Assembly (NCBI GenBank): GCA_021783725.1
Contig: JAJXTN010000006.1
Coordinates: forward strand, 1 to 64,000
Source of the DNA: a bacterium
GTDB taxonomy: Bacteria; Patescibacteriota; Saccharimonadia; Saccharimonadales; UBA4665
DNA length: 64,000 nucleotides
Reading direction: 5' to 3'
Both the position numbers and the translations under genes were made by a program. Positions 1 to 64,000 of this stretch are shown one piece after another (the first letter of the stretch is position 1; the number at the start of each line of letters is the position of its first letter). The notes under the pieces were generated by a model. It was given only the letters and a program-made list of their open reading frames with translations. It did not search any database and was not told the DNA's origin.

Positions 1-2
1 AT

Positions 3-320
3 ATGAGTGAGTCCAATTTTGAACAGTCCGAAGCGATTCGTTCCGACAATTCGGCAGCCGAAATTGCCCTAGCCGCCGCTCACATTGCCGTAACAATATC
101 AACTGCTTCAGAAGACCAACGCCCAGCTTTGGTCGACGTTCTTAAGTCTGAACTGGCCGGTGTCGGGGTGGTGCTGACCGATATGCACCAGACATCAGCT
201 GATGAACGTCACGGAGCGTTGACCGGGCGTACGCGACAACAGGTTGAAAGTGATGTCCTCAGGCCTCGAAGTTTAAATCGATTCTCTCTGCCTTGGCGCA
301 AAAATGGTTTTATTAGGTAG
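3..320 (+). CDS. Hypothetical protein, 105 aa, upstream of uvrC
   Basis: I do not recognise this protein. It has an Ala-rich N-terminal half with amphipathic helices and a basic C-terminal tail (RSLNRF, PWRKNG). The ATG is only two bases inside the window, so the true start may lie further upstream. Its TAG stop overlaps the GTG start of uvrC by one base (TAGTG), which suggests translational coupling and a shared mRNA. There is no signal peptide or membrane segment. Confidence 0.55.
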   Translation: MSESNFEQSEAIRSDNSAAEIALAAAHIAVTISTASEDQRPALVDVLKSELAGVGVVLTDMHQTSADERHGALTGRTRQQVESDVLRPRSLNRFSLPWRKNGFIR

Positions 321-1837
321 TGACAACCATGACTGTTAAAGTCAGTCAGCAGATCGGTACTAAGCTGGCTGATTTACCGAAAGCTCCAGGTGTTTATTTT
401 CATAAAAATTCGGCTGGTGAGATTATCTATATAGGTAAAGCTGGCGTTTTGCGGCATAGAGTTCGTCAGTATTTTCAAGCTAGCCGTTATCGAGATCCCA
501 AGACTGAAGCTTTGGTGGCTGAAATCGCCGACATTGATTGGATGGTTGTCGATAGTGAATTGGAAGCTTTATTCTTAGAAGCCGAATTGGTCCGTCGCTA
601 CTTGCCTCGCTACAATATTTTATTGCGCGACGATAAGGCCATGAGCTACATCCGGATCGACTACGACAGTGATTATCCAACAGTCGGTATGACCCGCCGT
701 CCACTTGACGATGGAGCTCGCTACTTTGGTCCATACTTCAGTGCCAATGCTGTTCGACAAGCATTGAAATCTCTGCGTCGAGCTTTCCCATACGCCACGC
801 GACGGATCCCTGGGCAGAAACGGGCTAGCTTGCATTATCATCTCGGCTTAGATCCGGGACTAGAAGATGGACGAACTAGTCTAGAAGTCTATCGAATTAA
901 CTTGCGTCGACTGATAGCTGTCATAGAAGGCAAGCGAACGAAGATTGAGCAAGAACTCGAACGCGATATGAAACGGGCTTCGAAAATCAAAGATTACGAA
1001 TCGGCCGCTCGATATCGCAATCAATTAAATACGTTGTCAGCCCTTAATAAACAAGTAATTTTTAGTGATAAAGAATTCCTTGATATCAGTAAAGACCATG
1101 CTTTGAATGAATTGGTTAACTTGTTAAGTATTGATAAATTTCCGGCCAGAATAGAAGGTTACGACATCAGTCATATGCATGGCACGGATGTGGTAGCCAG
1201 CATGGTGGTGTTCACTAACGGCGTGAGCGATAAAGCTAACTATCGCAAATTCAAAACTCGCATTAATCATAATAATGATTTCTATAATATGAATGAAACT
1301 CTGAAACGCCGTTTGAGCCAAAAAAATGTCAAAGCTTGGGGTCTACCGAACTTAGTAATTATTGATGGCGGTAAAGGTCAACTCGATGCCGCTTTACAAG
1401 CCCGAGATCTTCAAGGCTATGCGCAAATCCCATTTATTGGATTAGCCAAACGTGAAGAGCAGATAGTCCTACATAAAGCCAAGTCTAATTTAGAACTTAA
1501 TACGACTGAGTTGCACAAACTTGGTGGATTCGCGACCGAGAGCGAAGACTTCATACTCATCAATATCCCGCACTCGACGAATCTAATAAAACTATTGCAA
1601 AGAATTCGTGATGAATCGCATCGTTTTGCTGTTAGTTACCATAGTATATTGAAGCAGAAGCGCCAAATAACATCGTCGCTTGATGACATATCAGGCATCG
1701 GTCCGAAAACTCGCAAAAAGTTGTTGCGGTCATTTGGATCATTGAAGGCCGTCCTGGCGGCTAGTGAAACTGATTTGACTGCTGTGGTTGGTAGCTCCAA
1801 GGCTAGTCAGATTAAGCGGTTGGCGGTGTTGGACTAG
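320..1837 (+). CDS. uvrC: Excinuclease ABC subunit C (UvrC)
   Basis: This is the dual-incision nuclease of nucleotide excision repair, acting with UvrA and UvrB. Domains in order: a GIY-YIG nuclease (GVY at about residue 24, YIG at about 37), a UVR motif that contacts UvrB (about 205-240), the RNase H-like domain with YDISH (about 280) and DGGKGQ (about 349), and a C-terminal helix-hairpin-helix with ISGIGPKTRKK (about 457). At 505 aa it is shorter than the usual 600 or so, but every functional block is present. GTG at 320 is coupled to the preceding stop; an in-frame ATG at 329 is an alternative start. The 3' end overlaps the convergent LuxR gene by 26 bases. Confidence 0.95.
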   Translation: MTTMTVKVSQQIGTKLADLPKAPGVYFHKNSAGEIIYIGKAGVLRHRVRQYFQASRYRDPKTEALVAEIADIDWMVVDSELEALFLEAELVRRYLPRYNILLRDDKAMSYIRIDYDSDYPTVGMTRRPLDDGARYFGPYFSANAVRQALKSLRRAFPYATRRIPGQKRASLHYHLGLDPGLEDGRTSLEVYRINLRRLIAVIEGKRTKIEQELERDMKRASKIKDYESAARYRNQLNTLSALNKQVIFSDKEFLDISKDHALNELVNLLSIDKFPARIEGYDISHMHGTDVVASMVVFTNGVSDKANYRKFKTRINHNNDFYNMNETLKRRLSQKNVKAWGLPNLVIIDGGKGQLDAALQARDLQGYAQIPFIGLAKREEQIVLHKAKSNLELNTTELHKLGGFATESEDFILINIPHSTNLIKLLQRIRDESHRFAVSYHSILKQKRQITSSLDDISGIGPKTRKKLLRSFGSLKAVLAASETDLTAVVGSSKASQIKRLAVLD

Positions 1838-2525
1838 TGGCAAACTGCGGATATTCGACAAACCGTATCTGGTAAGCTTTTTTCGATTGGCGGTTCAGTG
1901 TCTGGTAGCGGTTAATTAGAAGTTGTCGTTGAGATTTATCGGCTAACTCGATGCCGGTCAGGCCACTCATAACCGCCGCCGCCGCAATAACAGCTCGCCG
2001 ACCACTGCCCAGTCGATGACTGATTCTAGTTAAATGATTCTTGACCGTACTTTCGCTCAAGCAAAGTTCGTCGGCTACTTCAATATTACCAGGTTTAGTA
2101 GCCACTGCTCTCATTACCTCCTGTTCACGTTGAGAGATACTGTCCAGACCAATTACTGGCGGTTTGACCAGAGTCAAGACCGGATTGGCCTGGATCATAC
2201 AAGAGTGGAGCAACATCGAACGGCTTTTGATTCCCAGTGTCGCAAAACTGCGCCTTAGATGAGTTTTGACGGTATCTTCGCTAATTTGCATTATTTCACC
2301 AATTTCGGCATTACCAAAACCAATCGCGGCGTAGGTCGTAACTTCGCGAGCCCGTCGTTGCAAAAGGTTATTATCGGGTGTAATCAGTGCCACAGCGCCG
2401 AATTGCCCAATGCCGATTGGTGTCATGGCGTTGCTGTCCAGTTGAGCCATTTCGATAACGTGCGCGCCCAGCGGCCGAACAAGGTATGGACTAGGCTTGG
2501 GAAGGACATCGAAATTATTAGCCAT
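1812..2525 (-). CDS. LuxR-type regulator with two tandem HTH motifs, 237 aa
   Basis: This is probably a DNA-binding regulator. Two separate GerE/LuxR-like HTH segments are visible: one around residues 60-105 (EIGEIMQISEDTVKTHLRR) and one around 130-180 (SQREQEVMRAVATKPG, then SESTVKNHLTRISHRLG). There is no receiver, PAS or autoinducer domain, so the N-terminal 55 residues may be the sensing part. It is the second gene of a pair. Its ATG overlaps the stop of the upstream paralogue by one base (TAATG), so the two are translationally coupled and may heterodimerise. The target is unknown. Confidence 0.75.
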   Translation of the reverse strand: MANNFDVLPKPSPYLVRPLGAHVIEMAQLDSNAMTPIGIGQFGAVALITPDNNLLQRRAREVTTYAAIGFGNAEIGEIMQISEDTVKTHLRRSFATLGIKSRSMLLHSCMIQANPVLTLVKPPVIGLDSISQREQEVMRAVATKPGNIEVADELCLSESTVKNHLTRISHRLGSGRRAVIAAAAVMSGLTGIELADKSQRQLLINRYQTLNRQSKKAYQIRFVEYPQFATSPTPPTA

Positions 2526-3229
2526 TATTTGGTTAGATAGTCTGGCTCTATAACGTATGTGCGATTTGGTATCGGTCGTCGTTGCCAGTGTTCGACTACC
2601 TCTTTGGATCGCGAGTAGAATATTGGTGATTTACCTGTCTTGCCGGTGAATATGGCTGTGGCTATAGCGATTTTGCGTTGCTTGAATTCTAGCTTTTTAC
2701 CTATACGAGTCTCTATTGACGATATGTATTGCCTGTCTCTGTGCATTAGTTCTGCAATATTGTCAGTCGACATGCCCATGGCCATTTTATTAATAACCGA
2801 TGCTTCTAGGGGCGTTAAATCATTTAATAATTTTGCTGGTGCAGCTTTGGTCATGACCATGAATTCTGGGTCGTGATCGAGGCATTTGTCGAGAGCATTG
2901 TCAGCCTCTAGGTCTACTCCTAGATTTTCACTGGCGAAATCGAGAACATCTTTGACTTCTTGTTCACTAGCTGTGATGGCATTGGTCGATACTACTTTAG
3001 CGATTGCATCGAGAGAGAAGCCTAGCATCGAGTAAGCCGCAACTTGTTTATCTAATTCGCTCAGTACTTCATTGCGCGGATCGAACAAAGCTACGCCACC
3101 GCCAACACTCACGCCAATGCTTTTTTCGTTTCTAATTTCTTCGCCTGAGTAATAGTCTATTTCAACCATATTTATGACATGTGGTTTTAACAGTGTGTCG
3201 GCGCCAGTTGGACTAGTTATAACTTTCAT
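2525..3229 (-). CDS. Divergent LuxR-like regulator, paralogue of the next gene, 234 aa
   Basis: This protein resembles its downstream neighbour in length and layout. Both share an N-terminal segment (LLKPHVINMVEID here, YLVRPLGAHVIEMAQLD in the partner), a GGVALFDPRNE / GAVALITPDNN block and two HTH-like regions. The first HTH here has degenerated. The second (LTPLEASVINKMAMGMSTDNIAELM) is still LuxR-like. It is therefore a tandem duplicate that has diverged, perhaps into a partner or antagonist. It is the first gene of the pair on the minus strand; upstream lies a short AT-rich gap shared with the divergent aminopeptidase gene. Confidence 0.65.
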   Translation of the reverse strand: MKVITSPTGADTLLKPHVINMVEIDYYSGEEIRNEKSIGVSVGGGVALFDPRNEVLSELDKQVAAYSMLGFSLDAIAKVVSTNAITASEQEVKDVLDFASENLGVDLEADNALDKCLDHDPEFMVMTKAAPAKLLNDLTPLEASVINKMAMGMSTDNIAELMHRDRQYISSIETRIGKKLEFKQRKIAIATAIFTGKTGKSPIFYSRSKEVVEHWQRRPIPNRTYVIEPDYLTK

Positions 3230-3362
3230 AATTATCGATAGCTTAACATAAAATGATTATTAAAACATGAGCGTTAATTTTAAGCTAATTTAAGCTGTGA
3301 TTAGTTTTGATTCGTCCCGAAGGAATCATATGGCGGTCACATGGCCACTAGCAATAGTTTGC

Positions 3363-3368
3363 TATACT
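3363..3368 (+). promoter_or_regulatory. -10 hexamer upstream of the M24 aminopeptidase
   Basis: TATACT preceded by TTGC sits 13 bases before the ATG at 3382. There is no Shine-Dalgarno sequence between them, so the mRNA leader would be only about 6 nt. Confidence 0.5.
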
Positions 3369-3381
3369 AGTAGATTGAATT

Positions 3382-4614
3382 ATGCAAGAACTATTTGGAG
3401 CTGAGTTTTTTGCCGGTAATCGGGCACGTCTACGTGAACTTTTCACCGGCAAAGCCCCTATCGTTGTTACCGCTAATGGCTTACTACAGCGCGGTGGTGA
3501 TAGTGGCTACGCTTTTGCCCAAGACGCTAATTTCTGGTATCTAACTGGTGTCGAGGAGCCAGACGTCATATTGGTCATCGATCGCGATAACGAATATTTG
3601 ATAGTACCTGACAGAAACGCTGTCCAAGAAGTATTTGACGGGGTGATTGAAACTTCAGTCTTGAGCCGCCGGTCGGGCATCCAGAAAATCTATGATCAGA
3701 AAACTGGATGGAACAAACTCAGCGGTCGGTTAAAGAAAGTTAAACATATAGCAACAGTCGCCCCAGCTCCAGCTTATATTGAACAGATTGGTATGTATGT
3801 CAATCCGGCCCGGGCGAATCTCATCCAAAAGCTCAAAGCCTATAACCAAGATCTTGAACTATTGGATCTGTCGCCACACTTGAGTCGTCAAAGAATGATC
3901 AAGCAACCGGCTGAGATAGTGGCGATTCAAAAAGCTATCGACATTACTATTAGTAGCCTTAAGGAATCACTAAAGCCTTCAAAAATGAAAACTTATAGCC
4001 ATGAATACCAGATAGAAGCTGAAATAACCCGTGGTTTTCGAAAACGGGGCGCCGATGGTCAAGCGTTTGAACCGATAGTCGCGTCTGGTGAGCGAGCCTG
4101 TGTCCTGCATAATCTAGCTAACAACGCCCCATTGACCAAGAATAATCTGGTCGTCGTTGATGTCGGGGCGCAGTACCAACATTATGCCTCGGATATATCT
4201 AGGACGGTGATATATGGTAATTCTAGTCGTCGCCAGCAATCGGTGGTGGCGGCCGTCATTGAAGCCCAGTCATTCGCTATTAGCTTGCTCAAGCCAGGAG
4301 TTATGCTCAAAGACTATGAACATCAAGTTGTGATGTTTGTAGGTGAAAAATTGCGTGAACTAGGTCTCATTAAGACGATTACCGAGGAAAGCGTTCGAGA
4401 ATTTTATCCGCATGCTACGTCGCACTTTGTTGGGTTGAATGTTCACGATGTCGGTGACTATAACCGACCACTTGAACAAGGAATAGTTTTGACCGTCGAA
4501 CCAGGTATCTATATTAAGGCTGAAGCCATCGGTGTTCGAATTGAGGATGATGTTTTGATCACTCCCAACGGTAATAAAGTATTGTCGAATAAGTTGTCGC
4601 GCGAACTGCGCTAA
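3382..4614 (+). CDS. pepP: Xaa-Pro aminopeptidase (M24B metallopeptidase)
   Basis: It removes N-terminal residues preceding proline, using a dinuclear metal site. The N-terminal creatinase-like domain (residues 1 to about 170) contains YLTGVEEPD. The C-terminal pita-bread domain carries the expected metal ligands: DVGAQ and DISR (about 260-275), HDVGD (about 355), EPGIY (E373) and IEDD (about 387). The length of 410 aa is typical for the family. In a cell with few biosynthetic genes it probably recycles peptides taken from outside. It is followed after nine bases by a membrane protein gene and then secG. Confidence 0.93.
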   Translation: MQELFGAEFFAGNRARLRELFTGKAPIVVTANGLLQRGGDSGYAFAQDANFWYLTGVEEPDVILVIDRDNEYLIVPDRNAVQEVFDGVIETSVLSRRSGIQKIYDQKTGWNKLSGRLKKVKHIATVAPAPAYIEQIGMYVNPARANLIQKLKAYNQDLELLDLSPHLSRQRMIKQPAEIVAIQKAIDITISSLKESLKPSKMKTYSHEYQIEAEITRGFRKRGADGQAFEPIVASGERACVLHNLANNAPLTKNNLVVVDVGAQYQHYASDISRTVIYGNSSRRQQSVVAAVIEAQSFAISLLKPGVMLKDYEHQVVMFVGEKLRELGLIKTITEESVREFYPHATSHFVGLNVHDVGDYNRPLEQGIVLTVEPGIYIKAEAIGVRIEDDVLITPNGNKVLSNKLSRELR

Positions 4615-4623
4615 TTTACAATA

Positions 4624-4998
4624 ATGTTAATGAATAAACCATATGCCAGATTCTTGACCCGCTGGCTGGTGGGTAGCTTGGGCTTGTGGATTGCCGCCGG
4701 ATTTTTGAGCAATAGTATTAGTTACGGCAGTGAGTGGGACGTCATTATATTTTCCGGGTTGGCCCTAGCCATAATTAACACCGTAGTCAAACCATTATTG
4801 ATAATCTTGTCGCTACCAGCTATTTTGCTGTCGTTAGGTCTTTTCATGATTTTGATTAATGGATTTACAGTATTCATCGTCAGTAAGCTATATACCCCAC
4901 TGCATATTACAAATTTTTGGGCAGCAGTTTTTGCCGGAATGGTCATAGGTTTGGTAAACTATCTAGTAACAGCAATATTAGAGGACACCAAATCATGA
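4624..4998 (+). CDS. Four-helix membrane protein, phage holin 4_2 / PF04020-like
   Basis: This 124 aa protein has about four transmembrane helices, including WLVGSLGLWIAAGFLS and IIFSGLALAIINTVVKPLL. The spacing and the IINTVVKPLL...LSLPAILLSLGLF block resemble the phage-holin-superfamily-IV / YvlD membrane proteins widespread in bacteria. The role of that family is poorly known, and it is not evidence of a prophage here. Its TGA stop overlaps the secG start (ATGA), which shows that TGA is a normal stop codon in this genome. Confidence 0.75.
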   Translation: MLMNKPYARFLTRWLVGSLGLWIAAGFLSNSISYGSEWDVIIFSGLALAIINTVVKPLLIILSLPAILLSLGLFMILINGFTVFIVSKLYTPLHITNFWAAVFAGMVIGLVNYLVTAILEDTKS

Positions 4999-5210
4999 GT
5001 ATTTATAACTATTTAACTATCGGCTCGATGTTGCTAATGACGTTTTTGATTTTAATTCAGACTCGAGGCGCTAGTCTGGGTGCTGGTTTGGGTGGCGCCG
5101 GCGAAGTTAATACTACTCGTCGAGGTACTGATAAAACTATTTTCCAGCTAACTATCATCAGTGCACTTGTTTTTAGTCTGTCACTAATACTCGGCGTAAT
5201 TATTAAATAA
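4995..5210 (+). CDS. secG: Preprotein translocase subunit SecG
   Basis: SecG is the small auxiliary subunit of the SecYEG translocon. The protein has 71 aa with two helices (residues about 5-22 and 48-68) separated by the Gly-rich loop typical of the family (SLGAGLGGAGE). The ATG at 4995 overlaps the previous stop, which supports this start over a longer reading frame beginning at 4917. It is followed after 22 bases by a peptide-binding protein that must itself be exported. Confidence 0.9.
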   Translation: MSIYNYLTIGSMLLMTFLILIQTRGASLGAGLGGAGEVNTTRRGTDKTIFQLTIISALVFSLSLILGVIIK

Positions 5211-5232
5211 CTGCCAACATACGGGGGCTAAA

Positions 5233-7014
5233 TTGCGATTTAGACTGATACGATTACGCTTCCGGCGACGTTTTCGCAAAAGCCAACAACAAGTTGAAGA
5301 TTTTGGTCAACAGGCCGAGCAAAGCATTGAACAGCATTTCTTCGGGCGATTCGGCCGACTTAGTCTTGTCCGGCGATTTGTTTTTGGTTGGTTGACCCTG
5401 GTAGTGATACTGATTGGGGCTTTGGTGTTTCAGAATATGACCCTAGGAAATTATTTCCAAACTCTCAAGCCAGTTCCGGGTGGAATATATAACGAAGGAA
5501 TTGTTGGTAGCTTCACCAATGCTAATCCGCTCTATGCCACCAATAGTGTAGATACTTCAGTATCTAGGTTGGTGTTCGCCAGTCTTTTCAAATATAACAA
5601 TCAAAATGATTTGGTTGGGGATTTAGCTACCGGCTATTCAGTAGATGCTAAAGGTCTCGTCTATACTGTTCATCTTCGACCACATCTAACTTGGCAAGAT
5701 GGACAGCCGTTGACTAGCGCTGACGTACTGTTCACCTATAAAACTATTCAAAACCCCGATGCCCTGTCGGCGCTTCAAAGTAGTTGGCAAGGCATAATTG
5801 TTACCGCCGTCGACCCTCTGACAATCACTTTTAAATTACCTGATCCGTTAGCCTCATTTCCATACAACATGACTAACGGTATAGTTCCGCAACATATTCT
5901 AGCTCAACTCCCGGTTGCTGATTTGCGATCAGCTGACTTTAACACTTTACATCCAATCGGTTCAGGTCCGTTTGTTTGGCAGTCAATCCAAGTCACTGGT
6001 AGCGATCCGGCAATCGTCCAGTCACAAATCACTTTGACTCAGTTCAAGAATTATCATGCCGGCCGTCCGAAAATCCAACAATTCATCGTCCATGCTTACG
6101 CCAGTCAAAACCAGTTGATTAAAGCATTTGCGGCTGGCCAATTGAGTGGGGCAGAAGGTTTGAATTATGTACCCTCAGTCATTCAGTCGATGTCCGGCGC
6201 CCAAGTCCATAGCAATATACTTACGGCCGCTAACATGGTTTTCTTCAAAACATCTAGCGGTATATTGAGTGATAAGAAATTACGTTCAGCTTTAGTTCAA
6301 GCATCTAATGTACCCAAAATCATTGACTCTCTAGGCTATCCGACTCGAGCTGTCCAAGAACCATTATTGGTCGGTCAATTAGCCTATGATCCAAGCCTCA
6401 AACAGCTTGGCTATGATCAAAAATCAGCTCAAACTACGCTTGAGGCCAATGGTTGGTTGATGGGCAAGAACGGTATCAGGACCAAAAACGGCCAAAACTT
6501 AACTATCCGTTTAAGCACTCCAGATACGCCGGAGTACCATTTGGTTGCTAGCCAGCTTCAAAAGGATTGGTCGCGGGTCGGAGCTCAGCTACAGACCCAA
6601 TATCTTGATAAGTCTGATTTTCAGACCACACTTTCTCAGCACGATTATCAAGCATTACTCTACGGTATATCGATAGGCGTCGATCCCGATGTGTTTGTTT
6701 ATTGGGATAGTTCCCAAGCCGACATCCGATCGGTCAATCGACTTAATCTGTCGGAATATAAGAATGCTACTGCCGATGCTGCACTCGAAGCTGGACGAAC
6801 TCGTCTCGACCCAATGCTTAGAACCTTAAAATACAAACCTTTTTTGCAGGTATGGCAACAAGATAATCCGGCTCTGGGGCTTTATCAGCCGCGCTCACTG
6901 TATGTTACGAACGGTTCTGTGGCCGGCCTGGGTGATGGTAATATCAACACGCCTACCGATCGACTGAATAATGTCGAAAACTGGGAAATACGCCTGGCCA
7001 AAGTGACCGATTAG
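5233..7014 (+). CDS. Membrane-anchored ABC peptide-binding protein (SBP family 5)
   Basis: This is the extracellular solute-binding protein of an oligopeptide importer. A basic cytoplasmic tail (residues 1 to about 45, RFRLIRLRFRRRFRKS) is followed by one membrane helix (about 47-66) and a family 5 domain with LRPHLTWQDGQPLTSADV. No lipobox is seen, so the protein is held by a signal anchor. No permease or ATPase gene lies beside it, so the transporter must be encoded elsewhere. The start is TTG at 5233, with a GGGGG stretch about seven bases upstream. Confidence 0.88.
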   Translation: MRFRLIRLRFRRRFRKSQQQVEDFGQQAEQSIEQHFFGRFGRLSLVRRFVFGWLTLVVILIGALVFQNMTLGNYFQTLKPVPGGIYNEGIVGSFTNANPLYATNSVDTSVSRLVFASLFKYNNQNDLVGDLATGYSVDAKGLVYTVHLRPHLTWQDGQPLTSADVLFTYKTIQNPDALSALQSSWQGIIVTAVDPLTITFKLPDPLASFPYNMTNGIVPQHILAQLPVADLRSADFNTLHPIGSGPFVWQSIQVTGSDPAIVQSQITLTQFKNYHAGRPKIQQFIVHAYASQNQLIKAFAAGQLSGAEGLNYVPSVIQSMSGAQVHSNILTAANMVFFKTSSGILSDKKLRSALVQASNVPKIIDSLGYPTRAVQEPLLVGQLAYDPSLKQLGYDQKSAQTTLEANGWLMGKNGIRTKNGQNLTIRLSTPDTPEYHLVASQLQKDWSRVGAQLQTQYLDKSDFQTTLSQHDYQALLYGISIGVDPDVFVYWDSSQADIRSVNRLNLSEYKNATADAALEAGRTRLDPMLRTLKYKPFLQVWQQDNPALGLYQPRSLYVTNGSVAGLGDGNINTPTDRLNNVENWEIRLAKVTD

Positions 7015-7083
7015 CAACCAGTAACTAGTATCTAGTAACTTGCCAAACGACTTATAAATACCGAAAATTGACTGAGCTCGGAC

Positions 7084-7112
7084 TTGAGTTATTGCCGTAA
7101 AACAGATACGAT
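7084..7112 (+). promoter_or_regulatory. Promoter of tRNA-Leu(CAG)
   Basis: TTGAGT, a 17-base spacer and TACGAT. The same hexamers and spacing, with a near-identical spacer, precede tRNA-Leu(GAG) at 9220-9248. Here about 74 bases separate the -10 box from the tRNA. They contain an imperfect hairpin (GGGCTTTTCGAAC with GTTTGAAAAGACCC) that the second locus lacks. Confidence 0.6.
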
Positions 7113-7186
7113 ATTAGGGCTTTTCGAACTAAACCAGCTAACAATAGTGTTTGAAAAGACCCTGGGATTGGATGGTTTAATTTTAT

Positions 7187-7273
7187 GCGGATATGGCGGA
7201 ATTGGTAGACGCGCTAGCTTCAGGAGCTAGTGGGCTTCGGCCCTTGGAGGTTCAAGTCCTCTTATCCGCACCA
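7187..7273 (+). tRNA. tRNA-Leu(CAG)
   Basis: The 87-nt tRNA has acceptor stem GCGGATA/TATCCGC, a D arm, anticodon stem CTAGC/GCTAG with loop TTCAGGA (anticodon CAG), a long variable arm (TGGGCTTCGGCCC) typical of tRNA-Leu, T loop TTCAAGT and an encoded CCA. Confidence 0.95.
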
Positions 7274-7355
7274 GAGAACAATGGTTTCACTGATGACACT
7301 TCGTTAGAGTCGACAGCAACAGCTCACTGAGCTGTTCTGCCTCTTATCCGCACCA
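7274..7355 (+). mobile_element. 82-bp element ending in a copy of the tRNA-Leu(CAG) 3' end
   Basis: The last 16 bases (7340-7355) exactly repeat tRNA positions 7258-7273, through the CCA. The body matches the element after tRNA-Leu(GAG) at 9353-9436: both contain TTTCACT, GAGTCGACAG and an 8-bp hairpin just before the repeat (AACAGCTC/GAGCTGTT here, AATAGCAC/GTGCTATT there). The stem pairs covary, so the fold is conserved. The structure looks like a tiny non-autonomous insertion at the tRNA 3' end, or a conserved processing element. There is no coding capacity. Confidence 0.6.
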
Positions 7356-7426
7356 TTCTACTTCGCTAAAGCTTTGTAGAATTTAGCGTAGTAGAATGCC
7401 CTCCAAAGCTTTAGGCGACGGAGGGC
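7355..7426 (+). repeat. Two successive hairpins after the copied CCA
   Basis: The first hairpin starts at the terminal A of the copied CCA (arms ATTCTAC/GTAGAAT, 7355-7397) and the second follows directly (GCCCTCC/GGAGGGC, 7398-7426). The same pair occurs at 9436-9498 with different but compensating arm sequences. They may act as transcription terminators or processing signals. The rest of the gap up to 7582 holds no gene that I can support. Confidence 0.55.
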
Positions 7427-7582
7427 TGTCTAGTTGAATGACACTGCACTACTGCCTGTTATCTAACCAAGTTGAATTTAATGTACCAAAAACCTCGATC
7501 CATAGCATAAGCGCATCTTAGTCCGATGTGCTATCATAATTGCTAGAAACTATGCTGTATATAGATAAGGATTTAAGAGGCA

Positions 7583-9217
7583 ATGAGTAAAGTTGCGCAT
7601 TATTTGCAGGAACACTTAGTCGGTGAGGTGATGACTGGCACGGACGCCAGGCACTACTTCTCGACGGACGCCAGTATATTTCAGTTACCACCAGCTATCA
7701 TCGTTTATCCACGTAATGAAAATGATGTTCGCAAAACCGCTCGCTTTACTTGGCAATTGGCCGAACGAGGTCGAGCTATACCAATAACCGCTCGGGGATC
7801 GGGTACTGATCAAACTGGGGCGGCCCTCGGTAGTGGGATTATGGTCGTTTTCCCAGCTCACATGAACCGCATTCTCGAGCTTGATACCAAATCGAACACG
7901 GTGATAGTTGAACCAGGCATCAATTACGGTAAATTACAGCAAGCCTTGCATACTCACGGTCGCTTTTTGCCACCTTTCCCGTCGTCACTGGAGTATTCAA
8001 CTATTGGTGGTGCAGTGGCTAACAATTCTAGCGGTGATAAATCGATAAAATACGGTGATACCCGTAACTATGTCAAAAGTTTAAGAGTCGTTTTGGCCAA
8101 CGGCGAAGTCATTGAAACCGGACGGCTGAGTAAGCGTGAACTTAGCAAAAAACTGGGACTAGCGACTTTTGAAGGCGAGATATATCGCTCGGTTGATACG
8201 CTTATCGAAGAAAACATTGAGCTTATCAGAAGGATGGCCATCAATGTTACAAAGAATAACGCTGGTTATGACTTACTCGATATCAAACGCAAGGACGGCT
8301 CATTTGACCTGACGCCACTATTTGTTGGCAGTCAAGGCACGCTGGGGATTGTGACTGAAGTCGAACTACACACTGTATTGCATAATCCCCGAGTTACTTT
8401 GGTGCTGGCAAATTTTGAAACACTTGAACAGGCACACGCCGCCATTATTGAGCTGAGAGCGATGGCTGATATACCCAGTTCTATCGAACTCATCGACAGC
8501 AAATTGCTGGAGCAAGTCCAGGCCATTAATCCAAACCAGATTAAGGATATTGTTGCGCCACCATTCCCAGCTGTCGTGCTGTTGATCGAGCTGGACATGG
8601 TCGATCGCCACCATAAGAAACAAGTCAAACAAACCGAGAAAATTCTCCACAAATACGCGACAAACGTTCAAATTGCGACTGAGCTTGAACATCAACAGAC
8701 TTTCTGGAAGATAAGAGAGATATCTAGTGCCATAATGTCCAACAATGAAGGCCTACTGCGATCACTGCCGATAACTGATGGAGCTTCGGTGCCGATAGAC
8801 CAACTGAAGGCTTACATCGAGGGTCTATACCAACTATTTAAGACTAATAATTTGAAAATTGGGGTTTGGGGTCATGCCGGTGACGCCAACCTTCACGCTC
8901 AACCTAAGTTAAATCTCGGTCAAGTAGGTGACCGTCAGAAAGCTTTCAGGCTAATAGACGATTGGCACAAAATGGTCATTGGCCTAGGTGGTAGTATGAG
9001 TTCCGGCTCTGGCGATGGTCGGTTGCACGCCCCATATCTTGAATCGTTTTATGGCAGTGAAATATACGCCTTGTTAGTGAAAGTTAAACAAGTTTTCGAT
9101 CCTTACGGTACATTAAATCCGGGTGTCAAATTTGGCACATCGATTGATGACATGAAAGCTATGGTTCGAGCTGACTACGGCATGGACCACTTGTACGATC
9201 ATTTGCCTCGTAGTTAA
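7583..9217 (+). CDS. FAD-linked oxidase, D-lactate/glycolate dehydrogenase type
   Basis: This probably oxidises a 2-hydroxy acid such as D-lactate and passes electrons to a membrane carrier. The PCMH-type FAD-binding domain covers about residues 35-215 (ITARGSGTDQTGAALGSGIMV, GGAVANNSSGDKSIKYGDT). The C-terminal FAD-oxidase domain (about 250-530) contains GVWGHAGDANLHAQP and DPYGTLNPGVKFG. At 544 aa it is complete and has no iron-sulfur domain. A weak ribosome site (AAGAGG) lies upstream. Substrate specificity cannot be read from the sequence. Confidence 0.85.
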   Translation: MSKVAHYLQEHLVGEVMTGTDARHYFSTDASIFQLPPAIIVYPRNENDVRKTARFTWQLAERGRAIPITARGSGTDQTGAALGSGIMVVFPAHMNRILELDTKSNTVIVEPGINYGKLQQALHTHGRFLPPFPSSLEYSTIGGAVANNSSGDKSIKYGDTRNYVKSLRVVLANGEVIETGRLSKRELSKKLGLATFEGEIYRSVDTLIEENIELIRRMAINVTKNNAGYDLLDIKRKDGSFDLTPLFVGSQGTLGIVTEVELHTVLHNPRVTLVLANFETLEQAHAAIIELRAMADIPSSIELIDSKLLEQVQAINPNQIKDIVAPPFPAVVLLIELDMVDRHHKKQVKQTEKILHKYATNVQIATELEHQQTFWKIREISSAIMSNNEGLLRSLPITDGASVPIDQLKAYIEGLYQLFKTNNLKIGVWGHAGDANLHAQPKLNLGQVGDRQKAFRLIDDWHKMVIGLGGSMSSGSGDGRLHAPYLESFYGSEIYALLVKVKQVFDPYGTLNPGVKFGTSIDDMKAMVRADYGMDHLYDHLPRS

Positions 9218-9219
9218 GC

Positions 9220-9248
9220 TTGAGTTTTCGGGCTAAAACAGATACGAT
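9220..9248 (+). promoter_or_regulatory. Promoter of tRNA-Leu(GAG)
   Basis: TTGAGT, a 17-base spacer ending TAAAACAGA and TACGAT, placed 18 bases before the tRNA. It is a paralogous copy of the promoter at 7084-7112, which supports both calls. Confidence 0.65.
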
Positions 9249-9266
9249 TATATAGCTTTTAGCCTC

Positions 9267-9352
9267 GCGGACGTGGCGGAATGGTAGACGCGCTACCTTG
9301 AGGTGGTAGTGGGAGTAATCCTGTGGAGGTTCAAGTCCTCTCGTCCGCACCA
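9267..9352 (+). tRNA. tRNA-Leu(GAG)
   Basis: The 86-nt tRNA has acceptor GCGGACG/CGTCCGC, anticodon stem CTACC/GGTAG with loop TTGAGGT (anticodon GAG), a long variable arm, T loop TTCAAGT and an encoded CCA. Confidence 0.95.
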
Positions 9353-9436
9353 AAGCCCATGATAGTTTCACTACTGACGCTCTGCTCGAGTCGACAGTAA
9401 TAGCACAACGTGCTATTCTGCCTCTCGTCCGCACCA
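9353..9436 (+). mobile_element. 84-bp element ending in a copy of the tRNA-Leu(GAG) 3' end
   Basis: Positions 9421-9436 repeat tRNA positions 9337-9352 exactly (16 bases through CCA). The body is homologous to the element at 7274-7355. Each copied tail matches its own tRNA (CTCGTCC here, CTTATCC there), so the tail is a target-derived duplication or is kept in step with the tRNA rather than being part of the element's fixed sequence. Confidence 0.6.
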
Positions 9437-9498
9437 TCCTCCGTCGCTAACAAAGTTAGCTATGGAGGATGCCCTACGAAGCCTCGGCGAAGGAGGGC
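9436..9498 (+). repeat. Twin hairpins after the copied CCA
   Basis: The first hairpin is ATCCTCC/GGAGGAT with inner GCTAAC/GTTAGC (9436-9470). The second is GCCCT/AGGGC around CGAAGCCTCGGCGAA (9471-9498). The second motif recurs at about 23559-23580, next to the tRNA-Gly tail copy. Confidence 0.55.
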
Positions 9499-9499
9499 G

Positions 9500-9650
9500 A
9501 TATGCTACAGCAAAGCCGTTAACAATAAGCAGGTGACATTTAACATTTATGGACAAAAGTTTATAACTTTTGAATAATTATTCGGCATTTGCTGGCCAAA
9601 AATGTAAAATGATAACTGGTACCTGATAAATGCTTTTGCGAAGCAGAAGC
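9500..9650 (+). repeat. Dispersed intergenic repeat, copy A, upstream of tRNA-Val
   Basis: This copy shares a common order of motifs with 21544-21680 and 22395-22551: GCAAAGC, TTAACAAT, ATGGACAAAA, an 8-bp hairpin (here CAAAAGTT/AACTTTTG at 9554-9572), GCTGGCC, TGTAAAATG and CTGATAA. The hairpin arms differ between copies but stay complementary. TTCGGC and TAAAAT, 18 bases apart, may be the tRNA promoter. A short hairpin (GCTTTTGC/GCAGAAGC) precedes the tRNA. Confidence 0.6.
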
Positions 9651-9652
9651 GT

Positions 9653-9729
9653 GGGCGCTTAGCTCAGCTGGCTAGAGCACCTCGTTTACACCGAGGGGGT
9701 CGGGGGTTCGAATCCCTCAGCGCCCACCA
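9653..9729 (+). tRNA. tRNA-Val(TAC)
   Basis: The 77-nt tRNA has acceptor GGGCGCT/AGCGCCC, anticodon stem CCTCG/CGAGG with loop TTTACAC (anticodon TAC), T loop TTCGAAT and an encoded CCA. Confidence 0.95.
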
Positions 9730-9928
9730 ACAAAAAAGTCGGTCTATGTGACCGGCTTTTTTGTTGGCTGAAGCTGAAGCCAGCCAACTGCTTGGCTGGC
9801 GGGGATTCGAACAGCCGGAGGAATGTTTTTGTTTGAGCGATAGCGAAAGGCAAAAACCGTGAGGCGGGTCCGCGAGCATTTTTCGTCAGGAAAATGACTT
9901 GTGGATCAGAATCCCTCAGCGCCCACCA
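9730..9928 (+). repeat. 199-bp segment ending in a copy of the tRNA-Val 3' end
   Basis: Bases 9909-9928 repeat tRNA-Val 9710-9729 exactly (20 bases through CCA). Between them lie the terminator, a GC-rich segment that on the minus strand resembles a tRNA 3' half (TGTTCGAATCCCCGCCA, near 9798-9815), and a hairpin around GAGCGATAGCG. No gene is present. Reading frames seen here are translations of tRNA sequence on the wrong strand. Confidence 0.55.
9731..9766 (+). terminator. Terminator after tRNA-Val
   Basis: The hairpin arms AAGTCGGTC/GACCGGCTT are followed by a run of T, directly downstream of the tRNA. This is a good intrinsic terminator. Confidence 0.75.
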
Positions 9929-9965
9929 TATAAAACGTCCCACGAAAGTGGGACTTTTTATATGG
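9926..9965. terminator. Bidirectional hairpin joining two tRNA-like 3' ends
   Basis: The sequence reads CCATATAAAA, stem GTCCCAC/GTGGGAC, then TTTTTATATGG. It is nearly symmetric. On the plus strand it follows the copied tRNA-Val tail. On the minus strand it follows another tRNA-like tail (GGTGTTCGAATCCCTGCACCA without its first base, near 9963-9983). The same layout occurs after tRNA-Leu(TAA) at 33020-33060. The remaining 9966-10197 stretch holds no supported gene. Confidence 0.55.
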
Positions 9966-10197
9966 TGCAGGGATTCGAACACCCGACCCCTAGGGGGAGG
10001 GGTGAGACACGCCGGTGGCATGTCGCAAGGCAATCTTCCGATGCGAGCTATGCTTGCAATCGTGAAGTTGCGGGTGAGATAAGTCGGTGACTTATCGCAA
10101 GGCCACGTTACAGATTTGAAGCTTGCTTCAAGTTTGTAACTGGCGGGCCTGCAGAATGTAGGTGCCGAAGGTAGGTCGAATCCCAAGTCGTCTAGTA

Positions 10198-11406
10198 CTA
10201 ATAATGCGTCAGTCGCCACCAAACCGAAGGTTTGGCTACAGATTGGCTTAGAACTATATTTGAACTTTCGGAAGTTAGTGAGGTATTGATGCTACCGACA
10301 GTTTGACCTTTGTCGGCTGGGGCTTTCAGATCTTTGAGAACCACATCGGGTTTGTCGATAATTTGCCCTTGCCAAGCCAGAGCTTTAACGTCCTTACTGA
10401 CTACGGCTGATACCGAACTAGCCCAAGGCACTTGATAAGAGCCTATTACTTGGCCGGCGGTAAATACTGTCGAAAGACTGAAAGCTTTTTGGGCTGAACT
10501 AAGTAATGGTACGGCGCCGTCCATGGCTTGTGACAGACTATTGGTACCCATGACGGCTCCTACGATGGTTATATCGTGTCCGACAGCTGGAGTATATTTG
10601 GCCGAGAAAAGGAAATTGCCACCGACTTGATCGCTGTTGCCGGTTTTCATGCCATTGATGCCATTTGTGCCCAACAGCCAATTGACGTTTTTGACATTAC
10701 CAGCCACTGGAATAGTGGCATTGGATTGCGAGACGATGTCGGCAATAGTTGGATTGTTGAGGGCAATCTCTCCGAGCTTGACGATATCGCTAGCCGTACT
10801 GGTGGAATCTGGCTGAAAACCGCTGGCGTCTGAGCCGACGTGAGTATTGACTAGGCCATAACTAGCCAACAGGCTATTGCCAGCTGTCGCATAAGCCACC
10901 AGTGAGCCATAGGCCCATATCGCTAAACTATCGGCCATATTGTTGGCTGAAGGTAATAACATCGCTTGGAGCACTTGATATTCAGTAATCTGTTCGCCAA
11001 CAGTCACGGCCGCCACCGATCCACCAACACTTTTATAAGCTTTATATATATCTACATCGGACTGCCCTAGCACCAAGGTCGGACCTTGCGCGGTGCCAGT
11101 TAGGGGCTTGTCTTTTAGGACGGTCAGGGCGGTTATGAGTTTAGCCACACTAGCTGTTGGGATTGGTGTTTGAGCACCTTTTGTAGCCAGAACACCGTAG
11201 CCAGTGGCGCCGATGGCTGATTGGCCGATACTTGGCCAAAGCAAACTGGTCGGTTTAGTGGCCGGTGGCAGGGTGTAGCTGAAGTGCGGAGCGATACTCG
11301 ACAACGATTTTTGTAGGCGTTGTTCGGCGTTGCCGATACCGCCTATCACTAAAACACTGACTAAAACTAGGGTGATAATGATTTTGTCGGCCCGGGATTT
11401 GTGCAT
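10198..11406 (-). CDS. D-alanyl-D-alanine carboxypeptidase (peptidase S11)
   Basis: This penicillin-binding protein trims the terminal D-Ala of peptidoglycan pentapeptides outside the membrane. One N-terminal membrane helix (about residues 9-24) acts as anchor. The three catalytic motifs are present: SVAK (S86-K89), SAN (in LPSANNMADS, about 150) and KTG (MKTGNSDQVGGN, about 255). Length is 402 aa. The downstream end lies against tRNA fragments. It is divergent from lemA across a region with inverted octamer arrays. It may cooperate with the ddl, vanX and Mur ligase genes elsewhere in the window. Confidence 0.88.
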   Translation of the reverse strand: MHKSRADKIIITLVLVSVLVIGGIGNAEQRLQKSLSSIAPHFSYTLPPATKPTSLLWPSIGQSAIGATGYGVLATKGAQTPIPTASVAKLITALTVLKDKPLTGTAQGPTLVLGQSDVDIYKAYKSVGGSVAAVTVGEQITEYQVLQAMLLPSANNMADSLAIWAYGSLVAYATAGNSLLASYGLVNTHVGSDASGFQPDSTSTASDIVKLGEIALNNPTIADIVSQSNATIPVAGNVKNVNWLLGTNGINGMKTGNSDQVGGNFLFSAKYTPAVGHDITIVGAVMGTNSLSQAMDGAVPLLSSAQKAFSLSTVFTAGQVIGSYQVPWASSVSAVVSKDVKALAWQGQIIDKPDVVLKDLKAPADKGQTVGSINTSLTSESSNIVLSQSVAKPSVWWRLTHY

Positions 11407-11437
11407 AGTTGTAATGTTAATAGTACCAAGAAATTAT

Positions 11438-11585
11438 TTAGTTATATAGTTGGATAGTTATATAGTCTGATAGTGAGATAGTCGTATAGTTTCGATAACT
11501 CTTAGTTATGTATAGATTAATGTCGCCAAACTTTCCCGCTATCCCACTATCCCACTATCCCGCTATTTCACTATCTAACTATCTG
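11438..11585. repeat. Two opposed arrays of degenerate 8-bp units between divergent genes
   Basis: Array A (about 11441-11491) has six units of the form NNNATAGT. Array B (about 11536-11583) has six units of the reverse form, such as CACTATCC. Together they could form a long imperfect stem or offer repeated protein sites between the promoters of the carboxypeptidase and lemA. A related array occurs at 58849-58905. Confidence 0.6.
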
Positions 11586-11597
11586 TGGCGTTATGCG

Positions 11598-11626
11598 CTA
11601 TAATATAAGTACTAATCTGGAGGTCA
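11598..11626 (+). promoter_or_regulatory. -10 box and ribosome site for lemA
   Basis: TATAAT just after GCGC lies about 30 bases before the ATG. A strong CTGGAGG ribosome site ends about six bases before the start, so this operon has a normal leader, unlike many neighbours. Confidence 0.55.
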
Positions 11627-11629
11627 TCA

Positions 11630-12196
11630 ATGTCATTGTTAATAATTGCCGTAGTCGTTGCACTACTGTTAGTAGTAGTCTTTGCCTACATGTACAACAG
11701 TCTGGTTCGGCTGAATGTTCAATCTGACGAAGCCTGGAGCGATATAACCGTTCAGCTGAAACGACGATATGATTTGATTCCAAACTTAGTCAACGCTGTT
11801 AAAGGCTATGCCGCTCATGAAAAAACTGTTTTTGAAGACGTGACGGCCGCTCGAGCCAGCGCTCTAAACGCTCAAGGCGTGGCAGAAACCGCTAAAGCCG
11901 AGAATCAGTTTTCGCAAACCATGAAAAGCTTGTTTGCGGTCGCTGAAGCCTATCCTGACCTTAAGGCGTCACAGAACTTCCAAGAGTTGCAGTCAGAACT
12001 AACTGATACCGAAGACAAGATCCAGGCTGCTCGCCGATTCTATAACGGTGTAGTTCGGGACTTTAATACCAAGCGCAAAGTTTTCCCAACCAGCCTGTTC
12101 GCTGCTATGCTTGGTTTCAAACAAGACAAAGAATTCTTCGAGCTAGATGAAGCTGGAAACGCCGCTGTGGCTGAACCAGTAGAAGTTAAATTTTAA
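11630..12196 (+). CDS. lemA: LemA family protein
   Basis: LemA proteins are membrane-anchored helical-bundle proteins of uncertain role, often encoded beside HtpX-type proteases. The N-terminal helix (about residues 3-22) is followed by the family signature RLNVQSDEAWSDITVQLKRR and LIPNLVNAVKGYAAHE. At 188 aa it is full length. The gene pair with htpX, 33 bases downstream, is widely conserved and suggests a role in membrane stress or protein quality control. Confidence 0.93.
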   Translation: MSLLIIAVVVALLLVVVFAYMYNSLVRLNVQSDEAWSDITVQLKRRYDLIPNLVNAVKGYAAHEKTVFEDVTAARASALNAQGVAETAKAENQFSQTMKSLFAVAEAYPDLKASQNFQELQSELTDTEDKIQAARRFYNGVVRDFNTKRKVFPTSLFAAMLGFKQDKEFFELDEAGNAAVAEPVEVKF

Positions 12197-12229
12197 GTAG
12201 CTAACAGTTATACGAGATTTTGACCCAAG

Positions 12230-13108
12230 ATGTATAGCAACATAGCCGCTAATAAACGTCGTACCATCTATCTTATGCTGGGTTTTATATTGTTCGTGTC
12301 GGCTCTAGTTTGGGTGTTCGATAAATACATCGGTGGCAATAATAGTGTATTTATCGGCGGCATGATCGGTGCTACGGTCTACGCCTTGATAGCTTACTAT
12401 TCTGGCTCACGAATGGCTTTGGCCGCCAATCACGCTAAACAGTTGACCAAACAGGATAATCCTCGGATGTGGCGAATAGTTGAGAACCTCAGTATCACCG
12501 ACGGGCTACCGATGCCGAAAATATACGTTATAGATGACCCAGCTCCGAACGCTTTTGCCACTGGGCGTAACCCCAAAACAGCGGCTGTCACGGCTACCAG
12601 CGGTCTACTGGACATGATGGATGACAATGAGCTTCAAGGAGTTTTTGCCCATGAACTCGGTCATATCAAGAACTACGATATTCGAGTCGGCATGATCGCT
12701 TTCGCTTTGACAGCTGTTATATCGCTAATCGCTGATATCATTTTGCGGATGACATGGTTCAACAATGAAGAGCGTGACAACAACAATCAAGTAATGTTCT
12801 TATTGGGTATCGTGGCCGCCATTTTGGCGCCAATCGTTGCTACCTTGATTCAACTGGCTATAACTCGTCAACGCGAGTATCTAGCCGACGCTACCAGTGC
12901 TCTCACTACTAGGTACCCCGAAGGTTTGATCAGCGCCTTGACCAAGATTAGTCAGTCCGGCAGTGTTATGCAACACCAGAATACGGCTACGGCTCATCTT
13001 TTCTTTGCTAATCCCTTAAAGTCCCATAGCCTCAACAATTTGTTTAGTACCCATCCGCCGATTGCCGACCGGATCGCTAGATTACAGGCCATGGGCAACC
13101 ACGCCTAA
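12230..13108 (+). CDS. htpX: Membrane zinc metalloprotease HtpX-like (M48)
   Basis: This membrane protease degrades misfolded membrane proteins. Two N-terminal membrane helices (about 14-30 and 38-56) precede the M48 domain with HELGH (H141, E142, H145) and the distal zinc ligand in REYLADATSA. A second helix pair lies around 155-210. At 292 aa it matches the family. No clear ribosome site precedes the ATG, so translation may depend on lemA. Confidence 0.92.
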   Translation: MYSNIAANKRRTIYLMLGFILFVSALVWVFDKYIGGNNSVFIGGMIGATVYALIAYYSGSRMALAANHAKQLTKQDNPRMWRIVENLSITDGLPMPKIYVIDDPAPNAFATGRNPKTAAVTATSGLLDMMDDNELQGVFAHELGHIKNYDIRVGMIAFALTAVISLIADIILRMTWFNNEERDNNNQVMFLLGIVAAILAPIVATLIQLAITRQREYLADATSALTTRYPEGLISALTKISQSGSVMQHQNTATAHLFFANPLKSHSLNNLFSTHPPIADRIARLQAMGNHA

Positions 13109-13116
13109 CAATCATT

Positions 13117-16078
<2,962 letters not shown>

Positions 16079-16083
16079 TATGC

Positions 16084-16153
16084 CTGTCATCCCGACTGGA
16101 TAGGAGGGATCTATTATCATGAACAGATCTCTCGACTGCGCTCGAGATGACAA
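16084..16153. repeat. Palindromic extragenic element after ligA
   Basis: An imperfect inverted repeat: CTGTCATCCCGA at the left pairs with TCGAGATGACAAG at the right, and GGAGGGATCT pairs with AGATCTCTC inside. The TCTCGACTGCGCTCGAGATGACA-like arm (here 16129-16152) is of the type seen as REP-like repeats in many bacterial genomes. It may also terminate ligA transcription. Confidence 0.6.
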
Positions 16154-16274
16154 GACATTGACAAGCATGACCATTTTGTTATGATTAATAGGATTCGTGC
16201 GTCCAAGCGGCGTGTGAAACAAAAATTTTCCTAAAACAAAAATTAACCACCCGTCGCGGGTGGGCACGCACGAA

Positions 16275-16300
16275 AAAGCCACTGGACAACCAGTGGCTTT
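16275..16300 (-). terminator. Strong hairpin, minus-strand terminator
   Basis: A perfect 11-bp stem (AAAGCCACTGG/CCAGTGGCTTT) with loop ACAA. On the minus strand it ends in five T residues, so it would stop transcription coming from the island. It marks the last native-looking sequence before the GC-rich region. Confidence 0.65.
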
Positions 16301-16327
16301 CAATATGTCTCAAATTTTGGTGGTCCT

Positions 16328-16356
16328 GTGGGGACAGTTGTCGAACTCGTCCCCAC
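16328..16356. other. Hairpin at the left edge of the GC-rich island
   Basis: An 8-bp perfect stem (GTGGGGAC/GTCCCCAC) encloses AGTT/AACT around GTCG. Base composition changes sharply at this point. It may be an end structure of the inserted DNA. Confidence 0.45.
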
Positions 16357-16400
16357 CCCTGACGGCGGCTCTTCGTGCCTATCGACGGTTCGATCAATCG

Positions 16401-16757
16401 GTGCTCCATCGGGGGCATCACTACGCAGCTGTTCCGCATCAGCGCAGGTCAGGGCTGTCTCCGGCCGAGATCCGAGCCTTCATCGATGGCTATGAGGCCG
16501 GTCGCACCGCCAAGGAGCTTGGTGCTGAGGTCGGGGTCAGCCGTCAGACCGTCGTCCGCCACCTCAAGAAGAACGGCATCACCACGCGCAAGCGCCCGAT
16601 CAGTGAGGACGAACTTGCTCGAGCCATCGCGCTCTATAGGCAGGGCTGGTCTCTGGCCAAGGTCGGCGAGCTGCTCGAACGCGACCCCACCACTGTCAGC
16701 CACCTGCTCGAACGGGCTGGAGTTCCGCGACGGGACACTCAAGGCCGCGAACGCTGA
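16401..16757 (+). CDS. Helix-turn-helix protein, actinobacterial type
   Basis: A small DNA-binding protein with two successive HTH motifs: EIRAFIDGYEAGRTAKELG...SRQTVVRHLKKNG and RAIALYRQGWSLAKVGELL...TTVSHLLERAGV, ending in RRDTQGRER. Standalone proteins of this layout are common near recombinases in Actinobacteria and resemble the C-terminal HTH of recombinases or transposases. No catalytic domain is present. The start is uncertain: GTG at 16401 is used because upstream in-frame ATGs (16260, 16305) lie in or at the edge of native DNA. The 3' end overlaps the convergent gene. Confidence 0.55.
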   Translation: MLHRGHHYAAVPHQRRSGLSPAEIRAFIDGYEAGRTAKELGAEVGVSRQTVVRHLKKNGITTRKRPISEDELARAIALYRQGWSLAKVGELLERDPTTVSHLLERAGVPRRDTQGRER

Positions 16758-17164
16758 CGACTTCGTGACAACGCGAGGTGGATGAACGCCCGTGCGAGCT
16801 TCTGCGGATCGACCTCGGGGTGCACGACGGGGCGAACGCTGATCTTGCGCTCGGCCGTGGGTCTTCGTTTGGGCGTTCCGGCTGGAGCTGGACGTACCTT
16901 GTTGACGGCGTAGGTGGCGGAGTGGCGGTCATGCTTGGACAGGGCCTTGCCGGCCTGCTGCGGCAAGGACGGCTGCGCAACCGAGATCGCCATCCGATGA
17001 GCCAATAACCGAGAGTCCGACCAGGACTTCGAGGACTGGAAGTACTCGTGCAGACACCACTGCTCGTTCGGCGTCAGGAACCCGAAGACTCCATCTGCAG
17101 CGCTCCATAGCCGAGCGAGTCGGTGGTGGATGTGGAGATAGTCGGTGTCGGTGAGGCGGGGCAT
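16739..17164 (-). CDS. Hypothetical protein of actinobacterial character, 141 aa
   Basis: I do not recognise a named family. The N-terminal half (LTDTDYLHIHHRLARLWSAA, then GFLTPNEQWCLHEYF) looks like a helical domain. The C-terminal half is basic and Pro/Arg rich. Codon use is GC-rich like the rest of the island. It overlaps the convergent HTH gene by 19 bases. Confidence 0.5.
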   Translation of the reverse strand: MPRLTDTDYLHIHHRLARLWSAADGVFGFLTPNEQWCLHEYFQSSKSWSDSRLLAHRMAISVAQPSLPQQAGKALSKHDRHSATYAVNKVRPAPAGTPKRRPTAERKISVRPVVHPEVDPQKLARAFIHLALSRSRQRSRP

Positions 17165-17252
17165 ACTGCTTTCGACCCACCCGTGAATTTCTTAAGGACA
17201 TATTACTCCATTTGCAAACTTGATAGAATAGGGAATATCAAAGGAGAGCGAC

Positions 17253-17561
17253 ATGGCAAAGAGTTCTGGAAATTCAAAGCAGGGTCGACAGACCACCACG
17301 AACCAGCCGCACAAGGGCGGACCGGTGCGCCGCATCGTCGAGCCCGACAAGGACGGCGGCTATCGCGTCCTTGCACCTGGTGCCGACCGGGCAAGCGCCA
17401 AGACACCGACCAAAGCCGCCGCCGCGAAGCGTGCGACAGAGATCGTGTCGAACCTGGGTGGTGGCGAGGTGACCTACAAGAATGATCGAGGTCGCATCGT
17501 TGACTCCGACACCGTCGGCAAGGGCAACGACCCGCACCCACCCAAGGACAAGAAGCACTAA
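17253..17561 (+). CDS. DUF2188 domain protein
   Basis: A 102 aa protein with a DUF2188-like core: RRIVEPDKDGGYRVLAPGAD, a TKAAAAKRATEIVSNLGGGEV segment and DRGRIVDSDTVG. The function of DUF2188 is unknown; members are small and often lie near phage or defence genes. The ribosome site AGGAG lies five bases before the ATG. The C-terminus is Lys/His rich. It is followed by the AbiJ/HEPN-like gene, probably in one transcript. Confidence 0.75.
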   Translation: MAKSSGNSKQGRQTTTNQPHKGGPVRRIVEPDKDGGYRVLAPGADRASAKTPTKAAAAKRATEIVSNLGGGEVTYKNDRGRIVDSDTVGKGNDPHPPKDKKH

Positions 17562-17589
17562 TGCCCAACGGCAGACAGGCAGCACACGC

Positions 17590-18411
17590 GTGGCACAGCT
17601 GAGCAACAGTCTGAAGTACAAGCTCGAGCAGCTGTTCGACATGCGCAGCGGCTACGTCATGGACTTCACTAACGCGACCTTCGCTGACTTCGTCAAGACC
17701 AGTATCGGCTTCGATCCCTACGAGCGGTACTCCGGTTCCAAGGCACAGATACTTCGCCAAGTCTGGGATTGCGAGCCCGTTGAGTCAGTCCAGCGGCTGA
17801 CTCTGGAACTACTCGATAGGTGCGAGACACTGCTTCTGAGCAACGATGGAATGACACCTGGAGACCAGAAGCTCCTCGAACAAGCGAAGGCTGAAGTGGC
17901 CGCGCTCGCCATCCGTTCAGAGGAAAGCGCCGCAGACTTGCAGTTCCTTCAGAAGGACTTCGGGAGTCTCGATCTCACTCGGGTGTCTGTGCCCGTTGGG
18001 TTTCAGGAGGTTGTGAGACAACGACTGGACGAGATTGACCGATGTCTCCGGGCAGAGGCGCCGCTCGCGGTGATCTTTCTGTGCGGCAGTACGCTCGAAG
18101 GCCTGTTGTTTGAAGTGGCTACAAAGAACGCCGAGCGGTTCAATAAGTGTCGGTCGGCACCCAAAGGCCGTGATGTCACGGTGAAGTCGTTCGGCCAGTG
18201 GACGCTGAATGACCTCATTGTCACGGCTCGCGAGATTGGCATCGTCGGCGAGGATGTCGCCAAGCACGCCCACGCCGTCCGAGACTTCCGCAACTACATC
18301 CATCCGCGCCAGCAGATCAGCGAGAACTTCAGCCCTCGCATGTTCACGGCACGCATGGCCCATCAGGTGCTGTCAGCAGCTCTGAGTGATTTGGCAAGTC
18401 GCGCCGACTAG
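17590..18411 (+). CDS. AbiJ-like N-terminal plus HEPN-like C-terminal protein
   Basis: The N-terminal segment (LEQLFDMRSGYVMDFTNATF, then FVKTSIGFDPYE) resembles the N-terminal domains of AbiJ-type abortive infection proteins. The C-terminal helical region carries R-N-Y-I-H (R234 to H238), which matches the RNxxxH-type active site of HEPN ribonucleases. A defence or toxin function is inferred from these features. The start is uncertain: GTG at 17590 has a weak AGG upstream; ATG at 17641 is possible. The end overlaps the convergent TIGR04141-like gene by four bases. Confidence 0.6.
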   Translation: MAQLSNSLKYKLEQLFDMRSGYVMDFTNATFADFVKTSIGFDPYERYSGSKAQILRQVWDCEPVESVQRLTLELLDRCETLLLSNDGMTPGDQKLLEQAKAEVAALAIRSEESAADLQFLQKDFGSLDLTRVSVPVGFQEVVRQRLDEIDRCLRAEAPLAVIFLCGSTLEGLLFEVATKNAERFNKCRSAPKGRDVTVKSFGQWTLNDLIVTAREIGIVGEDVAKHAHAVRDFRNYIHPRQQISENFSPRMFTARMAHQVLSAALSDLASRAD

Positions 18412-19946
18412 TCCATCACCTCGTCAGAGGTGTCCTGCTCCGATGCTGCCTTGACCTTCTGGCTGATCTTGATTACCGGTTCGATTCGGGCCTCACGTGC
18501 CTTTCGGGCCCATGCCTCGAGCTTCTGCTTCAGGATGATCGATCCGGTCTCGGTTATGTCGTTCAACGGAGTCTTGCTCCTGTAGCCAAGCCACAAGCAG
18601 TAGCGATCGAAGTCGGGCAACTTCTTCGTGCCAGCCTTGTTCCGCTTGAGCTCCAGAACAGCGCTCGCCTGATCGCAGACGTAGGACAACTTCTGAGCGG
18701 TAGCGAACTTCACGGCATAGACCGTCGAACCCTTCTTGAGATCCCATGCCTCTATCGGGGTCTTCGACTTGGTCTTCAGGATGGCGAAGTCCTTGTCAGC
18801 CAACTCGTATCCAGCCGCCCTCACAGCGTCTGAGCTGTTGAAGGTTGGCTCGTCATCGGTGATCGTGCGGAACTGTTCCTCGGTGTCCTCCACCTCGATG
18901 CCGCGAAGGTAGTCGTCGAGGAAGTCGAGGTAGTCCTGATTGAAGTGCAGCCACTTGCCGCCAGTGAGAATCACGTTCTCGCCGTCAGCGATGAAGTCCA
19001 GCGTCTCCTTCAATGGTCTGTCGAATCCGGGAGCGTCATCGGGGTGATCCGAGACAGTGATCTTGAGGATGTCCTTGCGTGCAATCTTGTTGTCAGCGAT
19101 GTAGCTCTTTAGGTCGCCGACGCTGAGATGGTCGACCTCGATCGCCTTCTTACGAGGAGCCCTTATCGAGAAGGAGCCATCATCACCAAAGACAAAGTCG
19201 ACGCCGTAGAGGTCGAAGCTGTTGTGAGTGAAATCGGTCGTTTGCAGACCAGTGGTCAGCTCATCAAGCAGGAGCTCGTCGAAACGGGCAATCTCGTCCT
19301 TCTCGGTGATCGCCATTGTTCTGGGAAGCGGGAACCTTGCCGCGTTGGCCAGTTCTGTTTCCAGCTTGTCCAGGAACGCGCCGACGTCCGCCTTATCAAT
19401 GTCTGGAGCCAGCATGGCTGAAGCGCCGAACTTGCCCGTCTTCCCGAACGTTGGCCTGAGGCCATCCACGATGCCCGCTTGGATGTAATCCACAGACTCG
19501 CCGCTCTCAATGTCAAGGCGAGTGTTGTTCGCGAAGCTCTTGATGTCCTTCTTCTTGCTGCCCTGAAACCGACGACCAGCCGTGAGCCGAGCATCAGTGT
19601 CGTCGGCGATTCGCTTAGCAACCTCGATGCCGAAGTCGTAGTCACAGTACGGCCGAAGGTAGAAGTGAGCCTTACCGTAACTCAGGACGAAGCAACGCTC
19701 GTCCTTCGTAAACACGAACGCACCCCAGTAGGAGAGATTGCGCGGGGCCTGCACCGTGGCGTCGAAGAAGTCGGCAAACGTCTTTCCCCAACTGACCGGC
19801 ACTAAATGAGGTTCTCGAGAGTAATAGAAGGCGCCGTGCCAACCGGATTGATCAACTTCTTTGATAACGGTCATCCCACTGGAATACAACTTCGCGAGAC
19901 ATCCTTCAATCTCGGTGGGTTGAATTGAGAAGATGTTCAGGCGCAT
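18408..19946 (-). CDS. TIGR04141 / DUF6119 family protein
   Basis: A 512 aa protein resembling the sporadically distributed TIGR04141 family (DUF6119). Recognisable parts are the N-terminal VSWGKTFADFFDATVQAPRN region, the YGKAHFYLRPYCDYDFGIEVAKRI block and the late HFNQDYLDFLDDYLRGIEV segment. The family often occurs in defence islands; its activity is not established as far as I know. A clear AGGAG ribosome site lies seven bases before the ATG. It is convergent with the AbiJ/HEPN-like gene, so the two may act separately. Confidence 0.75.
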   Translation of the reverse strand: MRLNIFSIQPTEIEGCLAKLYSSGMTVIKEVDQSGWHGAFYYSREPHLVPVSWGKTFADFFDATVQAPRNLSYWGAFVFTKDERCFVLSYGKAHFYLRPYCDYDFGIEVAKRIADDTDARLTAGRRFQGSKKKDIKSFANNTRLDIESGESVDYIQAGIVDGLRPTFGKTGKFGASAMLAPDIDKADVGAFLDKLETELANAARFPLPRTMAITEKDEIARFDELLLDELTTGLQTTDFTHNSFDLYGVDFVFGDDGSFSIRAPRKKAIEVDHLSVGDLKSYIADNKIARKDILKITVSDHPDDAPGFDRPLKETLDFIADGENVILTGGKWLHFNQDYLDFLDDYLRGIEVEDTEEQFRTITDDEPTFNSSDAVRAAGYELADKDFAILKTKSKTPIEAWDLKKGSTVYAVKFATAQKLSYVCDQASAVLELKRNKAGTKKLPDFDRYCLWLGYRSKTPLNDITETGSIILKQKLEAWARKAREARIEPVIKISQKVKAASEQDTSDEVMD

Positions 19947-20199
19947 ATGGCGCTCCTGTTATTGTTCCACCCATTAATGACTCTTGGCCTTGTGCACATT
20001 ATCGCACATCGGATAGCATTCACGAACGATTCCCGGCATCCTCGATGTTGCCGTTTCCTCAACACCACCGGTACAGCCGCCCCAAGAGCGATCTGCGAGA
20101 TCGTGATGTTCCGATGCGATTGCTACAACAGGCCCCAACAGGGGTCGGGGTTCTCATACACGCTCGTTGAGGCCCGAGCGATGGGACGCGCGATAAGAC

Positions 20200-20228
20200 A
20201 AAGGCGACCCCTGACAGGAGCCGCCTTT
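20200..20228 (-). terminator. Terminator of tRNA-Ala
   Basis: The stem AAAGGCG/CGCCTTT lies 20 bases downstream of the minus-strand tRNA-Ala, with T-rich sequence beyond it. It sits at the inner edge of the GC-rich island. The 19947-20199 stretch holds only the promoter side of the TIGR04141-like gene and no supported gene. Confidence 0.6.
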
Positions 20229-20247
20229 TCGTACATGTGTTCGGTAG

Positions 20248-20324
20248 TGGTGGAGCTACAGGGACTCGAACCCTGGACCTCTTCCATGCCATGGAAGCGC
20301 TCTAGCCAACTGAGCTACAGCCCC
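20248..20324 (-). tRNA. tRNA-Ala(GGC)
   Basis: The 77-nt tRNA has acceptor GGGGCTG/TAGCTCC with G-U pairs, anticodon stem CTTCC/GGAAG with loop ATGGCAT (anticodon GGC), T loop TTCGAGT and an encoded CCA. Its 3' end faces the GC-rich island. Confidence 0.93.
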
Positions 20325-20406
20325 ACGCCTAATAACTCGAACGAGTATAGCATAAATTGTGATCACTCAACACCTCTGAAGGGATAAGTATCTATGTATA
20401 TAAAAG

Positions 20407-20437
20407 AAATAGCCCGAACATGACGCTCGGGCTATTT
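20407..20437 (-). terminator. Terminator of tRNA-Phe
   Basis: An 11-bp perfect stem (AAATAGCCCGA/TCGGGCTATTT), followed on the minus strand by T-rich sequence, directly after the tRNA CCA. Confidence 0.75.
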
Positions 20438-20440
20438 CTT

Positions 20441-20516
20441 TGGTGGCTCCTCCCAGACTCGAACTGGGGACACAAGGCTCTTCAGGCCTCTGCTCTACCA
20501 ACTGAGCTAAAGAGCC
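20441..20516 (-). tRNA. tRNA-Phe(GAA)
   Basis: The 76-nt tRNA has acceptor GGCTCTT/AGGAGCC, anticodon stem GAGGC/GCCTT with loop CTGAAGA (anticodon GAA), T loop TTCGAGT and an encoded CCA. Its 5' half is duplicated upstream at 20603-20642. Confidence 0.95.
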
Positions 20517-20602
20517 ACATAATGTGGAAGTACGAAGTGAATTATTAAAGAGCCTTATGTCCTGGGGACTGACCTTGATATATTTGGCTACGCCAAAATG
20601 CT

Positions 20603-20642
20603 TTCAGGCCTCTGCTCTACCAACTGAGCTAAAGAGCCACAT
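20603..20642 (-). repeat. Exact copy of the tRNA-Phe 5' half
   Basis: These 40 bases repeat 20481-20520 exactly: four upstream bases plus tRNA nucleotides 1-36, stopping right after the GAA anticodon. The copy lies between the promoter and the intact tRNA, 122 bases upstream. It cannot fold into a full tRNA. A break in the anticodon loop is typical of tyrosine-integrase crossover sites. Confidence 0.75.
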
Positions 20643-20652
20643 TAACCTGTTC

Positions 20653-20681
20653 ATTCTAAGCTATTATGGCCTTTCCGACAA
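20653..20681 (-). promoter_or_regulatory. Promoter for tRNA-Phe and its half copy
   Basis: On the minus strand: TTGTCG, a 17-base spacer and TAGAAT. It points into the half tRNA first, so the intact tRNA would be made by read-through and processing. Confidence 0.55.
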
Positions 20682-20700
20682 GAGACACGTCGTTGCACAG

Positions 20701-20729
20701 TTGCAAAACATAGCAAAAAGTGCTATAAT
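20701..20729 (+). promoter_or_regulatory. Promoter of a leaderless glycosyltransferase gene
   Basis: TTGCAA, a 17-base spacer and TATAAT, then exactly six bases to the ATG at 20736. Transcription should start at or next to the start codon, and there is no ribosome site. Confidence 0.7.
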
Positions 20730-20735
20730 ACTGCA

Positions 20736-21503
20736 ATGTCAATTCCAGTATTGATTGCCGCTAGAAATGAGGCAAATTCAATAGGTCAAACTCTTAAGTC
20801 TTTGCCGAAAGACGTTGAGCCGATAGTGCTCGTCAATGATTGCCATGACGAGACAGTGGACATCGCCCAGTCATATGGCGTAACAGTTCTCGAGCGCCAA
20901 CAAGCTGGCAAGGTCGGGGCTTTACAAATGGGTTTGCATTACCTCGGCGAGCGGGCGGTTGACCCGTTTATCACTTTGGACGCTGACACTCGACCGGTAT
21001 TCCCCAACCGCTGGGTAGCTAGTCTATTAGCCGGTAGACAGGCATTACCAGCTGAACAGCCGGCTAGCGTTGTCGGCCTGTTGGTCTTCCACAGCAATTC
21101 GTCGGCCCTACTACGCACTTCTCGCTTAGTCCTACACCAATATCTCACCCGCACCAGTCAGCAGGCTGGCTCTTTTTCTGGTGGCAACATGTTGATTCAC
21201 CCAAGGCAGACTTCAGTGGTGCAGGCGATTGGCAAAATGCCAGAATATTGGCCAGGTGAAGACGTTGCCATCAAAGACGAGATAGTTAATGGTGGCGGTT
21301 CGGTCATAAAGACTTTGAGCGTCGGCGCTGTGGCTTTGACCGACGGATCGAGAATGCCGTCGCTGGCCAAAACTATCATCAACGGCCGACAGCACGTCCG
21401 CGACTTTATGCGCGAATCATATCTGTCTGATGCGCCAGCCGGATCGCGCCCATACAGTTCACCCACCGAACAACAGCTTACTCCCACCAATATTGTTAGA
21501 TAA
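20736..21503 (+). CDS. Glycosyltransferase family 2, 255 aa
   Basis: A short soluble GT-A fold enzyme. IPVLIAARNEANSIGQTL is the nucleotide-binding start, FITLDADTRP supplies the DXD-type metal site, and GEDVAIKDEI is the late acidic motif. There is no membrane helix, unlike the other GT2 enzymes in the window. Donor and acceptor are unknown. The gene is leaderless and stands alone. Confidence 0.75.
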   Translation: MSIPVLIAARNEANSIGQTLKSLPKDVEPIVLVNDCHDETVDIAQSYGVTVLERQQAGKVGALQMGLHYLGERAVDPFITLDADTRPVFPNRWVASLLAGRQALPAEQPASVVGLLVFHSNSSALLRTSRLVLHQYLTRTSQQAGSFSGGNMLIHPRQTSVVQAIGKMPEYWPGEDVAIKDEIVNGGGSVIKTLSVGAVALTDGSRMPSLAKTIINGRQHVRDFMRESYLSDAPAGSRPYSSPTEQQLTPTNIVR

Positions 21504-21543
21504 CGGCTTGTGTCCCTAGCTCGAGGCTGCGAGGAGCCAACAG

Positions 21544-21680
21544 GCTTTGCACGGCAAAGCATTTAGCAATTTGCATTGACCAATTATCAATTATGGACAA
21601 AAGCCCATAGGCTTTTGGACTTATATATTTTCTGCGAAGCTATCGATCATTGTAAAAAGATAGAAGTTATCTGATAATTG
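21544..21680 (+). repeat. Dispersed intergenic repeat, copy B
   Basis: It begins with a hairpin (GCTTTGC/GCAAAGC). ATGGACAAAA and the covarying stem CAAAAGCC/GGCTTTTG (21598-21617) follow, then GCGAAGC, TTGTAAAAAG and TATCTGATAATTG. In this copy the repeat precedes a protein gene, not a tRNA. Confidence 0.6.
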
Positions 21681-21688
21681 ATTTTATT

Positions 21689-22309
21689 ATGACTCATCTA
21701 GAAGTCGACCGTTATGATTTTAGTTATTGGCCGCCAGTGCCAATCGAGAGTCTGGGAGTTGTGCCGGCTGAAAGCGCCGAACCAGATGAGCTTTGTCGCG
21801 GTTTGTTATACATTACCGATCGTCAGCGCCTAAAAGCAGTCTATGCCAGCGATGAATGGGTCGACATCCAGGATTTTTGGTTGGCCGCCAATCCACCACG
21901 CGAAACCCAAACCCAAGTTGACGATACATTTAAAGATTTACCAGATTTTCTTCGTCCTCCTATCAAAGTGTGGTCGCGGTATCATTTAAGCGGCCCAAGT
22001 TATGCCTTTTCCTTGCTAGCTTACGATGTGGCCTTTTATGGCGAGCGCGATGCTCAACCAGATCAAGAACTGACTTATGAAGAATTTGAAGAATCAGATA
22101 CTTACAAGACGTTATTCCATAAAATCTTTAACCAATGGGCAAAAGTTTACGACCGAAAACACCTATTAATCGAGCGTGATCAACTTGTACAGATAGACAA
22201 CGGAACATATCCTCTACCCTCCGGAGCAAGCCAAAAGTCCCGAACATTTTATAGTCGTGTCGTTGGGCGACGACCAACCTTTGCTACTCAAGATCCGTAT
22301 CTAGACTAA
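21689..22309 (+). CDS. Hypothetical protein, 206 aa
   Basis: I do not recognise this protein. It is acidic and aromatic-rich (YDFSYWPPVPIESLG, DEWVDIQDFWLAANPP), soluble, with no signal peptide or obvious catalytic motif. It has no ribosome site. The upstream leader is copy B of the dispersed repeat. It may be lineage specific. Confidence 0.55.
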   Translation: MTHLEVDRYDFSYWPPVPIESLGVVPAESAEPDELCRGLLYITDRQRLKAVYASDEWVDIQDFWLAANPPRETQTQVDDTFKDLPDFLRPPIKVWSRYHLSGPSYAFSLLAYDVAFYGERDAQPDQELTYEEFEESDTYKTLFHKIFNQWAKVYDRKHLLIERDQLVQIDNGTYPLPSGASQKSRTFYSRVVGRRPTFATQDPYLD

Positions 22310-22394
22310 GACTTGTGTTTCGGATTATAATTCTCTATAATTCTAATCTGTTACGCGGGTGCAAGACAGCTGTTTGGAGTAGAATTCTGAAGAG

Positions 22395-22551
22395 CTTTGC
22401 GAATCAAAGCGATTAACAATTAGTATTAACTATTTACAAGTTACGGACAAAAACCTAAGGTTTTTGAAATAAAATAATTTCAGCGAAGCTGGCCGACAAT
22501 GTAAAATGTTAATTGATATCTGATAATTGCTTTTTGCTTAGCAAAAAGCCT
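22395..22551 (+). repeat. Dispersed intergenic repeat, copy C, upstream of tRNA-Gly
   Basis: It contains hairpin GCTTTG/CAAAGC, ACGGACAAAA, the covarying stem CAAAAACC/GGTTTTTG (22449-22467), GCGAAGCTGGCC, TGTAAAATG and TATCTGATAATTG. It ends with a hairpin GCTTTTTGC/GCAAAAAGC two bases before the tRNA. TTCAGC and TAAAAT, 17 bases apart, may be the promoter. Confidence 0.6.
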
Positions 22552-22553
22552 AT

Positions 22554-22630
22554 GCGGGTGTAGCTCAGTTGTTTAGAGCGCGTCCTTGCCAAGGACGAGG
22601 CCAAGGGTTAGAGTCCCTTTACCCGCACCA
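22554..22630 (+). tRNA. tRNA-Gly(GCC)
   Basis: The 77-nt tRNA has acceptor GCGGGTG/TACCCGC, anticodon stem CGTCC/GGACG with loop TTGCCAA (anticodon GCC), an unusual T loop TTAGAGT and an encoded CCA. Confidence 0.93.
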
Positions 22631-22673
22631 TCCTCCGTTGCAGACCCTTATGGGTCAGTTATGGAGGATTTTT
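22630..22673 (+). terminator. Terminator of tRNA-Gly
   Basis: Outer stem ATCCTCC/GGAGGAT, starting at the last A of CCA, with inner GACCC/GGGTC, then a T run. It belongs to the same hairpin family as 7355-7397 and 9436-9470. Confidence 0.7.
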
Positions 22674-22710
22674 CATTTTGCGCGGATCAAACATTTTAAA
22701 CTATTCATAG

Positions 22711-22741
22711 TTGTCGTTTTCTTGTCAGGTGTAGCTATAAT
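22711..22741 (+). promoter_or_regulatory. Promoter of the leaderless DUF3800 gene
   Basis: TTGTCG, a 19-base spacer and TATAAT, then six bases to the ATG at 22748. Confidence 0.55.
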
Positions 22742-22747
22742 TGATTC

Positions 22748-23371
22748 ATGCTCGTTTTTATCGATGATTCAGGTGACCCCGGTTTTAAGTTCAATAAAGG
22801 TTCAAGCAGGCACTTTGTCATAGCTTGCATTATTTTTGATGACAATCTCGACGCCGAAGAGGCTGGGCTTAGGATTAAGCGGTTGCGACGTTCCCTACAC
22901 TGGCGAGATGATCACGAGTTTAAATTTAATAAAGCCAGTAAGACGATACGCTTAGCTTTTCTTAATGAAGTAAGGAGCTGTAAGTTCAGGATTAGGGCAA
23001 TAGTGGCTGACAAGTCCACAATTAGGAGCCCAGAATTGCGTAGAAGCAAGAACAAATTCTACAACTACATGATTAAAGAAGTGCTGTCTAAGAGCGATGG
23101 CTCGATAAAGTACGATCGGATTCGTCTTGATGGGCATGAAGACCGAGCCTATAAGAAGGCGGCAACAACCTATTTTCGCCACCAAGCTAATCCTAAAGGT
23201 GGAGTTATAAAGGATATGAAATTCGTTAACTCTAAGAATGACAACTTAGTACAGCTAGCCGATATGGTGGCAGGCGCCATCTTGAGGACAACTCAAACAG
23301 ATAAAACTGATAGTAAAGAATATCTTCGGGTTATTAATAAAAGGATTGAAGACATTTGGGATTTCAAATAA
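22748..23371 (+). CDS. DUF3800 domain protein, 207 aa
   Basis: DUF3800 proteins have an RNase H-like fold by family knowledge and occur widely near mobile elements and defence genes; their activity is not established. Visible motifs are VFIDDSGDPG at the N-terminus, a basic middle, and FVNSKNDNLVQLADMVAGA near the C-terminus, where acidic residues typical of the family sit. It is the only gene inside the segment bounded by tRNA-Gly tail repeats. Translation is probably leaderless. Confidence 0.8.
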   Translation: MLVFIDDSGDPGFKFNKGSSRHFVIACIIFDDNLDAEEAGLRIKRLRRSLHWRDDHEFKFNKASKTIRLAFLNEVRSCKFRIRAIVADKSTIRSPELRRSKNKFYNYMIKEVLSKSDGSIKYDRIRLDGHEDRAYKKAATTYFRHQANPKGGVIKDMKFVNSKNDNLVQLADMVAGAILRTTQTDKTDSKEYLRVINKRIEDIWDFK

Positions 23372-23374
23372 AAA

Positions 23375-23438
23375 ACCCGCTTCCTATCCTGGTTGTCCCA
23401 GGCACGCACACCATACGGTGACAGTTCGGAAAGCGGGT
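23375..23438. ncRNA. Branched hairpin after DUF3800, terminator or structured RNA
   Basis: Outer arms ACCCGCTTCC and GGAAAGCGGGT enclose two smaller hairpins (CCTGG/CCAGG and CACC/GGTG), giving a three-way junction. A run of A precedes it and there is no strong T run after it. It could be a terminator for both strands, or a structured end of the inserted element. Confidence 0.45.
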
Positions 23439-23633
23439 CAATTGTGCTTATATTATAGCCTGTAAGTAGCATGAGCGTCAACCATAAGCTATACCAAGAA
23501 GTCGGCCAACCCTCGCACCTGCGATAACGGGTCGAGGTGTTAGAGTCCCCCTGTGACCTGCGAAGCCTCGGCGAAGAAGGTTTACCCGCACCATCCTCCG
23601 TCGGAAACATTATTGTTTGATTCTTTACAATAT

Positions 23634-24311
23634 ATGGCGTATTGTTGCGATATTGTGAACAGTTTATTCGTTCTTCTCTTGCTTGCATCAGTTATTGGAC
23701 TTGTCGCCGGGTTGATTAACCCACATCTTTTTAAGAAATTTTTTAAAGACAACACGAACAGAAAAGTTGTAGGCCTTAGTTTCATGGCCATGACGATAGC
23801 TTTCTTTGTGCTTACTGGTGTGACGGGTGCGACTCAACACAACAACACGCCATCACCAAAACCGAAGACAATATCAGCCACCATTACTACCAAAACGCTC
23901 ACCTTGACAGCACCTGTGCCTTACACAACCACTACAGAATCGGATCCGACATTAGCTCAAGGCTCCACAGCTGTTAAAACCCAAGGAGTAAATGGGGTAA
24001 AAACGTCGATATGGACTGTAACTTATTCAAACGGTGTTGAGCAGAGTCGGAAGCTGGTCTCAGAGTCTATTACGACACCTCCAGTAAATCAGGTAGTTGA
24101 AAATGGAACATACGTAGCACCTGTCGCTACAACCCCAAGCTGTACCAACGGAACATATGTCAATTCTGCAGGGAACACTGTTTGTAGCCCAGAGACAAGC
24201 ACCACAGTTCCTCCTGGAGCTACAGCGCAGTGCGTAGACGGTACTTACAGTTTCAGTCAATCACGTAGCGGAACCTGTTCGCATCACGGTGGTGTTGCCC
24301 AGTGGCTTTAA
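23634..24311 (+). CDS. Membrane-anchored G5 / DUF3761 surface protein
   Basis: Two hydrophobic helices near the N-terminus (about residues 8-27 and 43-65) are followed by a Thr/Pro-rich linker. Then come a G5-like domain (TTTESDPTLAQGSTAVKTQG, then WTVTYSNGVEQSRKLVS) and a C-terminal DUF3761-like domain (CVDGTYSFSQSRSGTCSHHG). G5 domains often bind N-acetylglucosamine-containing polymers, so a cell-surface or host-contact role is plausible. ATG at 23634 is chosen because the longer frame would begin inside tRNA-derived repeat. It starts 33 bases after the tail copy. Confidence 0.75.
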   Translation: MAYCCDIVNSLFVLLLLASVIGLVAGLINPHLFKKFFKDNTNRKVVGLSFMAMTIAFFVLTGVTGATQHNNTPSPKPKTISATITTKTLTLTAPVPYTTTTESDPTLAQGSTAVKTQGVNGVKTSIWTVTYSNGVEQSRKLVSESITTPPVNQVVENGTYVAPVATTPSCTNGTYVNSAGNTVCSPETSTTVPPGATAQCVDGTYSFSQSRSGTCSHHGGVAQWL

Positions 24312-24442
24312 TAACTCTAACCCTATGCCTGTCAGATCAAGATACACAAACTTGTCGGTATAAGGTGAGACCTTGTGTCACTTGAGACAAAGCAGAAGAC
24401 TCAAACATTGACTAAATGTCATAGTTATATTATTATAAGTTT

Positions 24443-24781
24443 ATGGTTCAGAGACTTAGTGTTGAGATAAAAGTTCCAAAATCCGAAGACTGGATAGCTT
24501 TGAATGACGTCAAAGTTGGCGACCGTGATGGTTCGCTATCTGACAACCAGCCCGATGGGCGTAATGTATATATATTTGGCGTTGACCCGATCGAGAACCT
24601 TGGCTACATCAAGAAATCTGAACTCGGCGTTGATACCGAACAAGCCGACGCGCGAGTGGTTTCGTCGCTCGGTTTTGTGACGATTGCCGCATTGGCTCAT
24701 CAAGAGAGTTTTGAATTGACCGTTCTACCTGATAGAAGTCCTGAGCCCCGACACCTAAGATTTACTTACTTTGAGGATTAA
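24443..24781 (+). CDS. Hypothetical protein, 112 aa
   Basis: I do not recognise this protein. It is a predicted beta-rich acidic protein (VEIKVPKSEDWIALNDVKVG, NVYIFGVDPIENLGYIK). It lies three bases before the next gene, so the two are probably co-expressed and may interact. A TATTAT box lies six bases before the ATG and there is no ribosome site, which suggests leaderless translation. Confidence 0.55.
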   Translation: MVQRLSVEIKVPKSEDWIALNDVKVGDRDGSLSDNQPDGRNVYIFGVDPIENLGYIKKSELGVDTEQADARVVSSLGFVTIAALAHQESFELTVLPDRSPEPRHLRFTYFED

Positions 24782-24784
24782 TCT

Positions 24785-25168
24785 ATGGCTCAAAATATCC
24801 ACGAAATTATACAAGTTGCCACAACTGCTAGGCAGTCTTTCGAGAAGGATGCTATCCCAAGACCACTACTGAGTTCGCTATTTAAGAACTACAATCCGGA
24901 TTTTCTAGACGTCGATAACTACATAGATTTTTCGCTCAAGCGGTTTCCGAAAGATAATTGCTGGCTAGCCAGTGTCTATTTGCGTCATGTCTTAGGTGAA
25001 GGCGATGTCGTAGAAGGTGCTTATGATCTCGAAGTCCACCAGTACTTACAAATCGGCAAACTGGCAGTCGATATTACCGCCGATCAATTTGGTGGCCCAC
25101 CGGTTTACGTCGGTCCGATAGTTGAACCATGGGTGGCTGGTCGAATCATGCAACCTTTTGATAGTTAA
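24785..25168 (+). CDS. Putative cysteine-peptidase/transglutaminase-like protein, 127 aa
   Basis: The order Cys (DNCWLASVYLRHVLG), His (EVHQYLQIG) and Asp (VDITADQFGGPP) matches the catalytic order of papain or transglutaminase-like folds. The DITADQF motif is typical of small bacterial proteins of that type. This is inference from motif order only. No signal peptide is seen. It is coupled to the preceding 112 aa gene. Confidence 0.45.
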   Translation: MAQNIHEIIQVATTARQSFEKDAIPRPLLSSLFKNYNPDFLDVDNYIDFSLKRFPKDNCWLASVYLRHVLGEGDVVEGAYDLEVHQYLQIGKLAVDITADQFGGPPVYVGPIVEPWVAGRIMQPFDS

Positions 25169-25301
25169 TCATCTAGCAAAGTTATGTCGGCTGATGTCGC
25201 TATACTGGAATTGGCATCCGACAGCGCGGTTTATGGCGTCAGCATCAACGGCTAGTTTGCTAAAGCCTAAAATTGGCGGATAATTGGCTTAAAGGGACAA
25301 T

Positions 25302-25604
25302 ATGGAATCAGATAATCCCGAGAAGAATAATATAATCCAATTCCCATCGCCACCACAGCGATCGGCCGAAGGTGCTCCAGACCAGTCACTACCACAGCCA
25401 TCGGCTGAAGTCTTGGCCGAACTAGATAAGCTGAACGAAGCGGGTCGAACGGCAATCAGAGCGGTCAGAGTTTTCATCGACCACGGTCGACGACTATCTG
25501 ATAAACGTATTTATCGAAAAACAGCCCTCAATCTTCTACAGATAATTATCGGCGATGTGCTAAGAGGCCAAGAAGCAATTCATCGCCCCGACGACCTCAA
25601 ATAG
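25302..25604 (+). CDS. Hypothetical protein, 100 aa
   Basis: I do not recognise this protein. The first 40 residues are Pro/Gln rich and likely disordered. The rest is predicted helical (VLAELDKLNEAGRTAIRAVR, RKTALNLLQIIIGDVLRG). A GGGAC stretch lies about six bases before the ATG. A weak hairpin (CCGGGT/ACCCGG, 25621-25640) follows the gene and may terminate it. Confidence 0.5.
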   Translation: MESDNPEKNNIIQFPSPPQRSAEGAPDQSLPQPSAEVLAELDKLNEAGRTAIRAVRVFIDHGRRLSDKRIYRKTALNLLQIIIGDVLRGQEAIHRPDDLK

Positions 25605-25687
25605 CTGGTTTTAATAATATCCGGGTTTACTTTACCCGGCATCAGATATAAATTTGTAATATCAACTATCAGGGAGATGATAAGCAT

Positions 25688-26020
25688 ATGGCAGAACAAT
25701 ATTTTGCACCAGGAGTTAGTCCAGACGTCAGGCGTTTAGCTATGGCTGGACAGTGGACGGCGGCTGAGCAGGCTGAAGCTGAGTTAATACAACATGGTCC
25801 TCTAGAACGGATTACCCCAACTATATTGTCGGAATGTGGTGAGTGTCCTTTTGATCAAGTCGATTCGGAAGCTATACAAAATGCCCAGCGAGCTGGTTTA
25901 TCAGAGCTGGCGACTGGTACCAAGAACGCCATGGACGCTAGGCATGCGCGCTGTCAATCAATCGGTAGGGGGGCGATGCACCCATTCTCAAATAGTTGTT
26001 TTGCGGAAAACGTTGGTTAG
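25688..26020 (+). CDS. Hypothetical protein, 110 aa
   Basis: I do not recognise this protein. It is a soluble helical protein with four cysteines (CGEC, then one near residue 88 and one near 105), which could bind metal or form disulfides. A good ribosome site (AGGGAGATG) lies about ten bases before the ATG. Confidence 0.5.
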   Translation: MAEQYFAPGVSPDVRRLAMAGQWTAAEQAEAELIQHGPLERITPTILSECGECPFDQVDSEAIQNAQRAGLSELATGTKNAMDARHARCQSIGRGAMHPFSNSCFAENVG

Positions 26021-26047
26021 GCTTTAGTGCTTGTTTACCGTAGTCGG

Positions 26048-26053
26048 TATAAT
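26048..26053 (+). promoter_or_regulatory. -10 box of a leaderless MBL-fold gene
   Basis: TATAAT lies exactly six bases before the ATG at 26060 and there is no ribosome site. Confidence 0.55.
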
Positions 26054-26059
26054 TGAAGT

Positions 26060-26695
26060 ATGAAAATTACTAAGTATGGCCATGCTTGTTTACTGGTCGA
26101 GGATGACAATCGTCGATTGATGATTGATCCAGGCAGTTTGACTAAATTGCCGGCCAAGCTCGACAATGTCGCGGTGGTCATCGTGAGCGATGAGCACTAC
26201 GATCATTTTAGTATCGACAATCTAAAAGCTATCTTGGACCAAAGCCCTGATGTACATATATACACGACGGCTGTGGTTGCTGACCATCTGACGGCTAATA
26301 ATATTAATTGTCAGGCTATCGTGGGCCACCAAGTGATTGATAGTGGCGGTTTCAAACTTGATTTAAATGAAGTCGATCATGCCATCGTCCATGGTTCATC
26401 GCCGTGCCGAGTATTGACCGTTAAGGTTGATGATTGGCTATACTATGCCAGTGATTCGTTCGTCCCGACCACCGCTAAGGTCAAAGTTTTGGCTATCCCG
26501 ACCAGTGGACCGTGGTTCAAAACCACTACTGCCATCGACTATGCTAACGCCATTACAGCCGAATATCTGATCGCCACCCATAATGGCTTAAATAGCGATA
26601 TCGGTAACCAAGTCATCCATAACTCGATGGTCAGTCACATCAAAAATAAACAGTTTGTCTACTTGGTCGATGGCGAATCGCACCAGTTTAATTAA
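26060..26695 (+). CDS. MBL-fold hydrolase-like protein with altered metal motif
   Basis: A UlaG/RomA-type metallo-beta-lactamase fold protein of 211 aa. GHACLLVEDDNRRLMIDPG is the usual opening. The first metal motif reads S-D-E-H-Y-D-H instead of T-H-x-H-x-D-H, so one histidine ligand is replaced by Asp. Later ligands are present (YASDSF, ATHNG). It may bind one metal or a changed metal set. The substrate is unknown. Its end overlaps the convergent LysR gene by four bases. Confidence 0.75.
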   Translation: MKITKYGHACLLVEDDNRRLMIDPGSLTKLPAKLDNVAVVIVSDEHYDHFSIDNLKAILDQSPDVHIYTTAVVADHLTANNINCQAIVGHQVIDSGGFKLDLNEVDHAIVHGSSPCRVLTVKVDDWLYYASDSFVPTTAKVKVLAIPTSGPWFKTTTAIDYANAITAEYLIATHNGLNSDIGNQVIHNSMVSHIKNKQFVYLVDGESHQFN

Positions 26696-27558
26696 ACTAT
26701 TGGTTCAAGTTTACTTTTAGCTAGCAGGCTGTCGACTTGGTTGGCCAGTGTTTCGAGCGCTCGAGACGAGTTATCTTTGCGGATGACTGTCCAGATTGGC
26801 CGATACAGTGGTTTAGTTTTTACTATCACTAACTGGTGATTCTGGAGTGAATCGCTGACGATATGCCTGGGCAGTAGGGCAGTGCCTTTGCCGGCTAGAG
26901 CCATATCTTTTAGGATTTCGATGCTGGTTGAATAGAATACTGGCGTGACATTCAGGCCGAGCTTTTTGAACAACTTTGAAAAATGACTATAGCTAGTCGA
27001 ATCTTTATTGAAAGCTAACCAATCATTTATGTTGGAGATTAATCCTGGTTTAGCTAAGTCAGGCGAACAGACGAATATAAATTCTTCGGCATGTTTATTG
27101 GTGATAATAATGTCTTTGCCCAAATCAGTTGGCTGGCCGGTGATCAGGCCGGCATCAATCTCGTTGGCTAGAAGCTCGCTTAATATGCGATTGGAGTTAT
27201 CAACCGACACCTCAATATTTTTGAGTAAGCTGATATTCTTGGGCACCGAAAATATAAGTTGGGCGACGGTGTCGATGATCCCCACCTGAAAATGGGTTGG
27301 CGAATCATGCTGGGCGATCCTGGTCTGCATTTTATTGATTTCGGCGGCAATTTTCTTGGCCGAATGGACGACGATTAGACCACGCTCTGTTAGCTCAACG
27401 GCCGATTTCTTGCGGACGCATAGCTTGACTCCCAGGCTTCGTTCTAATGAAGCAATCGAAAAAGTGATAGCCGGTTGCGAGACGTGGAGCTGTTTAGCGG
27501 CCGCTGAGAAACTACCAGTTTCAGCTACGGCCAGTAATTTTCGGTACCGATGATCCAT
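26692..27558 (-). CDS. LysR family transcriptional regulator
   Basis: The N-terminal winged HTH (RYRKLLAVAETGSFSAAAKQ, then LHVSQPAITFSIASLERSLG) and a LysR substrate-binding domain fill 288 aa. It is divergent from the inositol phosphate synthase gene across 106 bases of AT-rich DNA with repeated ATCAAT half-sites. LysR proteins commonly control the divergent neighbour, so regulation of the inositol cluster is a reasonable inference. The effector is unknown. Confidence 0.85.
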   Translation of the reverse strand: MDHRYRKLLAVAETGSFSAAAKQLHVSQPAITFSIASLERSLGVKLCVRKKSAVELTERGLIVVHSAKKIAAEINKMQTRIAQHDSPTHFQVGIIDTVAQLIFSVPKNISLLKNIEVSVDNSNRILSELLANEIDAGLITGQPTDLGKDIIITNKHAEEFIFVCSPDLAKPGLISNINDWLAFNKDSTSYSHFSKLFKKLGLNVTPVFYSTSIEILKDMALAGKGTALLPRHIVSDSLQNHQLVIVKTKPLYRPIWTVIRKDNSSRALETLANQVDSLLAKSKLEPIV

Positions 27559-27664
27559 AGCAACTAGTATACATCAATAAGTATTACTAATTATCAATAT
27601 AAGTTTGGTTTATGACCAATTGTTTTGTAGAATTATAATCACAAGCATAATAAAAGAAGGAAAT

Positions 27665-28771
27665 ATGTCCAAAATCAAGGTAGCAGTAGTCGGTGTCGGT
27701 AATTGTTTCTCAGCTCTATATCAAGGTTTTGAATATTACAAACTTAACAAGGACGTTTCGGTACCAGGTTTAATGTTTCCCGATATCGGTGGTTATGCGC
27801 CGACCGATATACAGGTTGTGGCGGCTTTCGACGTCGACAGGCGTAAAGTTGGTCAGCCGGTCGGTAAAGCGATTTTTGCTAAACCTAACTGCGCTAGAGT
27901 GTTCGCACCGACAGTGCCAGCCGGACCAAAAGTCTTGATGGGACAGGTGTTGGACGGAGTGTCTGAACATATGCTGGAAGTGCCAGAAGATCAAGGCTTT
28001 CGATTGTCGACCGCCAAACCGGTCGATGTCGTCAAAGCTCTGCGTGACTCCGGAGCCGATATATTAATCAATTATCTACCAGTTGGCTCGCAACTAGCTA
28101 CCGAATTTTATGCCGATGCGGCGATTGAAGCCGGCGTGGCATTTCTGAACTGCATACCGGTATTCATAGCTAGCAATCCAAAGTGGGAAAAGAAGTTTGC
28201 CGATGCCAAACTGCCAATCATTGGTGACGATATGCGTAGTGCCTTTGGGGCAAGTATCGTTTCGCAAGTAATGCAGGAACTAGCTTTTGACCGTGGTTTC
28301 GTAGTCGACTTTCACCAACAAATTAACATTGGCGGTAACACTGACTTCAATAATATGATGGTCCATAAACGTCTAGAGTCGAAGAAGAAGTCCAAAGAAA
28401 ATGTCATCCGGGCTCAGAATGATTTACGCGGTATAGAAGTTCCGGCTGATAGTTTGTTCGCCGGACCAAGTACCTACATACCGTATTTGCACGATAACAA
28501 AGTCGCTTACTTTAATCTGCGGTTACGCGGTTTCGGTGATGCGCCAGTCGATGTTGATATCAAATTATCGGTTCAAGACTCGGAGAACAGTGCTGGTGTG
28601 GTGATTGACGCTATTCGGTATCTCAAAGTTGCCCACGAACTGGGCATCGTCGGCGCATTGCGTGGACCAAGTGCCTGGACCCAGAAAACTCCGCCACAGC
28701 AGATGACTTACGCTGATGCCAAGTCGGCATGTGAAGCTTTTGCCCTGCGAAAAGTCCTGACGGCCGTGTAA
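27665..28771 (+). CDS. ino1: Myo-inositol-1-phosphate synthase
   Basis: It converts glucose 6-phosphate to inositol 1-phosphate (older naming inositol 3-phosphate) using NAD+. The Rossmann start is VAVVGVGNCFSAL. Family motifs include LINYLPVGSQLATEFYADAA, NCIPVFIAS and the conserved INIGGNTDFNNM. The 368 aa form resembles the short actinobacterial and archaeal enzymes. ATG at 27665 is chosen because AGAAGG lies six bases upstream; the longer frame from 27605 is less likely. It heads a cluster with a glycosyltransferase and a PIG-L protein. Confidence 0.9.
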   Translation: MSKIKVAVVGVGNCFSALYQGFEYYKLNKDVSVPGLMFPDIGGYAPTDIQVVAAFDVDRRKVGQPVGKAIFAKPNCARVFAPTVPAGPKVLMGQVLDGVSEHMLEVPEDQGFRLSTAKPVDVVKALRDSGADILINYLPVGSQLATEFYADAAIEAGVAFLNCIPVFIASNPKWEKKFADAKLPIIGDDMRSAFGASIVSQVMQELAFDRGFVVDFHQQINIGGNTDFNNMMVHKRLESKKKSKENVIRAQNDLRGIEVPADSLFAGPSTYIPYLHDNKVAYFNLRLRGFGDAPVDVDIKLSVQDSENSAGVVIDAIRYLKVAHELGIVGALRGPSAWTQKTPPQQMTYADAKSACEAFALRKVLTAV

Positions 28772-28849
28772 AATATCGATTGTTGTTAGTAAGATTAATG
28801 GTCTAGCAGTATATAAGAGTATAATCTCTGTTAAAATATTGGTAAGACC

Positions 28850-29833
28850 ATGTCAGAAAAAGATCAACCTGCATCCATATCTATAGTTGTGCCGGTATAT
28901 AACGAAGCGGCCGGTCTAGCTAAGTTCAACGACTCATTGGTCGATGTTCTTAAACGCAATCATATTTCAAATTTTGAAATAATCTATTGTGATGATGGCA
29001 GTCAAGACAATACGGCTGAACTGATTAGATCGTGGAATGTTAAGAACCCTAGATTTAAACTACTAAGTCTGTCTCGCAACTTTGGCAAAGAGAGCGCTCT
29101 AACGGCCGGTATCAGTCTAGCCAAAGGCGAAGTGATAGTGACAATTGATGGCGATGGCCAACACCCCGTCGAGCTACTACCAGAATTTATCGTTGAATGG
29201 CAGAAAGGTTCAAAAGTAGTTGTCGGTATCCGATTGACTAATGATGGCGCTGGCTGGTTCAAAACTTGGGGATCCAAACTATTTTATAACCTATTCAATC
29301 ATTTAACTGGTCAACGATTGGAGCCTGGTTCCAGCGATTATCGCTTGATTGACCAGACTGTTCGCCATGAATTCCTAAAGTTGAAAGAATCTGATCGAAT
29401 AACCAGAGGTTTGATAGACTGGCTGGGCTTCAATCGAAGTTACATCTATTTTCACGCTAAAGTACGCGAGGCTGGTGAAGTTGGCTACGGCAAACGTCAG
29501 CTAATCAAACTAGCCACCAACACTTTCGTCTCATTGTCACCTAAGCCACTGTACATGTTTGGCTACTTGGGGGTAATCATCACCGGGCTGTCATTGATAG
29601 TTGGTTTAGCCGTGCTATTCGAGCAGGTATTGCTGGGTGATCCGTTGGCGTGGAAATTTACCGGCACCGCCATGCTCAGTATTATGTTGCTTTTCCTGAT
29701 CGGCATAGTGCTGATGTCCCAAGGCATACTGTCGTTATACGTTTCCAATATCCAAGCCCAGAGCAAACGACGCCCATTGTTTGTTATTGATTATGATAAA
29801 TCAGCCGGTTATAAAAATAATGACGTTAATTGA
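28850..29833 (+). CDS. Polyprenyl-phosphate glycosyltransferase (GT2, GtrB/DPM-like)
   Basis: It transfers a sugar from a nucleotide donor to a lipid phosphate at the membrane. The GT-A domain contains ISIVVPVYNEAAGLAKF, YCDDGSQDNT and TIDGDGQHP (DXD-type). Two C-terminal membrane helices (about residues 230-255 and 265-290) are typical of GtrB/ArnC/DPM-like enzymes. Length is 327 aa. An inverted repeat (ATGGTCT...AGACCAT, arms near 28798 and 28845) brackets the promoter region. Confidence 0.85.
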   Translation: MSEKDQPASISIVVPVYNEAAGLAKFNDSLVDVLKRNHISNFEIIYCDDGSQDNTAELIRSWNVKNPRFKLLSLSRNFGKESALTAGISLAKGEVIVTIDGDGQHPVELLPEFIVEWQKGSKVVVGIRLTNDGAGWFKTWGSKLFYNLFNHLTGQRLEPGSSDYRLIDQTVRHEFLKLKESDRITRGLIDWLGFNRSYIYFHAKVREAGEVGYGKRQLIKLATNTFVSLSPKPLYMFGYLGVIITGLSLIVGLAVLFEQVLLGDPLAWKFTGTAMLSIMLLFLIGIVLMSQGILSLYVSNIQAQSKRRPLFVIDYDKSAGYKNNDVN

Positions 29834-29870
29834 ATTGACTATCGCTCTACCCAGGATGCTAGCTAAATAA

Positions 29871-32630
29871 ATGGCTGATAAGAAACGATCTCAAGCCAAA
29901 ATTACCAAAAGTCAGTCGATTACCAAAAAATCGGCGGCTTTAAAGCCAGCCAAAGCCAAGACTACCAAGCCTCTCAAAACGACATCGAAAAAAGTCACTA
30001 AACCAAAGTCAAAATCACCGGCCAAGCCTCGCAAAAAGCCAAGTGTCAAACAACCGAAGCTCAATAAAAAACTAACTAAGCTCGATCGACTGACTAATAT
30101 CATAGTCAAACATGCCAACTATCTGGCCATTGGGTCGGTGGTGGTGTTGTTGGCCACAACTATTTTATGGTCGATACTCGGCGCTAGGATTCAGCAGGGC
30201 AATGCCGACCAACTAGTTAACCCTTTGTTATTCCAAAACAACAATGTGTTCCGCGACGCCCAAATACCCGGTCAACACAGTTTCATACTCAAATGGCCAA
30301 TCTTTTTCATCATCAGCCTGTTCAACAATACGTCGTCGGCACTGATCGCCATAACCGTATCGGTAGTGGTGGTCACGGTTATGGCGCTGGTTTGGATAAT
30401 TTATCGGATTGAGCGCCGACCGTTATATTTCGCGGCCATATGTTTAGCTTTGGCTTCGGTATTATTATTGATACCGCCTCAGCCTTACGCTGGCGGAATA
30501 TTACCGGTGAATATGGCAATGCTGGCGTCGAGGAATATCGAATATATCTTATATATCGTTGCCTTAGTGGCGCTAGTTAAAGTCAATAAACTTACTAGTC
30601 GCTGGTTGTGGGCTGGCATCGCCGGACTGACTCTATTGATTGCTAGCGATAAAATATTTGCCACCATGATTATTGGCGGCAGTGTTCTAGCGTCAATCGT
30701 CTATACGGTTTTTCGAAAACGACAGTATGCGATTACGGCTACTTCGGGCATTATTATTGGTACCATAGCAACAGTTGTCGCCACCGCCATACTAGGGCTA
30801 ATTAATTATTTAGGCATTGTGATCATTCTGAATCAAACGGCAGCCAGTCCGTACGCGGTAATTTACAACTTACACAAAGTCGTTCTGGGCTTAATCTATT
30901 CAATTTCGGCGTTATTGACTAATATGGGAGCCAATCCAGCATTTGACGCTGTGAAACTGCGCGATACACCAAATTTTGCTGTTAGTCGACTATTGAGTTG
31001 GTCGGGACTGGGCTATATCGTAAATAGCGTAATTTTAATAGTCGGCGTTCTGGCGGTGGGTTATATTTTAGCCCATAGTTTAGCCAAGACTAAACCAAAG
31101 GCAGTGCCAGACGATCGGCCGTTCAAGCTGGTCATCATGCTGGCATGGTCATCATTTGTAACCTTCGGCGCATTCATATTCACCAATCATGAATATTCAG
31201 TCGATGCACGGTACCTATCGATAGCATTGCCGACTTTATTTATTGCGATGGCTGTCTATGGCCGTAAGTTGAAATTACAACCTCGATTATTGATAGTCAC
31301 GATGGGAGTGTTGTTGTTGGCCATAGCATCTGGGATATATGGGACGACGAACATTTATCATCAAGACACCCAAGCGATGGCCAATATTAATGCCCGGAAT
31401 CTGACGGTCGCGCAAGCAGTTAAGCGCAATCACATTAGTCTGCTAGCCGGCGATTATTGGCGGGTGATACCGATTCGAGCCCAATCAAATCAGAGTTTGA
31501 CGACCATCCCGCTCAACACCTGCACCCAGCCGAGAAACGTCTTATCGAGCTTGGCTTGGCAGAAAAACTTAGCTACGACCAGCTTCGCTTATTTATGGTC
31601 ATACGATCGAGGTTTGACCGACTATCCACAATGTGGCTTACAGACTATCGTTAACGCTTTCGGTAAACCCAACAAAAGTGTCACGATTACCGGAACTGTC
31701 GAGAAACCGACTGAGGCGCTGTTGTTTTACGAAGGCGGGATACACAAGGATTCGATCGCCAACTCACTCCGAAACACCAAAACCGTCACGGTGGTGCCGG
31801 GCAAAATCTCAGAATACCCGCCTCCAATATGCAAAAGTGGACATACTGTCATGAATATCGTTGCTCACGAGGACGATGATTTATTATTCATGAATCCTGA
31901 TCTGCAGACTGCAATTAGTCAAGGAACCTGCGTTAGGACTGTATTCTTGACAGCTGGGGACTCCGGATCGGGTAGTTTCTATTGGTTGTCCCGCGAGCAG
32001 GGATCACAAGCCGCCTATAACTTAATGGATGGGCCGACTAAAGATCAATGGGTCAGCCGGATTGTTAAAATTGCCGAAAATCAATATATCACTATCGAGA
32101 CGCCACGCAACAACCCATCGATTAGCCTAATATATATGCATTTGCCGGATGGCAATCTATTTGGGCAAGGTTTCAAGGATAATAATTATGAAAGTTTACT
32201 GAAACTTGAGACCGGCGCCATACCTGAAATTCACAGCGTCGATAAACAATCGCACTATAGTGATCAAGACGTAACGAATACCCTGACGACTTTAATGGCT
32301 TATTTCAATCCGGAACAAATCAATACCCAAGCCGATGACTCAAGCCATGACTTTCCAGATCACAGTGATCATGTTGCGGCCGGCAATTATGCCACCAGGG
32401 CGGCAACTTTATATGGTGGCGGGACGATCAACGTCCCCATAAAGTACTACGATGGTTATCCAGTCAGAGATCTTGGGCCCAATCTAACCGATGCCGAAAT
32501 TGCCAATAAGCAAGCAATCGTATTTGCTTACGCGGCCTATGATGGAGCGGTCTGTGGCTCAATCGAAAGTTGTAGCCACGTCTATGCTTATAGCGCATTC
32601 ATGGCTCGTCAATATCAATCTAATCGCTAG
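29871..32630 (+). CDS. Large membrane protein with C-terminal PIG-L deacetylase domain
   Basis: The 919 aa protein starts with a Lys-rich cytoplasmic tail (1 to about 75). About ten membrane helices follow (about 85-505), laid out like a GT-C or mannosyltransferase-type membrane domain, then an extracytoplasmic linker. The last 265 residues are a PIG-L/LmbE zinc deacetylase: AHEDDD (about 665) replaces the usual AHPDDE, and DHSDHVAAG (about 830) supplies the late histidine. PIG-L enzymes deacetylate GlcNAc-inositol-type substrates. The gene follows ino1 and a lipid-linked GT2 by a short gap. Confidence 0.8.
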   Translation: MADKKRSQAKITKSQSITKKSAALKPAKAKTTKPLKTTSKKVTKPKSKSPAKPRKKPSVKQPKLNKKLTKLDRLTNIIVKHANYLAIGSVVVLLATTILWSILGARIQQGNADQLVNPLLFQNNNVFRDAQIPGQHSFILKWPIFFIISLFNNTSSALIAITVSVVVVTVMALVWIIYRIERRPLYFAAICLALASVLLLIPPQPYAGGILPVNMAMLASRNIEYILYIVALVALVKVNKLTSRWLWAGIAGLTLLIASDKIFATMIIGGSVLASIVYTVFRKRQYAITATSGIIIGTIATVVATAILGLINYLGIVIILNQTAASPYAVIYNLHKVVLGLIYSISALLTNMGANPAFDAVKLRDTPNFAVSRLLSWSGLGYIVNSVILIVGVLAVGYILAHSLAKTKPKAVPDDRPFKLVIMLAWSSFVTFGAFIFTNHEYSVDARYLSIALPTLFIAMAVYGRKLKLQPRLLIVTMGVLLLAIASGIYGTTNIYHQDTQAMANINARNLTVAQAVKRNHISLLAGDYWRVIPIRAQSNQSLTTIPLNTCTQPRNVLSSLAWQKNLATTSFAYLWSYDRGLTDYPQCGLQTIVNAFGKPNKSVTITGTVEKPTEALLFYEGGIHKDSIANSLRNTKTVTVVPGKISEYPPPICKSGHTVMNIVAHEDDDLLFMNPDLQTAISQGTCVRTVFLTAGDSGSGSFYWLSREQGSQAAYNLMDGPTKDQWVSRIVKIAENQYITIETPRNNPSISLIYMHLPDGNLFGQGFKDNNYESLLKLETGAIPEIHSVDKQSHYSDQDVTNTLTTLMAYFNPEQINTQADDSSHDFPDHSDHVAAGNYATRAATLYGGGTINVPIKYYDGYPVRDLGPNLTDAEIANKQAIVFAYAAYDGAVCGSIESCSHVYAYSAFMARQYQSNR

Positions 32631-32658
32631 AAATGTTCGCCTAATCCTCGGATTACAG

Positions 32659-32664
32659 TATAAT
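32659..32664 (+). promoter_or_regulatory. -10 box of tRNA-Cys
   Basis: TATAAT lies 11 bases before the mature tRNA. A weak TTCGCC lies 17 bases further upstream. Confidence 0.5.
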
Positions 32665-32675
32665 GCTTGGAAGTT

Positions 32676-32749
32676 GGCGCCTTGGCGGAGTAGTTACGCA
32701 GCGGTCTGCAAAACCGCGTACACGGGTGCAAATCCCGTAGGTGCCTCCA
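32676..32749 (+). tRNA. tRNA-Cys(GCA)
   Basis: The 74-nt tRNA has acceptor GGCGCCT/AGGTGCC, anticodon stem GCGGT/ACCGC with loop CTGCAAA (anticodon GCA), T loop TGCAAAT and discriminator T followed by CCA. Confidence 0.94.
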
Positions 32750-32764
32750 GCTCTGTTTTCATAC

Positions 32765-32815
32765 GAAGCTCCGTTTTTATATCAAAAGCGGAGCTTCTGC
32801 TATAAAAAGCTCCGC
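32765..32815 (+). terminator. Competing hairpins after tRNA-Cys
   Basis: Three arms are present: GAAGCTCCG (32765-32773), CGGAGCTTC (32789-32797) and AAGCTCCGC (32807-32815). The middle arm can pair with either outer arm, so two exclusive hairpins are possible. This could be a double terminator or an attenuator-like switch. Beyond it, up to 32934, I see only the promoter of tRNA-Leu (TATAAT at about 32915). Confidence 0.5.
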
Positions 32816-32934
32816 CTCTCCTGAAAAGCCTCGCTTTACCCCAAATCAAAGTATCTTTAATTTGGGGACCTCATTAATCCCATAAACTTGGCTATGCCTA
32901 ATGATAAAGTTTTGTATAATAGTTTGGTAATAGC

Positions 32935-33022
32935 GGGCGAGTGGCGGAATTGGTATACGCGACGGACTTAAAATCCGTTGGTCTTAACAACCTTGAGGGT
33001 TCAAGTCCCTCCTTGCCCACCA
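32935..33022 (+). tRNA. tRNA-Leu(TAA)
   Basis: The 88-nt tRNA has acceptor GGGCGAG/CTTGCCC, anticodon stem ACGGA/TCCGT with loop CTTAAAA (anticodon TAA), a long variable arm, T loop TTCAAGT and an encoded CCA. Confidence 0.95.
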
Positions 33023-33023
33023 T

Positions 33024-33212
33024 ATAAAATGCCTCGGCTTATGCCGGGGCTTTTTATATGGTAGCAAAGATGGGACTTGAACGGGATTGCCAGTGGCAAT
33101 CCCCGCGACAGACCAACCTACCGGAATACGAGTGCCATAAAATGCCTCGGCTTATGCCGGGGCTTTTTATATGGTAGCAAAGATGGGACTTGAACGGGAT
33201 TGCCAGTGGCAA
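33024..33212 (+). repeat. Perfect 76-bp direct repeat after tRNA-Leu(TAA)
   Basis: Positions 33024-33099 and 33137-33212 are identical. Each unit has the terminator hairpin and then, on the minus strand, a tRNA-like 3' tail (CCGTTCAAGTCCCATC ending TACCA). Perfect identity in non-coding DNA implies a recent duplication or gene conversion. No gene is present between 33023 and 33394. Confidence 0.8.
33032..33055 (+). terminator. Terminator after tRNA-Leu(TAA)
   Basis: Stem CCTCGGC/GCCGGGG with loop TTAT, followed by TTTTT. The whole hairpin is repeated 113 bases further on as part of a 76-bp direct repeat. Confidence 0.7.
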
Positions 33213-33329
33213 CTCACAAATATTCGCCTACGGGCGAATTTCTCGAGCCCACCTCAGCTCAGGTGATGAATCACTCCGGGCTTCCGGTCTTGCTAACTGC
33301 CACTGGCAGTTCTCACCCACCCCGTGAGG

Positions 33330-33347
33330 CAAGTCCCTCCTTGCCCA
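33330..33347 (+). repeat. Copy of the tRNA-Leu(TAA) 3' end
   Basis: Eighteen bases identical to tRNA positions 33002-33019 (T loop through discriminator, without CCA), 328 bases downstream of the original. The intervening DNA includes the 76-bp repeats and an inverted TGCCAGTGGCA / TGCCACTGGCA pair. Confidence 0.7.
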
Positions 33348-33394
33348 AGAATAGACTTGACCGATAAAAATCATTAGCTTGATATACTAGAGTT

Positions 33395-34147
33395 GTGAAC
33401 ATTATCGTCGACAATCTAGCGACAAACTACCAACTAACTGGTAAGGGTAAATTGGTAGTCATATTGCATGGCTGGGGTGATAGTCTCCGCAGTTTCTCGG
33501 CTTTACAGAAAGAGTTGTCCGGCACTTATTCAGTTCTGGCTATTGATTTACCAGGTTTTGGCGGCACCCAAGCTCCCCAAGACATCTGGGGGCTAGATGA
33601 ATATGCCAATTTTGTGGAAAATACTGTCAACAAACTCGAGCTTCAGCCAATATATGCCATTATTGGACATTCCAATGGTGGAGCGATAGCTATTAGAGCG
33701 ATTGCTCGCGGTAAACTTCAGCCAGCCAAATTGATATTGTTAGCGGCCGCTGGTATTAGGTCAGGTAAATCCTTAAAATTACTGGCTTTAAAAATTTTAA
33801 CTAAAACTGGTAATTTGGCGACTATCTGGATGCCCGAAGTCCAGCGCCAAAGACTACGGGCTAGTCTATACGGTGCCGCCGGTTCGGATATGTTGGTAGT
33901 TCCCGAGCTAGAGGAGACTTTCAAAAAAGTTGTTAGTCAGGATGTCAGAGACGATGCTGCTCAGCTGAGTGTACCAACCTTACTGATATATGCCGATCAC
34001 GACCTAGCCGTACCGATCAAACACGGCATTGCTTATAAGAAGCTCATCCAAAATTCGCAACTAGATAGCATCCACCAGGCCAGCCATTTTGTGCACCACG
34101 ATCAGCCAGCCAAAGTTACCAAATTGATTATGGATTTTCTGAAATGA
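33395..34147 (+). CDS. Alpha/beta hydrolase, 250 aa
   Basis: Triad residues are visible: nucleophile Ser in GHSNGG (about residue 93), Asp in YADHD (about 206) and His in SHFVHH (about 230). The oxyanion segment is LHGWGDS. The substrate is unknown. The GTG start lies six bases after TATACT (33383-33388), so the gene is probably leaderless. Its stop overlaps the start of the Mur ligase gene (ATGA), suggesting a joint cell-envelope role. Confidence 0.8.
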   Translation: MNIIVDNLATNYQLTGKGKLVVILHGWGDSLRSFSALQKELSGTYSVLAIDLPGFGGTQAPQDIWGLDEYANFVENTVNKLELQPIYAIIGHSNGGAIAIRAIARGKLQPAKLILLAAAGIRSGKSLKLLALKILTKTGNLATIWMPEVQRQRLRASLYGAAGSDMLVVPELEETFKKVVSQDVRDDAAQLSVPTLLIYADHDLAVPIKHGIAYKKLIQNSQLDSIHQASHFVHHDQPAKVTKLIMDFLK

Positions 34148-35583
34148 TAAATGGCCTGATTAGTTTGTTTTTGCCCGGATTCCCGACCGCCGTGGTCTAT
34201 ATGTTGCAATCGACCGAATATCAAATCGGACCATATCTTAACTGGTTTTGGCATACCAAAAATTTTTCAAAAGTTATGCAGAGGCGCACGCTGGATCAAA
34301 CTAGGTCGGCCAAACTACTGTTAATAGTCTTGCGGTTGGGCATAATGCTTCAGATTGTCATTGGCTTATCTCTAGTCTATCTAGGTTTGTTTCACGGTTT
34401 GATTGGTGGCGTTGCTTTCGGCTTCTCGGTTATCATCATTAGTCCGATTTTATGGGCTCATCTAATCGTGATTCCTCTGGTACTGGGCCGAATATTCATT
34501 TCTGTTCCAGCTAATAAGCGACAAATTATGGCGTCAGAAGCTATCTTTCGGAATCATCCAGCAATAAAAATTGCTGTAGTCGGCAGTTATGGCAAAACAA
34601 CCATGAAAGAACTGCTGGCCACCGTGCTGAAAACTGGTTTCAAAGTTGCCGAAACTCCGGCCAACAAAAACGTAAGTGTCAGCCACGCCCAATTTGCCAA
34701 AAAGCTAGTTGGCGACGAACAGCTCTTAATCATTGAATACGGCGAAGGTGCACCCGGAGACGTGGCGAAATTTGCCCAAATCACCCATCCCAACCGAGCG
34801 ATAATTACTGGCCTAGCTCCCGCTCATCTGGATCAATACAAAACGCTCAAAGCCGCTGGGCATGACATATTCTCGGTGGCTGAATATGTGCCGGCTGACA
34901 AACTGTATGTCAATGTCGATTCGCCGAGCGTAAAACCGTTCATTCAGCCCGAATATCAACAATTCAGTGAGCAGGGTTCGCTTGGCTGGCAAACGTCATC
35001 GATCAAAGTTGATCTTAATGGCACGGCCTTCAGCCTGAAGCGCGATAAACAAATTATGAGACTGCATAGTGGGCTAGTCGGCAAACATCAGGTTGGATTT
35101 TTGGCTATGGTGGCCGCTCTAGGCTTTGACCTAGGTTTAAGCATTGACCAAATAGAGGCTGGCATAGCTCAAACTAAACCATTCGAACATCGGATGCAGC
35201 CGTATCAATTATCGGGTGCTTGGGTGGTTGACGACACTTATAACGGTAATCTAGAAGGCATTAAAGCCGGTACCCAACTTCTGAATGAAATTTCGGCCAA
35301 ACGAAAAATATATGTCACTCCCGGTTTGGTTGACCAAGGTGAGGAGACTGAAAAAGTGCATCTGGAAGTTGGTCGTCTGATTGCCAAAGCTCAGCCCGAT
35401 ATCGTGGTCCTGATGAAAAACTCGGTTACCAATTACATCCAGCTCGGTCTAGAAACTGACGGTTTTAAGGGTGAACTACGGATTGAAGACCAGCCACTAG
35501 AGTTCTATACCAATTTGAAGCACTTCGTGGCCAGCGGTGACTTGGTGGTTATGCAAAACGATTGGACCGACAACTACGCCTAA
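34144..35583 (+). CDS. Membrane-anchored Mur ligase (MurF-like)
   Basis: An ATP-dependent amide ligase of the Mur family, 479 aa. The N-terminal ~130 residues hold two to three hydrophobic helices instead of the usual soluble UDP-binding domain. The central domain has the P-loop VVGSYGKTTMKE (about 145), NKNVS, and an acidic IIEYGEGAPGD block. The C-terminal domain has VDDTYNGN. Sequence type is closest to MurF. It may add a residue to a lipid-linked rather than soluble precursor. It is translationally coupled to the hydrolase before it. Confidence 0.75.
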   Translation: MINGLISLFLPGFPTAVVYMLQSTEYQIGPYLNWFWHTKNFSKVMQRRTLDQTRSAKLLLIVLRLGIMLQIVIGLSLVYLGLFHGLIGGVAFGFSVIIISPILWAHLIVIPLVLGRIFISVPANKRQIMASEAIFRNHPAIKIAVVGSYGKTTMKELLATVLKTGFKVAETPANKNVSVSHAQFAKKLVGDEQLLIIEYGEGAPGDVAKFAQITHPNRAIITGLAPAHLDQYKTLKAAGHDIFSVAEYVPADKLYVNVDSPSVKPFIQPEYQQFSEQGSLGWQTSSIKVDLNGTAFSLKRDKQIMRLHSGLVGKHQVGFLAMVAALGFDLGLSIDQIEAGIAQTKPFEHRMQPYQLSGAWVVDDTYNGNLEGIKAGTQLLNEISAKRKIYVTPGLVDQGEETEKVHLEVGRLIAKAQPDIVVLMKNSVTNYIQLGLETDGFKGELRIEDQPLEFYTNLKHFVASGDLVVMQNDWTDNYA

Positions 35584-35604
35584 AAGACCTTATTCTTTCC
35601 GGAA

Positions 35605-35629
35605 ACCTATCGGGTACGACCCGATAGGT
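35605..35629. repeat. REP-like palindrome, right flank of RAYT gene
   Basis: Arms ACCTATCGGGT and ACCCGATAGGT (11 bp) around ACG. It is the exact reverse complement of the palindrome at 36318-36342. Confidence 0.8.
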
Positions 35630-35649
35630 AGATCGGTGCAGGGAGTAGA

Positions 35650-36252
35650 TTATGCTAGGATATTTTCGATCATTTTAAGCTCGTTACGGCGATCCACGTA
35701 GTCATTCATGAATGACTGGTAATCACCACTGAATAAGGCCAATATCTTGTCCGGTCGAACCCAGTCGGCATGTTTGTGGCCTGTATAATATGGCAAACTT
35801 GACCATTGCCATTGATTGAAATTCTGTGGATTGAGGTGAATATATCGACTAATGTGGAGTAGATGCCCGTCATCAACAATTCTGACCGCGCGGTAGCGTT
35901 GTTGGAATAATGGACCAACTCTCGAATAGCGTCTATTGAAGTACATAGCATACGCAATCGATACAGGCTTCAGTAGCTCAAACATGGCATCGGGGCTGTG
36001 TTGGTAGATGAAAAGATGAAAATGATTAGGCATTAAACAATACGCTAAAAGCTCTACATCTTGGTGTAATGTTTTGTAAGCTACCCCACTTTCTTTTTTT
36101 GATATTCTGGCTGATAGATAGCGCTTGAGGAGGCTAAGAAAAACGACATAGTCTTTATCGTCTAGAAAGATATTACGTCTATTTACTCCTCGATTATAAA
36201 TATGATAGAAGCTTTCAGGCACATATTCTTTGTAGATATTCTTCCCAGGCAT
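35650..36252 (-). CDS. REP-associated tyrosine transposase (RAYT, IS200-like)
   Basis: A Y1 HUH-type transposase of 200 aa. FYHIYNRGVNRRNIFLDDKD opens the family fold. The HUH metal motif is HFHLF (about residue 77) and the catalytic Tyr is in SRYIHLNP (about 140). RAYTs act on REP palindromes as single-stranded DNA. Two REP-like palindromes in opposite orientation bracket this gene at 45 and 66 bases, so a complete REP/RAYT unit is present. The reading frame is intact. Confidence 0.9.
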   Translation of the reverse strand: MPGKNIYKEYVPESFYHIYNRGVNRRNIFLDDKDYVVFLSLLKRYLSARISKKESGVAYKTLHQDVELLAYCLMPNHFHLFIYQHSPDAMFELLKPVSIAYAMYFNRRYSRVGPLFQQRYRAVRIVDDGHLLHISRYIHLNPQNFNQWQWSSLPYYTGHKHADWVRPDKILALFSGDYQSFMNDYVDRRNELKMIENILA

Positions 36253-36317
36253 ACGTTTAAACTAATGATTAAGTCCAACCAACTCAAATATAAAATAACC
36301 AAGTTTATAATTATTTA

Positions 36318-36342
36318 ACCTATCGGGTCGTACCCGATAGGT
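36318..36342. repeat. REP-like palindrome, left flank of RAYT gene
   Basis: Arms ACCTATCGGGT and ACCCGATAGGT around CGT. It has the same arms as 35605-35629, with the loop reversed. Confidence 0.8.
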
Positions 36343-36388
36343 CCGATAGATGTGATGGGGGGTCGTTCAATTGTCGGGCTGAATTGTA

Positions 36389-36394
36389 TATACT
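36389..36394 (+). promoter_or_regulatory. -10 box of leaderless ddl
   Basis: TATACT lies exactly six bases before the ATG at 36401 and there is no ribosome site. Confidence 0.55.
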
Positions 36395-36400
36395 AATTGT

Positions 36401-37567
36401 ATGGAAACAATCGCTGTAGTATTCGGTGGCCGGTCGGCCGAGCACGATGTATCGATCATCACGGCTCTAGCTAGTATCATTAAACCTTTAGAACTAACTC
36501 GCAAATATCGAATTGAAGCCGTCTATATTGCCAAGGATGGCAGTTGGTATTGGGACGACAAGCTTAAAGATATTAGGTTATTTACCTCAGGCGGTATTAA
36601 AGATTATCTGCACAAAGCCCAACCGATTAGCGTTCAATTTGATGGTGGCATGACTCTAGTAAAAGCCAGTGGTCTGGCTGGACGTAAGTTGTCGCGCAAG
36701 ATTGATGTCGTTTTCCCAGCTACTCATGGTACTTATGGCGAAGACGGCGCTTTGATGGGTCTACTCGATATGGCCGGCATCGCCTATGTTGGCTGTGGAG
36801 TCAGCGCTTCAGCGGTAGCCATGGATAAGGTGCTGTGTAAGCAATTGGCGGTGGCCAATAGTATACCGGTATCGAAGTTCTTAACGTTTACCAAATCCGA
36901 CTTAGAGCGAACGGCTGAAGTTGCCATCAAGACCATCACTGATCTGCTTAAATATCCATTGTTTGTTAAGCCAGCTCACTTAGGTTCAAGTATCGGCATT
37001 TCGAAAGTCTCGTCCGATAACGAACTTCGTAATGGTTTGGAAGTCGCCGCTCATTACGACGATAAAATCATTGTTGAGGAAGCCGTGGCCAATCTTGTTG
37101 AGGTAACCCTACCGATTATCGGCAATGATCAACCGCAACCGGCGTTACTAGAAGAGCCGATGACCAAGCCGGATGATTTCTTCGATTTCGACACTAAATA
37201 CTTACAAGGTGGCAAGAAAGGCAAGTCGGCTAAAGGAGCAGGTGGCGCTCAGGGCTATAGTCAGATACCAGCCAATTTACCCAAAGCTTTATACGATGAG
37301 GCCGTCGTCACTGGCCTTAATGTTTATAAAGCTCTCGGTTGTAGCGGTATCGCTCGAGTCGATATGCTGATTGATAGCCAAACCAAAAAAGTTTATTTCA
37401 ACGAAGTGAACCCTTTGCCCGGCGGGCTGTATGCCCATAATTGGAATAAAGCTGGCATCAGTTCAGTCGAGCTGGTTGATAAACTAGTCGCCTTGGCTAA
37501 AGAACGACATAACGTGCGGCAATCTTTAGCTACTTCCTTCGGTACCAACTATTTGCAACAGTTTTAG
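36401..37567 (+). CDS. ddl: D-alanine-D-alanine ligase
   Basis: It joins two D-Ala for the peptidoglycan stem peptide in the cytoplasm. The N-terminal domain has VVFGGRSAEHDVSIITA. The ATP-grasp part includes PLFVKPAHLGSSIGISKV and the metal-binding end FNEVNPLPGG. Length is 388 aa, slightly above the usual 310-370 because of a Lys/Gly-rich insert (KKGKSAKGAGG). It is followed four bases later by a D-Ala-D-Ala dipeptidase. Confidence 0.93.
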   Translation: METIAVVFGGRSAEHDVSIITALASIIKPLELTRKYRIEAVYIAKDGSWYWDDKLKDIRLFTSGGIKDYLHKAQPISVQFDGGMTLVKASGLAGRKLSRKIDVVFPATHGTYGEDGALMGLLDMAGIAYVGCGVSASAVAMDKVLCKQLAVANSIPVSKFLTFTKSDLERTAEVAIKTITDLLKYPLFVKPAHLGSSIGISKVSSDNELRNGLEVAAHYDDKIIVEEAVANLVEVTLPIIGNDQPQPALLEEPMTKPDDFFDFDTKYLQGGKKGKSAKGAGGAQGYSQIPANLPKALYDEAVVTGLNVYKALGCSGIARVDMLIDSQTKKVYFNEVNPLPGGLYAHNWNKAGISSVELVDKLVALAKERHNVRQSLATSFGTNYLQQF

Positions 37568-37571
37568 GACG

Positions 37572-38072
37572 ATGAAACTCGTAGCTTTGTCTGAATTAAT
37601 CCCAGACGCCAAAGTCGATTTACGTTACGCCACAACCAATAATTTTACCGGCAAACTACTCTATACCAGTCCCCAAGATATTATCCCTAAACTCGAAGAG
37701 TCGGCGGCTTTAGCTTTAGTCCAATCTAGTAATAGGCTAAGACAGCAGTCGCTTTACATAGTCATCTGGGACAGTTATCGACCGACAGCCATCCAGCAAC
37801 AACTTCGTCAGGTTAATGATGATAGTGATTATGTCAGCGAGAATTCGAATCATTGCCGGGGGCTAGCGATAGATATAACACTTATGACAAGCGATGGAGT
37901 CTATCTGGATATGGGCACCGATTTCGACGAATTCACCCCTAAAGCTCATGCCGATGACCGAAGTATAAATGATGTCCAGCAAGACAATCGCCAAATTCTA
38001 AAAACCGCTATGGAATCTGCTGGCTTCAAACAATGGCCATACGAGTGGTGGCATTTTGATTTTGTGTCCTGA
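37572..38072 (+). CDS. vanX: D-alanyl-D-alanine dipeptidase (VanX/DdpX)
   Basis: A zinc dipeptidase that splits D-Ala-D-Ala. The M15D motifs are present: SNHCRGLAIDIT (SxHxxGxAxD) and EWWHFDF, with the Arg of WDSYRP. At 166 aa it is shorter than typical VanX (about 200) but complete in motifs. It is placed four bases after ddl, the enzyme that makes its substrate, with an AGGA ribosome site inside the ddl end. No vanA/vanH-type genes are nearby, so a role in recycling dipeptide or scavenging wall fragments is more likely than resistance. Confidence 0.88.
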   Translation: MKLVALSELIPDAKVDLRYATTNNFTGKLLYTSPQDIIPKLEESAALALVQSSNRLRQQSLYIVIWDSYRPTAIQQQLRQVNDDSDYVSENSNHCRGLAIDITLMTSDGVYLDMGTDFDEFTPKAHADDRSINDVQQDNRQILKTAMESAGFKQWPYEWWHFDFVS

Positions 38073-38108
38073 AGCCAGGTTATAAACTGACTAAAATTGG
38101 TTATTCCA

Positions 38109-38146
38109 GTACATCTGGATTGTGATTCGTGTACATCTTGGTTGTG
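38109..38146 (+). promoter_or_regulatory. Tandem 16-bp direct repeats, candidate operator
   Basis: GTACATCTGGATTGTG (38109-38124) and GTACATCTTGGTTGTG (38131-38146) differ at two bases and are spaced 22 bp apart, about two helical turns. They lie 40-77 bases before the following gene. Confidence 0.5.
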
Positions 38147-38185
38147 CTTGCTTATAAAGACTTACAGATGTAATCTAGCATTTAC

Positions 38186-39685
38186 ATGAGAGAAATCGGA
38201 AATCAATACATAGAGGATGAGCCACGGTTCATGCCATCATACGAAGCAACCGAAACTGGCTTTATGATCCATGATCCAGTTTGGGGAGACTGTTTAATTG
38301 GTGACCAGCCTGGTGATGAAGTGCTACTAGAACTATTAGATAATGATTTAGTCCGTCGCTCGATGGCCATTGAGCAGTTAACACTTTCACCATTGACCGA
38401 AACTATACCCGGAACGGCCTCATTCTCACGATGGGAACATATCTGGGGGAGTGTAGCCCTAGTCAGACATCTCGCTGAGGGTATGGACATTACGCCACGC
38501 GAACGATTAATTTTTCAACTTCGAACTTTCGTATCAGACCTAGGCCATACAGCTTATTCGCATCTTGGCGACTGGCTATTTCAGGGCGTTGGCGGGCAAG
38601 AAAATCAACACGACATTGAACTTATGAAAATGTTAGAAATGAGTGGGGTGGCCGATATTTTACGTAAACATGAAGTCCAGCCTGATGAAGTAGTTTTCCC
38701 AGATATCGAAGACTGGGTAGAATGTTCAGCCCCGGAATTATGTGTTGATCGAGTTGATTATGGGGCTAGAGAAATTAAACGTTGGCCAATAGATAGTGAT
38801 AGTTCGATGGTAGCCAGTTCGTCAGCCTTCAAATTAATCGAAGGCAAAATCGTAATGCCCAGTCACCAAGCGGCCTTGGTATTTGCGAAAAGCTTTTTGT
38901 TATTAGCCACAGAACATTGGAGCGAGCCAGTACATCGTTTACAGCTACGGCTGCAGGAGATGCTTGTACAGGATGTACTAAGACACGAATATCTTGGATT
39001 GATTAGCATTGATATGGGTAATGCTGATATGTTCCATCCACGAGATTTGCTATATGCTGTTGATGGTGACATAACGCGAGAAATGTATTTATTCGGTGGT
39101 CTGGGATCAACAGTGATGCCAATAATGGACGCGATAGGTTTAGCAAGACGTCGGGTCTATGTCAATGAAAGACGCGAGCAACTCGGTTATTTTAAAAGGA
39201 ATGATACGGATGAATACCCCAATCCAGTCGAACATTACGATTATTTTGGACAGCGAATCGGTAAACTAGCTCTTTTGCCTAGTTTCATAGAAGTAGTGCC
39301 GGTTGAGAAAATGCCGGATGGGCCTGAATACGGTGATAATCCCAATAGTCTTGATGTGTTTTTGCCGGCTTTAAAACCTAGATTCGTGGACCCAACTTTT
39401 GTCGATAAAGCTGGCAATCAGCAACGATTAAGCGCTTTTGATGATAAATTTGCCGCTTTATTATCCCAACAGGCAAGATATTCAGAGCAAGCCTACATTG
39501 CTAGGGTATTCATGAATGCTGATACCAAGAGTACGATTGTCGAACGGGTAACCGAAAATAAAGAATTATGGGCTAAAGCTGTGCAAAGACCACGCATGTC
39601 AACCGAAGTTTTTAGACGAATGTTACACAATACGACATCCGTTGCCGCCGGATATAGTATGATAAATCTATATTGGACTCGTTGA
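38186..39685 (+). CDS. HD-domain-like protein with altered active site, 499 aa
   Basis: It resembles dGTPase-type HD phosphohydrolases: SRWEHIWGSVALVRHLAEG corresponds to the SRFEHSLGV segment, and FVSDLGHTAYSHLGD to the HD motif LLHDIGHGPFSH. The key His of HD is replaced by Ser (SD), so catalysis is doubtful. The DRVDYGAREIK segment corresponds to the distal DRIDY. The C-terminal ~200 residues are unrecognised. It could be a regulatory or nucleic-acid-binding derivative. The gene stands alone behind tandem repeats. Confidence 0.6.
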   Translation: MREIGNQYIEDEPRFMPSYEATETGFMIHDPVWGDCLIGDQPGDEVLLELLDNDLVRRSMAIEQLTLSPLTETIPGTASFSRWEHIWGSVALVRHLAEGMDITPRERLIFQLRTFVSDLGHTAYSHLGDWLFQGVGGQENQHDIELMKMLEMSGVADILRKHEVQPDEVVFPDIEDWVECSAPELCVDRVDYGAREIKRWPIDSDSSMVASSSAFKLIEGKIVMPSHQAALVFAKSFLLLATEHWSEPVHRLQLRLQEMLVQDVLRHEYLGLISIDMGNADMFHPRDLLYAVDGDITREMYLFGGLGSTVMPIMDAIGLARRRVYVNERREQLGYFKRNDTDEYPNPVEHYDYFGQRIGKLALLPSFIEVVPVEKMPDGPEYGDNPNSLDVFLPALKPRFVDPTFVDKAGNQQRLSAFDDKFAALLSQQARYSEQAYIARVFMNADTKSTIVERVTENKELWAKAVQRPRMSTEVFRRMLHNTTSVAAGYSMINLYWTR

Positions 39686-39701
39686 CCCCTGTTTTTCCTG
39701 T

Positions 39702-39707
39702 TATAAT
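39702..39707 (+). promoter_or_regulatory. -10 box of the leuS transcript
   Basis: TATAAT lies eight bases before the ATG of a 30-codon reading frame that precedes leuS. Confidence 0.5.
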
Positions 39708-39715
39708 AATTAACC

Positions 39716-39808
39716 ATGCAGCGTTATTACCCCAAAGATATCGAGTCCAGAACAGCCCAGTGGGCTGTTGCTGTCGACGCCAACGGAGTGTCCTGTGCAG
39801 AGATATAA
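39716..39808 (+). CDS. 30-aa upstream ORF mimicking the LeuRS N-terminus
   Basis: ATG at 39716 opens a short frame starting MQRYYPKDIE, close to the LeuRS start VQRYNPKDIE. It lies in another frame and ends by overlapping the leuS start by 14 bases. The leuS ribosome site (CGGAG) is inside it. It could be a leader peptide that couples or controls leuS translation, or the relic of a 79-bp tandem duplication. It is probably leaderless. Confidence 0.45.
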   Translation: MQRYYPKDIESRTAQWAVAVDANGVSCAEI

Positions 39809-42677
39809 TCCCAAAGATATCGAACCGCGTTGGCAGAAAATCTGGAACGATTCGAAGATTTATCAGGCTGACGACGATAGCCTAAAGCCCAAGAAATACA
39901 TACTCGAGTATTTCCCTTATCCAAGTGGCGCTACTATGCACGTCGGCCATGTGCGCAATTACACTATCGGAGATTCGATAGCTCGATTCTATCGAATGAG
40001 TGGCTATAACGTTTTGCATCCAATGGGCTGGGACGCTTTTGGTCTGCCAGCCGAAAACTATGCCATCAAGAATCACGTTAGTCCGCGCAAAGCCATCGAC
40101 GATAACACTGGACGTTTTCGTGAGCAGCTAATGCAAATGGGCTTTAGTTATGATTGGTCGCGCGAAATTGACAGTTCTGATCCGAATTATTATCGCTGGA
40201 CGCAGTGGTTTTTCCTGCTATTGTTCAAAAAAGGTCTAGCTTATCAACAAGAAAGCCTGCAATGGTGGTGCCCAGTTGATAAAACCGTTCTGGCTAATGA
40301 GCAGGTTGAAGCCGGCAAGTGCTGGCGTTGTGGCAATAGCGTTGAAAAGAAATCTTTGAAGCAATGGTTTTTCAAAATCACCGATTACGCCGATCGACTA
40401 CTCGACGATCTCGATGACTTAGATTGGTCCGATGCTATCAAAGCCATGCAACGCAACTGGATCGGCCGCTCAAACGGGGCAGTTATAAAGTTTCAAGTTG
40501 AAAAGTCGCAAGTCGTAGAAGTTTTCACGACTCGTCCCGACACTCTATTCGGCGCTACTTTCATGGTTCTAGCTCCGGAACACCCTCTAGTCAAATCTAT
40601 AACTTCTGACATTCAGAAATCCGAAGTCGAGGCTTATATCAAAGCGGCGCAGGCTAAAAGTGATGTCGAGCGCCAGGAGACTGACCGCGAAAAAACTGGT
40701 GTTTTCACTGGATCTTATGCCATCAATCCGGTCAATAAGGCCAAAATCCCGATCTGGATTGCCGATTACGTCTTAAGTGGATACGGCACTGGGGCCATCA
40801 TGGCCGTACCGGCCCATGACGACCGCGATTATGAATTCGCCAAGAAGTTCAATCTACCGATCACGACCGTCATTGAACCGGTTAGTGGTCAAGAGCAAGG
40901 TGATGAAGTTCGCAAGCAAGCCATCGTCGCCATCGTCCGAAATCCCAAAACCAATCAAATACTGATGTTAGATTGGGGTCCACGCCAAGACCGATTCGGC
41001 GGTAAGCTATTCGTTGGCGGTGGTGTAGATGAGGCAGAGGACATCGTCGACTGTGCTCGGCGTGAAATTGCCGAAGAAACCGGCTACACCAATTTGAAGC
41101 ATGTCGCCACAACCGATACCGTGGCCCATGGTTATTACTTCTCGAACGTTAAGAACAAGAACTATTACGCTAAAATGCATGGTCTATTATTCGACTTGAT
41201 TGACGAAACTCAAGTTGACCAGCAGTTAGATGAGGGTGAAAAGAATAAGTTCAAAATCACTTGGGTCGATCAGCTATCGGCTGAAAATCTAGTTGATGAC
41301 GACGGACACCGCTACCTATTCAATGCTTTGCTCGGCAATGGCTGTTATAGCGGCGAAGGTCTGATGATCAATAGTGGTCAATATGATGGTACGGCTAGTT
41401 CTGAAGCTCGCGAAAAAATAGTTGCCGAGTTAGCCGAAACTTCTAGTGGCCAGATAGTTACTAATTACAAAATGCGCGACTGGCTGATTAGTCGTCAACG
41501 CTATTGGGGTGCACCAATTCCGATTATTCATTGCCCCAAGCACGGAGCAGTGGCGGTTCCCGATGATCAATTGCCGGTCAAGCTACCAGAAATCGATAGT
41601 TATGAACCGAGTGGCGACGGCCGAAGTCCGTTGGCTAAAGTGTCGGAATTCGTCAACACCGTCTGTCCGCAATGTGGCGGTCCGGCTGAGCGCGAAACTG
41701 ACACCATGGATGGTTTTGCCTGCAGTAGTTGGTATTTCTTACGTTTCGCTGATACGCACAATGATCAATCACCATTCAGTAAAGCTAAAGTTGATGAATG
41801 GCTACCAGTCGATGATTACATCGGCGGAGCTGAACACGCCGTGATGCATTTACTGTATGCCCGATTCTGGACGAAAGTCATGTATGACGATAAGTTGATA
41901 GATTTCCAGGAGCCATTCACGACGTTGCGCAATCAAGGTATGATTTTGGCGCCCGATGGCAACAAAATGAGCAAAAGCAAAGGTAACACCATCGAGCCCG
42001 GTGGCTTAATAGACCAAGGTTATGGTGCCGATAGTGTCCGAATTATGGAACTATTTATCGGGCCTTGGAATCAAACGGCAGCTTGGAGTGTCGAAGGCAT
42101 GGGTGGCGCTTATCGATTCCTTAACCGTATCTGGACCCTGACCCAAGAGTATTTGGAGACTAAATCGAACAAGGCCACTACTGGTGAATCAAATGATGAC
42201 ATTCGGCGCGCCGTTCACTTCACAATCAAAAAAGTCAGCGAAGATTTGAATAGCTTAAGCTTTAACACTGCCATAGCTGCTGAGATGGAAACGCTTAACC
42301 AGCTATATAAATTCAAAGCCAAGGACAATTACGCATCCCAAGACTGGGCATGGGCTATCGAGACATTTTTGCAATTACTAGCACCTTTCGCCCCGCACAT
42401 TACCGAAGAACTTTGGCAGGCTCTCGGTCATCAGACATCAATCCACAGCAGTCAATGGCCGGTTCACGATGATAAATATCTGATTCAAGATTCTATGACC
42501 ATCGTCATTCAAGTTAATGGCAAATTACGGGGTGAAATAAGCGTCCCAACCAACCAACCGGAAGCCGAGATAGTCTCTACCGCCAAGGCTAACGACAAGG
42601 TTAGTAGTTATTTGGAAGCCAAAGAAATTCGCAAAACCATCTACATCTCCAACAAACTAGTTAATTTCGTAGTCTAA
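39795..42677 (+). CDS. leuS: Leucyl-tRNA synthetase with inserted Nudix domain
   Basis: It charges tRNA-Leu; five loops of the class I fold are recognisable. HVGH (H49-H52) is the HIGH motif and KMSKS begins at K724. The editing domain (CP1) is interrupted at about residues 362-515 by a complete Nudix hydrolase domain. Its box is GGVDEAE (from G409) then REIAEETGY, which fits GX5EX7REUXEEXGU exactly. The editing sequence resumes at GCYSGEGLMINSGQYDG. GTG at 39795 is chosen over upstream frames because CGGAG lies eight bases before it and VQRYNPKDIE is the conserved start. Length is 960 aa against about 810-860 without the insert. Confidence 0.93.
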   Translation: MQRYNPKDIEPRWQKIWNDSKIYQADDDSLKPKKYILEYFPYPSGATMHVGHVRNYTIGDSIARFYRMSGYNVLHPMGWDAFGLPAENYAIKNHVSPRKAIDDNTGRFREQLMQMGFSYDWSREIDSSDPNYYRWTQWFFLLLFKKGLAYQQESLQWWCPVDKTVLANEQVEAGKCWRCGNSVEKKSLKQWFFKITDYADRLLDDLDDLDWSDAIKAMQRNWIGRSNGAVIKFQVEKSQVVEVFTTRPDTLFGATFMVLAPEHPLVKSITSDIQKSEVEAYIKAAQAKSDVERQETDREKTGVFTGSYAINPVNKAKIPIWIADYVLSGYGTGAIMAVPAHDDRDYEFAKKFNLPITTVIEPVSGQEQGDEVRKQAIVAIVRNPKTNQILMLDWGPRQDRFGGKLFVGGGVDEAEDIVDCARREIAEETGYTNLKHVATTDTVAHGYYFSNVKNKNYYAKMHGLLFDLIDETQVDQQLDEGEKNKFKITWVDQLSAENLVDDDGHRYLFNALLGNGCYSGEGLMINSGQYDGTASSEAREKIVAELAETSSGQIVTNYKMRDWLISRQRYWGAPIPIIHCPKHGAVAVPDDQLPVKLPEIDSYEPSGDGRSPLAKVSEFVNTVCPQCGGPAERETDTMDGFACSSWYFLRFADTHNDQSPFSKAKVDEWLPVDDYIGGAEHAVMHLLYARFWTKVMYDDKLIDFQEPFTTLRNQGMILAPDGNKMSKSKGNTIEPGGLIDQGYGADSVRIMELFIGPWNQTAAWSVEGMGGAYRFLNRIWTLTQEYLETKSNKATTGESNDDIRRAVHFTIKKVSEDLNSLSFNTAIAAEMETLNQLYKFKAKDNYASQDWAWAIETFLQLLAPFAPHITEELWQALGHQTSIHSSQWPVHDDKYLIQDSMTIVIQVNGKLRGEISVPTNQPEAEIVSTAKANDKVSSYLEAKEIRKTIYISNKLVNFVV

Positions 42678-42691
42678 AAATACCAAGGTTT

Positions 42692-42714
42692 CACCTTGTA
42701 TTTAAGGTGTTTTT
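42692..42714 (+). terminator. Terminator of leuS
   Basis: CACCTT/AAGGTG hairpin followed by TTTTT, 15 bases after the stop. It overlaps the -35 box of the next promoter. Confidence 0.65.
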
Positions 42715-42724
42715 AGGGTACAAT
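42696..42724 (+). promoter_or_regulatory. Promoter of rpmF and the translation cluster
   Basis: TTGTAT, a 17-base spacer and TACAAT, 43 bases before rpmF. Confidence 0.6.
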
Positions 42725-42767
42725 TGGCTTCAAGAATCAATAACCTAAGACTTCAAGGAAATTAGCC

Positions 42768-42932
42768 ATGGGTAAACCCAAGAAACGAACTAGCCCCCGT
42801 AAGACTGGCACTCGCCGTAGTCATCTAGTGCTCGAATTGGCCCGCAAGGTCAACGCCACATCACCTGTCAAAGTCCGCACCACCAAGCGCGAATCTAGTA
42901 AACAACCTTCGGTTGCAGCAACTAGCAAATAG
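42768..42932 (+). CDS. rpmF: 50S ribosomal protein L32
   Basis: A 54 aa basic protein, MGKPKKRTSPRKTGTRRSH at the start, matching the L32 N-terminal signature (PKKRTS...R). It lacks the two CxxC zinc pairs found in many L32 proteins. AAGGAA lies nine bases before the ATG. Its position before nusB, rnc and rpsP fits a ribosomal gene. The gap to nusB contains an inverted AGCAATTAACAA / TTGTTAATTGCT pair. Confidence 0.75.
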   Translation: MGKPKKRTSPRKTGTRRSHLVLELARKVNATSPVKVRTTKRESSKQPSVAATSK

Positions 42933-43080
42933 CAATTAGAAACTAGACAAACCTAGTTAGGAGCAATTAACAAGTTAAAATGAGGCAGCAGATATGAAGC
43001 AGACAATACCTAGAATTGAGCTTAGTCAGCTACATGCTACATGTTATTTGTTAATTGCTAACTCGACCGGAGGTCGTTAA

Positions 43081-43602
43081 ATGGCATCAAATCGTCACCT
43101 CGGACGCATCATCGCTCTCCAGACTTTGTATGAAGCCGAATTTCGACGTGAATCCGGCGATACTTCCTTTGAAGATCAAGAAATACTTGAGCGCAATATT
43201 GGTCGCTATCGAGAAATGGTTGATGATATTAGTTTCATCGAGAAGTTGGTGTCAGGTGTAACCAAGCAGGCCGAATCATTAGATAAACAACTCCAGCCGG
43301 TAGCTCCGGAGTGGCCGATAGACCAAATCGCTCGGATGGATCGACTGGTTTTACGCATCGGTTTGTATGAACTAAACAATGAAGCCGATGTTCCACCTAA
43401 AGTTGTAATCAACGAAGCCGTTGAGCTAGCTAAAGCCTTTGGCGGTGAGAATTCTTCGAAATTTATTAATGGCGTACTCGGCACGCTGCTCCGACAACGC
43501 CAACCTGAGCCAACCAAAACTCCGGCCAAAACCAAAACTGCACCCAAAAAACCACTATCTAAGGCTAAATCACCAGCTAAGCCTAAGCCTAAGAAGTCAT
43601 GA
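43081..43602 (+). CDS. nusB: Transcription antitermination factor NusB
   Basis: NusB binds boxA RNA with S10 to support rRNA transcription. The helical fold motifs are RIIALQTLYEAEF and PPKVVINEAVELAKAFGGENSSKFINGVL. The core is about 140 aa, followed by a Lys/Pro/Ala-rich tail of about 33 residues (TPAKTKTAPKKPLSKAK). A strong CGGAGG ribosome site precedes it. The TGA stop overlaps the next start (ATGA). Confidence 0.93.
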   Translation: MASNRHLGRIIALQTLYEAEFRRESGDTSFEDQEILERNIGRYREMVDDISFIEKLVSGVTKQAESLDKQLQPVAPEWPIDQIARMDRLVLRIGLYELNNEADVPPKVVINEAVELAKAFGGENSSKFINGVLGTLLRQRQPEPTKTPAKTKTAPKKPLSKAKSPAKPKPKKS

Positions 43603-44105
43603 TGAAACGACCTAAACCAATCCAAGGATTCAAGAAGTTAGTCAATAAGCGTCGACCAATTATCGATGAAGTTGTTCGTGAAACCACATCTGGAGGAATT
43701 GTTTTTCGCCGTGAAGCCAAAACCGGCAATGTCCAAATTCTACTAATTCAAGATGCCAAAAATCGCTGGACGATTCCTAAAGGCCATGTCGAAGTTGGTG
43801 AGGAGCCCAAAGCTACTGCCGAACGTGAAATCCGCGAAGAAACCGGTTTGCAAGAAATGAAAGTTTACAACTGGCTGGGCAAAGTGAATTTTCGCTATCG
43901 TCGCGAGCATACCCTAGTTTTGATGACAATGCACATCTATTTAGTCGAAGGTCTTGGCGATACCGATAAATTACTGCCTGAAGATTGGTTGAGTGATATT
44001 AAGTGGTTACCGGCATCGGAAGCGGTCGATAAGATTGCTTATGACGATATCGGTAAACTTATATTAGTTAGCATGAAGAAAATAAGAGAAGGAAAAATAG
44101 GCTAG
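43599..44105 (+). CDS. Nudix hydrolase
   Basis: A 168 aa Nudix protein with a full box: GHVEVGEEPKATAE then REIREETGL. Basic residues dominate the first 40 positions. The substrate is unknown; its place between nusB and rnc suggests an RNA-related or dinucleotide substrate, such as decapping or Ap4A cleavage. It is translationally coupled to nusB. Confidence 0.88.
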   Translation: MMKRPKPIQGFKKLVNKRRPIIDEVVRETTSGGIVFRREAKTGNVQILLIQDAKNRWTIPKGHVEVGEEPKATAEREIREETGLQEMKVYNWLGKVNFRYRREHTLVLMTMHIYLVEGLGDTDKLLPEDWLSDIKWLPASEAVDKIAYDDIGKLILVSMKKIREGKIG

Positions 44106-44119
44106 GACAATCTAATAAT

Positions 44120-44830
44120 ATGGATACTTCAACCTACAAGTTATTTGCTGAAGAAACTTTGCATGTCAATTTTAACAATATTGAATTGTTGATTACAGCT
44201 TTCACCCACCGTTCGTATCTCAATGAGCATAAAAGTACCGTCCGTGAACACAACGAGCGCTTAGAATTTTTGGGTGACGCTGTTCTAGAACTGGTCGTAA
44301 CCGAATACCTGTACTCGAATTATGATGATCCGGAAGGTATTCTGACTAACTGGCGATCGAGTCTAGTGCGAACTGAAAGTATCGGCGCGGCGGCCACCAA
44401 ATTTGGCTTTGAGCCACTTCTGCGGCTTAGTCGTGGCGAAAGACGTGGCACCGAACGGGCTCGGGCTCAAATTTTGGCCAATAGTTTTGAAGCAGTAGTC
44501 GGTGCTATCTATCTCGACCAAGGCTATGAAGCGGCTAAACAGTTTATCACCACAAGTGTTTTAAGTACTTTTGAACAGATACTTGAAACTGGCTCTTGGA
44601 TGGATCCCAAGTCGTACTTACAAGAGCTAGCTCAGAGCAAAGAAACATCAACGCCGGTCTATAAAGTCATCAGTGAAGATGGCCCCGATCACGACAAAGT
44701 CTTTAAGGTCGGCGTCTACGTGAATGGTAAACTTCGCGGTCAAGGCGAAGGCCCAAGCAAACAAGCTGGACAGCAAAAAGCTGCCGAAGCCGCTCTCAAA
44801 TTCTATCGGCAAGACATAATCCCAGCTTAG
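44120..44830 (+). CDS. rnc: Ribonuclease III
   Basis: It cleaves double-stranded RNA in rRNA processing. The signature NERLEFLGDAVLELVVTEYL is present, with the second acidic site in ANSFEAVVGAIYLDQGY. The C-terminal dsRNA-binding domain contains GKLRGQGEGPSKQAGQQKAA. Length is 236 aa as expected. It is 14 bases after the Nudix gene. Confidence 0.96.
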   Translation: MDTSTYKLFAEETLHVNFNNIELLITAFTHRSYLNEHKSTVREHNERLEFLGDAVLELVVTEYLYSNYDDPEGILTNWRSSLVRTESIGAAATKFGFEPLLRLSRGERRGTERARAQILANSFEAVVGAIYLDQGYEAAKQFITTSVLSTFEQILETGSWMDPKSYLQELAQSKETSTPVYKVISEDGPDHDKVFKVGVYVNGKLRGQGEGPSKQAGQQKAAEAALKFYRQDIIPA

Positions 44831-44833
44831 GGT

Positions 44834-44862
44834 TTGACAACAGGGGCAGTTATCTGTAAAAT
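44834..44862 (+). promoter_or_regulatory. Promoter of rpsP
   Basis: Consensus TTGACA, a 17-base spacer and TAAAAT. It gives an mRNA leader of about 55-60 bases before rpsP. Confidence 0.75.
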
Positions 44863-44926
44863 AGCAAGGATTGTTATTCAATAACTCTAACGACTTTAAG
44901 GAAGAGAAAGAGAGTTTAACCAACGC

Positions 44927-45424
44927 ATGTTAGCTATTCGTATGCAACGTACCGGCCGCAGTGGACACGCAATGTTTCGCGTGATTGTTCAAGAATCCCG
45001 ACTTACCCCTACTAGCGGTAAGGTTGTAGCTACTTTAGGTAACTACGATCCGCATGCCAAGCAAGTTACTCTAGATAAAGAAAAAGTTGAATTTTACCTC
45101 AGCCACGGTGCTCAGCCATCTGACCGGATCGCTCGTTTATTCAAGAATGAAGGTGTTAAATTGCCTGATTGGGTTAAAGTTAGTGCTGATAAACAGCGCG
45201 CTATCCGCAATCCTGACAAACGCCGTAGTACCAAACCAGCAGAAGCCGTCGAAGAAGTTGAAGCAACGGTTGAACCATCAGCTGAAGCTACCCCTCTTGA
45301 AGCATCTGCAGAGCCTACAGCCGTTGAAGACACCCCAGTAGTCGAAGACACTGCTGAAGCCGTCGAAACTCCTACAGCCGAAGAATCAGCCGATAGCGCT
45401 GAAACCGCCGATAAAGCCAAATAA
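44927..45424 (+). CDS. rpsP: 30S ribosomal protein S16 with long acidic tail
   Basis: Residues 1 to about 85 are standard S16 (MLAIRMQRTGRSGHAMFRVI, then LGNYDPHAKQ and ARLFKNEGVKLPDW). The remaining ~75 residues are Glu/Ala/Pro/Thr rich and acidic, which is not part of ordinary S16 (about 80-90 aa). The tail is probably disordered. No clear ribosome site lies near the ATG. Confidence 0.93.
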   Translation: MLAIRMQRTGRSGHAMFRVIVQESRLTPTSGKVVATLGNYDPHAKQVTLDKEKVEFYLSHGAQPSDRIARLFKNEGVKLPDWVKVSADKQRAIRNPDKRRSTKPAEAVEEVEATVEPSAEATPLEASAEPTAVEDTPVVEDTAEAVETPTAEESADSAETADKAK

Positions 45425-45507
45425 CTAGTTAAATAGTCTATTTGACACCAAACTGCTGACGCGTTTGCTATAATTGATACATACCACTAACCGGAGGAAT
45501 GGCGAAT

Positions 45508-45981
45508 ATGAGTGACATTGACCAACAATTTATTGAGTATGTTGTAAAATCACTGGTCGGCAACCCTGATGCCGTGCATGTTGATCGGCGCGTTGACGAA
45601 AAGGGCGTATTGCTTGAATTAACAGTTGACCCTGAAGATCTCGGTCGAGTTATCGGTAAGCGTGGAGCCACTGCTCAAAGCTTGCGAACTCTGCTTCGTG
45701 CTCTAGGCACCAAGAATGATGCTCGTTACAATTTGAAAATTATTGATAATGGTACTGGTGGCCATGGTCGCAGTGATGACGATGACGACAATCAAGCGAC
45801 TGAACCTCGTGCAACTACCCAAGATGAAGCTTCGACACCTGAAGTTAGTGAAGATAAAGTTGAGGCTGTTAAGCCAGCCAAAAAAGCTGTCGAGGAATCT
45901 AAGCCAGCGACACCACCGGCTGAAGATCGATTGGCGCAAACTCGTCGTGAATTGGCTGAACTCGACGATCTAGACCTGTAA
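45508..45981 (+). CDS. khpA: KH-domain RNA-binding protein KhpA with acidic tail
   Basis: The KhpA/YlqC family binds RNA through a single KH domain. DPEDLGRVIGKRGATAQSLR contains the GxxG loop (residues about 50-53 GKRG). After about residue 78 an Asp/Glu/Lys-rich low-complexity tail of some 80 residues follows. ATG at 45508 is chosen because GGAGG lies ten bases upstream; the ATG at 45499 is only one base away from it. The order rpsP-khpA-trmD is conserved in many bacteria. Confidence 0.88.
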   Translation: MSDIDQQFIEYVVKSLVGNPDAVHVDRRVDEKGVLLELTVDPEDLGRVIGKRGATAQSLRTLLRALGTKNDARYNLKIIDNGTGGHGRSDDDDDNQATEPRATTQDEASTPEVSEDKVEAVKPAKKAVEESKPATPPAEDRLAQTRRELAELDDLDL

Positions 45982-46040
45982 TATTCGTTGTAATACGGAC
46001 TTTATGTTTGAAATTATCGGGGTATAGACATATAATATTG

Positions 46041-46116
46041 TTTAGTCTTATAGACTAATTGACAATTCAAAAATAAAAAGCTCTGCGAGCCAATCAGTAA
46101 CCTGATTGGGAGCTTT
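46041..46116 (+). terminator. Palindrome and terminator-like hairpin after khpA
   Basis: A short palindrome (TTAGTCT/AGACTAA, 46041-46057) is followed by a stem AAAGCTC/GAGCTTT with inner CCAATCAG/CTGATTGG (46077-46116). The second is a reasonable terminator for khpA, though its T run is short. Confidence 0.5.
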
Positions 46117-46147
46117 ATGTGACAGAACTAGTCAGGCCAGTGCCTGG

Positions 46148-46318
46148 CTATTTTTGTGTCTGATCGTCAATGGTTGTTTCGGTAGCTAAAACAACGTAGC
46201 CACCGAGTTTTGTCTCTAAGGTAAGCTCAGGTGTGGTTTGTTTGTCAACTTCGGGTTGTACTAAAGAATCAGCGTTGGCGACGCCGATAGCCATTAATGT
46301 TAGAATTTTTTCACTCAT
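46148..46318 (-). CDS. Small protein, 56 aa
   Basis: A small ORF with a strong ribosome site (AGGAG, five bases before the ATG). It starts MSEKILTLMAIGVANADS, continues with a Thr/Glu-rich middle and a LETKLGGYVVLATETT segment. I do not recognise it. It lies 28 bases after the 89 aa gene on the same strand, inside a cluster otherwise read from the opposite strand. Confidence 0.5.
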   Translation of the reverse strand: MSEKILTLMAIGVANADSLVQPEVDKQTTPELTLETKLGGYVVLATETTIDDQTQK

Positions 46319-46346
46319 ATTTTCTCCTGGTTAACGATTACTTGTA

Positions 46347-46616
46347 TCAAAAAATTTCGGTATCGTGGTTGGGGCATTGCATAACACTGTGTGACATACC
46401 GAGAAATCCGAGGATACCTGGTAGTTTCTCTGATACCGGAACTGGTCCAGTGATACATTCGATGTATTGGCCACTGTGTTGGATGACGGAAGTGCGGGCA
46501 GGGTCTAGCTCTGGGGCTAGCTCAGTTGTCCGGAACCCGTCACCATCGGCTTGGCTAAGAGCGTGTTTCAGTATCCGAATATTCTCAGAACAATTCACAC
46601 AATTTTGGTTTAGCAT
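46347..46616 (-). CDS. Small cysteine-containing protein, 89 aa
   Basis: It starts MLNQNCVNCSENIRILKHAL, with a CxxC pair and later CPNHD, so zinc binding is possible. AGGGG lies about eight bases before the ATG. It forms a two-gene minus-strand unit with the 56 aa protein. I do not recognise it. It sits between khpA and trmD. Confidence 0.5.
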   Translation of the reverse strand: MLNQNCVNCSENIRILKHALSQADGDGFRTTELAPELDPARTSVIQHSGQYIECITGPVPVSEKLPGILGFLGMSHSVMQCPNHDTEIF

Positions 46617-46695
46617 AGCCTACCCCTGTCGGTATTTAACAATACTAATGCTAAAAAGTCAATACATAAGCCAAATTGATGTTATAATAGATATA

Positions 46696-47340
46696 ATGAA
46701 AATTCAGATAATTACGCTATTCCCAGATATGTTTCCGGGAGTACTGCAAGCCAGCATGCTATGGAAAGCTCAAGATAAAGGCATAGTTAGCTATGAATTT
46801 ATCAATTTACGTGATTTTGGACTGGGCCCTAGACACCAAGTTGACGACACTCCTTACGGCGGTGGCGACGGGATGTTGCTTAAGCCGGAGCCAATAATTG
46901 CCGCTATTGAGCAAGCTAAAGCTCGTGATCCTGAAGCAACCGTTATATTGCCAACCCCAAGAGGTGAAACTTATAAGCAATCCGATGCTAAACATTTGGC
47001 GGCCGACAACCGCGGTCTAATCATCGTCTGTCCGCGTTATGAAGGTTATGACGAACGAATTACCAAGTGGGTCGATAGCAGTTATCGCATCGGTAATTAC
47101 GTCCTGACTGGTGGTGAACTACCAGCCATGGTGATCATTGATTCAGTTGTTCGGCTATTACCAGGCGTATTGGGTGGTGAGAATTCGGCCGCCATTGAAT
47201 CATTTCAAGATGACGATCTAAACATTGAATTTCCCCAATATACTCGTCCCGAAGACTTCCGCGGCCTGAAAGTGCCGGATGTCCTGCTCAGTGGTAATCA
47301 CGCCGAAATTGCCAAATGGCGTCAGCAAAAAAGTCGCTAA
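46696..47340 (+). CDS. trmD: tRNA (guanine-N1)-methyltransferase TrmD
   Basis: It methylates G37 of tRNAs with a G at position 36. The SPOUT-fold motifs are clear: LFPDMFPGVLQASMLWKA, DDTPYGGGDGMLLKPEP and YRIGNYVLTGGELPAMVIID. Length is 214 aa. ATG at 46696 is chosen over the longer frame from 46297 because it begins at the conserved MKIQIITLFPDMF; TATAAT lies seven bases upstream, so the gene is probably leaderless. Confidence 0.95.
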   Translation: MKIQIITLFPDMFPGVLQASMLWKAQDKGIVSYEFINLRDFGLGPRHQVDDTPYGGGDGMLLKPEPIIAAIEQAKARDPEATVILPTPRGETYKQSDAKHLAADNRGLIIVCPRYEGYDERITKWVDSSYRIGNYVLTGGELPAMVIIDSVVRLLPGVLGGENSAAIESFQDDDLNIEFPQYTRPEDFRGLKVPDVLLSGNHAEIAKWRQQKSR

Positions 47341-47418
47341 ATTAGAGCTTTGGGCAGTTGTTGGTATTAGGGGTGCTAGCATTCAGCAGTTATAATAGTA
47401 GATACAAAAGGGGGAAAT

Positions 47419-47799
47419 ATGAAATTGTCATTTATTAAGCTGGTCTACGCTCACTGTGATTTACCGTGTGGTGTTTACGATCCAGCTCAAGCCAAGATTG
47501 AAGCCCAAAGTGTTAAAGCCATGATGGAAAAATATGATGGTCTGGATGAGCACAATAAGCTTCGAGCCGTTATGCTTATCGAACAACGAGCCGAATTAGT
47601 CAAACAGCATCTAATGGTGCTGTGGGCTGATTATTTTAAGCCTGAACATCTAGAGAAATATCCCGATTTGCACGATATGTTCTGGAAAGCTATCAAACAA
47701 GCTAGTGAGTGTAAGCATCACTTAGATTCGGCTGAAGCTCAGAAATTGCTCGATCAGATTGATGCGATTGCCGAAGTCTTTTGGGCAACCAAAAAGTAG
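47419..47799 (+). CDS. sodN: Nickel-type superoxide dismutase
   Basis: It removes superoxide using nickel bound by the N-terminal hook of the mature protein. The hook HCDLPCGVY is intact, starting at His12 after an 11-residue leader (MKLSFIKLVYA), with C13 and C17 as ligands. The helical body continues with DPAQAKIEAQSVKAMMEKY. A GGGGG ribosome site precedes the ATG. The next gene is the maturation protease that would remove the leader. Confidence 0.93.
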   Translation: MKLSFIKLVYAHCDLPCGVYDPAQAKIEAQSVKAMMEKYDGLDEHNKLRAVMLIEQRAELVKQHLMVLWADYFKPEHLEKYPDLHDMFWKAIKQASECKHHLDSAEAQKLLDQIDAIAEVFWATKK

Positions 47800-47809
47800 G
47801 AGGTCTGTT

Positions 47810-48106
47810 TTGCGCATATTGAAAATGATATTCGTTCGTCGAGTGGTCGGCGGTAGTATGAAACCGAAATTAGTCTCCGGCCAATTGCTATTAGCTACAG
47901 CTTTGTTTCGGCGTTTGCGCCCGGGGCAGGTGGTCATCATCGAACACCAGGGCAAACAGAAAGTTAAGCGCATCGAGCGAGTTAATCACGGTCGAATTTT
48001 TGTGATTGGTGATAACTTGAAAGCCAGTACCGATAGTCGGCATTTTGGTTGGCTAAACTCCAATCAGGTTATTGCACGAGTTGTTTGGCCTAACTTAAGT
48101 AAGTAG
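47810..48106 (+). CDS. sodX: Nickel SOD maturation protease (S26-like)
   Basis: A small signal-peptidase-like serine protease of 98 aa that should cleave the NiSOD leader before His12. Catalytic Ser lies in GGSMKP (S16) and Lys in KVKRIERV (K53); IFVIGDN is the late conserved box. There is no membrane helix. The start is TTG at 47810, with AGGAGG six bases upstream, overlapping the sodN stop region. The pair forms a clear operon. Confidence 0.87.
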   Translation: MRILKMIFVRRVVGGSMKPKLVSGQLLLATALFRRLRPGQVVIIEHQGKQKVKRIERVNHGRIFVIGDNLKASTDSRHFGWLNSNQVIARVVWPNLSK

Positions 48107-48111
48107 GTGAT

Positions 48112-49689
48112 CTAAAGCTCACCAGGCATTGCCCGGTGGTTGTCGGAGTTAGAATTGTCGCTAGTCGAAGTGCGGAGTGGCGTTTCGCGCAAAAACAGAG
48201 CAGCCACAAAGGCCGTAATCGCGAACGGAATACCAAATATGAAAACGTCACGGAACGAGCTCGCGAAAGCCGTCAGTATAATATTGACGATTTCAGCCGG
48301 TAAGTGTTGCAAGCCGGCAACACTACTACTGAGGTTTTTGGCGATAGCACCACCGGTACGGGCGGGTAGTGTTTGATCCAGATGGTAACTAAGTCGATTG
48401 ATTAGGACGGCCCCAAACACCGCCGCTCCCAGAGAACTACCAATACTGCGGAAGAAAGTGACTGATGAAGTCGCCGTACCCAGGTGTTTGCGGTCGACGG
48501 CATTTTGGACGGCCAAGGTTAGAACCGGCATTACTAATCCAACGCCGACACCGAGTAGTAACATCCAAGCACTGAGCAGTAGTCGGTTAGTATCAACGGC
48601 GATATGGCTGAATAACCAAAATGCGATAGGCAGTATAGCCGTTCCGATGATTGGGAAAATTCGGTAGCGACCGAGCTTGGATATTAGTCGACCAGACGTT
48701 ATCGACGCTGACATCATACCAATGACTAGTGGTAACAGCATTAAACCGGACTTGGTGGCTGAATCACCGCGGACTATTTGTTGATATTCTGGCAGGAAGA
48801 TTAAAGCTCCAAACATTACGATACCGACTAGAAAACTCAAGATGCTGGCGACGCTGAATATTCGATTGTTGAATAACTCGAGTGGAATAATTGGTTCTTT
48901 GGCGTATTTTTCGCGCCAAATGAATAGCCAGGCGCTGACCAGACTGATAGTGAACAAGCCGATAATTTGTGGCGAACCCCACGGATAATCGACACCATCC
49001 CAAACGGTCCCAAGTAGTAGGCTGGCTACACTGACCGCCATCAGACCGGCACCAGCGTAGTCGACTTTATGCGGTGAGCGTTTGACTGGCAGGTGTAAAC
49101 GGATAGCAATGACATATAGAGCCAGTATCCCAAGCGGAATGTTGATGTAGAATATCCAGCGCCAGCTCAAGTGATCGGTAAATACACCACCTAGTAGTGG
49201 GCCGATGACGCTTGAGACGGCGAATACAGCCCCAAAGTAACCTTGATATCTGCCACGTTGTCTCGGGGAAATGATGTCACCGACGACGGCCAGTGACAGC
49301 ACCATTAGGCCACCGGCGCCTAGGCCCTGTAAACCACGAAAAACTATCAGTTGATTCATCGATTGGCTTAAGCCACATAGTGCCGAACCGATCAAAAAGA
49401 TGACTATGGCCGTTTGAAAAACTTTCTTGCGCCCGAACATGTCGCTGATTTTGCCATATAGCGGCGTCGATATGGCGCTGGTTAGCAGATAAGCTGTAGC
49501 CACCCAAGAATATTTACTAAGTCCATGCAAATCGCTAGCGATGCGTGGCAGGGCCGTCGAAACAATCGTTTGATCAAGAGCGGCCAATAACATCACCAAC
49601 ATCAAAGCGCTGATCACCACCATAATCTCACTATGGGTTCGTTCAGCAGGCAAATTCTCGGCCACCGCCGTATCTTCGGACTCAGACAT
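48112..49689 (-). CDS. MFS drug exporter, DHA2 (EmrB/QacA) family
   Basis: A proton-driven exporter with about 14 membrane helices in 525 aa. Family motifs are [20 protein letters not shown] (helix 1) and [17 protein letters not shown] (loop 2-3). The C-terminus is Ser/Asn rich. The substrate could be antibiotics or toxic metabolites. It is convergent with sodX and downstream of the histidine kinase gene on the same strand, but with a gap of 73 bases. Confidence 0.9.
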
Positions 49690-49762
49690 TTATTTTATTT
49701 TACTGCCAATCCGGCAGTCCCATTTAGCTTCTATTGCATTATATTATAGCTCATACTAATTA

Positions 49763-51271
49763 TTATCGCTTTAACTTGATAGTGAATTGGGTACCAGAGT
49801 TTACCGAGCTTATAAGCGATATACTGCCACTGAAATCATTTTCAACCGTCTGCTTAACCATTGACAAACCAATTCCGGTCCCCCGCTCACTGCCAATCTT
49901 GGTACTAAAGAAGGGGTCGAAGATATTATCGGCAATCTCCGGACTAATGCCCGAACCATTGTCGGACACTATTACATATAGCCATTCAAGTTTTTGATAT
50001 ATGCTGACCAGAATTAATCTGTCTGGTAATGAATTGTCTAATTTGCCATATGAATCGATGGAGTTGGTCACTAAATTGGCTATTAGCTGGCTAAATTTGA
50101 CTGAATCGCCAATGATGAAATAACGATGGTGAATTTCAAATTTTATGTCAATCTGGTGTTTGTTGGCCAATGGGTTCAGTATCAAGGCTAAGGCATCCAA
50201 CTCGTCATTAATACAGAACTTTTTAACTATGCCGTGATGTTTTAATTGTTGGCGGGTTGCATTAATATATCTATTAAGCTGCTGTAGGTTATCGCTGGCT
50301 TGGATAACGTTCTCATTCTTTTGACCTTTCAAAGACTGTAAATTGATTGTTGCTGCTGCTAGCGGATTAGCGATTTCGTGAATTAATGAAGCATTGATTC
50401 TGCCAAAATCTGCTAAGTGTTCAACTATTTCATAATGCTGTTTTTGGGACTCAATCAATTGCCGAGTTCGATTGATTAAACTAAATTCGAGGTTTTCTTT
50501 TTCAAACACCAAGGCCGCTTCTGATGACCGAGCTTTTGCCAGGGACGATTTTATCTCTCTATTAGTTAGCCAGGTTATGCCAGCGATAACTAGCATTATG
50601 GACGTGTAGCTAAAAGCATCAGTTTCCTTGAAATCCTTAATTGTCCATTGTGTTTGAGGGTGCAGATAACCATGAATTTGACCATAGCCAACTAGTATAA
50701 TGGCCAAAGATACCATTGCTGATATAAATAAGGCTGCGCGGGCGTTTAGTAATACACCAGCGGTAACTATCAACACTGCATACATCAGTTCGGCTATAGG
50801 ATACTCGAAACTCCAGTTTAGCGTAGCCCTAAATGCTCCGAACCCAATCAATATTAATAATAAGTAAGCGGCCAAATGATCATACTGTGACCGGTTTATT
50901 TTCCATATGCTAAAACTAAATAGTAAAACAAGACCGTTAATAATTAACGAATTTTCTTCTTGATCGAAGCCTAGATCGAAATCATGCAATAAAGCAATCA
51001 GGATTTTTATTGAAGTTATTAATGCGATACCACAGACAATAGCATTTATTACAAACTCTTGGCGTCTCGAGTCTTCATCGGTAGCTAAAGGTTCGATAAA
51101 CCTACGGTGTAGTTCGTTTAAGATGTTCATCAATCGGTTATGAGCCATTAAGCGACTGCGGTATTTTAGTAGATTGCGACCAGAAGGTTGATTAAATTGT
51201 TTCGCAGAAATAAATGTTTCAAATTTAAGTTGGGGCGACCTCCTGAAAGATAAATAATTTTGCCGTATCAT
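49763..51271 (-). CDS. Sensor histidine kinase, 502 aa
   Basis: About six to seven membrane helices (residues about 75-245) form the sensor. A coiled-coil linker follows, then the H box with the phosphorylated His in SLIHEIANPLAAATINLQ (about 315), the N box NLVTNSIDSYG, and the G boxes DNGSGIS and GTGIGLSM. No PAS or HAMP domain is seen. The gene overlaps the response regulator before it (ATGA), so the two form a two-component pair. Confidence 0.88.
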   Translation of the reverse strand: MIRQNYLSFRRSPQLKFETFISAKQFNQPSGRNLLKYRSRLMAHNRLMNILNELHRRFIEPLATDEDSRRQEFVINAIVCGIALITSIKILIALLHDFDLGFDQEENSLIINGLVLLFSFSIWKINRSQYDHLAAYLLLILIGFGAFRATLNWSFEYPIAELMYAVLIVTAGVLLNARAALFISAMVSLAIILVGYGQIHGYLHPQTQWTIKDFKETDAFSYTSIMLVIAGITWLTNREIKSSLAKARSSEAALVFEKENLEFSLINRTRQLIESQKQHYEIVEHLADFGRINASLIHEIANPLAAATINLQSLKGQKNENVIQASDNLQQLNRYINATRQQLKHHGIVKKFCINDELDALALILNPLANKHQIDIKFEIHHRYFIIGDSVKFSQLIANLVTNSIDSYGKLDNSLPDRLILVSIYQKLEWLYVIVSDNGSGISPEIADNIFDPFFSTKIGSERGTGIGLSMVKQTVENDFSGSISLISSVNSGTQFTIKLKR

Positions 51272-51978
51272 GCCGTTAATTGATTAGCGATATTATTAAC
51301 TTGTTCGTCAATATCTAATTTGTAGCCGAATCCGTGGACAGTCAGTATCAATTTCTTGGTAAAAGGCTTGTCAATCTTGTCTCGCAAGTATTTTATATGT
51401 ACGTCGATAGTGTTTTTCCATGGTTCTTCAGATTCATTCCAAGCGTGATTGGATAATTGTGGCCGGCTGACAACATCACCCGGGTTCTGCATCAAACATT
51501 CCAATAAGGCAAATTCTTTGCGCCTTAGTTTGATATTGGCTCCATCTCTATAAACTGAATGTTCGGCACTATCAAGTTCAAGGCTTCCAACAACTAAATG
51601 ATTATGATGTACGGTAGAAGTGACCGAGTGACGTAGCAGGGTCCGCAACCTGACTTTTAGTTCGCCCAACGAAAACGGTTTGGTTAAGTAATCGTCCGCT
51701 CCAGCGTCCAATAGATTGATTTTACTTAGTACTTTTGTATCAGCCGACAGTATAAGTATCGGTATTGACACATTCTGATATCTTAAAGTTTGGCATACTT
51801 CCAGTCCGTTCATATCAGGAAGATTTAAATCCAAAACAATTAACGAATAATCATTGATCAGAGCTTTATTTAAACCTATTTGACCGGTAGAGGCTATGTC
51901 AACATCATAATCGGTATATAACGCTCTAGAGAGTGCCGTGCAGATTTCAGATGAGTCATCGATCAGCAGTAGTTTCAT
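51268..51978 (-). CDS. Response regulator, OmpR/PhoB type
   Basis: The receiver domain has the phospho-acceptor D50 in VLDLNLPDMNG and the late Lys in YLTKPFSLGEL. The C-terminal winged helix contains RRKEFALLECLMQNPGDVVS and WKNTIDVHIKYLRDKI. Length is 236 aa. It is the first gene of the two-component operon. The 143-base gap upstream is AT rich, with nothing further that I can assign. Confidence 0.93.
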   Translation of the reverse strand: MKLLLIDDSSEICTALSRALYTDYDVDIASTGQIGLNKALINDYSLIVLDLNLPDMNGLEVCQTLRYQNVSIPILILSADTKVLSKINLLDAGADDYLTKPFSLGELKVRLRTLLRHSVTSTVHHNHLVVGSLELDSAEHSVYRDGANIKLRRKEFALLECLMQNPGDVVSRPQLSNHAWNESEEPWKNTIDVHIKYLRDKIDKPFTKKLILTVHGFGYKLDIDEQVNNIANQLTA

Positions 51979-52121
51979 CTTACTAACTTGTCCTCGTCAG
52001 ACAATATTAACAGCCGAACATTAAATTAATATTAAATTTTATGAAAAAAAGCAAATATATTGTATACGAAGTAAACTTAAGCTTGTTTCATTTTCGAGTT
52101 TTTTAGATGAATATTGATTGA

Positions 52122-52367
52122 TTATGTTTCGAGTTTAACATTGGTGGCTTTGGCGATTTTGTGGAGCCAGCCATCTTGGCGGTCGGCTTTATGGCGGAGG
52201 GCTAGGATTTCTTGAAAAATTATTTCATTTCTTTTTATAGAATCGTCAAAAGAATTCAAAAACGTTGAGAACTCCGTTTTTGTGACATAAGTTTCTAACT
52301 TCACTTCTATCAATGACAGCCTTTTATCGAAGTGTTTGAATAGGCGGGTGAATTCATCTTCGCTCAT
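52122..52367 (-). CDS. Small coiled-coil protein, 81 aa
   Basis: Predicted mostly helical with heptad pattern (FKHFDKRLSLIEVKLETYVT). Similar small proteins are common in bacterial genomes without known function. The gap to 52597 holds a TATAAT (52580-52585) for the next gene and no further gene. Confidence 0.5.
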   Translation of the reverse strand: MSEDEFTRLFKHFDKRLSLIEVKLETYVTKTEFSTFLNSFDDSIKRNEIIFQEILALRHKADRQDGWLHKIAKATNVKLET

Positions 52368-52597
52368 AGTTTCATTGTACTGCTACTGAGGCTATGGGGG
52401 CTAGGCGAATTAAGATTAAATTAACAACTTTAATCCACAATTACTGAGGTTATCATGTCGAGCGATAGCGTAAGTTGTCGCCATAACTGGCGAGGCTTAT
52501 TGATTTGGCTGGGTTTGCTCACAAGTTAAAGTCTGAAAGTTTTGCTGACCGTGAAAGTGGAGCTCGAGCCGGGCTTTGCTATAATGGGCCCTAACAT

Positions 52598-53014
52598 ATG
52601 CAGCAAACAATCGTAGGTCTACTGAAACGCCCCGGTATTCGTTACTTAATGGTTGGTGGAAGTGTCTACGTATTCGAACTGTTGGTTATATATACTGCCC
52701 AACATAACGGCGCTAGTGCCGTTATGGCTGTCGGTTTAAGTTTCTGGCTCGGCTTAATCGTGTCTTTTGCATTGCAGAAACTGGTAACTTTCAGTGATAA
52801 GCGCCTGCATCATAAAATACTTATCCCGCAAATCGTGGCCGTAACTTTATTGGTGCTATTCAACTTTGGTTTCACGCTATTGGTCACCAAACTATTATCG
52901 AATTATGTACCAGTGGTAGTAACTCGTACTATCGCTCTCGGTATCACAACTATCTGGAACTTCTATTTGTATAGAACCCGGATCTTCAATACCGACACAC
53001 CAATCATTAATTAA
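52598..53014 (+). CDS. GtrA family membrane protein
   Basis: A 138 aa protein with four membrane helices. GtrA proteins are thought to help move lipid-linked sugars across the membrane. Motifs are IRYLMVGGSVYVFELLVIY near the N-terminus and IWNFYLYRTRIF at the end. It could serve the GtrB-like glycosyltransferase at 28850, although it is not adjacent. Confidence 0.85.
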   Translation: MQQTIVGLLKRPGIRYLMVGGSVYVFELLVIYTAQHNGASAVMAVGLSFWLGLIVSFALQKLVTFSDKRLHHKILIPQIVAVTLLVLFNFGFTLLVTKLLSNYVPVVVTRTIALGITTIWNFYLYRTRIFNTDTPIIN

Positions 53015-53016
53015 GC

Positions 53017-53676
53017 CTAGTCGATTCTAGAAGCTTCAGCTAGGACGTCTTCCAGTCTGTCGAGCGAGGGGATACGGATATCAGTCAATCTAACTTCCAA
53101 CATTTTGGCCCGTTTCAGCTTATGAATTTCACGATTGATTGTTTCTCTGGCCAGTCCGGTTCGGGAGGCTAATTCTTTTTCATTAAGCTTGATCGTATAG
53201 CTATCGTCTTTGTGTGTTTTGCCGAAACGTTTAGCTTCAAGTATTAGCTCATACAGCAGGCGGTCATGGGCGCTACTAGTCATCAAATGGGTCATCCTCC
53301 CCAGCAGTCCATCAATGCCCTTATATACTCGGCTAAGTAAATCGTACATGACATCGGGATTGTGTTTAATAAAAGTTATCGTTTCTCTGGCTGGTGCGGC
53401 TCGCAATTCGATGGGTGATTCAGCTTCGTAGAAGTAAGGGTTGGGTGTATGATTGATGGCGATTGATAACGGGAAAAACGCCGGTGATTTGAAAACATTC
53501 AAAATTACCTCTTCGCCACGATTGGATATGTCGTATTGTTTGACCTTGCCGGATACTAAATGAAACACTGTGCCTTCGCCGTCCCCAGCGTAAATAATTA
53601 TTTGGCCTTTAGCATATCGCTTTAGCGGATAGTTAGCAAAAAATGACTCAATTTTGGTACTGACCGCAGTATACAT
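53017..53676 (-). CDS. Crp/Fnr family transcription regulator
   Basis: The cyclic-nucleotide-binding fold (FANYPLKRYAKGQIIIYAGD, then VFHLVSGKVKQYDIS) is followed by a Crp-type HTH (ELASRTGLARETINREIHKL). The recognition helix keeps the R-E-T...R pattern of proteins reading TGTGA half-sites. No Fnr-type cysteine cluster is present. It is divergent from the cytochrome b operon. A GTGA-N6-TCAC palindrome lies between them. Confidence 0.88.
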   Translation of the reverse strand: MYTAVSTKIESFFANYPLKRYAKGQIIIYAGDGEGTVFHLVSGKVKQYDISNRGEEVILNVFKSPAFFPLSIAINHTPNPYFYEAESPIELRAAPARETITFIKHNPDVMYDLLSRVYKGIDGLLGRMTHLMTSSAHDRLLYELILEAKRFGKTHKDDSYTIKLNEKELASRTGLARETINREIHKLKRAKMLEVRLTDIRIPSLDRLEDVLAEASRID

Positions 53677-53737
53677 AGTTTCTACCTTGTTCTGACTATA
53701 GAGCTAGCTAGACTAATATGCAATCTATATTAGATGA

Positions 53738-53751
53738 GTGATAAAAGTCAC
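53738..53751. promoter_or_regulatory. Crp-like operator GTGA-N6-TCAC
   Basis: A perfect palindrome GTGATAAAAGTCAC in the 154-base divergent gap, fitting the core of the Crp consensus. It is the obvious candidate site for the adjacent regulator, with control of itself and of the operon to the right. Confidence 0.55.
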
Positions 53752-53830
53752 ACACAAACAATGAGGCAAGTCATATTGAGATTACTCAGTTTCAGGGATA
53801 CTAAAACCAGTAAACTAAGGAGAATGAATA

Positions 53831-54394
53831 ATGTCTCTCAACAAAAAAGACAAACAAAGATTAATGATTGATAAACTACTAGTAAGTTTTGGTGTCGTCG
53901 CTACCATCGGTCTAATAGTTATAGGTGGTTTGATGTGGTGGGGGTCTGATTTTGTGATGCAGAATGTCCGCACCGAACTCACTTCCCAGAAAATTTATTT
54001 CCCGCCGAAAGGTTCGGCTAGCCTAGACCCAGCTAAGTTCCCAGGACTTCAACAATATGCAGGTCAAGCAGTCGACACTGGTACTAAAGCAAAAGCTTAC
54101 GCCAACGAATTCATAGCCGTACACTTAGACAAAGTTGCCGGCGGTAAAACTTATGCCGAAGTTAGCGCGCTAGCCAAAGCCGACCCTACTAACCCTGCCC
54201 TGAAAGCTCAAGCTCAGACGCTGTTTCAAGGTGAGACCTTGCGGGGACTACTGCTTGGCGACGCTTATGCATTTTGGACGGTTGGTCTCATCGCTCGCGA
54301 TATTGCCCTCACTCTGTTCGTAGTAGCCGCCATTATCGGAGTCCTTACTTGGTTCGGATTCCTACACATGTTGAAGCTTAAATCGTCACGATAA
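53831..54394 (+). CDS. Membrane protein with extracytoplasmic domain, 187 aa
   Basis: One helix near the N-terminus (about 16-37) and one near the C-terminus (about 153-180) flank an external domain of about 110 residues with ELTSQKIYFPPKGSASLDP. I do not recognise a named family. AAGGAG lies eight bases before the ATG. It heads an operon with a PNPOx-like flavoprotein and a cytochrome b, so it may be a partner of the redox module. Confidence 0.6.
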   Translation: MSLNKKDKQRLMIDKLLVSFGVVATIGLIVIGGLMWWGSDFVMQNVRTELTSQKIYFPPKGSASLDPAKFPGLQQYAGQAVDTGTKAKAYANEFIAVHLDKVAGGKTYAEVSALAKADPTNPALKAQAQTLFQGETLRGLLLGDAYAFWTVGLIARDIALTLFVVAAIIGVLTWFGFLHMLKLKSSR

Positions 54395-54413
54395 TAGCTA
54401 GAATGTAACAATT

Positions 54414-55307
54414 ATGACTTTGGCCGAAAATCAGGCGCGGATAAAACGGGAACTTGCCAAAGCTAGCATAACAACTTACGGTCAGCTAAAAATGGGCAGT
54501 CGATTCCTGTCGTCAATTATGACCGAGGATGAACATATTGGTGGAGTGATATATGGTCGTTGTCCGCATGGATTAGCCATGCTGGTGGCCACCAATAAGC
54601 GGATAATCTATATTGAACGACAGCCATTTTTCTCGTCAACAGATGAGGTCGACTACGATGTCGTTAGTGGAGTTAAGCGAACCAATGCTGTTTTTTCAGC
54701 GGTCGATTTGCACACCAAACCGGGTAATTATTCATTGAGATTTGTTGATCCTAATTGCGCGACAATATTCGTTGAATACATTGAGCGAAAAATCGAACAC
54801 TTAGAGAACCATCATTCATTAACTAATGTCGACGAATCGTCGCCCAATCCGACGCGAATCGTTCCCGAAGCAAAACGCTTCATTAATGATCATGAAGTCG
54901 GGGTGTTATCGATAGCCGATCGGACTGGTGAAGTATATGGCGCGGCGGTCTATTATTTATTCGAGAATGGCAAGTTCTACATGATAACTCGAACTGATAC
55001 GGCTAAGGCTCATAATATGCTTGGCCATCATCAAGTCGCTTTAACGGTTTATGACGATGCGACGCTTCGAACCGCCCAGATACATGGTTATGCTATGATT
55101 GAGTCAGACATAGATATCAAGCTAAACATTTTTAATCGCTTGACCCGACCTCACCGCTATGGTGGCGAAATGTCCTTACCTCCAGTTACTGAACTTGCTA
55201 ATGGCGGATATGTTGCGTTCATCATGGTGCCAACTATGGTTAATTACACCGATTATGCCAAAGCCAACAGAATTAAACAGCACCACCCAGTTGAAATAAC
55301 AAACTAA
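54414..55307 (+). CDS. PH-like plus pyridoxamine-oxidase-like flavoprotein, 297 aa
   Basis: The N-terminal part (about residues 30-125) resembles a bacterial PH domain (MLVATNKRIIYIERQPFFSS). The C-terminal part (about 145-285) resembles the PNPOx split-barrel flavoproteins (LSIADRTGEVYGAAVYYLFE, MITRTDTAKAHNMLGHHQVA), which bind FMN, F420 or heme. No known two-domain enzyme is matched with certainty. Its location between a membrane protein and cytochrome b suggests a redox role. Confidence 0.65.
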   Translation: MTLAENQARIKRELAKASITTYGQLKMGSRFLSSIMTEDEHIGGVIYGRCPHGLAMLVATNKRIIYIERQPFFSSTDEVDYDVVSGVKRTNAVFSAVDLHTKPGNYSLRFVDPNCATIFVEYIERKIEHLENHHSLTNVDESSPNPTRIVPEAKRFINDHEVGVLSIADRTGEVYGAAVYYLFENGKFYMITRTDTAKAHNMLGHHQVALTVYDDATLRTAQIHGYAMIESDIDIKLNIFNRLTRPHRYGGEMSLPPVTELANGGYVAFIMVPTMVNYTDYAKANRIKQHHPVEITN

Positions 55308-55321
55308 TACGAAGGAATGAT

Positions 55322-56716
55322 ATGTTCACAGTTCTGAAAAAGAGTCTTAAACCGCTAATGATTTCTGAAGTTCCATCTTATGCCAATAAGTTCTTCTACT
55401 CATTAGGCTTTTTGTCGATGATATCATTTGTGTTGCTGTTGATCACTGGTGTGGTGATGACCTTCTTTGGCCCGAACTGGTGGTTGACCGACGGCGTCGG
55501 GAAATATTTCAGAAGCGTTCACTTGTGGTCGACGCAAGCGTTCGTAATCTTTATTATTTTGCACATACTGGTCGTATTCTTTACTTCGGCCTTCAAACCA
55601 CCACGACGCTTAACTTGGGTGCTCGGGGTATTGATGCTGGCTTGTGTCATGCTCGAAGCCGAGTTTGGTTATGTTCTGCGCGGTGATTTTTCATCACAGT
55701 GGCGTAGCTTACAGGGCGCTGATTTCTATAATGGCAGCGGATTAGGCTATTGGATTAATGCCCTTAACTATAAGCAAATATATGGCATTCATATCGTCGT
55801 TATCCCGTTTGCGATTATGGGCTTGTTGTTCTTGCATTACGTTTTGGTCCGTTACTTGGGTATCGCTAAGCCTTACCGCAAAGACGTTCAAGCAACAACC
55901 GTCGCCGCCAATCACAATGTGCTTTTCCTAAGAGGTGGAGTGACCGTCGGCCTGATATTGGTGCTAGGCTTGATTTTTCCTTCGCCTTTCCTCAAGCCAA
56001 CCACTATTCAAGAAGTTGCCACTAAAGACCCGCAATTGATGGCGGTAACACTGGTCAAAGAGTTTGATTCATCCTCAGACACGGCCACCTATCAGGACAA
56101 CATCGCACCCTACACTTACAGCACTCGTGAGGTTTACATCACGGCACCTTACCAGCAATTACTACTGATCAAAACTTCTGCCAAAGACCAACTGAGTGCG
56201 TTCAATAAAGAATCTCAGACGGTTCAAACCCAACAGTTGAAAGATGCTGCCGATTTTTATGCCAATTGGGACGGCAAATCTCAGCTACCAGCCTACAACC
56301 CAGCAATAGCAGTTGTTGGCTCGTTGGTAGAAATGGCTAGTACTGGCTACTATGAGTCATATTTGGCGGCGATCAATACAACGGCTAAGCCGGCTGATAA
56401 CTCCACTTATGTTTTGCGGTTCTTGTCGGACACTGGTGTTTTGGAAGAGCGAGCAACAGGCCTAACTTTGACCACCGATCAATATGGCATGTTACGTGAA
56501 GAATCAACTCGAGCGCCAGGAGCATGGTGGTTGGCACCAATCGGAGTATTGAACCATACCATACTTAAGGGTGACAACAATGGCGACCGTGATGCGGCCA
56601 TGCTTTTTGGTAGTTTCTTCCTAGTCCTAATAGCTTATCCGTATATTCCAGTCGTCAATCAAATCCCCGACAAGCTAAGAGTTTACAAACTCATCTGGCA
56701 CACCAATAGAAAGTAG
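55322..56716 (+). CDS. Di-heme cytochrome b (cytochrome b/b6 family)
   Basis: A membrane electron carrier. Helix B has H67 and H81 (13 residues between), helix D has H157 and H172 (14 between, as in cytochrome b6), together binding two hemes. RGDFSSQWRSLQGAD and the short GDR-like loops fit the family. Residues about 225-390 form an external domain not found in ordinary b6. A final helix lies near 430. No Rieske protein, cytochrome c or terminal oxidase gene is seen in the window. GAAGGA precedes the start. Confidence 0.82.
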   Translation: MFTVLKKSLKPLMISEVPSYANKFFYSLGFLSMISFVLLLITGVVMTFFGPNWWLTDGVGKYFRSVHLWSTQAFVIFIILHILVVFFTSAFKPPRRLTWVLGVLMLACVMLEAEFGYVLRGDFSSQWRSLQGADFYNGSGLGYWINALNYKQIYGIHIVVIPFAIMGLLFLHYVLVRYLGIAKPYRKDVQATTVAANHNVLFLRGGVTVGLILVLGLIFPSPFLKPTTIQEVATKDPQLMAVTLVKEFDSSSDTATYQDNIAPYTYSTREVYITAPYQQLLLIKTSAKDQLSAFNKESQTVQTQQLKDAADFYANWDGKSQLPAYNPAIAVVGSLVEMASTGYYESYLAAINTTAKPADNSTYVLRFLSDTGVLEERATGLTLTTDQYGMLREESTRAPGAWWLAPIGVLNHTILKGDNNGDRDAAMLFGSFFLVLIAYPYIPVVNQIPDKLRVYKLIWHTNRK

Positions 56717-56717
56717 T

Positions 56718-56918
56718 CTATTTCGACTGGCGTTGGCGGGTGTAGTATAGATAAAACATTGGAAAAAGGCCGGCTGTATTTAGTACTAACAGTGCGATAA
56801 ACAGTTCTTTTTCTCGGCGTCGAGCCGCTCGCCACAGGGCAAAGCCTTTCCAGACAAGGTCCCAAATAGCTAATACGGCAATTAAGATCAACAGGCGGGG
56901 GCTAATATTAGGATCCAA
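56718..56918 (-). CDS. Small membrane protein, DUF5652-like, 66 aa
   Basis: Two membrane helices (ILIAVLAIWDLVWKGFALW and FIALLVLNTAGLFPMFYLY) separated by a basic AARRREKE loop, a layout common in small Patescibacteria membrane proteins. The TTG start at 56918 is chosen because AGGAG lies five bases upstream; a longer frame to 56969 exists. It is convergent with the cytochrome b gene. Confidence 0.65.
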   Translation of the reverse strand: MDPNISPRLLILIAVLAIWDLVWKGFALWRAARRREKELFIALLVLNTAGLFPMFYLYYTRQRQSK

Positions 56919-57031
56919 ACATTCTCCTATCGATGAAATTGTAAAACGATATAAGCTGGTTATCCGCAAATATTCTAAGATATTAGTCTAAATGCAGGCA
57001 TAAGCATTATAATAATACCCATATATAGATT

Positions 57032-58819
57032 ATGAGTAAATCCAATAAAAAAGAGGTGGGGGCGATTACTCACAACAATGGTGTGAGCTTTCGAGTGTGG
57101 GCGCCGTTCGCCAGTAGTGTGGCTGTTACCGGTTCCTTCAATAATTGGGCGCACGCTGAAATGGTCAGCGAGAATGACGGCTACTGGGCGACTTTCATAG
57201 ATAATGCTCAGCCTGGCCAAGAATACAAATTTGTCATTCATAACGGTGATAGTGAGCTGTATAAAAATGATCCACGTAGTCTACAAGTGACCACCACCAA
57301 CGGTAATTCAGTGTTGGTGGCTAATGATTTTGACTGGGGCGATGATACGCACATCCCCGTACCATTTAATGAGCAGATTATTTATGAATTACATGTCGGT
57401 ACTTTCAGTAGGGTCGACGCTTCAACTATTGGTACTTTCGATCAAGTGATTGATAAACTTGATTATTTGTCCGACCTGGGCATTAATACGATTGAATTGA
57501 TGCCGATTGGTAGTATGTCCAAAGATCGAGGTTGGGGTTATGCCACCGATTATATATACGCTGTCGAGAGCTTATACGGCGGCCGCAATGGTTTCATGGA
57601 ATTTGTTAAGCAAGCTCACTTGAGAGGAATTGGCGTAACCTTGGACGTTGTCTACAACCATATTGGACCGGACGATGGTTTAGACCTTTGGCAGTATGAC
57701 GGTTGGAGCGAGAATGATAAGGGCGGCATCTACTTCTATAATGATTGGCGTTCGGAAACTCCTTGGGGTGAAACCAGACCGGATTATGGTCGTCATGAAG
57801 TTCGTCAATATATATTGGATAACGTCCGGATGTGGTTAAAAGATTGTCGACTAGATGGTTTACGACTAGACTCGACCATATATATACGTAACGTTAAGGG
57901 TCTTAATGATAACCCTGACACAGATTTGCCAGACGGTTGGTCGCTACTGCAAGCCATTACTAATCTAGCTTTGAGAATCAATCCTTACGCGATGTTAATA
58001 GCCGAAGACGTTTCGGGCAATGAATATATAACTAAACCAAAGGCTGATGGTGGTGCCGGTTTTTCGACCCAATGGGAAGTAAATTTGCCGAGTGTTTTGC
58101 ACGGTGTGCTTGACGCCGTCAACGACAGTGATCGGAGCATCACCGCTATCAGCAACGCTCTGAGCCGTTATTATAATGGTGATGCTTTTCAGCGGGTGGT
58201 TTATAGCGATTCGCACGATACAGCCGGTAATGATGGTGGCGCTCGGTTAAGCGAAGAGATATCGCCCGGTAAAGTCGACAGTGTTTTTGCGCGTAAACGG
58301 TCATTGATTGCTTCGGCAATTATCTTAACAGCTCCCGGCATACCAATGTTCTTGCAGGGCCAAGAATTCATGGAAAATGGAAATTTCAATGACTGGAAAG
58401 TGCTAGACTGGCACAAAGCAAAAAAATTCGCCGGCATCGTCCTAGCTCATAAACATATGATTGCTTTAAGGCGAAACGTCTACGGTCAGACTCGGGGATT
58501 AGTCGGTCAGAATTTCACGGTTCTACATCTTAACGAGGACGCCAAACTATTAGCCTATCATCGCTGGGATCAAGGTGGTTACGGAGATGATGTGGTAGTA
58601 ATTATTAATTTTGCCAATCAGATTCAAAAAGATTATGTGGTCAATTTCCCTCGACCAGGAATATGGCAAGTTCGGTTTAATAGCGACTGGAAAGGCTATA
58701 GTCAAGATTTCAAAGACGTCGGTATCGATAAAGTAGACATCAATGAAGTGTCTGGAAGCATAGAAATCGGCCCTTACGCTGTACTTATACTATCTCAAGA
58801 CAAAAACCCCGAAGCCTAA
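57032..58819 (+). CDS. GH13 alpha-glucan branching-type enzyme
   Basis: An alpha-amylase superfamily enzyme of 595 aa. A CBM48-like N-terminal domain (FRVWAPFASSVAVTGSFNNW) precedes the TIM barrel with DVVYNHIG, the nucleophile in DGLRLDSTI, the acid in LIAEDVSG and YSDSHDTAG. It resembles branching enzymes (GlgB) and trehalohydrolases. No other glycogen gene is in the window, so specificity is uncertain. It stands alone. Confidence 0.82.
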   Translation: MSKSNKKEVGAITHNNGVSFRVWAPFASSVAVTGSFNNWAHAEMVSENDGYWATFIDNAQPGQEYKFVIHNGDSELYKNDPRSLQVTTTNGNSVLVANDFDWGDDTHIPVPFNEQIIYELHVGTFSRVDASTIGTFDQVIDKLDYLSDLGINTIELMPIGSMSKDRGWGYATDYIYAVESLYGGRNGFMEFVKQAHLRGIGVTLDVVYNHIGPDDGLDLWQYDGWSENDKGGIYFYNDWRSETPWGETRPDYGRHEVRQYILDNVRMWLKDCRLDGLRLDSTIYIRNVKGLNDNPDTDLPDGWSLLQAITNLALRINPYAMLIAEDVSGNEYITKPKADGGAGFSTQWEVNLPSVLHGVLDAVNDSDRSITAISNALSRYYNGDAFQRVVYSDSHDTAGNDGGARLSEEISPGKVDSVFARKRSLIASAIILTAPGIPMFLQGQEFMENGNFNDWKVLDWHKAKKFAGIVLAHKHMIALRRNVYGQTRGLVGQNFTVLHLNEDAKLLAYHRWDQGGYGDDVVVIINFANQIQKDYVVNFPRPGIWQVRFNSDWKGYSQDFKDVGIDKVDINEVSGSIEIGPYAVLILSQDKNPEA

Positions 58820-58848
58820 CATTTCTACCAATTTAAACTAGACCACAC

Positions 58849-58905
58849 CACTATCGGAACTATCCAACTATTTAACTATTTAACTTTCGGACTATCGGTC
58901 TATCC
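58849..58905. repeat. Degenerate octamer array between convergent genes
   Basis: About seven units resembling AACTATCC/AACTATTT in 57 bases. The unit type matches array B at 11536-11583, although this site lies between two gene ends rather than two promoters. Confidence 0.5.
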
Positions 58906-58913
58906 TACCAAGC

Positions 58914-59717
58914 CTAGTTAGCAATATCACGTTTATTAAATATCAAAGCGCCAATCGCAACAAACACTACACTGGCAACAAAGAAGATGACGAAAGACTC
59001 CGGTTTGAGCTGGCCTTTTGACAACAATTCTTGAGTGTTGAAATAGTAGAAAATTGATTCGTGATGCAACCAAGACCAACTTGGCTTGAGGGCGGCTACG
59101 ACGTTGGCCACATACATCACTAGCAATAGGCCACCGGCAATCATATACACTCGACTGCGGTCACTGAGTAGTGCTGACAAGCAAAATATGGCTGATAATA
59201 TTGCTGACATGAAGAACATGGCCAGAGCGGCCACTTCAAGCACGTGCTGGATACTGGATGTCTGACCAAACAACCAAGTCAAGGGGATGATAATGAGAAT
59301 CGTGAAGCTGATGAATAGGGCGACTGAAATAAACTGGGCGATATACTTAGAAAAGTATATTTTCAACCGGCTGATTGGCAGAGACAAGTATATACCCATT
59401 GTTCTGCGTTCGATTTCACCGGCCAGACTATTACCGGCCCGACTCATGGTGAAGACGATGGCTAGAATCGGCCAAGTAAAAGTAAATAGCTCAATCGCCA
59501 GAAACTTATCAATCGTTGAAAATGTTAAATCCTGAATTCCGAAGGCATCAAACATGCCTTTAGGATAAGCCTGTAAGACTTTCTCTAATTGGGCTGACGA
59601 GGCTTGAAGCGAAGGGAAAAGAGCAATGTACATCAGCAATAAACCCAAGCCAATGCCACAATAAGCCAGTAGTGATAGTCGGCGGCCCCAGATTTCATTT
59701 TTTATAATAGGTATCAT
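58914..59717 (-). CDS. ABC-2 type transporter permease
   Basis: A 267 aa protein with six membrane helices, arranged as in ABC-2 permeases, with an AGNSLAGEIERRTMGIYLSL segment typical of drug or lipid exporters. It overlaps the preceding ATPase gene by four bases and forms an exporter with it. Confidence 0.87.
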   Translation of the reverse strand: MIPIIKNEIWGRRLSLLAYCGIGLGLLLMYIALFPSLQASSAQLEKVLQAYPKGMFDAFGIQDLTFSTIDKFLAIELFTFTWPILAIVFTMSRAGNSLAGEIERRTMGIYLSLPISRLKIYFSKYIAQFISVALFISFTILIIIPLTWLFGQTSSIQHVLEVAALAMFFMSAILSAIFCLSALLSDRSRVYMIAGGLLLVMYVANVVAALKPSWSWLHHESIFYYFNTQELLSKGQLKPESFVIFFVASVVFVAIGALIFNKRDIAN

Positions 59718-60616
59718 TGCTTGTCTTTGTATTGTTCGAGGAATATATCCTCGAGACTTAAGTGATTGACCGATAGATCGGTTAGATTATTCTTGACCAG
59801 TTCGGCCATGACTTTATTAAGGTCGCCACGAACTTTTAGGCTAATAGAATTATCGACGGCGCTGACTATTTCTAGATTGGGTAAATGTTTTAGGCCGGAA
59901 GTATTGATTTTGTGGCTACTGCTAGCAGTGATGACATGGACTTTGAGGTCACGGATATCATTCATGGTTTTTTCTTCGACGATCGAACCGTCTTTGATGA
60001 GTACTACCGAATCGCAAATGCGTTCAACCTCACTTAGATTGTGAGACGACAGAAAGACGGTTTTGTTCTGACCGACAAACTCTAGTAATAGGCTATACAA
60101 TTCATTTTGAAGTAACGGGTCAAGCCCGCGAGTCGGCTCATCCATGATGATTAATTCAGGATTGCCGACAAAGCACAGTATGATGGCTAGCTTCTGTTTG
60201 TTGCCGGACGACAGGGCTTTGACTCTGGTATGAATATCAAGATCGAAACGTTTGATTAGCTGATCGCGAATCGGACTAACGCCTTTGAGGTTTTCAAAGA
60301 ATTTGATGTGATCGTCAGCTGTCCAATTGGGGTAAAGTTGGCTGTCGGATGATAAATAACCGATCGAGTTTTTTAGTTCGGCGCTATCTGTGTGGGCATC
60401 GTGGCCGAGTATCTTGATATTCCCGGCAGTCGGTCGGATAAAGTCCATTAAGCTTCTAATTGTGGTGGTTTTGCCGGCACCGTTCGGTCCCAAGAAGCCG
60501 AATATTTTACTCTTAGGAACATTGAAAGTCACTGAATTCAGAGCTAGTTTAGGTCCAAAACTTTTAGATAGTGACGTCACTTCGATAGCGTTTGCCGGCA
60601 TAGAAGATTTAACCAT
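59714..60616 (-). CDS. ABC transporter ATP-binding protein
   Basis: Walker A GPNGAGKTTT (about residue 40), signature LSSGNKQKLAI and Walker B ELIIMDEPTRGLDP are all present in 300 aa. The C-terminal ~80 residues resemble the accessory domain of drug/antibiotic exporter ATPases. A CATAAT box lies seven bases before the ATG, so the operon may be leaderless. Confidence 0.93.
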   Translation of the reverse strand: MVKSSMPANAIEVTSLSKSFGPKLALNSVTFNVPKSKIFGFLGPNGAGKTTTIRSLMDFIRPTAGNIKILGHDAHTDSAELKNSIGYLSSDSQLYPNWTADDHIKFFENLKGVSPIRDQLIKRFDLDIHTRVKALSSGNKQKLAIILCFVGNPELIIMDEPTRGLDPLLQNELYSLLLEFVGQNKTVFLSSHNLSEVERICDSVVLIKDGSIVEEKTMNDIRDLKVHVITASSSHKINTSGLKHLPNLEIVSAVDNSISLKVRGDLNKVMAELVKNNLTDLSVNHLSLEDIFLEQYKDKQ

Positions 60617-60640
60617 GTCTTGTATTATGCGCGTTACTAA

Positions 60641-61138
60641 CTAATATGGACAAACTTTTGTAATGGTTCGAGATTGAACCATTTGGGCGTCTTGAACAAG
60701 AGCGTGGTTCGACCAATAACTAGCACTTTTGGCGGTAGCTAATTCGTCGCCCGGGAAGGGTGGACTCATTGGACCAATCCAAGTGTTAGCAACTTCATAA
60801 TCGCCGTCGGCATCCTTGATAAGAATAATTGAGATGCAATTGCTCGGCGAAGGATAGCGATTCTTGGCGTAGCGCGAAAATACTTTTTTCTTGACTGGTT
60901 GAGCGTAGAAAATTGAATCTTTGTCGGTCGTATCGATGATGTCGGTATTGCCGATGACTCGACCCATGTCGCGCTCGATAGCCACTCGCGACCCGCTAAG
61001 TTTGGTGCCGACCATCACTTCCTTTATTAGGTTGATGATATAGGGCTGTCGGCTTAAGTAATGTCCGGCTTCGGAATCAATCAGATTGACGTATACCGAG
61101 TAGCTATCAGTAGTTTCGGCAATGATGTGCTTGTACAT
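60641..61138 (-). CDS. Hypothetical protein, 165 aa
   Basis: I do not recognise this protein. It is predicted mixed alpha/beta and soluble, with a basic middle (AQPVKKKVFSRYAKNRYPSP) and NTWIGPMSPPFPGDE near the end. It lies 24 bases upstream of the ABC ATPase on the same strand and may be in its transcript. Confidence 0.5.
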   Translation of the reverse strand: MYKHIIAETTDSYSVYVNLIDSEAGHYLSRQPYIINLIKEVMVGTKLSGSRVAIERDMGRVIGNTDIIDTTDKDSIFYAQPVKKKVFSRYAKNRYPSPSNCISIILIKDADGDYEVANTWIGPMSPPFPGDELATAKSASYWSNHALVQDAQMVQSRTITKVCPY

Positions 61139-61410
61139 GTACTTATAAGTCTCTTCTCTTAACTGTTAGTATACGCCAAAGTCGCAATAATAGCGATTCC
61201 TAAGGAGTTAAGCGGCGCATTTGTAAGCATTACTAATATTTGTAAAATTATCGTTAGTATTATGAAATTAGCTAATATTCTGATACACTGTACTTAAGCA
61301 AGTGGGATCTATACACTTCCGTTGTCATATTTCGTTTCATCAAAACTTACTATATTGCGGTTCGTCAGTAGTAGCGCAAGCGATATTAGTTAAACAAAGG
61401 AACAAATATT

Positions 61411-61704
61411 ATGGCAATGAAACTTTACGTAGGCGGATTAGCTTACAGCGTAACCGACAAAGAACTTGAAACATTATTCGCCGAACAGGGTGAAGTAGTC
61501 AGTGCAACTGTTATTAAGGATCGTGATAGTGGCCAATCCAAAGGTTTTGGCTTCGTTGAAATGTCCGACATCAAGCAAGCCCAAGAAGCAATCGCTAACT
61601 TGAACGGTAAAGAAATCGGTGGCCGGTCAATTACGGTCAACCAAGCTCGTCCTCAAGAAGAACGCCGACCATCTAGCGGTGGCTCATTCCGTAAATCATA
61701 CTAA
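61411..61704 (+). CDS. RNA-binding protein with one RRM domain
   Basis: RNP2 is LYVGGLAY (about residue 4) and RNP1 is KGFGFVEM (about 44). Length is 97 aa with a short Gly/Ser/Arg tail. Single-RRM proteins of this type act as RNA chaperones in cyanobacteria and other bacteria. AAAGGAAC lies ten bases before the ATG. The 272-base gap upstream holds no other gene; it could contain a long regulated leader. Confidence 0.9.
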   Translation: MAMKLYVGGLAYSVTDKELETLFAEQGEVVSATVIKDRDSGQSKGFGFVEMSDIKQAQEAIANLNGKEIGGRSITVNQARPQEERRPSSGGSFRKSY

Positions 61705-61746
61705 AAGCGTAATCAACAGATCAAGATTGGATAAGGTTGCAGACCT

Positions 61747-62802
61747 ATGATTAAACACGACAAACATATTGTGATAGTTAGGTCGTCAATATTGAGACTT
61801 AGCTCGTTGAGTTTGGTATCCAGTGCGGCGATAGTTAACGTGTTAAGTAAGCATTACGTCAAAGTTAGTGTAGCGACTGTCAACAACTTATCCGATCTTG
61901 AGGCGGTACTCGATATTCAGCCTGACTTGATATTTATGGGTATGAAATATGTCTATAGTGACGTTAATAATCAAGCTGATTCCGATGCTCGAATTTGGTT
62001 GGCTGATTTCTTTGATGCCCATGATATCGCCTATACTGGTTCAAACCAGTTAGCTCACGAGCTGGAGTTAGACAAATCTTTGGCCAAAATACGGGTTCAA
62101 CAAGCTGGTTTGGCGACATCAAAGTTTCAAGTAATTGCTTGTGGTGATGAAGCCCGGTTCAATCCTGGTTTGAATTTCCCATTATTCGTTAAGCCAACCA
62201 ATCGTGGTGGTGGGGTTGGTATTGATCAAGCTTCGGTAGTGAATAATGTGAATGAGTTGTCGGCCAAAGTCTCAGCTATCGTTGACGAGCTAAGGGCCGA
62301 TTCATTGGTCGAAGAGTATTTGCCGGGTCGAGAATTTAGTGTGGCTATATTGCGCCAATACGATTCCGAAATTTATGACGTAATGCCTATCGAGCTGGTC
62401 GCTGAAGCTGACGACAAAGGCTTTAGGATGCTCAGTGAAGCGGTTAAATTATCCAATATTGAACAAGTTGTGGCAGTTAGTAACTCTAAACTTCGACGCG
62501 CAGTTAATGACCTGGCTATAAAAGTGTTTATGGCACTTGGCGCTCGAGACTATGGCCGGATAGATATTCGGCTTGACGCCAAAGGGCAGCCTCATTTTCT
62601 GGAAGCAAATCTCATCCCGAGCTTGATAGACGATTATGGCTCATTCCCCAAAGCTAGTCGCCTGAATCTCGGTCTAGATCATGAAACGATGCTTATGCAG
62701 ATTGTTGAACTTGGTCTTTTACGAACTGTCACAGCAGAAATTGATGAAACCGACAGCATTATAGAACCGTTCATTGGCGCTGAGTTATTAGCGATTAGTT
62801 AG
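61747..62802 (+). CDS. ATP-grasp ligase, D-Ala-D-Ala ligase family
   Basis: A 351 aa ATP-grasp enzyme. FPLFVKPTNRGGGVGIDQAS is the nucleotide-binding loop, VEEYLPGREFSVAIL follows, and DIRLDAKGQPHFLEANLIPSL is the metal-binding end. It differs from the ddl at 36401 in its N-terminal domain and lacks the AEHDVS opening, so another dipeptide or amide product is possible. AAGG precedes the start. It overlaps the convergent deacetylase gene by eight bases. Confidence 0.78.
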   Translation: MIKHDKHIVIVRSSILRLSSLSLVSSAAIVNVLSKHYVKVSVATVNNLSDLEAVLDIQPDLIFMGMKYVYSDVNNQADSDARIWLADFFDAHDIAYTGSNQLAHELELDKSLAKIRVQQAGLATSKFQVIACGDEARFNPGLNFPLFVKPTNRGGGVGIDQASVVNNVNELSAKVSAIVDELRADSLVEEYLPGREFSVAILRQYDSEIYDVMPIELVAEADDKGFRMLSEAVKLSNIEQVVAVSNSKLRRAVNDLAIKVFMALGARDYGRIDIRLDAKGQPHFLEANLIPSLIDDYGSFPKASRLNLGLDHETMLMQIVELGLLRTVTAEIDETDSIIEPFIGAELLAIS

Positions 62803-63508
62803 TTTTGTAAGCCGGTATATTAAATAATTGGTCGATGGTTACGAATTTATATCCTTGTTTGAGCAATTCGTCTACAGTTATTTCGACAGCTTTGACAGTT
62901 TGAGCCCGATTGCCACCCTTGGCATCAAATCCATCGTGAAAAATGATGATTGCCCCCGGCTTGGCTTTTTTGACCGCCGTTCGGGCAATTTTCTGGCCAT
63001 CTATCTGGAAGACTTCCCAGGCGCTACAGAAACGACCAGACACTGGTTGTAGGCCGATAATTTTCAATGTTTTGAATAGGCTAGGACTACGCCATAACCA
63101 CGGCGATCGAAAAAGAGCCGGTGTTTTAGCTAGGGTTTTGGTGAGTATGGCTTGGGAACTGACTATTTCAGTAGACATCGGTGGTTGCAAAAAATAGTTA
63201 AAAAATACATGCGATAGCGAATGATTGCCAATGGTATGACCTGATTGATCAATGGCTTTGGTGACTTCCGGGTAGCGTTCGACGCGTTTGCCAACTTGAA
63301 AGAACGTAGCTTTGATATTTCTAGAATTAAGAATGGCTAATATTTGTGAAGTATACGGCTCATTCGGTCCGTCGTCGAAAGTTAGGGCGATGATTTTCTC
63401 GTCAGTCTTTACTTCGTATGGGTACGGCCCGAACAGCTGTGAAAATGGTGACATGAATAACCAGTAACCGATGATTAATCCTGCTAGCACCAGCGCAAAA
63501 ATAAACAT
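62795..63508 (-). CDS. Polysaccharide deacetylase (NodB, CE4)
   Basis: One N-terminal membrane helix (about 3-20) anchors an external NodB domain: TFDDGPNEP (metal Asp pair), HTIGNHSLSH (HxxxH) and RSPWLWRSP (Arg motif). Length is 237 aa. It probably deacetylates peptidoglycan or another GlcNAc polymer at the surface. Its ATG overlaps the stop of the preceding glycosyltransferase (TAATG). Confidence 0.88.
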   Translation of the reverse strand: MFIFALVLAGLIIGYWLFMSPFSQLFGPYPYEVKTDEKIIALTFDDGPNEPYTSQILAILNSRNIKATFFQVGKRVERYPEVTKAIDQSGHTIGNHSLSHVFFNYFLQPPMSTEIVSSQAILTKTLAKTPALFRSPWLWRSPSLFKTLKIIGLQPVSGRFCSAWEVFQIDGQKIARTAVKKAKPGAIIIFHDGFDAKGGNRAQTVKAVEITVDELLKQGYKFVTIDQLFNIPAYKTN

Positions 63509-64000
63509 TAATTACCTAGTGGGAGATTGAGCATTATAGCTAGCGAATGCTGAAGTGATAACGAACCTACGAGAGCGTAAATGATGAAGGCCGGCAAAAC
63601 TAATGAAGCGACACATACTTGAGTTAAGGTAAATAAGCGCGGTTTGAACTCATCTCTAAAAGCCGGCGCTGACCCCATAATCCGATGACCAAATAAACGA
63701 TTCAAATAGTAAGCTAGCAAGTAATAGGTCAGAAACGACATGAACACGTTATACCAAAAACCGTGAACTAAACGCCTAGATGAAGTGAAGACTACGTTAT
63801 CACCTAGGAAAACGACTTTACCACGTTTCTTGAGGTTGCGAATTAGATCTAATTCATCACCACCTTGAGTTAGGCTGGTGTTGTAGTCCGCCCATTCAGT
63901 TTTTTTGAAAGCGATGTTGGTAGCGGTGGCGTAGAAAACATTGCCGGTCAGTTTGAAACTAACATCGATGAGTTTGAATAAATTTTTCGAAAATACTTCA
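63508..64000 (-). CDS. Glycosyltransferase family 2, C-terminal part, cut by window end
   Basis: The frame stays open to the window edge, so the apparent short ORF from 63747 is only its tail. The visible part contains FYATATNIAFKKTEWADYN, QGGDELDLIRNLKKRG and SSRRLVHGF, typical of the acceptor side of processive GT2 enzymes. Two hydrophobic helices follow near the C-terminus. It is coupled to the polysaccharide deacetylase, suggesting that the two make and modify a surface glycan. Confidence 0.75.
   Translation of the reverse strand, partial: EVFSKNLFKLIDVSFKLTGNVFYATATNIAFKKTEWADYNTSLTQGGDELDLIRNLKKRGKVVFLGDNVVFTSSRRLVHGFWYNVFMSFLTYYLLAYYLNRLFGHRIMGSAPAFRDEFKPRLFTLTQVCVASLVLPAFIIYALVGSLSLQHSLAIMLNLPLGN

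Follow-up and report, generated by a model that had tools for sequence, protein, structure and literature searches.

The two segments that lie behind tRNA-Leu(CAG) and tRNA-Leu(GAG) in the window (the whole stretch of 64,000 nucleotides analysed here, from a Saccharibacteria genome designated G000) are copies of a dispersed element of 44-46 nt, here named E. Considering the E family as a whole, these segments are probably non-autonomous mobile DNA of ~50 nt that duplicates its target, a reading to which we assign a probability of about 0.7. A tiny non-autonomous, target-duplicating element had been proposed by the sequence-only reading of this DNA, and this part of the proposal is supported by the dispersed copies, by an identical E at two tRNA genes, by empty orthologous sites and by a duplication that, in most copies, begins at the right end of E.

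E copies in the window

Three copies of E and their flanking duplications were delimited in the window, as follows.

7187..7273, + strand: tRNA-Leu(CAG), intact (ARAGORN); its last 16 nt (7258-7273) are the left duplication copy
7274..7294, + strand: left part of the insert at tRNA-Leu(CAG), variable; contains GGTTTCACT, also seen in some other copies
7295..7339, + strand: E copy 1 (covariance model R1, 52.1 bits); conserved block 7295-7315, 8-bp palindrome 7318-7336 (AACAGCTC-ACT-GAGCTGTT), right end CTG
7340..7355, + strand: displaced right copy of the tRNA-Leu(CAG) tail, CCTCTTATCCGCACCA
9267..9352, + strand: tRNA-Leu(GAG), intact (ARAGORN); its last 16 nt (9337-9352) are the left duplication copy
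9353..9375, + strand: left part of the insert at tRNA-Leu(GAG), variable
9376..9420, + strand: E copy 2 (model R1, 44.4 bits); conserved block 9376-9396, palindrome AATAGCAC-AAC-GTGCTATT
9421..9436, + strand: displaced right copy of the tRNA-Leu(GAG) tail, CCTCTCGTCCGCACCA
39717..39744, + strand: displaced copy of the leuS start region, TGCAGCGTTATTACCCCAAAGATATCGA, preceded by ATG at 39716
39748..39792, - strand: E copy 3, at the 5' end of leuS
39796..39823, + strand: copy of the leuS start region in frame with leuS (GTG start at 39795)
39795..42674, + strand: leuS, leucyl-tRNA synthetase, 960 aa (Pfam)

The sequence confirms that the segments 7274-7355 (82 nt) and 9353-9436 (84 nt) each end in an exact 16-nt copy of the tail of their own tRNA, as described previously, and that their bodies are homologous, with 78% identity over 89 nt between the CAG and GAG loci. 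The earlier observation that the hairpin arms of the two Leu copies differ by two compensated pairs also holds. An exact 16-nt match within 100 nt is expected by chance only ~2e-8 times per tRNA and, therefore, the tail copies cannot be attributed to chance. At both Leu sites, the duplication comprises only 16 nt. Nevertheless, describing these segments as a pair belonging to tRNA genes proved too narrow: E is dispersed and extends beyond tRNA genes, and copy 1 is closer to the leuS copy (40/45 identical positions) than to the tRNA-Leu(GAG) copy (33/45).

Other features of the window are recorded here. Palindromic units of the type TCCTACTTCGC..GCTTCGTAGGA and GCCCTCC..GGAGGGC, possibly REP-like, trail several tRNAs or displaced tails; they are located at 7356-7426 and 9437-9506, as well as after a tRNA-Glu (L009) and a tRNA-Lys (L010). 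The leucyl-tRNA synthetase (39795-42674) contains a NUDIX domain (residues 374-496) inserted past the start of the editing domain, and an RNA match to DUF3800-IX is found at 23370-23439 on the minus strand (75.2 bits).

Anatomy and distribution of E

E consists of a 21-nt block (consensus GACGCTTCGCTCGTGTCTACA) followed by a palindrome of 8-9 bp, the loop of which usually has three bases, and ends in TG, AG or CG. Its right end is fixed, in the order of conserved block, palindrome and TG or a similar dinucleotide, whereas the left side is variable, with about 5-25 nt between the left duplication copy and E that are neither conserved nor duplicated. The palindrome covaries: in 19 aligned copies, five of which were hand-trimmed by one base at the palindrome start to hold the register, 53 double-changed cells were counted versus 16.4 +/- 3.3 in shuffles, and the signal was lost when the palindrome partners were slid. 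The untrimmed count agrees, with 95.7% paired versus 69.6% in the best of 2000 re-pairings. G-T pairs are rare (1 in 158 standard palindrome pairs, versus 6% in the tRNA stems of these genomes; P = 6e-4), and this scarcity suggests selection acting on DNA rather than on RNA pairing, or exchange between the arms. At 45 nt, E holds too little signal for a tree.

About 36 copies of E were found in Saccharibacteria, eight of them in this genome. Searching the genome with the segment body retrieved the copy at the leuS start, and the conserved block additionally retrieved copies after tRNA-Thr(GGT), tRNA-Thr(CGT), tRNA-Met and tRNA-Pro(CGG), and another beside a CIRCE-like inverted repeat. The covariance-model search, suggested by the sequence-only reading together with an inspection of what precedes each hit, yielded 31 matches in 15 of 93 genomes of the family, to which five further copies in a genome of another family (G129) are added. 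Related Saccharibacteria do carry E, and the preceding sequence is not always a tRNA. In these relatives, the conserved block reads GTCTACA where this genome has GTCGACA. The genomes compared are mostly draft metagenome assemblies. In a collection of ~85,000 species, the core pattern was found in 17 stretches. Assemblies of Saccharibacteria or Patescibacteria account for 11; the remaining six, from unrelated bacteria, look like chance matches, in which no such palindrome follows the block when inspected by eye. The core pattern had no exact match in viral contigs, Rfam gave no significant match in the region of the Leu segments except the tRNAs themselves, and a few sets of terms used on open-access full texts did not retrieve a description of E.

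Target duplication and evidence for mobility

The duplication was assessed for 32 copies by aligning the 45 nt to the right of E to the 120 nt to its left. The right flank repeats the left flank in 20 of these 32 copies, starting 0-3 nt after E and exactly at 0 in 17 of them. Typically, the duplication comprises 25-29 nt, with a range of 16-29 nt across the clear cases. Exact duplications of 25-26 nt are found at the Gly site of G115, the Thr site of G129, the Arg site of G031 and one terminator of G030, while that of the Cys site of G030 extends over 29 nt with one mismatch and that of a G115 terminator over 20 nt. The remaining 12 copies, including most of the seven located at tRNA 5' ends, show no clear duplication in this test. 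As a control, right flanks were aligned to the left flanks of other copies; its upper tail is long, owing to the mutual resemblance of tRNA T-arms, and the p-values are consequently modest. The fixed start offset is stronger evidence for a duplication than these p-values.

Insertions into tRNA genes are usually located at G52 of the T-arm, and a stretch of 25 nt that begins there ends exactly at the CCA. Since the matches often stop at the CCA, we considered whether the tail could have been retro-copied from the mature tRNA. This was rejected: terminator duplications lack a CCA, the Cys copy continues 4 nt beyond it, and a 25-nt duplication from G52 would reach the CCA in any case. In a survey of five Saccharibacteria genomes, limited to the tRNAs of the fetched stretches and also counting a second, longer kind of tail copy, exact own-tail copies of at least 13 nt within 600 nt downstream were found for 9/39 (this genome), 2/37, 3/36, 9/35 and 1/35 tRNAs. 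The tails of other tRNAs matched these downstream 600 nt in only three of 6444 comparisons.

This second, longer unit follows many tRNAs and comprises a terminator-like hairpin, an antisense copy of the T-arm, a structured stretch (often with CGCAGGAGC-NN-GCTCCGAG) and a sense tail copy of 18-24 nt that ends in CCA, typically ~180 nt after the tRNA. It is found in the window at 9730-10190 (after tRNA-Val TAC), at four other loci of this genome (L046, L050, L054 and L057) and at three of G129 (L128, L133 and L142). Within a genus, the unit is inherited at the same tRNA and its tail copy degrades. In addition, at one locus of this genome (L047, contig C1, 600-1100), a tRNA-Met gene appears to be split around a complete second tRNA-Met, the 5' half (GGGGCAG...CATAA) and the matching 3' tail (...CTGCCCCACCA) being separated by both E and the longer kind of insert.

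Several observations bear on the mobility of E. In G129, two tRNA genes have an identical 44-nt E: one copy follows tRNA-Thr(CGT), and the other lies in the second unit of a tandem pair behind tRNA-Arg(CCT). Each precedes the tail of its own tRNA, and the left stretches differ. The tRNA-Gly(CCC) gene carries E in G115 and not in five congeners of G115 or in this genome, in all of which it neighbours the same tRNA-Thr(CGT). Likewise, the tRNA-Leu(CAG) and tRNA-Leu(GAG) genes found in G006, G115, G003, G129 and G126 have no E behind them. These E-free sites come from other species rather than from closely related strains. Lastly, in G006 the tRNA-Val(TAC) gene is separated by 2.1 kb, containing a pair of ABC-transporter genes, from an E followed by a displaced Val tail and, therefore, E can also bound cargo.

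Targets and fate of the two copies

The targets of E include tRNA T-arms, tRNA 5' ends, terminators and the ends of protein genes, which were identified with Pfam as leuS, alaS, efp and an ATP synthase epsilon-type protein (atpC); a further target in G065 resembles the end of glmS by eye only. The previously proposed insertion at tRNA 3' ends is supported but not specific. The efp duplication is short and was missed by the alignment test. Among the targets, T-arms, terminators and one CIRCE-like repeat appear by eye to have dyad symmetry.

In general, the gene-completing copy stays intact, and decay tends to affect the displaced one. The kept copy is the left one at tRNA 3' ends and, in protein genes, the one that continues the reading frame. 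In seven cases, E directly adjoins the first base of a complete tRNA, so that the right copy is the gene itself; there, the left copy is recognisable weakly (G003 Met) or not at all, and no copy of the tRNA start was found farther upstream of E in the stretches examined. Diverged displaced tails are found at the Pro and Thr(CGT) sites of this genome and at the Pro site of G129.

Neutral decay does not account for the differences within some pairs of kept and displaced copies. The alaS copies of G065 differ at 10 of 33 nt with one amino acid change (P = 5e-6), and the leuS copies of the window at 5 of 27 nt, again with one amino acid change (P = 0.004); for the atpC copies, the coding-type divergence is not significant (P = 0.26). 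In G030, tRNA-Arg(CCT) is followed by a displaced copy that derives from a different tRNA-Arg: it comprises a 42-nt 3' part of that tRNA, and its own T-stem is paired. The divergence of the paired copies at synonymous sites, together with this part of another tRNA-Arg, suggests that E-bearing genes may have recombined with alleles of other lineages, which would make one of the copies foreign.

Relation to known systems and candidate movers

Three protein families were included in the search for a mover, and none of them, namely Cas1, RAYT and the GIY-YIG nucleases, fits. Casposons share with E the insertion at the 3' ends of tRNA genes, including tRNA-Leu, and the duplication of the target (PMC6977970). 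They differ in that the element is multi-gene and the duplication comprises 14 bp, overlapping the last 4 bp of the tRNA (PMC6977970). A casposon or mini-casposon was rejected, as Cas1 was absent from all 13 genomes searched (nine of them at least 90% complete and clean, and 12 carrying E or belonging to E-carrying families) and the E duplication is mostly 25-29 nt rather than 14-15 bp. A CRISPR repeat is as long as the E duplication, but the same absence of Cas1 applies. The REP sequences associated with RAYT transposases are likewise short palindromic repeats. Three RAYT-like genes are present in this genome, one of them in the window (~35836-36072, minus strand, Y1 transposase), each between its own palindromes, which are different from those of E; none was found in the 12 other genomes searched, most of which have E, and a REP/RAYT mover was rejected. 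A GIY-YIG homing cassette was considered on account of two ORFs around tRNA-Lys(CTT), and its general role as a mover was rejected from G129, a genome rich in E and tail copies in which the GIY-YIG domain is only found in one long protein of 479 aa and in no small one. At the tRNA-Lys(CTT) locus itself (L046, contig C17 of this genome, 36930-37890), small GIY-YIG ORFs lie on both sides of the tRNA and two tail copies lie downstream.

The closest known kind would be the small palindromic mobile repeats such as YPAL/RU-2 of Yersinia, a likeness in behaviour that does not imply membership. These are non-autonomous repeats of ~168 bp with internal inverted repeats and without TA ends, whose target duplications of 3-26 bp span or adjoin dyad symmetry (PMC2229807). 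Like them, E is non-coding, has an internal inverted repeat, lacks TA ends, is present in several copies per genome and has a duplication of variable size (16-29 nt). In contrast, E is ~50 rather than ~168 bp long, its host belongs to an unrelated phylum, and the targeting of tRNA genes is not mentioned in the review of YPAL/RU-2 (PMC2229807).

Origin of the E segments

Several explanations can be considered for these segments. The main rival, which we judge unlikely, is that integrative islands or cassettes set by a site-specific recombinase end in E, with the 50-nt form being minimal or degenerate. According to this scenario, the incoming DNA brings a replacement gene end and the host's own end is displaced, as in the tRNA-gene islands (Islander), which are kilobases long and carry a tyrosine integrase (PMC4383910). 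A restored tRNA gene and a displaced fragment flanking the insert are indeed the signature of such islands (PMC4383910) and are shared by E, the 2.1-kb arrangement in G006 is of the expected kind, and in alaS and leuS the kept copy and the displaced one resemble two alleles. Nevertheless, the usual insert of ~50 nt encodes nothing, no integrase or other recombinase is found among the ORFs of the 2.1-kb insert of G006, which are ABC-transporter parts, many duplications are exact, and target genes that are unrelated share a single conserved right end, with protein genes and terminators also among the sites.

It is far less probable that E and the tail form a functional RNA unit, a processing signal or decoy tRNA tail under selection at tRNA genes, as the sequence-only reading had offered as its alternative. 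The tail copies do match their own tRNA and end in CCA, and the hairpin pairing is conserved. This decoy proposal is not supported, given that the displaced copies outside tRNA genes (leuS, atpC, efp, alaS and terminators) do not correspond to tRNA tails, that several displaced tails have diverged, that the hairpin almost lacks the G-U pairs expected of a selected RNA stem, that the same tRNAs of relatives have no E, and that no Rfam family matches. Ordinary duplication of a tRNA-Leu locus, whether tandem or segmental, which had been named as the outcome that would overturn the mobile-element proposal, can practically be dismissed. The two loci are alike over ~200 nt, downstream palindromes included, and relatives lack both tail copies. 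However, E also occurs outside these two loci, with copy 1 closest to its counterpart at leuS and five further copies at other places in this genome, and the orthologous tRNA-Leu genes of relatives have no E.

In the mobile-element reading that we prefer, E would insert at gene ends, often in or beside stem-loops such as tRNA T-arms and terminators, and the insertion would duplicate ~25-29 nt of the target. One copy of the duplication would complete the gene and be kept, while the other would be left beyond E, free to decay. A putative recombinase may recognise the palindrome as a DNA structure, and homologous recombination of the flanking gene may be a further route by which E passes between lineages; this would account for copy pairs that differ mainly at synonymous sites, as in alaS and leuS. 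A more specific version, tentative and rather doubtful, is that E, as a folded DNA hairpin, is recognised by its shape and not by its sequence by the putative recombinase, which would make staggered joints of ~25-29 nt at gene-end stem-loops, the gene ends then being reshuffled between lineages.

Implications

As a mobile element, E would rank among the smallest mobile DNA elements described, being far too short to encode a protein. The long duplication would make its insertion in essential tRNA and synthetase genes harmless. It would also imply an enzyme that makes duplications of 25-29 nt at tRNA T-arms in bacteria whose genomes are very small, and raises the question of its identity. E would also explain the partial tRNA copies found downstream of tRNA genes in Saccharibacteria, which might otherwise be taken for decoys, pseudogenes or island scars.
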